Below, piece by piece: positions 1 through 32,579 of a stretch of 32,579 nucleotides of DNA (position 1 is the stretch's first letter; each line of letters starts with the position of its first letter). The stretch covers positions 1 through 32,579 of the forward strand of contig BEHK01000015.1 in assembly GCA_002898775.1 (NCBI GenBank), written 5' to 3'. Under the pieces are notes generated by a model that was given only the letters and a program-made list of their open reading frames with translations, was not told the DNA's origin and did no database searches. The stretch comes from a bacterium HR08. GTDB taxonomy: Bacteria; Acidobacteriota; Blastocatellia; HR10. The position numbers and the translations under genes are program-made.

Positions 1-696
1 TCCATCCCGATTCTGCGAGGGGCCGGCGCTCAAGTGCGCTCGGCACGTCTTGAGCCGGGAGATGTAGGGCGCGAGCACTTGATGAAAGTGCGGGCTGCCC
101 TGCTCCTCCTCCCCATCGCACGTGAACATGATGTTCAGGGGCAACTTCCCCTCGCACGCGATGATCGCCTCGCAGGCGTTCAGGAACATGCGGTTCGGCC
201 CCTTGGAGTTGATCGCCCCGCGAGCGATGATCACCTCGCCGAAGGGATCCATCTTCACCCGATGGGCCGCCAGCGGCGGCGACGACCACTCCTTCTCGTT
301 GAACGGCTGCGTGTCGTACATCATATAGGTCGAGATCGTCTTGGGCGCGCCCGCATCGTACCACGCCCAGACGCCCGGATTGCCGTCGGTCTTGACCAAC
401 TCCGCTTCCTTGCACCCCAGCTCCTTGAACGACTCGCGCATCAGCTCCGCCATCTCCTGAATCCCCATGTTCCAACTGCTCACCGACGGCTGCCGGAGAT
501 CGCGCTGGATCTTGGCGATATGCTCCTCCTTGTGCTTCTCAATGTACTCGTGGATCTTCTTCACGCGCGGCGATTCGAGGATGTCCTCGATGAAGCCGCG
601 CGGCGCCTCCAGGAAATGAAAGAAGTCGGGGGCGACCATCGCCCCCATCATCGCTCGTCCGGTGAGTTCCAGGAATGCCTTCCGCGTCATCTTCAT
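1..696 (-). CDS. M20-family metallohydrolase, N-terminal 232 residues (3' end outside window)
   Basis: The reading frame opens at an ATG at 696, after a good Shine-Dalgarno (GGAGGGAGAG), and runs off the left edge without a stop. The fold signature is that of M20 peptidases/deacylases (ArgE/DapE/CPG2/carnosinase type): an ARGA...KG segment at residues 159-166 and a GEEEQGS segment at 195-201, where Glu197-Glu198 match the catalytic Glu and a zinc-ligand Glu. Two expected metal ligands differ. The usual GHxD reads MMYD (residues 125-128), so His is Met, and the bridging Asp of GRGAxDxKG is Asn163. The N-terminus (TRKAFLEL, then a weakly hydrophobic stretch) resembles a degenerate Tat signal but is not a clear one. 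The family call is firm; the substrate is unknown, and activity with these substitutions cannot be assumed. A candidate terminator separates it from the receptor gene upstream. Confidence 0.5.
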   Translation of the reverse strand, partial: MKMTRKAFLELTGRAMMGAMVAPDFFHFLEAPRGFIEDILESPRVKKIHEYIEKHKEEHIAKIQRDLRQPSVSSWNMGIQEMAELMRESFKELGCKEAELVKTDGNPGVWAWYDAGAPKTISTYMMYDTQPFNEKEWSSPPLAAHRVKMDPFGEVIIARGAINSKGPNRMFLNACEAIIACEGKLPLNIMFTCDGEEEQGSPHFHQVLAPYISRLKTCRAHLSAGPSQNRDG

Positions 697-726
697 CGTC
701 TCTCCCTCCGTCGCGAGGATGGCCCG

Positions 727-756
727 AAAAAATCGGGCAGCGGAGCCGTCTCCCGA
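727..756 (-). terminator. Candidate intrinsic terminator downstream of the TonB-dependent receptor gene
   Basis: Read on the minus strand, an imperfect hairpin (outer arms TCGGG/CCCGA at 752-756 and 733-737, with inner CGG/CCG pairing) is followed at once by six T residues (732-727). It lies about 100 bp after the receptor stop and just before the M20 gene. The stem is short, so efficiency is uncertain. Confidence 0.5.
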
Positions 757-853
757 CTGATGAAGGATGAAACAGCTCCCGCTGCCATAACTCCGATCAG
801 GCGACCCCCATCGGCCGCTCACATCCGGTCGAGCGACCGATGGGCCCGCGGAT

Positions 854-3730
854 TCAGAACGCATACCGGAACGCCAATCGAAAGACGCGCGGCCCCAAGA
901 TGCGCGTCGGCTGCCCGAAGCGCGCGCCCGTCGTCGTCACGACCGCCAGCGGCGTGTTGGCATTGGTCACGTTGAAGAGGTCGAACATCGCCTCGATGCG
1001 ATGGCGCTCGGCGATCCGAAACCGCTTCATGAAGCGCACGTCCCAGAGGTTCACGTTCGGCAAGCGCAGGCCGGAATCGAAGCCTTCGGCCACGACGGTC
1101 ACGGTCCGCAACTTCGGGAGCGTCGCGGCGAACGTCCGCTGATAGGGATCGCCTCGCTGGTGCTTGAAGACCGTGCTGAACTGGAATCCCCACGGCAGCT
1201 CGTAAATCCCCTGCAGCTTGTAGAGCCACTCCCACGTATGGCGCGCGCTGTTGAGGAGCGCATTGGGATCGGTCGGATATTGATCGTTGATCCCCTCGGT
1301 CCAGCCGTTGAGCTTCTCGATCGTGTAGCCGGTGATCAGCATCCAGCGCCGCGACATCCGCTTGAAGACTTCGATCTCGTAGGCCGTGAAGTTGTTCTGA
1401 TAGGCCGGATTCGTCGCGATGAGAAAGCGGGGGTTCGCCAGCCGCGCCGCGTCATCAATGTCATAGAGTGTGATCTGACGATCGTCCGACGTGCCGACCC
1501 GCCCATCGCGCCCCGGATCGGTCACCGTCACCGGCACACTGTAGGCCGAGAACGGGGCATGCAGCGGGAAGCTCGTCCACCGGTTCTTCTCGAACTTCCG
1601 TACGACGTTGAAGCGGACCGAGAGATCGCGCACGAGCTCGCGCTCGATCCCCGCCGTGAACTCGTCCGTGTACGGATGCTTGACGTTCGGATCGAGCGTC
1701 CGATTCTGCCCGCCGACGACGGCGATGAGCGTCAGCTCATCGGGCGACCAATCCCGATCGCCATTCTTATCGTTCCACGCGAACCGCTTGTAGGTGAGCG
1801 TCGAGGGATTCACCGCCGCCACGATATCCGTGCTCGGATTGAAGTAATAGCGCCCATAGCTCAGGCGGATCACCGTCTTCGTGTCGCCGAACAAGTCCCA
1901 CACGAAGCCGAGTCGTGGGGCGACGCTCGTCCAACTGAGCACGTCGTCGTTCTTCGGGATCACATACTCCTGCTGGAAGCGCCCGGCCGGCTGCTTCTGA
2001 TCGCGCCAGAAATTGCGGTAGCTATCCAGCCGCATCCCCAGATTGAGGCGGAGATGTCGCCCCACCTCCCATCCGTCTTGCACGAAGAACGAGGTCGTGT
2101 GCAGCCCATGGTGGAAGAACCAGGGATAGTTGTACTGGCGAATCTCCACCGGCGTCGCCGTATCGCAGGAGAGATTGGGCGCCACGCCCGTGCAGCCGCG
2201 GAACCAATAGACGACATCCCGCGCGTTGCCGGCCCACACCCCATACTCCGTCCGCCGCCGCGCTTCGAACAGGCGCCAGACGCCAAATTTCAAATTATGG
2301 CTCCCGCGCAGGAAATCGTCCACGCGCCAGGAGAGATGTCCCTGCCATTGCCACCGCCGCTGCTCGTTCAAGAAGAACGCTCCCTCGGGCGGGCCGATCT
2401 GAAAGAGCAAGTTGTTGAAGTCGCGATAGCGCGGCCGATTGCTGTAGGGCCGCTGCGGCCAGTCGTATCCCATGTGCCCCACGTTCACATCCAACAGCAC
2501 TTTCGGCGTGAGCGTAGAGACCCACTGGATCTTCCCCGCCCAGGACCACGAATCTTGATTCGCGACGGCATCGGGAGAGGTGAACCGATCCGGCGCCGGC
2601 GCGAGCCAGTTGCGATAGGGTTGAATCTTGCGCCCCCCTTGCGTGAAGTAGTGGATCGTGTTCTTCGGCGTGAGCTGATAGGTCAGCTTGATCGTCTGGT
2701 TCTGCAGGCGCGTGGGGAAGAGATCCTTCTCTCCTTTCGGGGAGACCCAACCGAGCGCGCCCGCGTGATTCCGTTGATCGCGCCAGGAGGCGAACCACCA
2801 GAGCTTGTCGCGGATGATCCGTCCACCCGCGTTCGCGTTCCAATCGTTGTAAAGCTTGATCTTCGCCGCGCGCGGGATGCCCATGTCCACGAGCGGGAGC
2901 ATCACGCCCGTCGGCAGCCGATAGCTCCGCCCTTTCACATTGTCGGAATTCCACCCCTCGCGCTCGTAGTCCACGTAGAAATCGCCGTGAAACTCATTGG
3001 TGCCGGTCTTGATGACCGTGTTGATGAAGGTGCCGGGCACGGGCACCTCCGCGCTATTCGATGCCGCCACGATCTGCATCTCCGTGAACGCGCCGTAGTC
3101 GTAGTAGAATCCGGCCGCCTCGGAACCTTCCGCCGTGATCACACCATCAATGTTCGGCCAGTTCTGACCACGCGCGCCGTAATTGCGATACGCCGTCTGC
3201 GTCCCCGCCGTCGCTCCGCCCACATCGTGCCGACCAATCATGGTGATGCCCGGCGTCATCGCCAGCGTCACCCAGATGTCGCGGGCCGTGGGCAATTCCT
3301 TCAACAGCCGCTCCGTGTAGTTCACGCCCACTTGTGTCGCCGAGACGTCCAGGATCGGCGTCTCGCCGACGACGGTCACCGATTCCTCGATGGCCGCGAC
3401 CTCCAGTTTCACGTTGATCGTGGCCGTGAAGCCCACGCGAACTTCGATGTCCGTTCGGATGAGCGTCTTGAACCCCGACGCCTCGAACTTGAGCGTATAG
3501 AGCCCCGGCGGCAAAGCCGTGAACGCGTACGTGCCCAACTCGCTTGTCGTCGTCGTCCGTTCGCCCATCAGCACGGGACTCGTGAGCGTGACCTTCACTC
3601 CGGGAACGGGATCGCCCTTCTCATCCGTGACGCGTCCGTTGATGTGACCGGTGATCTCTTGAGCAAACGGAAGAAGGGACGGCACACTGAGGAGAAGAGC
3701 GAGGGCGAGACCGAACTGCCTTTTCCTCAT
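854..3730 (-). CDS. Oar-like TonB-dependent outer-membrane receptor with carboxypeptidase-regulatory-like N-terminus
   Basis: This 958-residue protein starts at an ATG at 3730 with a GGGGGGAGGT Shine-Dalgarno. Residues 1-24 form a signal peptide (MRKR, then a Leu/Ala-rich core, ending near FAQ). Residues about 27-110 are a CarboxypepD_reg-like beta-sandwich (GRVTDEKGDPVPGVKV... ELGTYAFTALPPGLYTLKFEA). A plug domain follows (VTVVGETPILDVSATQVG...), and the remainder is a beta-barrel rich in aromatic/Asn strands that ends in RYAF, the terminal-aromatic signature of outer-membrane proteins. I see no clear TonB box, as is common in Oar-type proteins. The substrate is unknown; carbohydrate, peptide or adhesion roles are possible. 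Such Oar-like receptors are greatly expanded in Acidobacteriota. Transcription probably starts at the promoter at 3772-3800. Confidence 0.5.
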   Translation of the reverse strand: MRKRQFGLALALLLSVPSLLPFAQEITGHINGRVTDEKGDPVPGVKVTLTSPVLMGERTTTTSELGTYAFTALPPGLYTLKFEASGFKTLIRTDIEVRVGFTATINVKLEVAAIEESVTVVGETPILDVSATQVGVNYTERLLKELPTARDIWVTLAMTPGITMIGRHDVGGATAGTQTAYRNYGARGQNWPNIDGVITAEGSEAAGFYYDYGAFTEMQIVAASNSAEVPVPGTFINTVIKTGTNEFHGDFYVDYEREGWNSDNVKGRSYRLPTGVMLPLVDMGIPRAAKIKLYNDWNANAGGRIIRDKLWWFASWRDQRNHAGALGWVSPKGEKDLFPTRLQNQTIKLTYQLTPKNTIHYFTQGGRKIQPYRNWLAPAPDRFTSPDAVANQDSWSWAGKIQWVSTLTPKVLLDVNVGHMGYDWPQRPYSNRPRYRDFNNLLFQIGPPEGAFFLNEQRRWQWQGHLSWRVDDFLRGSHNLKFGVWRLFEARRRTEYGVWAGNARDVVYWFRGCTGVAPNLSCDTATPVEIRQYNYPWFFHHGLHTTSFFVQDGWEVGRHLRLNLGMRLDSYRNFWRDQKQPAGRFQQEYVIPKNDDVLSWTSVAPRLGFVWDLFGDTKTVIRLSYGRYYFNPSTDIVAAVNPSTLTYKRFAWNDKNGDRDWSPDELTLIAVVGGQNRTLDPNVKHPYTDEFTAGIERELVRDLSVRFNVVRKFEKNRWTSFPLHAPFSAYSVPVTVTDPGRDGRVGTSDDRQITLYDIDDAARLANPRFLIATNPAYQNNFTAYEIEVFKRMSRRWMLITGYTIEKLNGWTEGINDQYPTDPNALLNSARHTWEWLYKLQGIYELPWGFQFSTVFKHQRGDPYQRTFAATLPKLRTVTVVAEGFDSGLRLPNVNLWDVRFMKRFRIAERHRIEAMFDLFNVTNANTPLAVVTTTGARFGQPTRILGPRVFRLAFRYAF

Positions 3731-3771
3731 GCCTTACCTCCCCCCTTAGTTTGGGCTCAAACGCCGCGCCT

Positions 3772-3800
3772 TATATATCACATCCCCCGCCGCAGGGCAA
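3772..3800 (-). promoter_or_regulatory. Candidate sigma70-type promoter for the TonB-dependent receptor
   Basis: On the minus strand there is a -35 TTGCCC (3800-3795), a 17-bp spacer and a -10 TATATA (3777-3772). The -10 is preceded by TGA, giving the extended -10 pattern TGn. It lies about 40 bp upstream of the receptor start codon. Confidence 0.5.
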
Positions 3801-3846
3801 GTGGGATTTTTGGGCGAAGGAGCGCCTCGGCGGAGCCCGAACCGGA

Positions 3847-3876
3847 TTGACCCTCGATCTCCCCGTCGGGTAGACT
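3847..3876 (+). promoter_or_regulatory. Candidate promoter for the fused spermidine-synthase-like gene
   Basis: A -35 TTGACC (3847-3852), an 18-bp spacer and a -10 TAGACT (3871-3876) end 15 bp before the ATG at 3892. The implied leader is only about 10 nt. The same -10 hexamer occurs upstream of the S8 peptidase gene (21193-21198). Confidence 0.5.
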
Positions 3877-3891
3877 CCGAGCGCCGAGGCT

Positions 3892-6800
3892 ATGTCGAAT
3901 CGCGCGGCTCGCGTGCGGACAGCGTTGCTCGTCAGCTTCCTGCTCTCGGGATTCTGCAGCCTCCTCTACGAGGTGCTCTGGATGCGCGCGCTCTCGCTGG
4001 TGCTGGGCAACACGCTCTTCTCCACGAGCCTCATCCTCGCGGTCTTCATGGGCGGGCTGGCGCTCGGTAGTTACCTGTTCGGGCGATGGACGAAGCGATG
4101 GCCTGGTCCCTCAGCGACTCTGCGCGTCTACGCCCTCATGGAGCTCGGCATTGGGCTTTGGGGACTCGCGCTGCTGGGGAGCCGATCTCGGATCGAAGCC
4201 GTCCTGGTCTCCTTCGGCCATATATCTCCGCATATCCTCGCATTCGCAGAAGCCCTCATCGGCGCGACGCTTCTGCTCCCTCCCACGATGCTCATGGGCG
4301 GGACCTTCCCGGTGTTGAGCGTCTTCTTCGGTCGGGGGCGCGGCGAACGCCTTGGCGGCGAAATCGGCCGATTGTACGCCGTCAACACCCTGGGCGCGGC
4401 TCTGGGCAGTTTCAGCAGTGGTTTCCTTCTCATCCCCGCGCTCGGTCTGCACCGATCGCAGACCCTGGCGTCCGCGATCAATCTCTTCGTCGCCCTGATC
4501 GCTCTCGTCTGCGCGCGTGCGGTCTCCGCCGAAGACCAAGCGGAGGCTCCCGCCGTCGCCGCGCCTCATGCCGAGAGGCCCTCCGACGGCATGAGGCGTT
4601 CTCGATTCCCCTGGCTGCTCCCGCTCGTCATCTTCCTCTCCGGATTCACGGCCCTCCTGTATGAAGTCGCGTACACGCGGGTCCTCGCGCTCTTGCTGGG
4701 GCCGACCGTCTACGCCTTCAGCCTCATGCTGACGGCATTCATCTCGGGCCTGGCCCTCGGAAGTCGGTTGCTCGCCTCGCGAAGCGATCGGTGGGGAGAG
4801 CGCGCCGATGGCCCCGCGAGGCTCACGGCGTGGCTCGCCAGTTTCTACGCCCTCCTCGGGCTCTCGGTCGCGGCGACGCTCCCCATCCTCAATCGCCTGC
4901 CGCTTGTCGTGAGCGAGATCGCGCAGGCGCATGCCGATCATTATGCGCGACTTCAACTGCTGCAGGCGGTGATGATCGCCGGCCTCTTGATCGTCCCCAC
5001 ACTCCTGTCGGGCGCGACGTTCCCCGTGATCGTCAAACTCTCTGTGCGAGAGGAGCGAACGATCGGGAGACACGTGGGTCGGGTCCTGGCCGCCAACACC
5101 GCGGGCGCCGTTTCAGGTGCCCTGCTCACGGGCTTCCTCTTCATCCCGAACGTGGGGACCGAACGCACGTTCTGGATCGGCATCGGCCTCAACGCGGGGA
5201 TCGGTCTGCTCCTCCTCCTTCAGCTCTCGAAGCGATGGAGTCTCCGCTTGGGCCTCGGCATAGGGATCCCCGGACTCTTCCTGCTCATCCTCGCGCTCCT
5301 CCCGCGTTGGGATGTCGAGCGGCTCTCGGCCGGACTCTATAAGTATGCGCCATATTACGCCGACGTGGATGCCGACGTCATCGCGCATCGCGGCGACCTG
5401 CTCTATTACCGAGAAGGCGCGAGGGCGACCGTCGCGGTCCGCCGCGTGGGAGAAGAGCACCAACTCTCGCTCGATGGGAAAGTGGATGCGAGCGATGGCG
5501 GCGCCGATATGCTGACGCAAAAACTGCTCGCGCACCTGCCGCTCCTTCTGGCCGAACGGCCCCGACGCGCGTGCGTCATCGGCCTGGGGAGCGGCGTGAC
5601 CGCCGGCACGGCTCTCCTGTATCCGCTCGAGCGCGTGGATGTCGTGGAGATCTCCCCTGAAGTCGTGAGCGCGGCTCGGTTCTTTGAACACGTCAACGAC
5701 CGCGTCCTCGATAACCCCCGCGCGCGTCTGATCCTCGGCGATGCGCGCCGCTACCTCCTGTTCACCCGAGAGACCTACGACGTCATCATCTCCGAGCCTT
5801 CGAATCCCTGGATCGCGGGCGTCGGCGCGCTCTTCACCCGCGAATTCTTCCACCTCATGCGGGCGCGCCTGACCGAGCGCGGGCTCGTCTGCCAATGGTT
5901 TCACGCATACAACATGCCCCTGTCGGACTTGAAGATGTTGCTGCGGACGTTTCACACCGTCTTCCCGCGGACGTTCCTCTGGGCGCTCAATGAGAACGAC
6001 CTCCTCCTCATCGGCGCTCAGGACCCGGCTTTCGATCTGGATCTGGATCGCCTCAAGCGGCACTTCTCCCGGGCCGAGGTGAGAGCGGATCTTCACCGGT
6101 TGGGCATCGTGGACCTCTATGCCCTGCTCAGCCTCTACGTGATGCACGGCGAGGATCTCGGCCGCTTCGCTCGGGGAGCCCCGCTTCACACGGACGACCA
6201 TCCCCTTCTGGAATTCTCCAGCCCGCGCGCGATGCACGCGCAGACGAGCCGATCGAACGTGCAGGCGCTTCTGGCATTCCCTCGCACGCTGCCTCCGCCT
6301 CGAGCCGTCCAGGACGTGTTGCGGCGCGCGACATGGGAGAGTTTTCAAAACAAAGGGCGCATGTATGAGCGCGCCGAGAGCTTCGCCGAAGCTTTCCGTG
6401 AATATCGGCGAGCGATCGAACGCAACCCTCATGCGGCTGAGGCCCTGGCGGGACTGCGCCGCGTCGCGCGCACGCGCCAACACCGCATCGAAGCCGAAGC
6501 TCTCTACGCGCGACTGGTGCGAGACGATCCACAGAACCTGGAGGCGCGACTCGCCCTGGCGGCATGGTACGAGGAGGAACGCCGCTACGACGAATGCCTG
6601 GCGCTTCTGCGCGAGAGCGTGGAGAAAACGGCCCGCCGAACCTCACGAACACGCGGAGATCTCCGACCCCTGAGCCAATATGCGGCCTGCCTGGCCGGAG
6701 CGAACGAGCTGACGACGCTCGAAGAGACATGCCGGAGATGGCTCGCGCTCGATCCGGGAAATGGCCGCGCATTGTTTCACCTGGCCATGATCCGATTTCA

Positions 6801-7203
6801 ACAACGGGAATGGGCAGAAGCGCTGACCTTCGCCCGTCGCAGTGTGGAGGCCGATCCACACGACTTCCAGGCGCGCACGCTTCTAGCGATGATTCACGCC
6901 GAGCTGGGGGAGACCACGCGCGCCCGCGCCCTCTTCGAAGAAATCGCGCGGGATCATGCGGATCAGGCGCTGGCCTTCTACAACTACGGACTCTTCCTCC
7001 TGAATGTGGGGCAATTTCGCGAGGCCCGCGAGCAATTTCAAAAAGCTCTGGATCGCGATCCTCTGCACCTGGAGAGCTACCTCGGACTGGCGGAGGCCTT
7101 CTGGCGCAGCGGTCAGAAACGAGAGGCCCGCGCATGGGCCCGACGCGTCCTGCGCCGCGATCCCCAGAACACCCTCGCGCGCGAAATCCTGCGCGCCTCA
7201 TAA
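3892..7203 (+). CDS. Fused membrane transporter-like / spermidine-synthase-like / TPR protein
   Basis: This 1103-residue protein has three parts. Residues about 10-470 are polytopic membrane segments arranged as a tandem duplication: residues 12-207 and 242-440 share SGF.(S/A)LLYEV, (F/S)xxLALGS and (V/A)NT.GA patterns. Residues about 490-780 are a spermidine-synthase-type Rossmann methyltransferase fold, with the glycine loop IGLGSG at 563-568, acidic Glu586 (VEISPE), GDARRY at 616-621 and SEPSNPW at 634-640. Residues about 800-1103 are TPR-like helical repeats. The catalytic Asp motif of true spermidine synthases (DSSDP-like) is replaced by SEPSNP, and no speD-like gene is nearby, so polyamine synthesis is doubtful. 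Related 'fused MFS/spermidine synthase' proteins are widespread but functionally uncharacterised. It is divergent from the receptor gene. Confidence 0.5.
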   Translation: MSNRAARVRTALLVSFLLSGFCSLLYEVLWMRALSLVLGNTLFSTSLILAVFMGGLALGSYLFGRWTKRWPGPSATLRVYALMELGIGLWGLALLGSRSRIEAVLVSFGHISPHILAFAEALIGATLLLPPTMLMGGTFPVLSVFFGRGRGERLGGEIGRLYAVNTLGAALGSFSSGFLLIPALGLHRSQTLASAINLFVALIALVCARAVSAEDQAEAPAVAAPHAERPSDGMRRSRFPWLLPLVIFLSGFTALLYEVAYTRVLALLLGPTVYAFSLMLTAFISGLALGSRLLASRSDRWGERADGPARLTAWLASFYALLGLSVAATLPILNRLPLVVSEIAQAHADHYARLQLLQAVMIAGLLIVPTLLSGATFPVIVKLSVREERTIGRHVGRVLAANTAGAVSGALLTGFLFIPNVGTERTFWIGIGLNAGIGLLLLLQLSKRWSLRLGLGIGIPGLFLLILALLPRWDVERLSAGLYKYAPYYADVDADVIAHRGDLLYYREGARATVAVRRVGEEHQLSLDGKVDASDGGADMLTQKLLAHLPLLLAERPRRACVIGLGSGVTAGTALLYPLERVDVVEISPEVVSAARFFEHVNDRVLDNPRARLILGDARRYLLFTRETYDVIISEPSNPWIAGVGALFTREFFHLMRARLTERGLVCQWFHAYNMPLSDLKMLLRTFHTVFPRTFLWALNENDLLLIGAQDPAFDLDLDRLKRHFSRAEVRADLHRLGIVDLYALLSLYVMHGEDLGRFARGAPLHTDDHPLLEFSSPRAMHAQTSRSNVQALLAFPRTLPPPRAVQDVLRRATWESFQNKGRMYERAESFAEAFREYRRAIERNPHAAEALAGLRRVARTRQHRIEAEALYARLVRDDPQNLEARLALAAWYEEERRYDECLALLRESVEKTARRTSRTRGDLRPLSQYAACLAGANELTTLEETCRRWLALDPGNGRALFHLAMIRFQQREWAEALTFARRSVEADPHDFQARTLLAMIHAELGETTRARALFEEIARDHADQALAFYNYGLFLLNVGQFREAREQFQKALDRDPLHLESYLGLAEAFWRSGQKREARAWARRVLRRDPQNTLAREILRAS

Positions 7204-7352
7204 AGGGCGCCGCCCTCCCCATAGGGACGATCCGTGCCACTCCTCGCTCTCACTCTCAGTCACTCGCATCTGACGACCGGCGATCGCCCAGCTCCGAGGG
7301 ATCGTGCGCGCAGATGTCTCGGCGGGCTGAGACGAAGGCCTGCGCTCAGATT

Positions 7353-7381
7353 TTGACACGGCGCTAGGAATCGTCTATAAC
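7353..7381 (+). promoter_or_regulatory. Strong sigma70-type promoter for the small basic protein gene
   Basis: A perfect -35 TTGACA (7353-7358), an optimal 17-bp spacer and a -10 TATAAC (7376-7381, 5 of 6 matches). The expected transcript start near 7388 leaves a leader of about 55 nt that carries AAGGAGGG at 7427-7434. By eye this is the closest match to the housekeeping consensus in the window. Confidence 0.5.
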
Positions 7382-7443
7382 TCTCACCCTCGAGATCGGT
7401 CCTCTCGATGTGGGCTTCATGTTCCGAAGGAGGGAGAAGAACC

Positions 7444-7647
7444 ATGGGAGCCGGAACGCGTGCCCAAGAGTTGCGACAACGCCGGCACCGGAAGCTGAAG
7501 CGGCGGAAGCAGCTCTTGCATGAGCTGTTCCAACGGCTCGAGCAAGGGCGCACGCACGAGGAACGCGTGAAGATCGCTCAGGAGTTCTGGCAAAGGATGC
7601 GCGGCACGCCCACGCCGCCGCAGTGGACGTCCTCCCTATCCGCATGA
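7444..7647 (+). CDS. Small basic protein of unknown function (67 aa)
   Basis: The ATG at 7444 is chosen because AAGGAGGG ends nine bases before it and a near-consensus promoter lies upstream. An in-frame upstream ATG at 7408 lacks a Shine-Dalgarno. The 67-residue product is very basic in its first half (RQRRHRKLKRRKQLL), looks fully helical to about residue 52 (HELFQRLEQGRTHEERVKIAQEFW region), and ends in a short Pro-rich tail. There is no signal peptide, membrane segment or Cys/His cluster. I do not recognise the family. A nucleic-acid- or ribosome-associated role is conceivable from charge alone but unproven. It is convergent with truD, with a 46-bp gap holding a weak 5-bp hairpin (7664-7678). 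Confidence 0.5.
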   Translation: MGAGTRAQELRQRRHRKLKRRKQLLHELFQRLEQGRTHEERVKIAQEFWQRMRGTPTPPQWTSSLSA

Positions 7648-7693
7648 GGATGACGCGAACCTGAGAGCGGCGAGCTCTACGCCCGAGCCCAGT

Positions 7694-8974
7694 TCATGCG
7701 GAGGGCTGGCCGCACGCACCCGAGGCGCGCAAGGTGAGGCGTTTGAGCACCATGGTGCCATAGGCTCCGCGCGGAAGCGTGAACAGGAGCACGGCTTTCA
7801 CGCGGCCCGGATAGAGATCGTCCGGCGCCACCTCCAGCATCTCCAAGCCTTCGGGAAAAAGGAGGACATCGCGCGGGACGGCCTTCAGGTAAGCGCGCCT
7901 GAGCTTCCTGAGCGCGAGGGCTTTCTCCGACGCGATCCCCGCGCGCTCCAGAACCCTCCGATAAATATGCTCGGCATAGGGGTCCGGTGGGGAGGCGCCG
8001 GGGCCGGGCGTGGGAAGCTTCAGGCCACGCAAGTACTCGAGCGCTTCGCGAGAGAGCGTCAGATAGAAGGCATACCGCGTGACGACACCCCGCACGTCCA
8101 GAATCGGGGATGTCCACTCCCGCACGATCTCTCTCACCATCTCGTTCCAGAGGAACGATTGATAGGCCGACAGAATCAAGGCCAGCTCCTCGCGCGGAAT
8201 GAGATTGATGGCCCCCACATAATCTCCCCCGCGCTGCTGCAGAAAGCGAAAGAGGCGGCGTTCGGTCACCGTCTTCGCCTGCTTCAAGCAGGCGTCCCAT
8301 TCCCCCCAATGCTCCAGGAAATAGCGCTTGCGCTCCTTGGCCGCTCGTTTCTCTTCCGGATAGCACAGCGTGAGATAAATCTTCAGCGCCTCTTCCCATT
8401 GATCCCTCACGAGCTTCTCCGCGATGAACCCGCGCTTTCGATCGTAGGAGCCGAAGCGCTGGTCGTCGAAGTAATTCGGCAGACCGTAGGCCCGCACGGC
8501 CTGGAGATTGCGCTCCAGATGCCCGACCTCCTCCGCGCGCATCGCCCGCAGCGTGATGCGGAACTGATTGCCCCGGATGAATTCGGGGGTCATCGGCTCA
8601 TCCACCCACCCGAGGGCGTGGAGCGCGAACGCCGACTCGGTGAGCGAGAGATCACGTTCATCGCGAATCGTGATGTACTGCGTTGTGAGCGCGTGACGAT
8701 CCTTGCGCCCTCCGTAGGAGAACGCGTCATAAGGAAGCCCAAACCGTCGCGCCAATCGGCGCAAGAGGTCGGTCGTGTTCCACCCGGCCTTGGTCAGGCG
8801 ATAGAGCCGATACCGCCCCCGATCCGAGGGGGTGAGATCAACGATCTCCGTGACCTGGAAATCCTCGGGCCGGACCTTGATCTTGTACGCGATCGGCCTC
8901 CCCCGGCGTACGAGCGCTTCGGTCACAGGCCGTTTCCCTTCTCCCATCGAGATGGACACCGGCTCATCCGACAT
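7694..8974 (-). CDS. truD: tRNA pseudouridine synthase D
   Basis: This 426-residue TruD-family pseudouridine synthase in E. coli modifies U13 of tRNA(Glu). The family motif GGRKDRHALTTQ at residues 88-99 contains the catalytic Asp92. Other conserved blocks are the N-terminal PEDFQVTEI (36-44) and YFDDQRFGS in the middle. The C-terminal half is the TruD-specific insertion and core. Length is at the longer end for the family, as in archaeal and deep-branching bacterial homologues. The ATG at 8974 lies nine bases after the stop of the DUF457 gene, so the two are probably co-transcribed. The Shine-Dalgarno is weak (GAAGAACG), and an in-frame ATG nine codons further on is an alternative. Confidence 0.5.
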   Translation of the reverse strand: MSDEPVSISMGEGKRPVTEALVRRGRPIAYKIKVRPEDFQVTEIVDLTPSDRGRYRLYRLTKAGWNTTDLLRRLARRFGLPYDAFSYGGRKDRHALTTQYITIRDERDLSLTESAFALHALGWVDEPMTPEFIRGNQFRITLRAMRAEEVGHLERNLQAVRAYGLPNYFDDQRFGSYDRKRGFIAEKLVRDQWEEALKIYLTLCYPEEKRAAKERKRYFLEHWGEWDACLKQAKTVTERRLFRFLQQRGGDYVGAINLIPREELALILSAYQSFLWNEMVREIVREWTSPILDVRGVVTRYAFYLTLSREALEYLRGLKLPTPGPGASPPDPYAEHIYRRVLERAGIASEKALALRKLRRAYLKAVPRDVLLFPEGLEMLEVAPDDLYPGRVKAVLLFTLPRGAYGTMVLKRLTLRASGACGQPSA

Positions 8975-8983
8975 CAGCGTTCT

Positions 8984-10072
8984 TCAATGCACGAACCGAA
9001 TGTGCTCGACCCGTCCGCGCGCGTCGAAGACGACCTCCAGAGCCTGCCGTTTTCGCCCCGTCAGCGCGGGCCAGCGCCGAAGGAGCGCGCGCGCGATCGC
9101 TCGCCCCACGGCATCCAGATCCTCCAGCCGCCCTTCGAATCTCAAGTCGTAGAGGATGACGCGCTGTCGTCCCTCCTCTTGGCGGCGCATCGCCAGAGGG
9201 AAGCGAGCGAACCAGCGATACCGCTTCCCTTCGGGCGTCGCCCACGCTCGGACGATGAACGGATCGTCCGTGCGAAACGGCGAAGGATGAACGGCGATGG
9301 GACCGAAATCGGCCCGCAGGACTCGAACCGGGATGTCGTACACGCGATCGGGCGTCATGACGATGCCTTTTCGATGAAGGGGCGAGAAGGCGACGGGGAT
9401 CGCGCCCCTGGTCACGACCGAGAGGCCCTCGGCTTTCGCCCACGCATCCAACCGCCGAAGCGCCATTATCTGCACCCACACGGCGAGTCCCACATACCCC
9501 ACCAGCAGCATGGCGCCGACCCGATATTCCCATCCCGCTCGCCACGCGCGCCGTCCGAATGCGCGCCGAAGGAGCCATGGCACGCCGAGGATCAGCCACA
9601 CGTACGGATCAATGATGAACCAGAGGTCGAGACTGAACCGCCGATCGGAGAACGGCTGCAGGATCATCGTCCCGTACGACGTCACCAGATCGAAGACGAT
9701 GTGCGAACCGATCCCGAGAACACTCGCCAGGTAGCCCGCCCAAAAGCCGAGCGCGACGTCCTCGCGCCCATGGGGGTCGCCGACGACGACCCGACCCTCC
9801 GCACCGCGCCACCGCGTGAAGAGCGCGTGCGGAATCCGGTGATAAGCGAGCGCCGCGATGGGAAACCCCAGCAGGACAGCTCCAAGAAGCGAATGCGTGA
9901 TCCCCCGATGGTTCTGCAGCGACGCCAGCGGATCGCCCGCCCCAAAGAAGATGTCGACATCCGGCAGCACACTGCAGACGGTGGTGAGCACGACGAGATC
10001 GCGCCCGCGCGGCTCCGGCACCACCGCCTTCGCGAAAACCCGAGTGATCAGTCCATGTGTGATCGTATCCAT
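8984..10072 (-). CDS. DUF457/YdjM-like membrane-bound metal-dependent hydrolase
   Basis: The product is 362 residues from the ATG at 10072, chosen because the protein then begins MDTITHG, the canonical N-terminus of this family. The longer frame to 10201 adds 43 Arg-rich residues with no homology pattern. Family motifs are ITHG (His6), LPDVD (Asp38, Asp40), NHRGITHS (about 54-61), and SHIVFDL with YGTMILQPFS. These His/Asp residues are proposed metal ligands; several hydrophobic segments fill residues 20-220. A hydrophilic C-terminal domain of about 130 residues follows the membrane part. The E. coli relative is YdjM, and biochemical function is poorly established for the family. It lies upstream of truD with a 9-bp gap. 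The Shine-Dalgarno before 10072 is weak. Confidence 0.5.
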   Translation of the reverse strand: MDTITHGLITRVFAKAVVPEPRGRDLVVLTTVCSVLPDVDIFFGAGDPLASLQNHRGITHSLLGAVLLGFPIAALAYHRIPHALFTRWRGAEGRVVVGDPHGREDVALGFWAGYLASVLGIGSHIVFDLVTSYGTMILQPFSDRRFSLDLWFIIDPYVWLILGVPWLLRRAFGRRAWRAGWEYRVGAMLLVGYVGLAVWVQIMALRRLDAWAKAEGLSVVTRGAIPVAFSPLHRKGIVMTPDRVYDIPVRVLRADFGPIAVHPSPFRTDDPFIVRAWATPEGKRYRWFARFPLAMRRQEEGRQRVILYDLRFEGRLEDLDAVGRAIARALLRRWPALTGRKRQALEVVFDARGRVEHIRFVH

Positions 10073-10172
10073 CCCGCGGCGCTCACGTGAAAACGTATCG
10101 AAGCCTCGCGCTGCGGGCAACCTCAATCGGTGAGCCGATGCCCTCGCGCCCGCGCCACCTGACCGAGAATCC

Positions 10173-10196
10173 CTCCATCCGCGAACGCGGATGGAG
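10173..10196. repeat. Perfect inverted repeat, 11-bp arms, 2-nt centre
   Basis: CTCCATCCGCG, AA, CGCGGATGGAG lies between the DASS transporter stop (10214) and the DUF457 start (10072). As RNA it would form a 10-bp stem with a small loop 18 nt after the transporter stop on the minus strand. No T-run follows, so it is either a U-less terminator/3' stabiliser or a dyad operator for the downstream gene. Confidence 0.5.
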
Positions 10197-10213
10197 ACCA
10201 TCGCGCACCGACC

Positions 10214-11662
10214 TCACCACCAGCCGAGCGCTTTCCACCACACCGCTCCGATGCCCAACCAGATCGCCAGATTCACCCAGGAGGCGATCACTCCCAGCCG
10301 CCACCACACCGTCTGCGCGACATATCCCGCCCCGAAGTAAATGGGCGCCGGCGTCGTCCCGTAATGCGTGAGCCCGGCCATCACGTTCGAGAGATAAGCG
10401 AGCGCGTGCACAGCCAGCGGAGCCGGGGCCCCGGCCGCGAGCACGACGACGAGAAACGGGATGTACATGGCCGTCACATGCGCCGTGATGCTCGCGAACC
10501 CATAGTGCGCGTAAAAGTAGATGAGGGCCAGAACAAGCAGCGCTCCCCACCAACTCCATCCGGCCGTCACGGCCGCGGCCACCTCCGCGAACCGGCGCGT
10601 GAGATCGGTCTCGCCTAACGCGCCGCCCATGCGCACGAGGCCCCCGTACCAGAGGAAGACATCCCATGCGCCGCGTTCGGAGATGATGTCCTCCCAGCTC
10701 AACACGCCACCGAGGAGCAGCAACGCAATCCCCAGCAGCGCGATCACGGCATAGTGAATGCCGTGCCAACTCATCGTCATCCAGAGGGCGGCCACAACGA
10801 GGAAGACCAGGAGCATCACCTTTTCCTGACGCGACATCGGCCCCAATCGCTTCAATTCCACTTCGGCGAAAGTCGCCGCTTCAGGCGTGCGCCTCTGTTC
10901 CGGTGGGAACAACCGATACACGAGCACAGGGATGAGCGCGAACGAGAGCACGCCGGGCACGATCGCCCCCACGGCCCAACGCGCGTACGAGAGCGAGATG
11001 CCCGCCACCTGCTCGGCGAATTTCGCGATCAAGGGGTTGGAGGCTTGACCGGTCAGGAACATCGCGCACACGATGACCTCGCACTGATAGACGAGGACCA
11101 TGAGGAACGCGCCCAGCCGGCGCGCCGAATCTCCGGGTCGCGAATCGTAGGCTTCGGCCAGGCTCCGCGCGATGGGGAAGAGAATCCCCCCACATCGCGC
11201 ACCATTGGAAGGGATGATCATCGCCAGCACCATGTCCGTCGCCGCCAGCGCATAGCCCAAGCCGAGCGAATGTCGCCCCACGGCGCGAATGAAGAGGAAG
11301 GCGATGCGCCGCCCGAGCCCCGTCTTGATCATCCCGCGCGCGAAGAAGAAGGCCGCCAGTACGAGCCAGACGATGGGGTCCGCATACCCGGCGAGCGCCT
11401 CACCGACGGGCATCGTTCCCGTGACGGCGAGCGCGAGCACGCCCAGAAGCACCATAGCCCCGCCCGGCATCGGCTGCGCGATCAACCCCGCGATCGTCGC
11501 CAGGAAGATCGCCAGCAGATGCCACGACTCGCGCGCGATCCCTTCGGGCCTGGGCGCGAGCGCCACCCCCACGCCCGTCAGGAAGACCACGCCCCACCGC
11601 ACGACGGTCGAGGAGATCTCACGATGACGGTCCATCACGCGATGTGCGCGTCGGGGAGGCAT
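10214..11662 (-). CDS. DASS (SLC13)-family anion/sodium symporter or dicarboxylate exchanger
   Basis: This 482-residue polytopic membrane protein has about 11-12 hydrophobic segments. Two family landmarks are visible: SNGARCGGILFPIARS (first half) resembles the SNTARAGGI motif of CitT/plastid 2-oxoglutarate-malate translocators, and SNVMAGLTHYGTTPAPIYFG (second half) resembles the paired SNxxxxLTHYGT motif. Both form the ion/substrate site in the DASS fold. The usual SNT of the first motif reads SNG here. The C-terminus (WWRLGVIASWVNLAIWLGIG) is typical of this subfamily. The likely substrate is a C4/C5 dicarboxylate or citrate. The ATG at 11662 has no clear Shine-Dalgarno; a second in-frame ATG nine codons on (11635) is possible. 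It follows the DNA ligase gene by 82 bp on the same strand. Confidence 0.5.
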   Translation of the reverse strand: MPPRRAHRVMDRHREISSTVVRWGVVFLTGVGVALAPRPEGIARESWHLLAIFLATIAGLIAQPMPGGAMVLLGVLALAVTGTMPVGEALAGYADPIVWLVLAAFFFARGMIKTGLGRRIAFLFIRAVGRHSLGLGYALAATDMVLAMIIPSNGARCGGILFPIARSLAEAYDSRPGDSARRLGAFLMVLVYQCEVIVCAMFLTGQASNPLIAKFAEQVAGISLSYARWAVGAIVPGVLSFALIPVLVYRLFPPEQRRTPEAATFAEVELKRLGPMSRQEKVMLLVFLVVAALWMTMSWHGIHYAVIALLGIALLLLGGVLSWEDIISERGAWDVFLWYGGLVRMGGALGETDLTRRFAEVAAAVTAGWSWWGALLVLALIYFYAHYGFASITAHVTAMYIPFLVVVLAAGAPAPLAVHALAYLSNVMAGLTHYGTTPAPIYFGAGYVAQTVWWRLGVIASWVNLAIWLGIGAVWWKALGWW

Positions 11663-11744
11663 GTCAGACGAATGGACATCGGAGGGTGCGAAGAGGATTC
11701 ACACCACCAAATCCCTCGCGCTCCGCCTCGGGGCTCCCACCGAA

Positions 11745-13493
11745 TCATCCGGCGAGCTTCACCCGCTTCTGCATCTCGTACAGCTCCAGCACCTCGCGCA
11801 CCGTGTTGGCATCCTCCGGCCGCTTGTCCTCCCGAATCCAGCCGACGACGCGGGGGAAGCGCAACGCATAACCCGGCTCATCGTCGCGCTTGCCGCAGGT
11901 GTGGACCGGCGACTTCGTGATCTCATCCGCCAGCACCGTCACGACATAGCGGGGCTCCACCCACACGTCGGGCTCAATGAGCGAATCCACACGCGCGGGA
12001 CGATGTGACACGCGCGAGCGATCGAGCAGCTCGCGAATCCGCACCCACTCCTCCTCGCTCAATCCGCTCCCGATCTTCGCGATCGTCTTGAACGTGTCGC
12101 TCTCCTCATCGTACACGGCTCCGAGCAATGCCCCGATGCCCAGCCGCGCCCGCGATCCGCGCCCGTGGAAGTAGCCGATCAGCACGACATCGAGCGTATC
12201 GCTCAATTCGCCTTTGTACGAGCGCTTGAGCTTGATCCAATGGAAGCCGCGCGCGCCCGCTTGATACGGTGCGTCAAGCCGCTTGGCGACGATGCCCTCC
12301 AGCCCACGCTCGATGCTCTCTTCGAAGAACCGCTCCACGGCCTTGGGATCCTCGGTGATGATCATCTCGGCGAGCTTGAGCCGATCGCCCGGGCGGATCA
12401 TGCGCTCCAACGCCGCTCGCCGCCGCTCATATGGCTCCGGCGTATAGTCCATGCCGTCGCTGTAGAGCAGATCGAAGGCGTACAGCACCAGCGGATATTC
12501 GCGCGCCATCTCTTCGACCCCGTGCTTGCGCTTGCGCTGAACCGTGACCTGGAAGGGATAGATCTCGCCCGTCTCCTCGTTCACGGCAACGGCCTCGCCC
12601 TCGAAGATCGCTTCGCGCGCGGCCACCTGCCGGCGCACCCCCTCGACGATATCCGGGAACATCGGCGTCGTGCGTTCGAGATTTCGAGAGAAGATCTCCA
12701 CCGCATCCCCCTGCTTGTGCACCTGACAGCGGAACCCGTCAATCTTCACCTCGACGGCGCAGCGTCCGAGCCGCCGGATGATCTCCTCAGCCGTGGGCAA
12801 CCGCTCGGCCAACGCCATGCGAATCGGATGGCCGACGCGGACCCGAAAGGCGCGAATTCCCTCCAGCCCCTGCCCTCGAAGCGTCCGCGCGACCAATCCG
12901 AGATCAGAACAGAGGTTGTAGGCCCGCTCCAACTCCGGCCTCAAGCTCCGATCTCCCGCCACCGCCTTCGAGAGCGCGTCCAGGATCGTGGGATCACCGA
13001 TCCCCAAGCGCAATCGTCCCATGACGAACCGCGCGATATAGCGCGCTTCCTTCGGCCCGGCTTCCGCCAACAGGTCGCTCAGCCCCTGTATCTTTCGCTC
13101 GACGCTCCCTTCGCCCGTCTGCTCCGCAATCTCCATCAAGCGCGTATAGACGGCGAGGACGGTGAGCTTCCCGCGCGCGGACGCCTCCTTCTTCTGTTCG
13201 AGCAGCCGCTCGACGACCAGTCCGGGGTCACCCAACTTCTTGTACAACGTCGCCACGCGCCCTTCCTCGACGCCCGTGGCCTTCGCGATGGCGCGCAACA
13301 CGAGCTTCTCGGCCATCCCGATCTCAATGCCGCGAAAAGGCGGCGCTAACTGCTCTTCCAGCAGATAGACGACCGGAGCGATCTCCTCCACCTCCACCTC
13401 GCGAAACAATTCGCTCAAGATGTCGAACATCTCCAATCGCTTGGTCGTCGCTTCGAGTCGCTCGAAATAGTCAACGAGTTTGGCGAATCGCAT
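11745..13493 (-). CDS. lig: ATP-dependent DNA ligase (archaeal/eukaryotic-type)
   Basis: A 582-residue complete ligase. Residues 1-200 form an all-helical DNA-binding domain (DNA_ligase_A_N type). The nucleotidyltransferase core carries motif I KIDG at 250-253 with the adenylated Lys250, then FEGEAVAVN (297-305), EGIVAKR (399-405) and WIKLKRSYKG (419-428, motif V). The OB domain includes GALLGAVYDEE and the C-terminal segment RFPRVVGWIREDK. Length and motif context match the archaeal LigI group, not the short bacterial LigD/LigC enzymes, and no Ku or LigD-like polymerase/nuclease lies nearby. Bacteria normally rely on NAD-dependent LigA, so this is an accessory ligase, probably of archaeal-like descent, found in some thermophilic and acidobacterial lineages (inference). 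The ATG at 13493 has only a weak Shine-Dalgarno, but an in-frame TGA upstream limits alternatives. Confidence 0.5.
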   Translation of the reverse strand: MRFAKLVDYFERLEATTKRLEMFDILSELFREVEVEEIAPVVYLLEEQLAPPFRGIEIGMAEKLVLRAIAKATGVEEGRVATLYKKLGDPGLVVERLLEQKKEASARGKLTVLAVYTRLMEIAEQTGEGSVERKIQGLSDLLAEAGPKEARYIARFVMGRLRLGIGDPTILDALSKAVAGDRSLRPELERAYNLCSDLGLVARTLRGQGLEGIRAFRVRVGHPIRMALAERLPTAEEIIRRLGRCAVEVKIDGFRCQVHKQGDAVEIFSRNLERTTPMFPDIVEGVRRQVAAREAIFEGEAVAVNEETGEIYPFQVTVQRKRKHGVEEMAREYPLVLYAFDLLYSDGMDYTPEPYERRRAALERMIRPGDRLKLAEMIITEDPKAVERFFEESIERGLEGIVAKRLDAPYQAGARGFHWIKLKRSYKGELSDTLDVVLIGYFHGRGSRARLGIGALLGAVYDEESDTFKTIAKIGSGLSEEEWVRIRELLDRSRVSHRPARVDSLIEPDVWVEPRYVVTVLADEITKSPVHTCGKRDDEPGYALRFPRVVGWIREDKRPEDANTVREVLELYEMQKRVKLAG

Positions 13494-13759
13494 ACGCTCA
13501 CTGCGGCGCGCTCCTCGTGAATGGAGCCGCGCGCCGCTCGCTCACCTCCTTCCGGGCGAGGATTTCCTCTCACCGATGCCCGCGAACCAAATCGCGAGCA
13601 TCGCGCCCTCTTCGATGCCCACCGCTCCGAAGCCCCCGCGACCGCAAACGCGCCCGCTTCTCATGGCGCGATCCCCCGGAGCGCGAGGCCCCTATCCGAA
13701 GGGCGCCCGATCGCCCTCGCTCTCCGCTCCAAGCCGCCGTCACGCAGGCGAATGCGCGC
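13494..13759. other. Intergenic stretch between ligase and cyclophilin genes
   Basis: These 266 bp form the largest gap in the window. I see no convincing gene or promoter in it. The minus strand has a perfect AAGGAGGTGA (13551-13542), but no ATG, GTG or TTG sits at a suitable distance downstream. A 40-codon minus-strand frame (13664-13542) ends in that same sequence and has no recognisable features. Confidence 0.5.
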
Positions 13760-14389
13760 TCACTTCACGCGCTCGATGATCACCCTCTGAATGAGCACAG
13801 GGCGGATCGGTTTGTCCGTCGCATCGCGCGGGACATTGGCGATCCGCCGAGCGACGTCCAACCCCTCGACGACTTCGCCGAAGATCGTATGCTTGCCGTT
13901 CAAGTGCGGCGCCGGCGCGACGGTGATGAAGAACTGACTCCCATTGGTGTTCGGCCCGCGATTGGCCATCGCCAAACGGCCCGGTTTGTCGAACTTCAAA
14001 TTCGGACGAATCTCATCCTCGAACGTATAGCCCGGCGTATACCGACCGGTCGCCGTCGGATCCCCCGATTGGATGATGAAATTCGGGATGACGCGATGAA
14101 ACATCAAGCCATCGTAAAACCGCTTCTTGATCTTCCGTCCGGTCCGTGGCGAGATGTGCTCCTTCGTCCCCTCCGCCAATCCCACGAAATTGGCGACGGC
14201 CTTGGGCGCCTCCTGCTCGAAGAGCCGACACACGATCCGTCCCATGCTCGTCTCGAAGATAGCATATAGACCCGGCGCGCGCCGCGCCGACGATGCGGCG
14301 GACCGTTGTTGCCCCCCGATCGAAAGCGCGAGAGCGAGCATCATCCCGATGCTCATGATCCCGAGGTAACAAGCCGGTGTTCTCCTCAT
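13760..14389 (-). CDS. Exported cyclophilin-type peptidyl-prolyl cis-trans isomerase
   Basis: This 209-residue protein has a hydrophobic N-terminal segment (residues about 6-25, LGIMSIGMMLALALSIGG), a signal peptide or anchor placing the enzyme outside the cytoplasm. The cyclophilin domain spans about residues 40-207. It carries FHRVIPNFIIQSGDP, with the catalytic Arg and the usual Phe and Gln positions, followed by NGSQFFIT and HLNGKHTIFGEV. The position occupied by Trp in cyclosporin-sensitive cyclophilins is His here, common in bacterial enzymes. It catalyses prolyl isomerisation during folding of exported proteins. The ATG at 14389 has AAGGAG six bases upstream. It follows the membrane-anchored gene (14463-14978) by 73 bp and is probably read from the same promoter. 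Confidence 0.5.
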   Translation of the reverse strand: MRRTPACYLGIMSIGMMLALALSIGGQQRSAASSARRAPGLYAIFETSMGRIVCRLFEQEAPKAVANFVGLAEGTKEHISPRTGRKIKKRFYDGLMFHRVIPNFIIQSGDPTATGRYTPGYTFEDEIRPNLKFDKPGRLAMANRGPNTNGSQFFITVAPAPHLNGKHTIFGEVVEGLDVARRIANVPRDATDKPIRPVLIQRVIIERVK

Positions 14390-14462
14390 AGCCTGCTCCT
14401 TGCCGGCGAGCAGCGGCGGGCGAAAAGCGCGCGGTCGCGCTCAAGGGGCGAGCTCGGTGCCA

Positions 14463-14978
14463 TCATTGGAACCGCAACCCCTCGACCACGATCTCAAATC
14501 GCGCCAGCTCAGCCTTGGGCGGGACGTTATCCACATTGACCTGAATGACCATGGACTCATTCGGCCCCAAGCTCGGTCTCCGACGCGGGATCGGGAAGGC
14601 CGTGCGCTCGGCCACAGGCCGATTCTCCATATCGTAGACGATGGCGCGAACCTGCACCCCCGTGAGCGTGCGCGATCCTCGATTGGTGAGCAAGCCGTAA
14701 ACGACGACCTGCTTCTGCCCGATGAGATTTTGCGCTTGCGTCGCCTCCTGATTCTCCACGGTCACAAACCGGCGATAGGCTTCAAATTCCGGAGAGCCTG
14801 CCGATACAAATCCAGTGAGCCTCGCGCTCGCGGTCCCGGCCGGCCCCGACGTCGGGCGTCGCGCGCTCCAATACAGGATGAGCCCCCCGATCACGGCGAA
14901 CCCAATGGCCGTGATCAAAAGGACCTGCCATTGTCGCCGCCGCTCCTCTCGCTCCACGTCTGAAGGTGGCGTGAACAT
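14463..14978 (-). CDS. Membrane-anchored protein with DUF2393/FxLYD-like extracytoplasmic domain
   Basis: The product is 171 residues from the ATG at 14978, selected for its GAGGGGGAAG Shine-Dalgarno and the promoter just upstream; a longer frame to 15080 would extend through that promoter. The N-terminus is charged (VEREERRRQW), then one membrane segment lies at about residues 18-37, followed by an extracytoplasmic domain of about 130 residues. That domain has the pattern (..VYGLLTNRGSRTLTGVQVRAIVYD.. and ..LGPNESMVIQVNVDN.. and ..FEIVVEGLRF) of a beta-sandwich of the FxLYD/DUF2393 kind, which occurs in secreted proteins from several phyla. Molecular function is unknown. Co-orientation with the exported cyclophilin suggests an envelope setting. 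The domain call is moderate. Confidence 0.5.
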   Translation of the reverse strand: MFTPPSDVEREERRRQWQVLLITAIGFAVIGGLILYWSARRPTSGPAGTASARLTGFVSAGSPEFEAYRRFVTVENQEATQAQNLIGQKQVVVYGLLTNRGSRTLTGVQVRAIVYDMENRPVAERTAFPIPRRRPSLGPNESMVIQVNVDNVPPKAELARFEIVVEGLRFQ

Positions 14979-15000
14979 ACTTCCCCCTCTGTCCCTGTAT

Positions 15001-15029
15001 CTTATACCGCTTCGACCCGTGGAGGACAA
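15001..15029 (-). promoter_or_regulatory. Candidate promoter for the membrane-anchored protein/cyclophilin pair
   Basis: On the minus strand there is a -35 TTGTCC (15029-15024), a 17-bp spacer and a -10 TATAAG (15006-15001, 5 of 6 matches). It sits 22 bp before the chosen start codon and directly after a hairpin that probably ends the preceding transcript. Confidence 0.5.
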
Positions 15030-15042
15030 GATCAAGAGCGCG

Positions 15043-15067
15043 GGGGGCTCACTTCCGAAGAGCCCCC
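15043..15067 (-). terminator. Candidate transcription-ending hairpin after the DinB-like gene
   Basis: Arms GGGGGCTC and GAGCCCCC (8 bp, 7 of them G-C or better) flank a 9-nt loop, 30 nt beyond the DinB-like stop. The downstream minus-strand sequence is only moderately T-rich (CTCTTGATCTTG), so this is not a textbook intrinsic terminator. Its position between one gene's stop and the next promoter supports the role. Confidence 0.5.
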
Positions 15068-15096
15068 GAGGGGGGCGCAAGGGCCATACCCTTTGG

Positions 15097-15642
15097 TCAG
15101 AATCCCCAAGGGGACAGATGCTCGACGCCGAGCAGGCGAAGATAGGCGACGATCTGCCCGCGATGATGCGCCTCGTGCTCGCAGAGGCCGAGGATCACGT
15201 CATACAGCGTCACGCGACCGGCGAGCCCGTTCACCGAACGGGCGAGGTCCTCATCCGTGAGCGTTCCCAGCAACTCCAGCGTCTCGCGATGCGTCAACTC
15301 AAGGAGCGCCAACTCGGCCATGAGATTCTCGGCCGGACCGGTCGCCTCAATCAGATCCAGATCGCGACGCACGGCCAGAAGCTGCTTCAAATCCCAATGC
15401 CCCTTGACGACCTCCTGCCACATCATCTCGGCTTGAGCCAGATGCCGCACCAGTTGCCCCAGCGTGAGCCCCCCTTCGACCGGCCGCCACGTCATCCGAT
15501 CCGGGGGAATGCGGCGAAGGACCGAGAGCGTCCGCGCCCGAACGCTTCGAACATGAGCCCGAAGGCGCTCGGCCATTCGCCTCATCTCTCCCCCACTCGT
15601 CGCCGGAGATGACCCGCCCGAACGGGCTCCCTTCGGCTCCAT
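15097..15642 (-). CDS. DinB-like four-helix-bundle protein
   Basis: A product of 181 residues with the DinB/YfiT fold pattern. The first conserved helix has LTLGQLVRHLAQAEMMW, whose His is the first metal ligand, and the C-terminal helix has LCEHEAHHRGQIVAYLRLLG with the remaining His ligands. The three-His site normally binds a divalent metal. Family members act as thiol-dependent transferases, or as proteins with no known reaction. The start codon ATG at 15642 overlaps the stop of the SCP2-like gene (TGATG); a GTG at 15645 is also possible. Translational coupling with the upstream gene is therefore likely. DinB proteins are abundant in soil bacteria and function cannot be given more precisely. 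Confidence 0.5.
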   Translation of the reverse strand: MEPKGARSGGSSPATSGGEMRRMAERLRAHVRSVRARTLSVLRRIPPDRMTWRPVEGGLTLGQLVRHLAQAEMMWQEVVKGHWDLKQLLAVRRDLDLIEATGPAENLMAELALLELTHRETLELLGTLTDEDLARSVNGLAGRVTLYDVILGLCEHEAHHRGQIVAYLRLLGVEHLSPWGF

Positions 15643-16052
15643 CACGATTCATCCCGAAATCGCGTGGGCACGCGCGCCGCACACGCGAGCAGAGCTTGAG
15701 CCGCGCGCATGTAGCGAAGCAGCAGTGAGAGATCACCGCGAACGCGCAACTTCCCCATCCAGATCGCCCGCACCGGATCAAGCTGTCCTTGCAAGAGTCG
15801 CTTCCAATCCTCGTACTCGGCCGAGATGAGAAATGGCGCGCCCTCCCCCTCCTGAGGGGTGACCAATTCCGCCGCGCGGCACTCCCCCTGATGGAGATCG
15901 AGCCAGAGATAGGTCTTCTCCTCGCCGAAGCGAACGACGAAGCAGATCGGCCCACCGCGCCAATCGGCCGCCGACTCCCGATACGTAGGACTGCTGTTGA
16001 TCTGCTCGCGAAAGGCGCGCACCCATTCGGCGCTCGGAAAGAGCAGGTTCAT
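15642..16052 (-). CDS. SCP2 sterol-transfer-like domain protein
   Basis: The product is 136 residues from the ATG at 16052. Translation from this Met begins with an aligned SCP2-like N-terminus (FPSAEWVRAFREQINSSPTY), whereas a longer frame to 16151 would overlap the upstream membrane-protein gene by 40 bp and adds an acidic, unstructured leader. The fold pattern is GGPICFVVRFG, YLWLDLHQGEC, then ISAEYEDWKRLLQGQLDP, AIWMGKLRVRGDLSLLLRYM, matching the alpha/beta SCP2 lipid-binding domain. It probably binds a hydrophobic ligand; which one is unknown. The end overlaps the DinB-like start, so the two are coupled. The Shine-Dalgarno is weak. Confidence 0.5.
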   Translation of the reverse strand: MNLLFPSAEWVRAFREQINSSPTYRESAADWRGGPICFVVRFGEEKTYLWLDLHQGECRAAELVTPQEGEGAPFLISAEYEDWKRLLQGQLDPVRAIWMGKLRVRGDLSLLLRYMRAAQALLACAARVPTRFRDES

Positions 16053-16111
16053 ACGAGACGCTCGCGACCGTGGGACGGTGTCCACAACTTCTCCATCTTC
16101 GCCCGAATCCC

Positions 16112-16828
16112 TCACTGCGGGGGTGGGATCGGCAGGTTCAGCTTCTCCCACACATTCTCCGTGAATGCACTCCCCACCCGATTGAAGGCGTACAACGACC
16201 CGACGAATGTCAACGGGATGAGGAGCGCGACGACCACGCTCAAGTCCACGCGCTCGGCCAAACGTTGCAGCCAGGTCGGCCCACTCCGCACGCGCTGCCG
16301 AAGGAGCTCGCTGAGCCCGAGTCGCTGCCGAATCTGATGGGCGCAGATGAGGATGCTCAGGACCGCCGCCGCCAGGCCCAAGGTCCGAACCGGGAAGCGC
16401 TTGCTCGTGATGTCAGCGCGAATCAACTCGCTGAGCTTCTGAACGTCCGATGTCGGCGGCACATGCACGTCCATGACGGCGACCACGTAGACGAGGATCA
16501 CCCCAAGCAGCGCGAGGAAAGGCAGAAGCGACGTGGCGACGATCGCGTAGAGGCTGCGCGCCCGCGCCCGGATGTCAATCAAATAGAGCCAACAGTAGAT
16601 GAACAGCATCCCCAGGGGAACGACCGCCACCATGAAGAGCGATTGGAAGAGAAAGAACATGACGACCGTCATCAGAAACAAGCCCCGCCATTCGGCGGGA
16701 AAGGCGCCCGCATAGCGATAGGCCACCGCATACTGCGCCAGGAAGAGGCCCACGAAGTAGAGGAGGACCATCAGGTGATAGCGCCTCAATCGCAGCTCTT
16801 CAACCGGCGTCTCCAATACTACAGCCAT
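16112..16828 (-). CDS. Polytopic membrane protein of unknown function
   Basis: The start is set at the ATG at 16828 (238 residues). A frame to 16891 is open, but its ATG lies between the -35 and -10 elements of the promoter at 16872-16901 and so could not be on that transcript. About five to six hydrophobic segments are visible (residues about 18-38, 48-66, 68-88, 95-117, 148-166, 203-224). A hydrophilic loop of about 35 residues (DVHVPPTSDVQ... region) lies between the fourth and fifth. The arrangement is reminiscent of Yip1-type proteins, but I see no decisive motif. It heads a probable operon with the SCP2-like and DinB-like genes (59-bp gap, then an overlap), which may hint at a lipid or envelope role (weak inference). 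Confidence 0.5.
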   Translation of the reverse strand: MAVVLETPVEELRLRRYHLMVLLYFVGLFLAQYAVAYRYAGAFPAEWRGLFLMTVVMFFLFQSLFMVAVVPLGMLFIYCWLYLIDIRARARSLYAIVATSLLPFLALLGVILVYVVAVMDVHVPPTSDVQKLSELIRADITSKRFPVRTLGLAAAVLSILICAHQIRQRLGLSELLRQRVRSGPTWLQRLAERVDLSVVVALLIPLTFVGSLYAFNRVGSAFTENVWEKLNLPIPPPQ

Positions 16829-16871
16829 CCGCCCCAAGTCCCCAGCTGATCTCCGCGAAAAAGCGCGCGCG

Positions 16872-16901
16872 AGTATATCGGCAGAGCTCATGCTTTGTCA
16901 A
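16872..16901 (-). promoter_or_regulatory. Strong sigma70-type promoter for the membrane protein/SCP2/DinB operon
   Basis: On the minus strand: perfect -35 TTGACA (16901-16896), 18-bp spacer, -10 TATACT (16877-16872, 5 of 6). The predicted transcript start near 16865 gives a leader of about 37 nt to the ATG at 16828. It decides that start against the ATG at 16891. Confidence 0.5.
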
Positions 16902-16928
16902 GGCGATCTCGTCCGCCCTCAGCGCGCG

Positions 16929-18728
16929 CTAGGATTCCCCTTTGAGGACCTCTTTCAAGATCCACCCGCGTTCGTCGAAAGCGACGCTCACGGGCGGACG
17001 TTCCAGGAGGAAAGTGAATTCCTCGTGGCGCGCTTGATTCCACGCGCGCTTCACATCCGCCGTTCCATCCGCATAGCGGAGGGTGAACTCCACCGGCATG
17101 ATGTAGACGGGCGGCCGGGTCGGATCTCGCCTTGGAACGAGATGCGTCTGCCGCTGCTCCAGTCGCAGGCGAAGCCGATAGCCGGCCCCTTCCGGCTGCA
17201 CCGACCACGAGAAGGCGTAGATCGGACGCATCGGCGCATAGACCCATTGCTCGAAGAACCATTCGAGCGACGCGCCGTAGAACTCGGAGAAGACGCGCTG
17301 CAAATCCTCCGTGCTCGCATTCGCATAGGCGAAGCGCCGTCCGTATTCCCGCAGCGCCGCGAAGAACCGGTCCTCGCCGAGCAGATACCGGAGCATGTGC
17401 ACAACCCATGCCCCCTTGGTGTAGATAGCGGGAATATCATCAAACGGATCCGTCGCGTCTTCGGCGTACACGGTTCCGCCCAACCGTCCGGAAGCGAGGC
17501 CATCATCCCGCTGTCGCAAAAGCTGTCCCGGATCGGCCCCATACATCCGCTCGCGGAAGAGGATCTCGCCGTAGGTGGCGAATCCCTCGCTCAACCAGAT
17601 GTCATGCCAGGTGCGCGGCGTCACCATGTTCCCCCACCACTGATGAGCGGCCTCGTGCACAATGGTATCCACAGACAGGAGCGCGGACGATCCGATGCTC
17701 GTCATCGTCTGATGCTCCATCGCCCCGCCCCAGGGGAATTCGGCCATGCCGTATTTCTCGGCGAGGAATGGATATTCGCCGAAGAGCTCGGCGAAGACGC
17801 GCAGCGCCTCGCGCGTCACCGGGAAGGTGCGCTGCGCGCGATCCAGATGCTCCGGGTAGACGAAGTACAGCAGCGGCATCGCCGTACCATCGCGCGCCAC
17901 GTAGATATCGGAGAATTCGACGAAGTTCGTGGCCGCGATCGAGATGAGGTACGTGGCGATCGGATACCGCTCTCGCCACACGTATGTGCGCCATCCATCG
18001 GGATGGAGGCGCACGTCCTCCAGGAGCCCGTTAGAGGCGACCACATACCCCGGAGGGACGGTGATCTCAAGATCCGCGGTCGCCTTATCGGCCGGATCAT
18101 CCACGCAGGGCCACCAGGTGGGCGCGCCATCGGGTTGGCTGAGCGTCGCGATGACGGGGAATCCCGAATGGTGACTGAAGAACATCCCACTCGGAAAGCG
18201 CCCGACCAGCGTCGGCTGCCCGCCGTATTCGATCACGAGGGTGAACGTCTGTCCCGCAGCCAGCGATGCCGACACGCGCACCCGATCCTCCGCGTGGGTG
18301 AACGGAACCGGCGCGCCATCCAGCAGCACGCGCGCGACCGTGAGCGTGGCGACCAGATCAATCCGAACATCATCCGTGGGCGCCGTCGCGCGACCGCGAA
18401 TCGTCACCCGACCCTCGAGGCGACGCTCTCCCGGAAAGAGCGTGAGCTGCAGCACGTAATGCTCGATATCGAGCGGCGGCGGCTCGACGATGCGACGCGC
18501 GCGGATCTGGAACGTCGGCCCGCTCGGTTCCCTCCCCCAGGCGCGCCCTTTTTCGATTTCGAAGACGCGCAGGGCCTCGCGCCTTGGGAGCGTCGGGATC
18601 CCAAGCGACAACCCAATGAGGAGAATGAAGAGCAGCTCGGCACGCCCGCTGGGGCGGCGAGGAGCTCCCCAAGCCCGCTTGAGGGAAGCTCCTCGACCGA
18701 CGTCTAGAACCCTCTCCCGCATCCCCAT
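16929..18728 (-). CDS. M1-family zinc aminopeptidase-like protein, membrane-anchored or exported
   Basis: The product is 599 residues. The zinc site is complete: HEAAH at 358-362 with catalytic Glu359, and the third ligand Glu381 (LSEGFATYGE) exactly 18 residues after the second His. The substrate-recognition GAMEN motif reads GAMEH (335-339), a variant seen in other bacterial M1 enzymes. Tyr436 in YTKGA matches the transition-state Tyr. Residues about 30-45 (ELLFILLIGLSLGIP) form a signal or anchor. Residues 80-280 form the N-terminal saddle domain, and the C-terminal part is short, without the large helical domain of full-length aminopeptidase N. It cleaves N-terminal residues from peptides outside the cytoplasm (family knowledge). 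It follows the S8 peptidase gene by 5 bp and is probably co-expressed. The start is uncertain, with no clear Shine-Dalgarno. Confidence 0.5.
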   Translation of the reverse strand: MGMRERVLDVGRGASLKRAWGAPRRPSGRAELLFILLIGLSLGIPTLPRREALRVFEIEKGRAWGREPSGPTFQIRARRIVEPPPLDIEHYVLQLTLFPGERRLEGRVTIRGRATAPTDDVRIDLVATLTVARVLLDGAPVPFTHAEDRVRVSASLAAGQTFTLVIEYGGQPTLVGRFPSGMFFSHHSGFPVIATLSQPDGAPTWWPCVDDPADKATADLEITVPPGYVVASNGLLEDVRLHPDGWRTYVWRERYPIATYLISIAATNFVEFSDIYVARDGTAMPLLYFVYPEHLDRAQRTFPVTREALRVFAELFGEYPFLAEKYGMAEFPWGGAMEHQTMTSIGSSALLSVDTIVHEAAHQWWGNMVTPRTWHDIWLSEGFATYGEILFRERMYGADPGQLLRQRDDGLASGRLGGTVYAEDATDPFDDIPAIYTKGAWVVHMLRYLLGEDRFFAALREYGRRFAYANASTEDLQRVFSEFYGASLEWFFEQWVYAPMRPIYAFSWSVQPEGAGYRLRLRLEQRQTHLVPRRDPTRPPVYIMPVEFTLRYADGTADVKRAWNQARHEEFTFLLERPPVSVAFDERGWILKEVLKGES

Positions 18729-18733
18729 GCGAT

Positions 18734-21148
18734 CTAGCGCGGCGCTGTCCGAATCCAGAAGGGGACGTACAGCGGCCGCGGCGTCGTCGGTTCGCCATCG
18801 GCAATGAGCACGAAGCCCTCGCTGTCAATGCGACTGGTGATCGAGCCGGCATCAATCGTGAGCTTCAGGGTGAACGTCCCTGTTCCTCCGGCCGGTACCG
18901 TGAGCTGCGTCGGCGAGACGTCCACTTTCAGGAAAGAAGGCGCCGGCGGTGACAGCGCCGCTTGAATCGTATAGGTGACCGCCGATTGGGCGCGATTCTT
19001 GATCACGAACTCGCGAATGAGCGTCGTGGGGGTCCCCACGATGACCGAACCGAAGCTGTGGCTCGGCGGAGTCACAAGCGTGAGCACGCGCCGCGCGGCG
19101 TCCAGATCCACCAGACCCGCGCCGCGATCCATGATGCGCGCCAGCCCCACCTCATTGGGTCCCGTCGGACGCGCCGCCGTCGTCATCAAGGCGGCCTTGA
19201 TCTCCGCGGGCGACCAATCCGGGTGGAGCTGCTTGAGCAAAGCGGCGGCTCCGGCCACGCGCGGTGCGGCGAAGCTGGTCCCCGAGGTGAAGACATAGCC
19301 GCTCGGATCGTACAACGTCGGCTGCAGCGAACCCGGATCCGGGCGCGGAAACCGATTCTCGCCGCGCGGATCGTCATCCTGGGCCGGGCCGTAGCTGCCG
19401 CCTCCGATCGTCACCAGATCGGGCTTGATCAACAGCAGGCGCGTCGGCGTCGGCCCTCGCGAGCTTTGCTCCAGCAACACATGCGGCTGCCGCTCGAAGA
19501 CGAGCGGTTCACTCGCCGGCGTCAGCGCGATGACCGTCTCTCGACCGTTGGTCGCGTTCGTCGCCACGAGGTTCTTCAACGCCAGCCCGCTCGAACGCGG
19601 CAGAAAGAGCGTCGGCAGAAATTGCCCGGCCAGCGGAACGGCGTCAATCACATCACCCGCCTCCTGATTGTTGTAGATAATGAGCGCTGCGGCGCCACTC
19701 ACCCAGGCGTTGAAGGCCTTGGTGAGGATCAGGCAATCGCCGCGCTGCACCAGAAGCGCGCGATCCCGCACGAGCGCCGAGGGAAGAGGGTTGCACCCGT
19801 ATCCCCCCCCATCCAATCGCCCATTATCGAGGAGATCGGCATCCACGACGGGCACCACCAGCGAGTCCGGGAACCGATTGGCGCGCACGCCCACGATCCG
19901 CACAAAGTTCGCCGGAGGTTCGGGCGAAGTCACCTGGACGACCCGCAGTTGCCCCGGTGTGAACCCATCGTGCGCGTTGGTCACCGCACCGACGGTAATC
20001 GCGCTCGGCGCCGTCCCCGGTGACGTGATCGTCGCGCGATCCGGCCCGAAATTCCCCGCCGCCACGCACACGATCACGCCAGCGGCGACGGCGTTCTCGA
20101 CAGCCTCGACCTGAGGATCCGGCTCCTCCTGAGAGCCGAGCGAGATGCTGCCGAAGCTGATGTTGATGACATCCATCCCATCGGCGACGGCCTCCTCAAT
20201 GGCCTTGACGACGTTGTCGGTCGCTGCATTCGGCGCGAAGACCCGATAGCTCCCGATGAACGCCTTGGGCGCGACCCCGCTCAACGTCACCGGACGCGCG
20301 CCGGGTGTTCCGCGCAGGTCCACGACATTCCCCGCCGCCACTGCCGCCACGTGCGTCCCATGCCCGACCAGATCCTGAGCCGTGAAGTGCCCCGGATTGA
20401 CATTCTTATTGTTGAGATCCTGCAGCGACGGGATCACCTTGGCCACGATCACCTTGCTGTTGGCGAGCGTGAGATCGCCCTTGGGGAATCCCGGCGGCGG
20501 CACGAGCGTCGGGTCATGAAACATGGGGTTGCTGAAGTCCACGCCGCTATCAATGATCCCGATCTTGATGCCCCGTCCGGCATTCTCCGGCCCCCCGACC
20601 GCTTCCCACAACGCCGGCGCGCCCATCAAAGGATTGCTCACATCAAGCGGTGGCGGAGCCGCCCCCCCCGCGAACAACTGATTCGGCCGAATGGGCGCCA
20701 GACGCGCGACCTCGGGCCACCGCGCGACCTCCTCCACCTGGTCTTCGGGGATCAACGCCGCCACGCCGTTCAGAACGATGCGATACGCATAGCCCCACTG
20801 CGCTTCGGGCACGCGCTGCCGGAGCCGCTCGGTGAAGGTCGTCTGTCGGGCTTCGAGATAGCTCAGGTAATTGGCCGAAGCCGGCGATTGCAGATCGAGC
20901 TTTCCGTCGCGCCGATTCTGCGGAGCGACGCGCAAACTGGTCGCCGCTAATCCCCGAATCCCCCCCTCGTACTGCACAAGGGGCAGCTCATGGAAAATGA
21001 CGAGGTAGGCCTTCTTCCCCTCGACGGTCAGCGTCTCTGGAAAAGTCGGCACTTGTGATGAACGCCCCTGGAGCGACGTTCCCCACAGCGGGTTCACGAG
21101 AACGCCAATGCCAACGAGCGCACTTCCGATCCACCGTGACCACTTCAT
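18734..21148 (-). CDS. Secreted subtilisin-like S8 serine peptidase with PA-domain insertion
   Basis: The product is 804 residues, starting at an ATG at 21148 with GGAGGGAG. The signal peptide spans residues 1-24. An I9-type inhibitory propeptide is likely at about 45-155 (KAYLVIFHE... AYRIVLNGVAALIPEDQVEEVARWPEV). The catalytic triad is Asp200 (IIDSGVD), His263 (GHGTHVAAVAAGN) and Ser625 (SGTSFAAP), with oxyanion Asn366 (AAGNFGPD). A PA domain is inserted at about 400-545 (GCNPLPSALVRDRALLVQRGDC... ALIIYNNQEAGDV), as in fungal and plant subtilases and lactococcal peptidases. Residues about 690-804 form a C-terminal beta-sandwich (FSVIVGTP... VPAGGTGTFTLKL) resembling Fn3-like or choice-of-anchor modules. 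It degrades extracellular proteins, and probably acts together with the adjacent M1 enzyme, an endopeptidase/exopeptidase pair (inference). Confidence 0.5.
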   Translation of the reverse strand: MKWSRWIGSALVGIGVLVNPLWGTSLQGRSSQVPTFPETLTVEGKKAYLVIFHELPLVQYEGGIRGLAATSLRVAPQNRRDGKLDLQSPASANYLSYLEARQTTFTERLRQRVPEAQWGYAYRIVLNGVAALIPEDQVEEVARWPEVARLAPIRPNQLFAGGAAPPPLDVSNPLMGAPALWEAVGGPENAGRGIKIGIIDSGVDFSNPMFHDPTLVPPPGFPKGDLTLANSKVIVAKVIPSLQDLNNKNVNPGHFTAQDLVGHGTHVAAVAAGNVVDLRGTPGARPVTLSGVAPKAFIGSYRVFAPNAATDNVVKAIEEAVADGMDVINISFGSISLGSQEEPDPQVEAVENAVAAGVIVCVAAGNFGPDRATITSPGTAPSAITVGAVTNAHDGFTPGQLRVVQVTSPEPPANFVRIVGVRANRFPDSLVVPVVDADLLDNGRLDGGGYGCNPLPSALVRDRALLVQRGDCLILTKAFNAWVSGAAALIIYNNQEAGDVIDAVPLAGQFLPTLFLPRSSGLALKNLVATNATNGRETVIALTPASEPLVFERQPHVLLEQSSRGPTPTRLLLIKPDLVTIGGGSYGPAQDDDPRGENRFPRPDPGSLQPTLYDPSGYVFTSGTSFAAPRVAGAAALLKQLHPDWSPAEIKAALMTTAARPTGPNEVGLARIMDRGAGLVDLDAARRVLTLVTPPSHSFGSVIVGTPTTLIREFVIKNRAQSAVTYTIQAALSPPAPSFLKVDVSPTQLTVPAGGTGTFTLKLTIDAGSITSRIDSEGFVLIADGEPTTPRPLYVPFWIRTAPR

Positions 21149-21192
21149 AAGGCTCCCTCCTTTCCCGCACGCACGTCCTCACATGCGCCCCT

Positions 21193-21221
21193 AGTCTAGG
21201 CCAAACGCCGTGCGCCGTAAA
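21193..21221 (-). promoter_or_regulatory. Candidate promoter for the S8/M1 peptidase operon
   Basis: On the minus strand: -35 TTTACG (21221-21216), 17-bp spacer, -10 TAGACT (21198-21193). It lies about 45 bp upstream of the S8 start codon. The -35 is only a moderate match, so confidence is limited. Confidence 0.5.
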
Positions 21222-21357
21222 GAGGAAGTTTGAGGCGCTCCCTCACCGAGCAGGAGGGATGGCGCGACAGCGGTCATCAATTTCCCCGACGAAGTCTCCC
21301 CATGGAAATTCCCGCGCCTTTTCATCGGGTTGACCTCTTGTGTACATTGTGAAGCCG

Positions 21358-23157
21358 ATGTTCGGACGAAGCGCTTCGCATCACAAGGGAGGCCGATTCG
21401 AGGACTTGCGGGCGTTTCTCGCCTTCCTGGAGCAGCGCGGACAACTCGTCCGCGTTCCCGTCGAAGTGGACCCGGTCCTCGAGGTGACCGAGATCGCGCA
21501 GCGCGTGGTTCGCGAGGGTGGGCCCGCGCTGCTGTTCGAGCGACCCAAAGGCGCCGCCTTTCCCCTCGTCATCAATCTGTTCGGGACAGCCGAGCGCATC
21601 CGATGGGCCTTGGGGCGAGAACCGGCCGAGATCGGTGAGGAGTTCCTTCGCGCGCTCGACCACCTGAATCCCCCAACGCTCGGCGGTCTCTGGCGCTCGC
21701 GCGCGCTCTTTCGCCGAGCGCTCAGCATGCGCCCGCGCCGCGTGCGACGCGCGCCCGTGCAAGAGGTCCTCGAGGAGCCGGATCTCTGGAAGCTCCCAAT
21801 CTTGAAATGCTGGCCGGAGGATGGCGGGCGCTTCATCACGTTCGGACTCGTGCTCACGGAACACCCGAAGACGCATCGGCGAAATCTGGGCCTCTACCGC
21901 CTGCACGTCTTCGAACGCGATCGAACGGGAATGCACTGGCAAAGCCTCAAGGGGGGGCGTGCGCACTACGATGAGGCCGAGCGTGAGGGCCGTCCGCTGC
22001 TGACGGCCGTGATCCTGGGCGGCGATCCCGCGCTGATGCTTTCCGCCATCTTGCCCTTGCCGGAGGATTTCGACGAGATCGCTTTCGCCGGATTCTTGCG
22101 TGGCCGCCCCGTCCCCATGGTTCGAGCCCGCACGATCCCGCTCCTTGTTCCGGCTCATGCGGAGTTCATCCTCGAAGGCATCGTCCCCCCCTACGAACGC
22201 CAGATGGAGGGACCCTTCGGCGATCACTTCGGTCACTATTCGGAAGCCGCCCCCTTCCCCATCTTTCAGATTCACCGGATCACGCGCCGTCGTCGGCCGA
22301 TCTACCCGGCCACGGTCGTGGGCAAGCCGCCTCAGGAGGACAAGTATCTCGGCATCGCCGCCAACGAGATGATCGGCCCGCTCGTGCGACTCCTCCATCC
22401 GAACGTCGTGGACCTCTGGGCGTTTCCGGGGGCCGGATTTCACAACCTGCTCGGCGTCTCCCTTCGAGAGCGTCATCCGAAGGAGGCGCTCAAGACGGCC
22501 TTCGCGCTGCTGGGACTCGGGCAACTGGCCCTCACAAAAGTGATGATCCTGGTGCGGGAGGAGGTGAACTGCCGGAGCTTCTCGGCCTTGCTGCGCGAGC
22601 TGTGGTTTCGCTTCGATCCGCAGCAGCACCTGCTGCTTCTGCCGACGGCTCCGCTGGACACGCTCGACTTCACCTCCTTCGTCCCCCACGTCGGCGGCAA
22701 ACTCATCCTCGACGCCACGGGCGAACGCCTTCGGGAGAGCCCGCCGCCCACCGAGGTCACCGATCCGCGAACGCTCGATCGGCGCATCCTCGCGCACCGC
22801 TTATTGGACGGGGGGGTGCTCGTCCTCACCATCGAGCGCGAAGCGCGCGCCGTGCTGGAGGACCTCATGCGCGCGCCGGCCTTGGGCCCCGTGAGGATCC
22901 TGATCGCCGTCAGTCCCGACGTGCGGCTCGAGGATGAGGAGCATCTCCTCTGGGGCATCTTCACGCGCTTCGATCCCGCCCGCGATTTGCTGTGCGAAGA
23001 GATGCGCTTGGTCGGAGCGCGCCCCCTTTATCGCGGGCGCATGGCCATTGACGCGACGTGGAAGGAAGGATATCCGCGCCCCCTCGAGATGCGTGAGGAC
23101 ATCGTGCGCTTGGTGGACCGACGCTGGCCCGAATACTTTCCCACGCAGGGGAGATGA
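21358..23157 (+). CDS. UbiD-family (prenylated-FMN) decarboxylase
   Basis: The product is 599 residues from the ATG at 21358; an in-frame GTG at 21340 is a weaker alternative, and neither has a strong Shine-Dalgarno. Family signature residues are present: FEDLRAFLAFLEQRGQLVRV at the N-terminus, NLGLYR (176-181) with the conserved Arg181, and EGPFGDH (284-290) with Glu284 and Asp289, matching the E-R-D type active site of E. coli UbiD. C-terminal blocks are visible (WGIFTRFDPARDL). UbiD enzymes use prenylated FMN to (de)carboxylate aromatic or unsaturated acids, for example in ubiquinone/menaquinone synthesis. No ubiX-like flavin prenyltransferase lies in this window, so the cofactor must come from elsewhere. 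The substrate is unknown. The gene is divergent from the S8 peptidase gene. Confidence 0.5.
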   Translation: MFGRSASHHKGGRFEDLRAFLAFLEQRGQLVRVPVEVDPVLEVTEIAQRVVREGGPALLFERPKGAAFPLVINLFGTAERIRWALGREPAEIGEEFLRALDHLNPPTLGGLWRSRALFRRALSMRPRRVRRAPVQEVLEEPDLWKLPILKCWPEDGGRFITFGLVLTEHPKTHRRNLGLYRLHVFERDRTGMHWQSLKGGRAHYDEAEREGRPLLTAVILGGDPALMLSAILPLPEDFDEIAFAGFLRGRPVPMVRARTIPLLVPAHAEFILEGIVPPYERQMEGPFGDHFGHYSEAAPFPIFQIHRITRRRRPIYPATVVGKPPQEDKYLGIAANEMIGPLVRLLHPNVVDLWAFPGAGFHNLLGVSLRERHPKEALKTAFALLGLGQLALTKVMILVREEVNCRSFSALLRELWFRFDPQQHLLLLPTAPLDTLDFTSFVPHVGGKLILDATGERLRESPPPTEVTDPRTLDRRILAHRLLDGGVLVLTIEREARAVLEDLMRAPALGPVRILIAVSPDVRLEDEEHLLWGIFTRFDPARDLLCEEMRLVGARPLYRGRMAIDATWKEGYPRPLEMREDIVRLVDRRWPEYFPTQGR

Positions 23158-23206
23158 TCCCCTCCCCGCGATCGTCACGGTGGGCTCACGGCGCCCCTGC
23201 GCCCGG

Positions 23207-24139
23207 CTACCGCGTGATCGTCGGACGCAAGGCCGCCGCGCGATCCTTCGGCACCGCCAGGTAGCCGATGATGCGATCGGGCTTCACCTCGTTGACGACC
23301 AGCTCGTAGGGTGACGTCCCCCGCTCAGCGCGAAACTGGATGGGCGTGTTGATGAGATTATCCTTGCGCTCCACCTGACGATCGCCCACATAGAGGGCGA
23401 TGTTGAATTTCTGCTTTTTGACATCGGTCTTGGTCAGCCGAATCCGAATATCGGCGACCTGCTGCCATCCGCTCTTCTTGGTGATGTCGAACTCGAAGTA
23501 CTCGCGTTCGCCCCGCCGACGCAGCTCCTGCAGCTCCTCGCGATTGCGCGCGATGAGCGTGCCATACTCGCTGAGCTTCAGTTGAATGCTCCCGATCTCT
23601 TGCTTGGCGCGCTCCACCTCCTGGCGCGTGGCCGAGACATCGCCTTTGACGGTCGTGATCTCTCCGGTGATCGCGCCGATCCGACGCGCATGTTCCTCCT
23701 GCAAGGCCGAGAGCTGCGCGGCCTCCGCTTTTCGCGCCAGCTCGGCTTGAAGCGCAGCGACCCGCTGCTCCTGCTCCCGCTTGATCTCGGCGGCTAAAGC
23801 GCGCGCGCGCTGCAGCTCCTTCTCCGTGATGCCGATGTGCTCCGCGGTGACCTCCAGCTGCGCCTTCAAATTCGCATAGCGCGTGTCGGCATCATCCAAA
23901 CGCTTGAGCACCACCTCCATGTCCCGATTGGTCTCGTTCAGCTCGGCGCGCAGTTGCCGCGTCGCCGCCCTCAGATCGTAGATCAGATAGAGCAGGGCGC
24001 CCACGACGCCGAAGATCAGGACGGCTCCCGCAAGAAGCGGCCAGAGGCGACGCCTCGCTTCCGCAGGCGATGCCCCCTCCTGAGGTTCATTCGGAAGCGA
24101 TCTGCCCAAAAGCAGCTCATCGAGCGTCTTTCGCGCCAT
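23207..24139 (-). CDS. Membrane-anchored coiled-coil protein of unknown function
   Basis: The product is 310 residues from the ATG at 24139, chosen for its GAGGGGGG Shine-Dalgarno; upstream frame to 24286 has no such signal. A cytoplasmic N-terminal segment of about 30 residues (KTLDELLLGRSLPNEPQEG) is followed by one membrane segment (about 33-54, LWPLLAGAVLIFGVVGALLY), then a long heptad-rich coiled coil at about 56-215 (LRAATRQLRAELNETNRD... EITTVKGDVSATRQEVERAKQE). The C-terminal globular part of about 95 residues (EYFEFDITKKSGWQ... IRIRLTKTDVKKQKFNIALYV... YELVVNEVKPDRIIGYLAVPKD) is conserved-looking but I do not recognise it. A weak extended -10 (TGGTACACT, around 24233-24228) and a short GC hairpin lie in the leader. 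It is convergent with the UbiD gene. Confidence 0.5.
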   Translation of the reverse strand: MARKTLDELLLGRSLPNEPQEGASPAEARRRLWPLLAGAVLIFGVVGALLYLIYDLRAATRQLRAELNETNRDMEVVLKRLDDADTRYANLKAQLEVTAEHIGITEKELQRARALAAEIKREQEQRVAALQAELARKAEAAQLSALQEEHARRIGAITGEITTVKGDVSATRQEVERAKQEIGSIQLKLSEYGTLIARNREELQELRRRGEREYFEFDITKKSGWQQVADIRIRLTKTDVKKQKFNIALYVGDRQVERKDNLINTPIQFRAERGTSPYELVVNEVKPDRIIGYLAVPKDRAAALRPTITR

Positions 24140-24269
24140 ATCCCCCCCTCGATGTGAAATCTTCCCATCCGAGCCCAGTTGGATGAGCCACCGACCGAGC
24201 GCGTTGCCCCTCTCTGAGGGGCCTTCAAGTGTACCACGTCCACCCCGAGAAGCGAAGAGTGATCCGCGA

Positions 24270-24299
24270 TTGCCTCCCACCCACATCTCGTGCTACAAC
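24270..24299 (+). promoter_or_regulatory. Candidate promoter for the SnoaL-like gene
   Basis: A -35 TTGCCT (24270-24275), an 18-bp spacer and an extended -10 TGCTACAAC (hexamer 24294-24299). The predicted transcript start near 24306 leaves about 30 nt to the ATG at 24336, including its Shine-Dalgarno. Confidence 0.5.
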
Positions 24300-24335
24300 A
24301 ATGGCCGAATGAAGACTCGGAACCGGAGGGGGGAT

Positions 24336-24749
24336 ATGGCCGACGCGGACCTCGAACGCGAACTTCTCTCCCTAGAGGAGGAACAGGTCGCCGCTTTCAA
24401 TCGCCGGGATGTCCCCGCCGCACTCGCGAGCTTCTCCCCCGGGATCGTGGGATTCTCTTCGACGCGGCATGAGCGCGTCTCGGGACTGGAGGCGCTGCGC
24501 GAGACATTTGAGTACTATCTTCGACAAGCGGAGCACGTCGAATACCGGATCTCGGAGCCGCTCGTTCAGGCGTTCGGCGATACGGCGGTCGTGAGCTTCT
24601 ATTGGACGGTCACCCTGAGCGATGGGGCGCACCGGCGCGAGATTCACGGACGCGGCACACACGTCTTCCACCGGGAGAACGGCCACTGGCGGATCGTGCA
24701 CGAACACTTCTCGCGCGCACATCACCGCCCGGAGAGGGAGACCGGGTGA
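24336..24749 (+). CDS. SnoaL/DUF4440-like (NTF2-fold) protein
   Basis: The product is 137 residues from the ATG at 24336, chosen because GGAGGGGGG lies directly upstream; an earlier ATG at 24309 has none. The pattern is that of the NTF2-like cone fold: an N-terminal helix EEEQVAAFNRRDVPAALASF, then the beta-sheet segment with FGDTAVVSFYWTVTL, GRGTHVFHRENGHWRIVHEHFS, characteristic of DUF4440/SnoaL-like small proteins. Most are of unknown reaction; some are isomerases or steroid-binding proteins, others adaptors. No catalytic Asp/His pair can be confidently assigned here. It is convergent with dtd, and the two stop codons sit within one 18-bp palindrome. Confidence 0.5.
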   Translation: MADADLERELLSLEEEQVAAFNRRDVPAALASFSPGIVGFSSTRHERVSGLEALRETFEYYLRQAEHVEYRISEPLVQAFGDTAVVSFYWTVTLSDGAHRREIHGRGTHVFHRENGHWRIVHEHFSRAHHRPERETG

Positions 24750-24764
24750 GATCGCGCGATCTCA
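24747..24764. repeat. 18-bp perfect palindrome joining the stop codons of two convergent genes
   Basis: TGAGATCGCGCGATCTCA equals its own reverse complement. Its first three bases are the TGA stop of the SnoaL-like gene and its last three, read on the minus strand, are the TGA stop of dtd. As RNA it gives a 7-bp stem with a GCGC loop. No T-run follows in either direction, so termination function is only a suggestion. Confidence 0.5.
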
Positions 24765-25211
24765 AAACTGCTTGCGACTATCCAGAAGCAGCGTGACTGG
24801 ACCGACGTTCACCAGCTCGACGTCCATCATCTCCTGAAAGATCCCGGTCTCCACGCGCGGGCCATACTGGCGGGCCTTCTCGACGAAGTACTCATAGAGG
24901 GCGCGCGCGCGCTCGGGGGGAGCAGCCTCAGAATACGAGGGACGTCGGCCTCGCCGACAATCGCCGTAAAGGGTGAATTGCGAGACGACGAGCATCTCCC
25001 CGCCGACTTCCAGAAGCGAACGGTTCATCTTCCCCGCGTCGTCCTCGAAGATGCGCAGGTGGACGATCTTCTCAGCGAGATACTCCGCGTCGGCCTCCGT
25101 ATCATCTCGGCCAACGCCGAGCAGAACGAGAAGGCCGCGCCCGATCTCTCCGACCGCGCGGCCACCGACGCGCACGCGCGCGCAAGCGACACGTTGGACA
25201 ACGGCTCGCAC
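24762..25211 (-). CDS. dtd: D-aminoacyl-tRNA deacylase
   Basis: The product is 149 residues, the usual length of DTD, which hydrolyses D-aminoacyl-tRNAs and recycles tRNA in the cytoplasm. The family signatures are MRAVVQRV at the N-terminus, [18 protein letters not shown] at 77-94, and the Gly-cisPro motif GPVT at 137-140 (NVGPVT here; many homologues have an N.GPVT with other second residues). The start is a GTG at 25211 with GGAG six to nine bases before it. It follows the FtsX-type permease stop by 60 bp on the same strand and may be read through from the efflux cluster, although its role is not obviously related to export. Confidence 0.5.
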
Positions 25212-26439
25212 CGGCTCCGGTCCTCGTGGAGATCTCGCTGGGGTCCCCTGTCCGGAACCCCAGCCATGAGCTCATTCGTAGCGCAACGCCTCAATGGGAT
25301 CGAGTGAAGCGGCCTTATGGGCCGGGTAATATCCGAAGAAGATGCCCACGGCCGCCGCGAAGCCAAATGAGATGACCATCGAGAGCGGAGAGACGAGCGT
25401 CGGCCAGCCGAGCACGCGCGAGATGCCCACCGAGAGTCCGACGCCCAGAAGAAGCCCGATTATCCCCCCCATCAAGCAGAGGACCAGCGACTCGGTCAGA
25501 AACTGCACGCGAATATGGCCGGGGCGCGCTCCGACGGCCATACGGATGCCGATCTCGCGCGTGCGCTCGGTCACCGACACGAGCATGATGTTCATGATGC
25601 CGATGCCCCCGACAATGAGCGAGACGGCGGCGATGCTGCCCAACAGCAAGGTCATCACGCGGTTGGTCTGTTCGGCCGCTTCGGCGATCTCCGTCATATT
25701 CCGAACCATGAAATCGTCCTGCCCGGGAGGCGTCTTATGGCGTTGCCGCAGCAGTTCGGTCACCTGCTGCTCGCCCGCCGTCGCCGCCGTTGGCGAGACG
25801 AACGAGATCATGATGGCATTGACCGAGAGAATCTGCTGCCCGAGCAGCTTCTTCTGCACCGTCGTGTAGGGCATGACGATGACGTCATCCTGATCCTGCC
25901 CCATCACGGATTGCCCCTTCGAGGCGAGGACGCCGATCACGCGGAAAGGGAGATTCCGAATGCGAATGGTCTGCCCGACCGGACTGAGGCCTTGAAAGAG
26001 ATTGTCCACCACGGTCTTGCCGAGCACGACGACGCGCGCGGCGGCGCGCACATCGCCCTCGTTGAAGAACTCGCCCTCCTGAACGGGCCAATTCCGAATC
26101 GCGGGGAACTTCTCATTGGTCCCCTGGATCGAGGTGAACCAGTTCTGATTCCCGAAGACGACCTGCGCCGAGGCCCGCACGATCGGAGAGGCCGCCCGAA
26201 CGAGCGGGATCTCGCGCTCGATCGCCTCAGCATCCTCGGCCGTGAGCGTGGCGGCGGCTCCGGCGCCCAAGCGCACACCGCCCCACATGCGGCTCCCGGC
26301 CCAGACGAACATGACGTTGGTCCCCATGCTCTGAATCTGGTCCTTGACCATCGCCTGAGCCCCCTGACCGATGGAGACCATGGCGATGACGGCCCCGACG
26401 CCAATGATGATACCGAGCATCGTGAGCGTCGAGCGCAGC

Positions 26440-27315
<876 letters not shown>

Positions 27316-27385
27316 GTGAACGCCCCTCCTCACGAAGGTGACCTCGCGAGAGCTCCGGCGAAGCCCCACGCGAATGCCCCCATTA

Positions 27386-29209
27386 TCACCGGCGCATGCC
27401 ACCACCGGCCGGTCGCGGCGGACCGAAGCCGACGGGCCGACCGAAGGGCGAGGGCGGGCCACTCGACTGTTGCGCGGGCGCCTGTGACGTGTCGCCGATG
27501 ATGACCTGGTCTCCCTCCTTCACCTCCCCCGTGATGACTTCCGTGTATACCCCATCAGTGATCCCCAGCAGGACCCGCCGCGGCTCGGGCCTCCTCTGCG
27601 CCGAGAGCACCCAGACAATGGCCGGACGAACGCGACTGGTCTCACGCGGCGCCGGGAAGCGCAGTTTCTCCGCCGGATCCCACAATTGCCCCGGCGCCAG
27701 CGTCACCGAAGAAGCTGGGCCCCGCGAGCCCCTCGGTCGAGCCGAAGCCAACGAGGGCCCTTCACCTTCGCCACGAAGACGCTGGAAACTCTCACGAATC
27801 CTCTGCCGTTCGGCTTCGGGCAACGCGCGCATCTTCTCCAAGAGCGCGCGCCGCTCCTCCGGCGCTAAATTCGGATCGCGCAGTTGCCGGACCAAAGCCG
27901 CCGCTTCCGGCGAAAGTCCGGGGATCCCCGCCGAAGCCTGCCCCAGCTCCCGCCCGACCTGAGGACGCGCTCCCGACGCCCGCTCAGAACGCCCCGGAGG
28001 CGCCGACGAAGACTCCGCTCGCTTCTCCTCAGACGGTTGAGGCGGTCGCAGCGGCGGTCCCTGCCGCAAGAGCTCCATCACCTTCTCTCGCGTGACGCCC
28101 GGCGGCACATAGCGAAGCGCCGCATTCGGCACGCGCAAGACGTTCTCCCGCTGATCCACCGTGATGGTGATATTGGCCGTCATCCCCGGTTTGAGCTTCA
28201 GGTCGGGATTGTCCACGGCGATGATCACGCTGTACGTCACAACGTTCTGCACCGTCTGCGGGTTCAGCCGAATCTCCTGAATTCGCCCGATGAACGTATC
28301 GTTGGGATACGCGTCCACGGTGAAGCGCACCTCCACGGCCTCGGAGATCTTCCCGATGTCGGCCTCATCCACGTTCGCATGGACCTGCATCTTCGTCAGA
28401 TCGTTGGCGATGACAAAGAGCGTAGGCGCCTGCAAGCTCGCCGCGACTGTCTGCCCGACATCCACGTTGCGCGAGATGACGACCCCATCCACCGGCGAAT
28501 AGATGTTCGTGTACTCCAGATTGACCTGAGCGCGATTGACCTCCGCGCGCGCCTGCTCGACCTGAGCCTTCGCCTGCTCCAGTTGCGCCTCGGTGGCGCG
28601 AATCTGCGCCCGCACCTGTTGCACCGCCGCGAGCGCCTGATTGTATCGGGCCCGCGCCGAATCGGCATTCGCCTTGGCGTTGTCGTATTCGTTCTGCGAG
28701 AGCACGCCGCCTCGCATCAGCTCTGTATAGCGGCGCAGGATGAGATTGGCATTCTCCATGGCGACGCGCGCGGCCTCCAGATTCGCCTCGGCCGCCGCCA
28801 GATTCGCCCGTTGCGTGTTCAACTCGGCTTCTACTGTGCGCACCCGGGCTTCGGCCGCCGCCAGATTCGCCCGCGCGTTCTCCAACTGCGCCTCGAAATT
28901 GCGCGGATCAATCTTCGCCAGCAACTGCCCGCGTTTGACGACGGAGTTGAAATCCGCGTAGAGGGCTTGAATCTGCCCGGAGACCTGACTCCCCACCTGA
29001 ACCGTCACGACCGCTTGAACCGTCCCCGTCGCGTTCACGACGTTGCGCACAGGCCCGCGATCGACGGGCGCGGTGAAGAACTCACTCGCAGCCGCCCGCT
29101 GTCGGAAGACCGTCAGTGAGAGAACCCCTCCGACGACGACCACAAGGGCCAGCACGAGGATCACCATCCGCTTTTTCGTCACCCACGCTTTCACGCTTCC
29201 CAATACCAT
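27386..29209 (-). CDS. MacA-like periplasmic adaptor (HlyD family) with a large inserted segment
   Basis: The product is 607 residues from the ATG at 29209, five bases after the stop of the Spy/CpxP-like gene. The N-terminal membrane anchor is at about 15-34. A split lipoyl domain ([32 protein letters not shown]) is interrupted by a long alpha-helical hairpin at about 103-235 with repeated RANLAAAEA elements, closed by [20 protein letters not shown]. Beta-barrel and membrane-proximal domains follow. Ordinary MacA proteins are about 370-400 residues; this one has roughly 150 extra residues (about 375-525) between [10 protein letters not shown] and [18 protein letters not shown]. The insert is Pro/Ser-rich with a helical core at 432-483. 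The C-terminus is Gly/Pro-rich ([13 protein letters not shown]). It links the inner-membrane transporter to an outer-membrane factor; no TolC-like gene is in the window. Confidence 0.5.
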
Positions 29210-29213
29210 AGGC

Positions 29214-29633
29214 TCATTGCTCCTTTGGCCCATCTCGACGATGACGCTCCCGCTCCTCATCCATGCGTCGCATCAGCTCATCAAACTTGGCCTGCTGCTC
29301 CGGCGTCAGCACGGCCCGCAATCGCTCGCGCGAGCGACGACGAATGTCCTCAAATCGCGGCCGCATCTCATTACGAAGTTGTAGAAATTCCTGCCGCGTC
29401 TCATCGAGAATGCGTCGCACCTGCTCCGTCTGCTCCGGAGTGAGTCCCAACTCCTTGATGAGATACTGCAGATGCCGTTCGCGCGCGCTCTCCCCGCGCG
29501 GCGGCCCCGTGGGGCTGCGTCCTCGGACACCCTGCTGATAAAATTCCATCGCCAGGGCGCCCAGAGCCACTCCGAGCGCGAAGACGCCCAAGACCGTTAA
29601 GCGAGCCCGCCATGAGCCGTTTCGAAAAGTCAT
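29214..29633 (-). CDS. Spy/CpxP-like periplasmic sensor protein
   Basis: The product is 139 residues with an N-terminal membrane segment (about 11-29, LTVLGVFALGVALGALAMEF), probably an anchor. The periplasmic part is helical and has two LTPEQ motifs (LTPEQTEQVRRILDETRQEF and VLTPEQQAKFDELMRRMDEE), the signature of the CpxP/Spy/ZraP heavy-metal-sensor family. These act as periplasmic chaperones or signal relays that sense envelope stress or metals. The ATG at 29633 overlaps the anti-sigma stop by four bases (ATGA), and the stop lies 4 bp before the adaptor start. In this context it probably modulates the sigma/anti-sigma pair or guards the pump; that is inference. Confidence 0.5.
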   Translation of the reverse strand: MTFRNGSWRARLTVLGVFALGVALGALAMEFYQQGVRGRSPTGPPRGESARERHLQYLIKELGLTPEQTEQVRRILDETRQEFLQLRNEMRPRFEDIRRRSRERLRAVLTPEQQAKFDELMRRMDEERERHRRDGPKEQ

Positions 29634-30124
29634 CTCGACTCCCGCGACTCGGCCACCAGAGCGCCCAGAACGCTATCCTGATTCAGCTCCTCCTCTCCGG
29701 CGAAGACCAAGCGCTCGGCTTCGGAGAAGTTCCGCTCCATCAGCGCTGAGACGAAATCCCGGCGCCCGCTCGGAATCTGTTGATGAACGTAAATGTTCAC
29801 GCCGACAAGGAGGATGAGGACGATCGTCGCCGTCAGGGCGATGCTCGCCGAGAACGCTCGCACGGCTTCCCAGAAGGGGAAGACCGGTCGAGCGCGCTGC
29901 CGCCGCACTTGCGCGCTCACGCGCGCATAGAGGGAGGGATCCGGATCAACCACGTCCGTTCGGGTCGCCTGCAGCAACATGCGCCTGAGCGCCCACAGGC
30001 GCGCTTCCTCCTCGCAGCTTGGACACTGCCGGAGATGCGCCCGGACCGCTTCTCGCTCAGCGCGATCCTCGGCCCCGATCCGAGCCCATGCCATCAGATG
30101 TCGTCGAACATCTCGGCAGGTCAT
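29630..30124 (-). CDS. zf-HC2-type anti-sigma factor
   Basis: The product is 164 residues. The zinc-binding anti-sigma motif H-x3-C-x2-C is present as His30, Cys34 and Cys37 (HLRQCPSC); Cys3 probably supplies the fourth ligand. One membrane segment lies at about 92-114 (SIALTATIVLILLVGVNIYV), leaving a C-terminal extracytoplasmic tail of about 50 residues with a Glu-rich segment (FSEAERLVFAGEEELNQ). The domain order matches membrane-bound ZAS anti-sigma factors that hold an ECF sigma at the inner membrane until a signal releases it. The ATG at 30124 overlaps the sigma stop by four bases, and its stop overlaps the Spy/CpxP-like start likewise, giving strong translational coupling. Confidence 0.5.
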   Translation of the reverse strand: MTCRDVRRHLMAWARIGAEDRAEREAVRAHLRQCPSCEEEARLWALRRMLLQATRTDVVDPDPSLYARVSAQVRRQRARPVFPFWEAVRAFSASIALTATIVLILLVGVNIYVHQQIPSGRRDFVSALMERNFSEAERLVFAGEEELNQDSVLGALVAESRESR

Positions 30125-30798
30125 CTCCCCTCAGCCCTTCGGGACGGCGGCCCCTCAGCTCGCGCCTTCGCCGCCGATGTGGGCCGCGCCGCCCGCAACA
30201 GGCGGCGCAACCGTTTATCCAATGCGCGACGCGCTCGAAACAGCCGAATCTTCACCTTCGACCGGGACCAGCCCATCAGGTCCCCAATCTCGGCCGTCGA
30301 GAGCCCATCGCGCTCATACAACAACATGACCAGACGATCCTCGGGCGAGAGCGTGGCCAGCAGCTTCTCGGCCACGGCCGCCGCGTCTTCGCTCTGCTGC
30401 TGCTGCTCGAACAATTCGAACGCCGGTTTCGCCAACGCCTCTTCCAACCACACCCGCTCGTCCTCGGCCAGATCCGCCAGGCTGAACTCCCGCCGCCGTT
30501 TCATCCGCCGGAGTTCATCATAGCACGCATTCACGGCAATTTTCATCAGCCACCGCTCGAAGGAGGCTCCCCGCCGATATGTGTGCAGCGCTTGATAAGC
30601 CTTCAGGAAGGTCTCCTGCGTGATGTCCTCCCGCATCTCCGGCTGGCGGAAGAACCGCCCGGCCACATTGTAGACAGTCCGACCGTAGCGCTTGACCAGC
30701 ACTTCGAAAGCCTCCGCATCGCCCGCCAGACTCCGCTCGACCAGCTCCTCGTCGTCGGGCACAAGCTCGCTCGCCGAATTGCGCGTCTCCGCCACCAC
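30121..30798 (-). CDS. ECF RNA polymerase sigma factor
   Basis: The product is 225 residues if initiated at the GTG at 30798 (a second GTG follows at once, and another at codon 13, 30762, is possible). Region 2 is at about 28-98 (EAFEVLVKRYGRTVYNVAGRFF, then DITQETFLKAYQAL and FERWLMKIAVNACYDELR). Region 4 is at about 145-197 (LSPEDRLVMLLYERDGLSTAEIGDLMGWSRSKVKIRLFRARRAL), with no region 3, as in ECF (group IV) sigma factors. It directs RNA polymerase to its own regulon, probably including this operon, and is held by the zf-HC2 protein encoded next. No promoter of clear ECF type was established upstream: a GGAACC lies at 30833-30828, but no matching -10. Confidence 0.5.
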   Translation of the reverse strand: MVAETRNSASELVPDDEELVERSLAGDAEAFEVLVKRYGRTVYNVAGRFFRQPEMREDITQETFLKAYQALHTYRRGASFERWLMKIAVNACYDELRRMKRRREFSLADLAEDERVWLEEALAKPAFELFEQQQQSEDAAAVAEKLLATLSPEDRLVMLLYERDGLSTAEIGDLMGWSRSKVKIRLFRARRALDKRLRRLLRAARPTSAAKARAEGPPSRRAEGR

Positions 30799-30875
30799 GC
30801 TCTATACAACTCGGCTTGTGCCATCTTGGTTCCCAAACCGTAGTACGTTGGGCCAAGAGGTCCCGGTTACGCCTC

Positions 30876-30896
30876 CTCCCCCTAAGAGGGGGGGAG
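30876..30896. repeat. Hairpin-forming inverted repeat between the M16 and ECF sigma genes
   Basis: CTCCCCC (30876-30882) and GGGGGAG (30890-30896) form a 7-bp, G-C-rich stem with a 7-nt loop, seven bases beyond the M16 peptidase stop on the minus strand. There is no T-run, so it may be a transcript-end structure of low or uncertain efficiency. Confidence 0.5.
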
Positions 30897-30902
30897 AGCC
30901 CC

Positions 30903-32579
30903 TCACGCCTGATATTCCCCAGCGATCACCGTGATGAGCCGCTCCGGATGAAAGTAGGTGCGAATCGCCGCGTTCACTTCGTCTTGCGTGAGCGCGCGGA
31001 CGTCGTCCGGGAGACGATCCAGATAAGACGGTCCGAACCCGAAGACCTCGGCCAGAAGCAACTGCGCGGCAATCCCGGCGTTGGTCCCCAGCCCGACCAG
31101 GAATGATCCCACGAAGGCCGACTTCTCATCCTCCAGTTCCTGCTGTGTGATCCCCTCGGCCACATAGCGGGTGAGCACGTCCAGTGTCGACGCCACAGCA
31201 CGCTCCACGTTCTCCGGATTGACCGTCACACTCACCGCCCACGGTCCGTCCAGGAAGCTCGGCTCAAGGAAGCGCGAGACAATACCATAGGTGAGCCCCT
31301 CCTGATCCCGCACCCGCACGCCCAAGCGGGAGGAAAGGGTGGAATATCCAAGCGCCGCATTGGCGATGATCGCCGCAAGATAGTCCGGATCCGTGCGCCG
31401 CAATCGCCCGGCATGCCCGAGGACGATGTCCACATTCGCCTTATCCGGCATGTAGATGACCTCGCGACGCGAGGCCTCGGGCAAAGGCGCGCGCGGCATT
31501 CGCGCCCACAGCGCGCGCGGGTCCTCGCTCTCGGTCGCTTCGATCGGCCAATCGCCGAATTCCCGCTCGATCTCCCGCCCGATCTCCTCGGCCCTGACGT
31601 CCCCGACGACCACCAGCACCAGATGGCGCGGATCATAGTGCGCGCGGTAGAAACGGCGCACCTCCTCGACCGTCATCGCCTCCAAGCTCGCCACACGCTC
31701 AGAAGCCGGGCGCTCATAAAACGGGCTCGACCGCTCATAGATGAGCTGCGAGAAGCGCTCGAAGGCGCGCACGCTCGTGCTCTCCTGGCTCCGCCGAATT
31801 TGACCGATCATCTGCAGCGTGAGCTTCGAGAGCTCCTCCTCGGGAAAGGCCGGCTCTCGTAACACCTCGGCCAACGTCTCCAGCAAGCGTCCGACATCGT
31901 GACTGAGCGAGGTCGCGCTCACCATGACCAGGAACCGATTCGCGCCGATATGCATCTCAGCCCCAACATCCTCAAGCCATGCGGCGATCTCCAGCTTGCT
32001 TCGCCGCTCCGTCCCGCGCATCAGCATGGAGGCCGTCGCGGCGGCCACCTCTGGCCTCTCCGCTGGCTCGAAGGCCCGACCCGCGAAGAGCGCCGCACGA
32101 ATCTCCACCGTCGGATTCGCATGATTCTCCAGAACCAAGGCGCGAACCCCATTGGGGAGAGAGAAGCAGACCGTGCGCTCGGCAAAGGGCCGCCCATACT
32201 GAGGGGGCGCCGGATCCCCACCCGTTGTCTCCGGCGGCACCGAGAAGAACGCCGGACGATGAAGCGAGGCGACGTCGCCCTTGGACACCCCTGCCACGCT
32301 CCTTCCCGCATCCTTTGGGACGAACCACCCGACCGTGAGATTGTCCTCATGAAGATAGGCCCGAGCGACACGTTGCACGTCCTCAGTCGAGACCCGCCGC
32401 ACGTTCGGGACATACTCCACGAACCAACGCCAATCGGCGCTCGCTTCGGCCTCTCCCAGGGCGAAGGCGAAAGGCAAGGCTCCATCGCGCGCGTAAAAGG
32501 TATCGGCCTCGATCTTATTCTTGGCGCGCTCCAGCTCCGCCTCACTTACCCCCTCATCCTGCAGCCGCGCGATCTCCTC
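30903..32579 (-). CDS. M16-family (insulinase-like) peptidase, C-terminal 558 residues (5' end outside window)
   Basis: The frame is open to the right edge, so the start and the first M16 domain with its HxxEH zinc site lie outside. The visible part begins in the end of the first half (VSEAELERAKNKIEADTFYARDG) and then contains the second M16 repeat: FSLPNGVRALVLENH... LMRGTERRSKLEIAAWLEDVGAE... FYRAHYDPRHLVLVVVGDV... DQEGLTYGI.., and a substrate-contacting block typical of M16B enzymes. Second repeats normally lack the zinc motif, as here. The stop is at 30903-30905. Substrates are peptides or short proteins, and the protein probably acts outside the cytoplasm. It lies upstream of the ECF sigma gene on the same strand, 104 bp away, with a hairpin between, so it is probably a separate transcript. 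Confidence 0.5.
   Translation of the reverse strand, partial: EEIARLQDEGVSEAELERAKNKIEADTFYARDGALPFAFALGEAEASADWRWFVEYVPNVRRVSTEDVQRVARAYLHEDNLTVGWFVPKDAGRSVAGVSKGDVASLHRPAFFSVPPETTGGDPAPPQYGRPFAERTVCFSLPNGVRALVLENHANPTVEIRAALFAGRAFEPAERPEVAAATASMLMRGTERRSKLEIAAWLEDVGAEMHIGANRFLVMVSATSLSHDVGRLLETLAEVLREPAFPEEELSKLTLQMIGQIRRSQESTSVRAFERFSQLIYERSSPFYERPASERVASLEAMTVEEVRRFYRAHYDPRHLVLVVVGDVRAEEIGREIEREFGDWPIEATESEDPRALWARMPRAPLPEASRREVIYMPDKANVDIVLGHAGRLRRTDPDYLAAIIANAALGYSTLSSRLGVRVRDQEGLTYGIVSRFLEPSFLDGPWAVSVTVNPENVERAVASTLDVLTRYVAEGITQQELEDEKSAFVGSFLVGLGTNAGIAAQLLLAEVFGFGPSYLDRLPDDVRALTQDEVNAAIRTYFHPERLITVIAGEYQA

Follow-up and report, generated by a model that had tools for sequence, protein, structure and literature searches.

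The DNA analysed here, a stretch of 32,579 nucleotides (the window), encodes a MacAB-type pump in an operon linked to an ECF sigma factor. We judge it somewhat better than an even prospect that in such operons a Spy-type module is a working part of the pump, supplied in trans, by a neighboring gene, or in cis, within the adaptor. This role is the most likely one, because elsewhere the module is fused into the same loop of the adaptor, and because the fused loci carry no separate Spy gene nearby.

The operon occupies the minus strand, its genes overlapping or standing close together in the order ECF sigma factor, anti-sigma factor, Spy/CpxP-like protein, MacA-like adaptor, MacB-type ATPase and MacB-type permease. 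The sigma factor (30121–30798; 225 aa, GTG start; E-values of 1.4e-19 for PF04542, 1.3e-13 for PF08281 and 5.6e-29 for TIGR02937) keeps its position in eight relatives; its gene shares 4 nt with that of a zinc-finger anti-sigma factor (29630–30124; 164 aa; PF13490 zf-HC2, 2.3e-6), which has one apparent transmembrane (TM) helix. The Spy/CpxP-like protein (29214–29633; 139 aa) has a TM anchor at its N-terminus and, as the initial annotation had stated, two true LTPEQ motifs (LTPEQTEQ and LTPEQQAK); with PF07813 it scores 33.5 bits (E 7.3e-8), above the gathering cutoff of 24.3 bits, and so belongs to the LTXXQ profile family. Downstream of the adaptor gene (27386–29209; 607 aa) lie separate genes for the ATPase (26440–27318, start codon approximate; PF00005, 3.1e-35; NF007826, 5.7e-80, a match that spans the N-terminal part of MacB) and the permease (25272–26492; PF12704, 4.8e-57; PF02687, 2.2e-21). 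No TolC-like gene was recognized in the window's operon. Relatives were sought in the genus, family, order and class (Blastocatellia) of the acidobacterial source genome, and the order sigma, anti-sigma, Spy, MacA, MacB, MacB is kept in the family and order relatives. The sigma gene is preceded by a non-coding block (30799–30860, minus strand) that contains GGGAACCAAGATGGCACAAGC..GTTGTATAGAG and is nearly invariant in five congeners; from its sequence it is possibly an ECF-type promoter (GGAAC) through which the sigma factor regulates its own expression.

Profile comparisons indicate that the adaptor is MacA-like, not a MacA equivalog. It scores above the cutoff for TIGR01730 (1.9e-51), which places it among HlyD/RND_mfp domain proteins, and matches PF16576 (3.3e-23), but reaches 175.8 bits against NF008606, the MacA equivalog model, where the cutoff is 342. 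Its fold is that of MacA (best Foldseek matches 9qgy, 3fpp and 5nik), and the genes for a MacB ATPase and permease, the partners of MacA, adjoin it. With MacAB-TolC the system thus shares the adaptor body, membrane-proximal (MP) domain, alpha-hairpin and adjoining MacB-type ATPase and permease; it differs in that ATPase and permease are separate genes in the window, in the presence of the ECF sigma, anti-sigma and Spy genes within the operon, and in an insert of 165 aa in a loop of the MP domain, which forms a three-helix head in the window and a Spy module in relatives. The insert (residues 366–530, R366 to A530; 27620–28114, minus strand) is bounded by two strands of the MP domain, one that ends in '..VPNAAL' and another that reads 'IVWVL..'. 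It is missing from E. coli MacA, as had been proposed, and at about 165 residues is slightly longer than the 150 or so first estimated; a phmmer alignment of the adaptor with 9qgy (E. coli MacA) places the gap between query residues 385 and 543. Inserts at the same site range from 12 to 237 aa in the aligned relatives: this one loop of the MP domain is an insertion hot spot. In two Blastocatellia loci (L018 and L019, family f4) it holds 213–237 low-complexity residues rich in G/N/S/R/Q, an unusual length of disorder for a periplasmic pump part, and in three Vicinamibacteria-like Acidobacteriota (L090, L107 and L127) it holds another short helical element, SPEERxxFxxRMRERG, which is probably a further mini-domain, independently acquired.

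Among 80 related adaptors taken from GTDB contigs, 23 carry two LTxxQ-type motifs within a module at exactly the window's insertion site. These 23 come from Pseudomonadota (alpha, beta, lambda and unassigned), Rokubacteria/Methylomirabilota, Thermodesulfobacteriota and other records titled "Deltaproteobacteria". PF07813 matches every one of the 23 modules at E≤0.01; several of them exceed the gathering score and some fall short of it. AlphaFold2 (AF2) predicts four helices for the inserted module (pLDDT 85), and a Foldseek search with the isolated module returns STV (prob 1.00), CnrX, Spy and CpxP as top matches; because all of these have E>0.001, the assignment of the inserted modules to the Spy fold relies mainly on sequence. 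In the loci that were fetched and inspected, Spy lies between the N- and C-terminal parts of the adaptor, except for standalone matches and a few others. Judging by profile alignment, the window's neighboring Spy gene is homologous to the inserted modules (hhalign 99.0%, E 3.7e-18, 78 columns). Both thus share with the Spy/CpxP/ZraP/CnrX proteins (PF07813, PF13801) two LTxxQ-type motifs and PF07813 matches, and the four helices predicted for the inserted modules would add to the likeness; they differ from those proteins in being coupled with an efflux adaptor, either in cis or through the operon. We found no earlier description of Spy modules in MacA-like adaptors in the open-licence literature, and the text on adaptor architecture in the review PMC4446572 does not describe Spy-fused adaptors. 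Two large-ORF Spy matches, L181 and L182, were set aside as not being adaptors, and L150 is a doubtful case. L182 (genome G625, contig C22) comprises two adjacent 870-aa proteins in minus frames (L182:690 and L182:5128) with a Spy-type module at the C-terminus and an N-terminal region that by its appearance resembles DUF3604: another Spy fusion, in Acidobacteriota.

In a census of whole genomes, Spy matches in adaptor-sized open frames turned up in Methylomirabilota (about 47 of 95 genomes), Pseudomonadota (about 8 of 299) and the Thermodesulfobacteriota set (about 7 of 198); no fused adaptor was seen among 297 Acidobacteriota, though the Spy module occurs in 104 of those genomes. Classification of 126 adaptors yielded 48 with Spy inside (cis), 38 with a Spy gene nearby (trans), none with both and 40 with neither form nearby. 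These 40 show that a pump of this type can do without Spy. A separate Spy gene stands near none of the 23 Spy-inserted adaptors, compared to 24 of 74 others (Fisher P = 0.0007), a difference that is not significant after phylogenetic correction: on the adaptor tree the cis state must change about 6 times and the trans state 11 times, and only 1–2 independent pairs are informative, on which a sign test is not significant. Since the independent pairs are so few, the mutual exclusion of cis and trans forms is reported as a pattern and not as a proven correlation.

The genes that accompany the two forms bear on what the module does. Where Methylomirabilota loci with a separate Spy gene reach MacA, the order is sigma, anti-sigma, Spy, (TolC), MacA, MacB; the fused loci inspected from the same phylum (L211–L226) read TolC, MacA[Spy], MacB and lack genes for sigma, anti-sigma and a separate Spy. 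Absence of sigma is not universal in fused loci, since two outside Methylomirabilota (L083 and L100) have an ECF-type sigma gene upstream. In Methylomirabilota loci L199–L202, L204, L205 and L207 the separate Spy gene is followed by a TolC-like gene and then by macA, making a complete tripartite pump operon.

An alternative is that the Spy-like protein is solely the stress sensor of the sigma/anti-sigma switch, comparable to CnrX or CpxP, and that its linkage to the pump genes is purely regulatory. In CnrYXH-type systems an operon for an ECF sigma factor, an anti-sigma factor and a periplasmic sensor adjoins the RND efflux pump CnrCBA, and the window resembles these in grouping a sigma factor, an anti-sigma factor and a TM-anchored Spy-fold protein with an efflux system. 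The Spy gene directly follows the anti-sigma gene, its product is anchored as CnrX is, and loci with sigma usually have Spy too. The differences are that the window's pump is a MacAB-type ABC system and not a CnrCBA-type RND pump, that the anti-sigma factor is of the zf-HC2 type, and that CnrX-type metal ligands are not conserved: no column of the 23 inserted modules holds H, C or M at ≥50%, and in the family of the neighboring Spy protein the one invariant position of this kind is M29, which lies in the TM anchor; H56 and M123 occur in 4 of 7. With no conserved His or Cys there is no CnrX-type metal site, and the lack of conserved ligands argues against a metal sensor of the CnrX/ZraP type. 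A sensor with no other duty also fails to explain the several phyla in which the module resides in the adaptor and the sigma/anti-sigma pair is mostly absent nearby. Most fused loci lack that pair, and its loss speaks more for a function within the pump than for the sensor coupling envelope stress to pump assembly that the initial annotation suggested, and against regulation as the module's only job; on this evidence we consider the purely regulatory explanation unlikely.

For the preferred reading, a Spy-type module that is part of the pump, we propose the following mechanism. At the window's locus the pump genes are accompanied by one for a membrane-anchored partner of Spy/CpxP fold, and in the window's family the MP loop is a long arm, predicted to be disordered, that bears a conserved three-helix head; a true Spy/CpxP module occupies this loop in related adaptors of other phyla. 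The MP domain is the part of the adaptor that faces MacB, and that of E. coli MacA is reported to stimulate or control the ATPase of MacB (Modali and Zgurskaya 2011, as cited in PMC4446572). A Spy module in or beside this domain would be placed for holding substrate or for modulating MacB, and beside the MP domain it could hold peptide-like substrate that is unfolded or amphipathic, or load MacB in some other way. In the trans form the anchored Spy protein would perhaps also inform the anti-sigma factor. Most probably the module acts in the periplasm by holding substrate and presenting it to MacB; conserved substrate-binding residues were not identified in the Spy modules. More tentatively, and with some doubt, we suggest that a widespread class of MacAB-type pumps has a Spy/CpxP-type chaperone built into the MP domain of the adaptor that captures unfolded or amphipathic substrate in the periplasm for MacB, making them chaperone-fed exporters of periplasmic peptides or proteins. 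In Acidobacteriota and some Methylomirabilota the chaperone would be supplied in trans under a link to an ECF sigma factor, and in the window's family the head would dock it.

A precedent exists in SilB, where a CusF-like metallochaperone domain occurs both fused to an adaptor and alone (PMC4446572). The likeness lies in a periplasmic chaperone domain that is either fused to the adaptor or a separate protein; the difference is that the CusF-like domain is a beta-barrel that binds metal and sits C-terminally in an RND heavy-metal adaptor, whereas the relatives described here have an alpha-helical Spy module within the MP domain of an ABC-pump adaptor. The SilB/CusF case indicates that such fusions can be mechanistic. 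Both the substrates of MacAB-type pumps and the route by which substrate reaches MacB are poorly settled, and a Spy module in the domain reported to switch the MacB ATPase, or encoded by an adjacent gene, is a clue that these pumps may be chaperone-fed. It also points to a possible role for Spy/CpxP-like proteins beyond the Cpx and CnrYXH paradigms, for which the fused and separate forms provide matched test systems.

The insert of the window's own adaptor has a different content. AF2 prediction of this adaptor from an input that included 23 relatives places a three-helix mini-domain at residues 431–480 (27770–27919, minus strand; helices 434–443, 450–461 and 465–479), with pLDDT of about 88–93 that drops to about 71 at the last residues. 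On either side are linkers predicted to be disordered (pLDDT<50): residues 392–427 (27929–28036) and, including the approach to the barrel, residues 480–524 (27638–27772). Among five congeners dN/dS is 0.09 for the mini-domain, 0.38 and 0.43 for the two linkers, and 0.04 for the adaptor body. A conserved motif at residues 504–522 (27644–27700) has dN/dS of 0.06 within the genus, and a similar 'LAPGQKWNPSDKIKF' is found in locus L066. The mini-domain is conserved in the five congeners and one sister genus; a profile search of 39 genomes recovered it in only six genomes, all of one family, with two weak partial matches in addition. The stretch is thus no product of chance composition but a genuine mini-domain under selection, carried on a flexible arm: its helices are confidently predicted, and it has a dN/dS of 0.09 although the disordered linkers on both sides evolve fast. 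That the whole insert, head included, is instead a passive low-complexity spacer, free to vary and only incidentally helical, is improbable: inserts rich in G/Q/S/N/R do occupy this site in most other Blastocatellia, and the notion fits the linkers, but the rate difference between head and linkers and the confident AF2 helices contradict it for residues 431–480. We infer that the three-helix head probably serves as a knob at which a partner in the periplasm docks.

The helical stretch that first drew attention to this locus (27761–27916, minus strand) does correspond to residues 432–483 of the adaptor, the gene for which starts at 29209; its proposed kinship to Spy/CpxP fails for the window's protein and holds for the relatives with a module at the same site. 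The stretch is not a member of the Spy/CpxP family. PF07813 gives no match at E≤10, and the supposed LTPEQ-type helices are a superficial likeness: there is one L(A/T)PEE, in which the motif position lacks the Q, and no pair of LTxxQ motifs about 50 residues apart. Against a profile of genuine inserted Spy modules the stretch scores 4–7 bits, equal to shuffled inserts, and hhalign gives 30% with the inserted modules (22 columns) and 3% with the neighboring Spy family, over about 20 columns. The structure prediction likewise yields three short helices (10, 12 and 15 residues) and not the four-helix Spy pattern (15, 23, 21 and 16 in the inserted modules). Spy homology of the stretch is ruled out by the combination of Pfam, HMM scores against shuffles, hhalign and helix pattern. 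It is also very improbable that the stretch is what remains, in degenerate form, of a Spy module that an ancestral adaptor carried, for while it shares the insertion site, is helical and has a weak local likeness of 22 columns to the Spy-module profile, the Spy-inserted adaptors fall in a different half of the adaptor tree, no acidobacterial relative near the window has a Spy insert, the Spy-profile scores equal those of shuffles, and the stretch is under strong purifying selection with no decay.

Two other candidate kinships of the stretch were rejected. Likeness to Protein A or affibodies (E 6e-13) arises from summing tandem copies, single copies having i-Evalues of about 2 to 100, and DUF3106 (PF11304) gives 17.0 bits against a gathering score of 24.3 (E 0.0087). 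Elsewhere in the window, judging by appearance, a long open frame upstream of the operon (30903–32579, minus strand) resembles an M16-type peptidase, and a 605-aa open frame (21340–23157, plus strand) resembles a UbiD-type decarboxylase.
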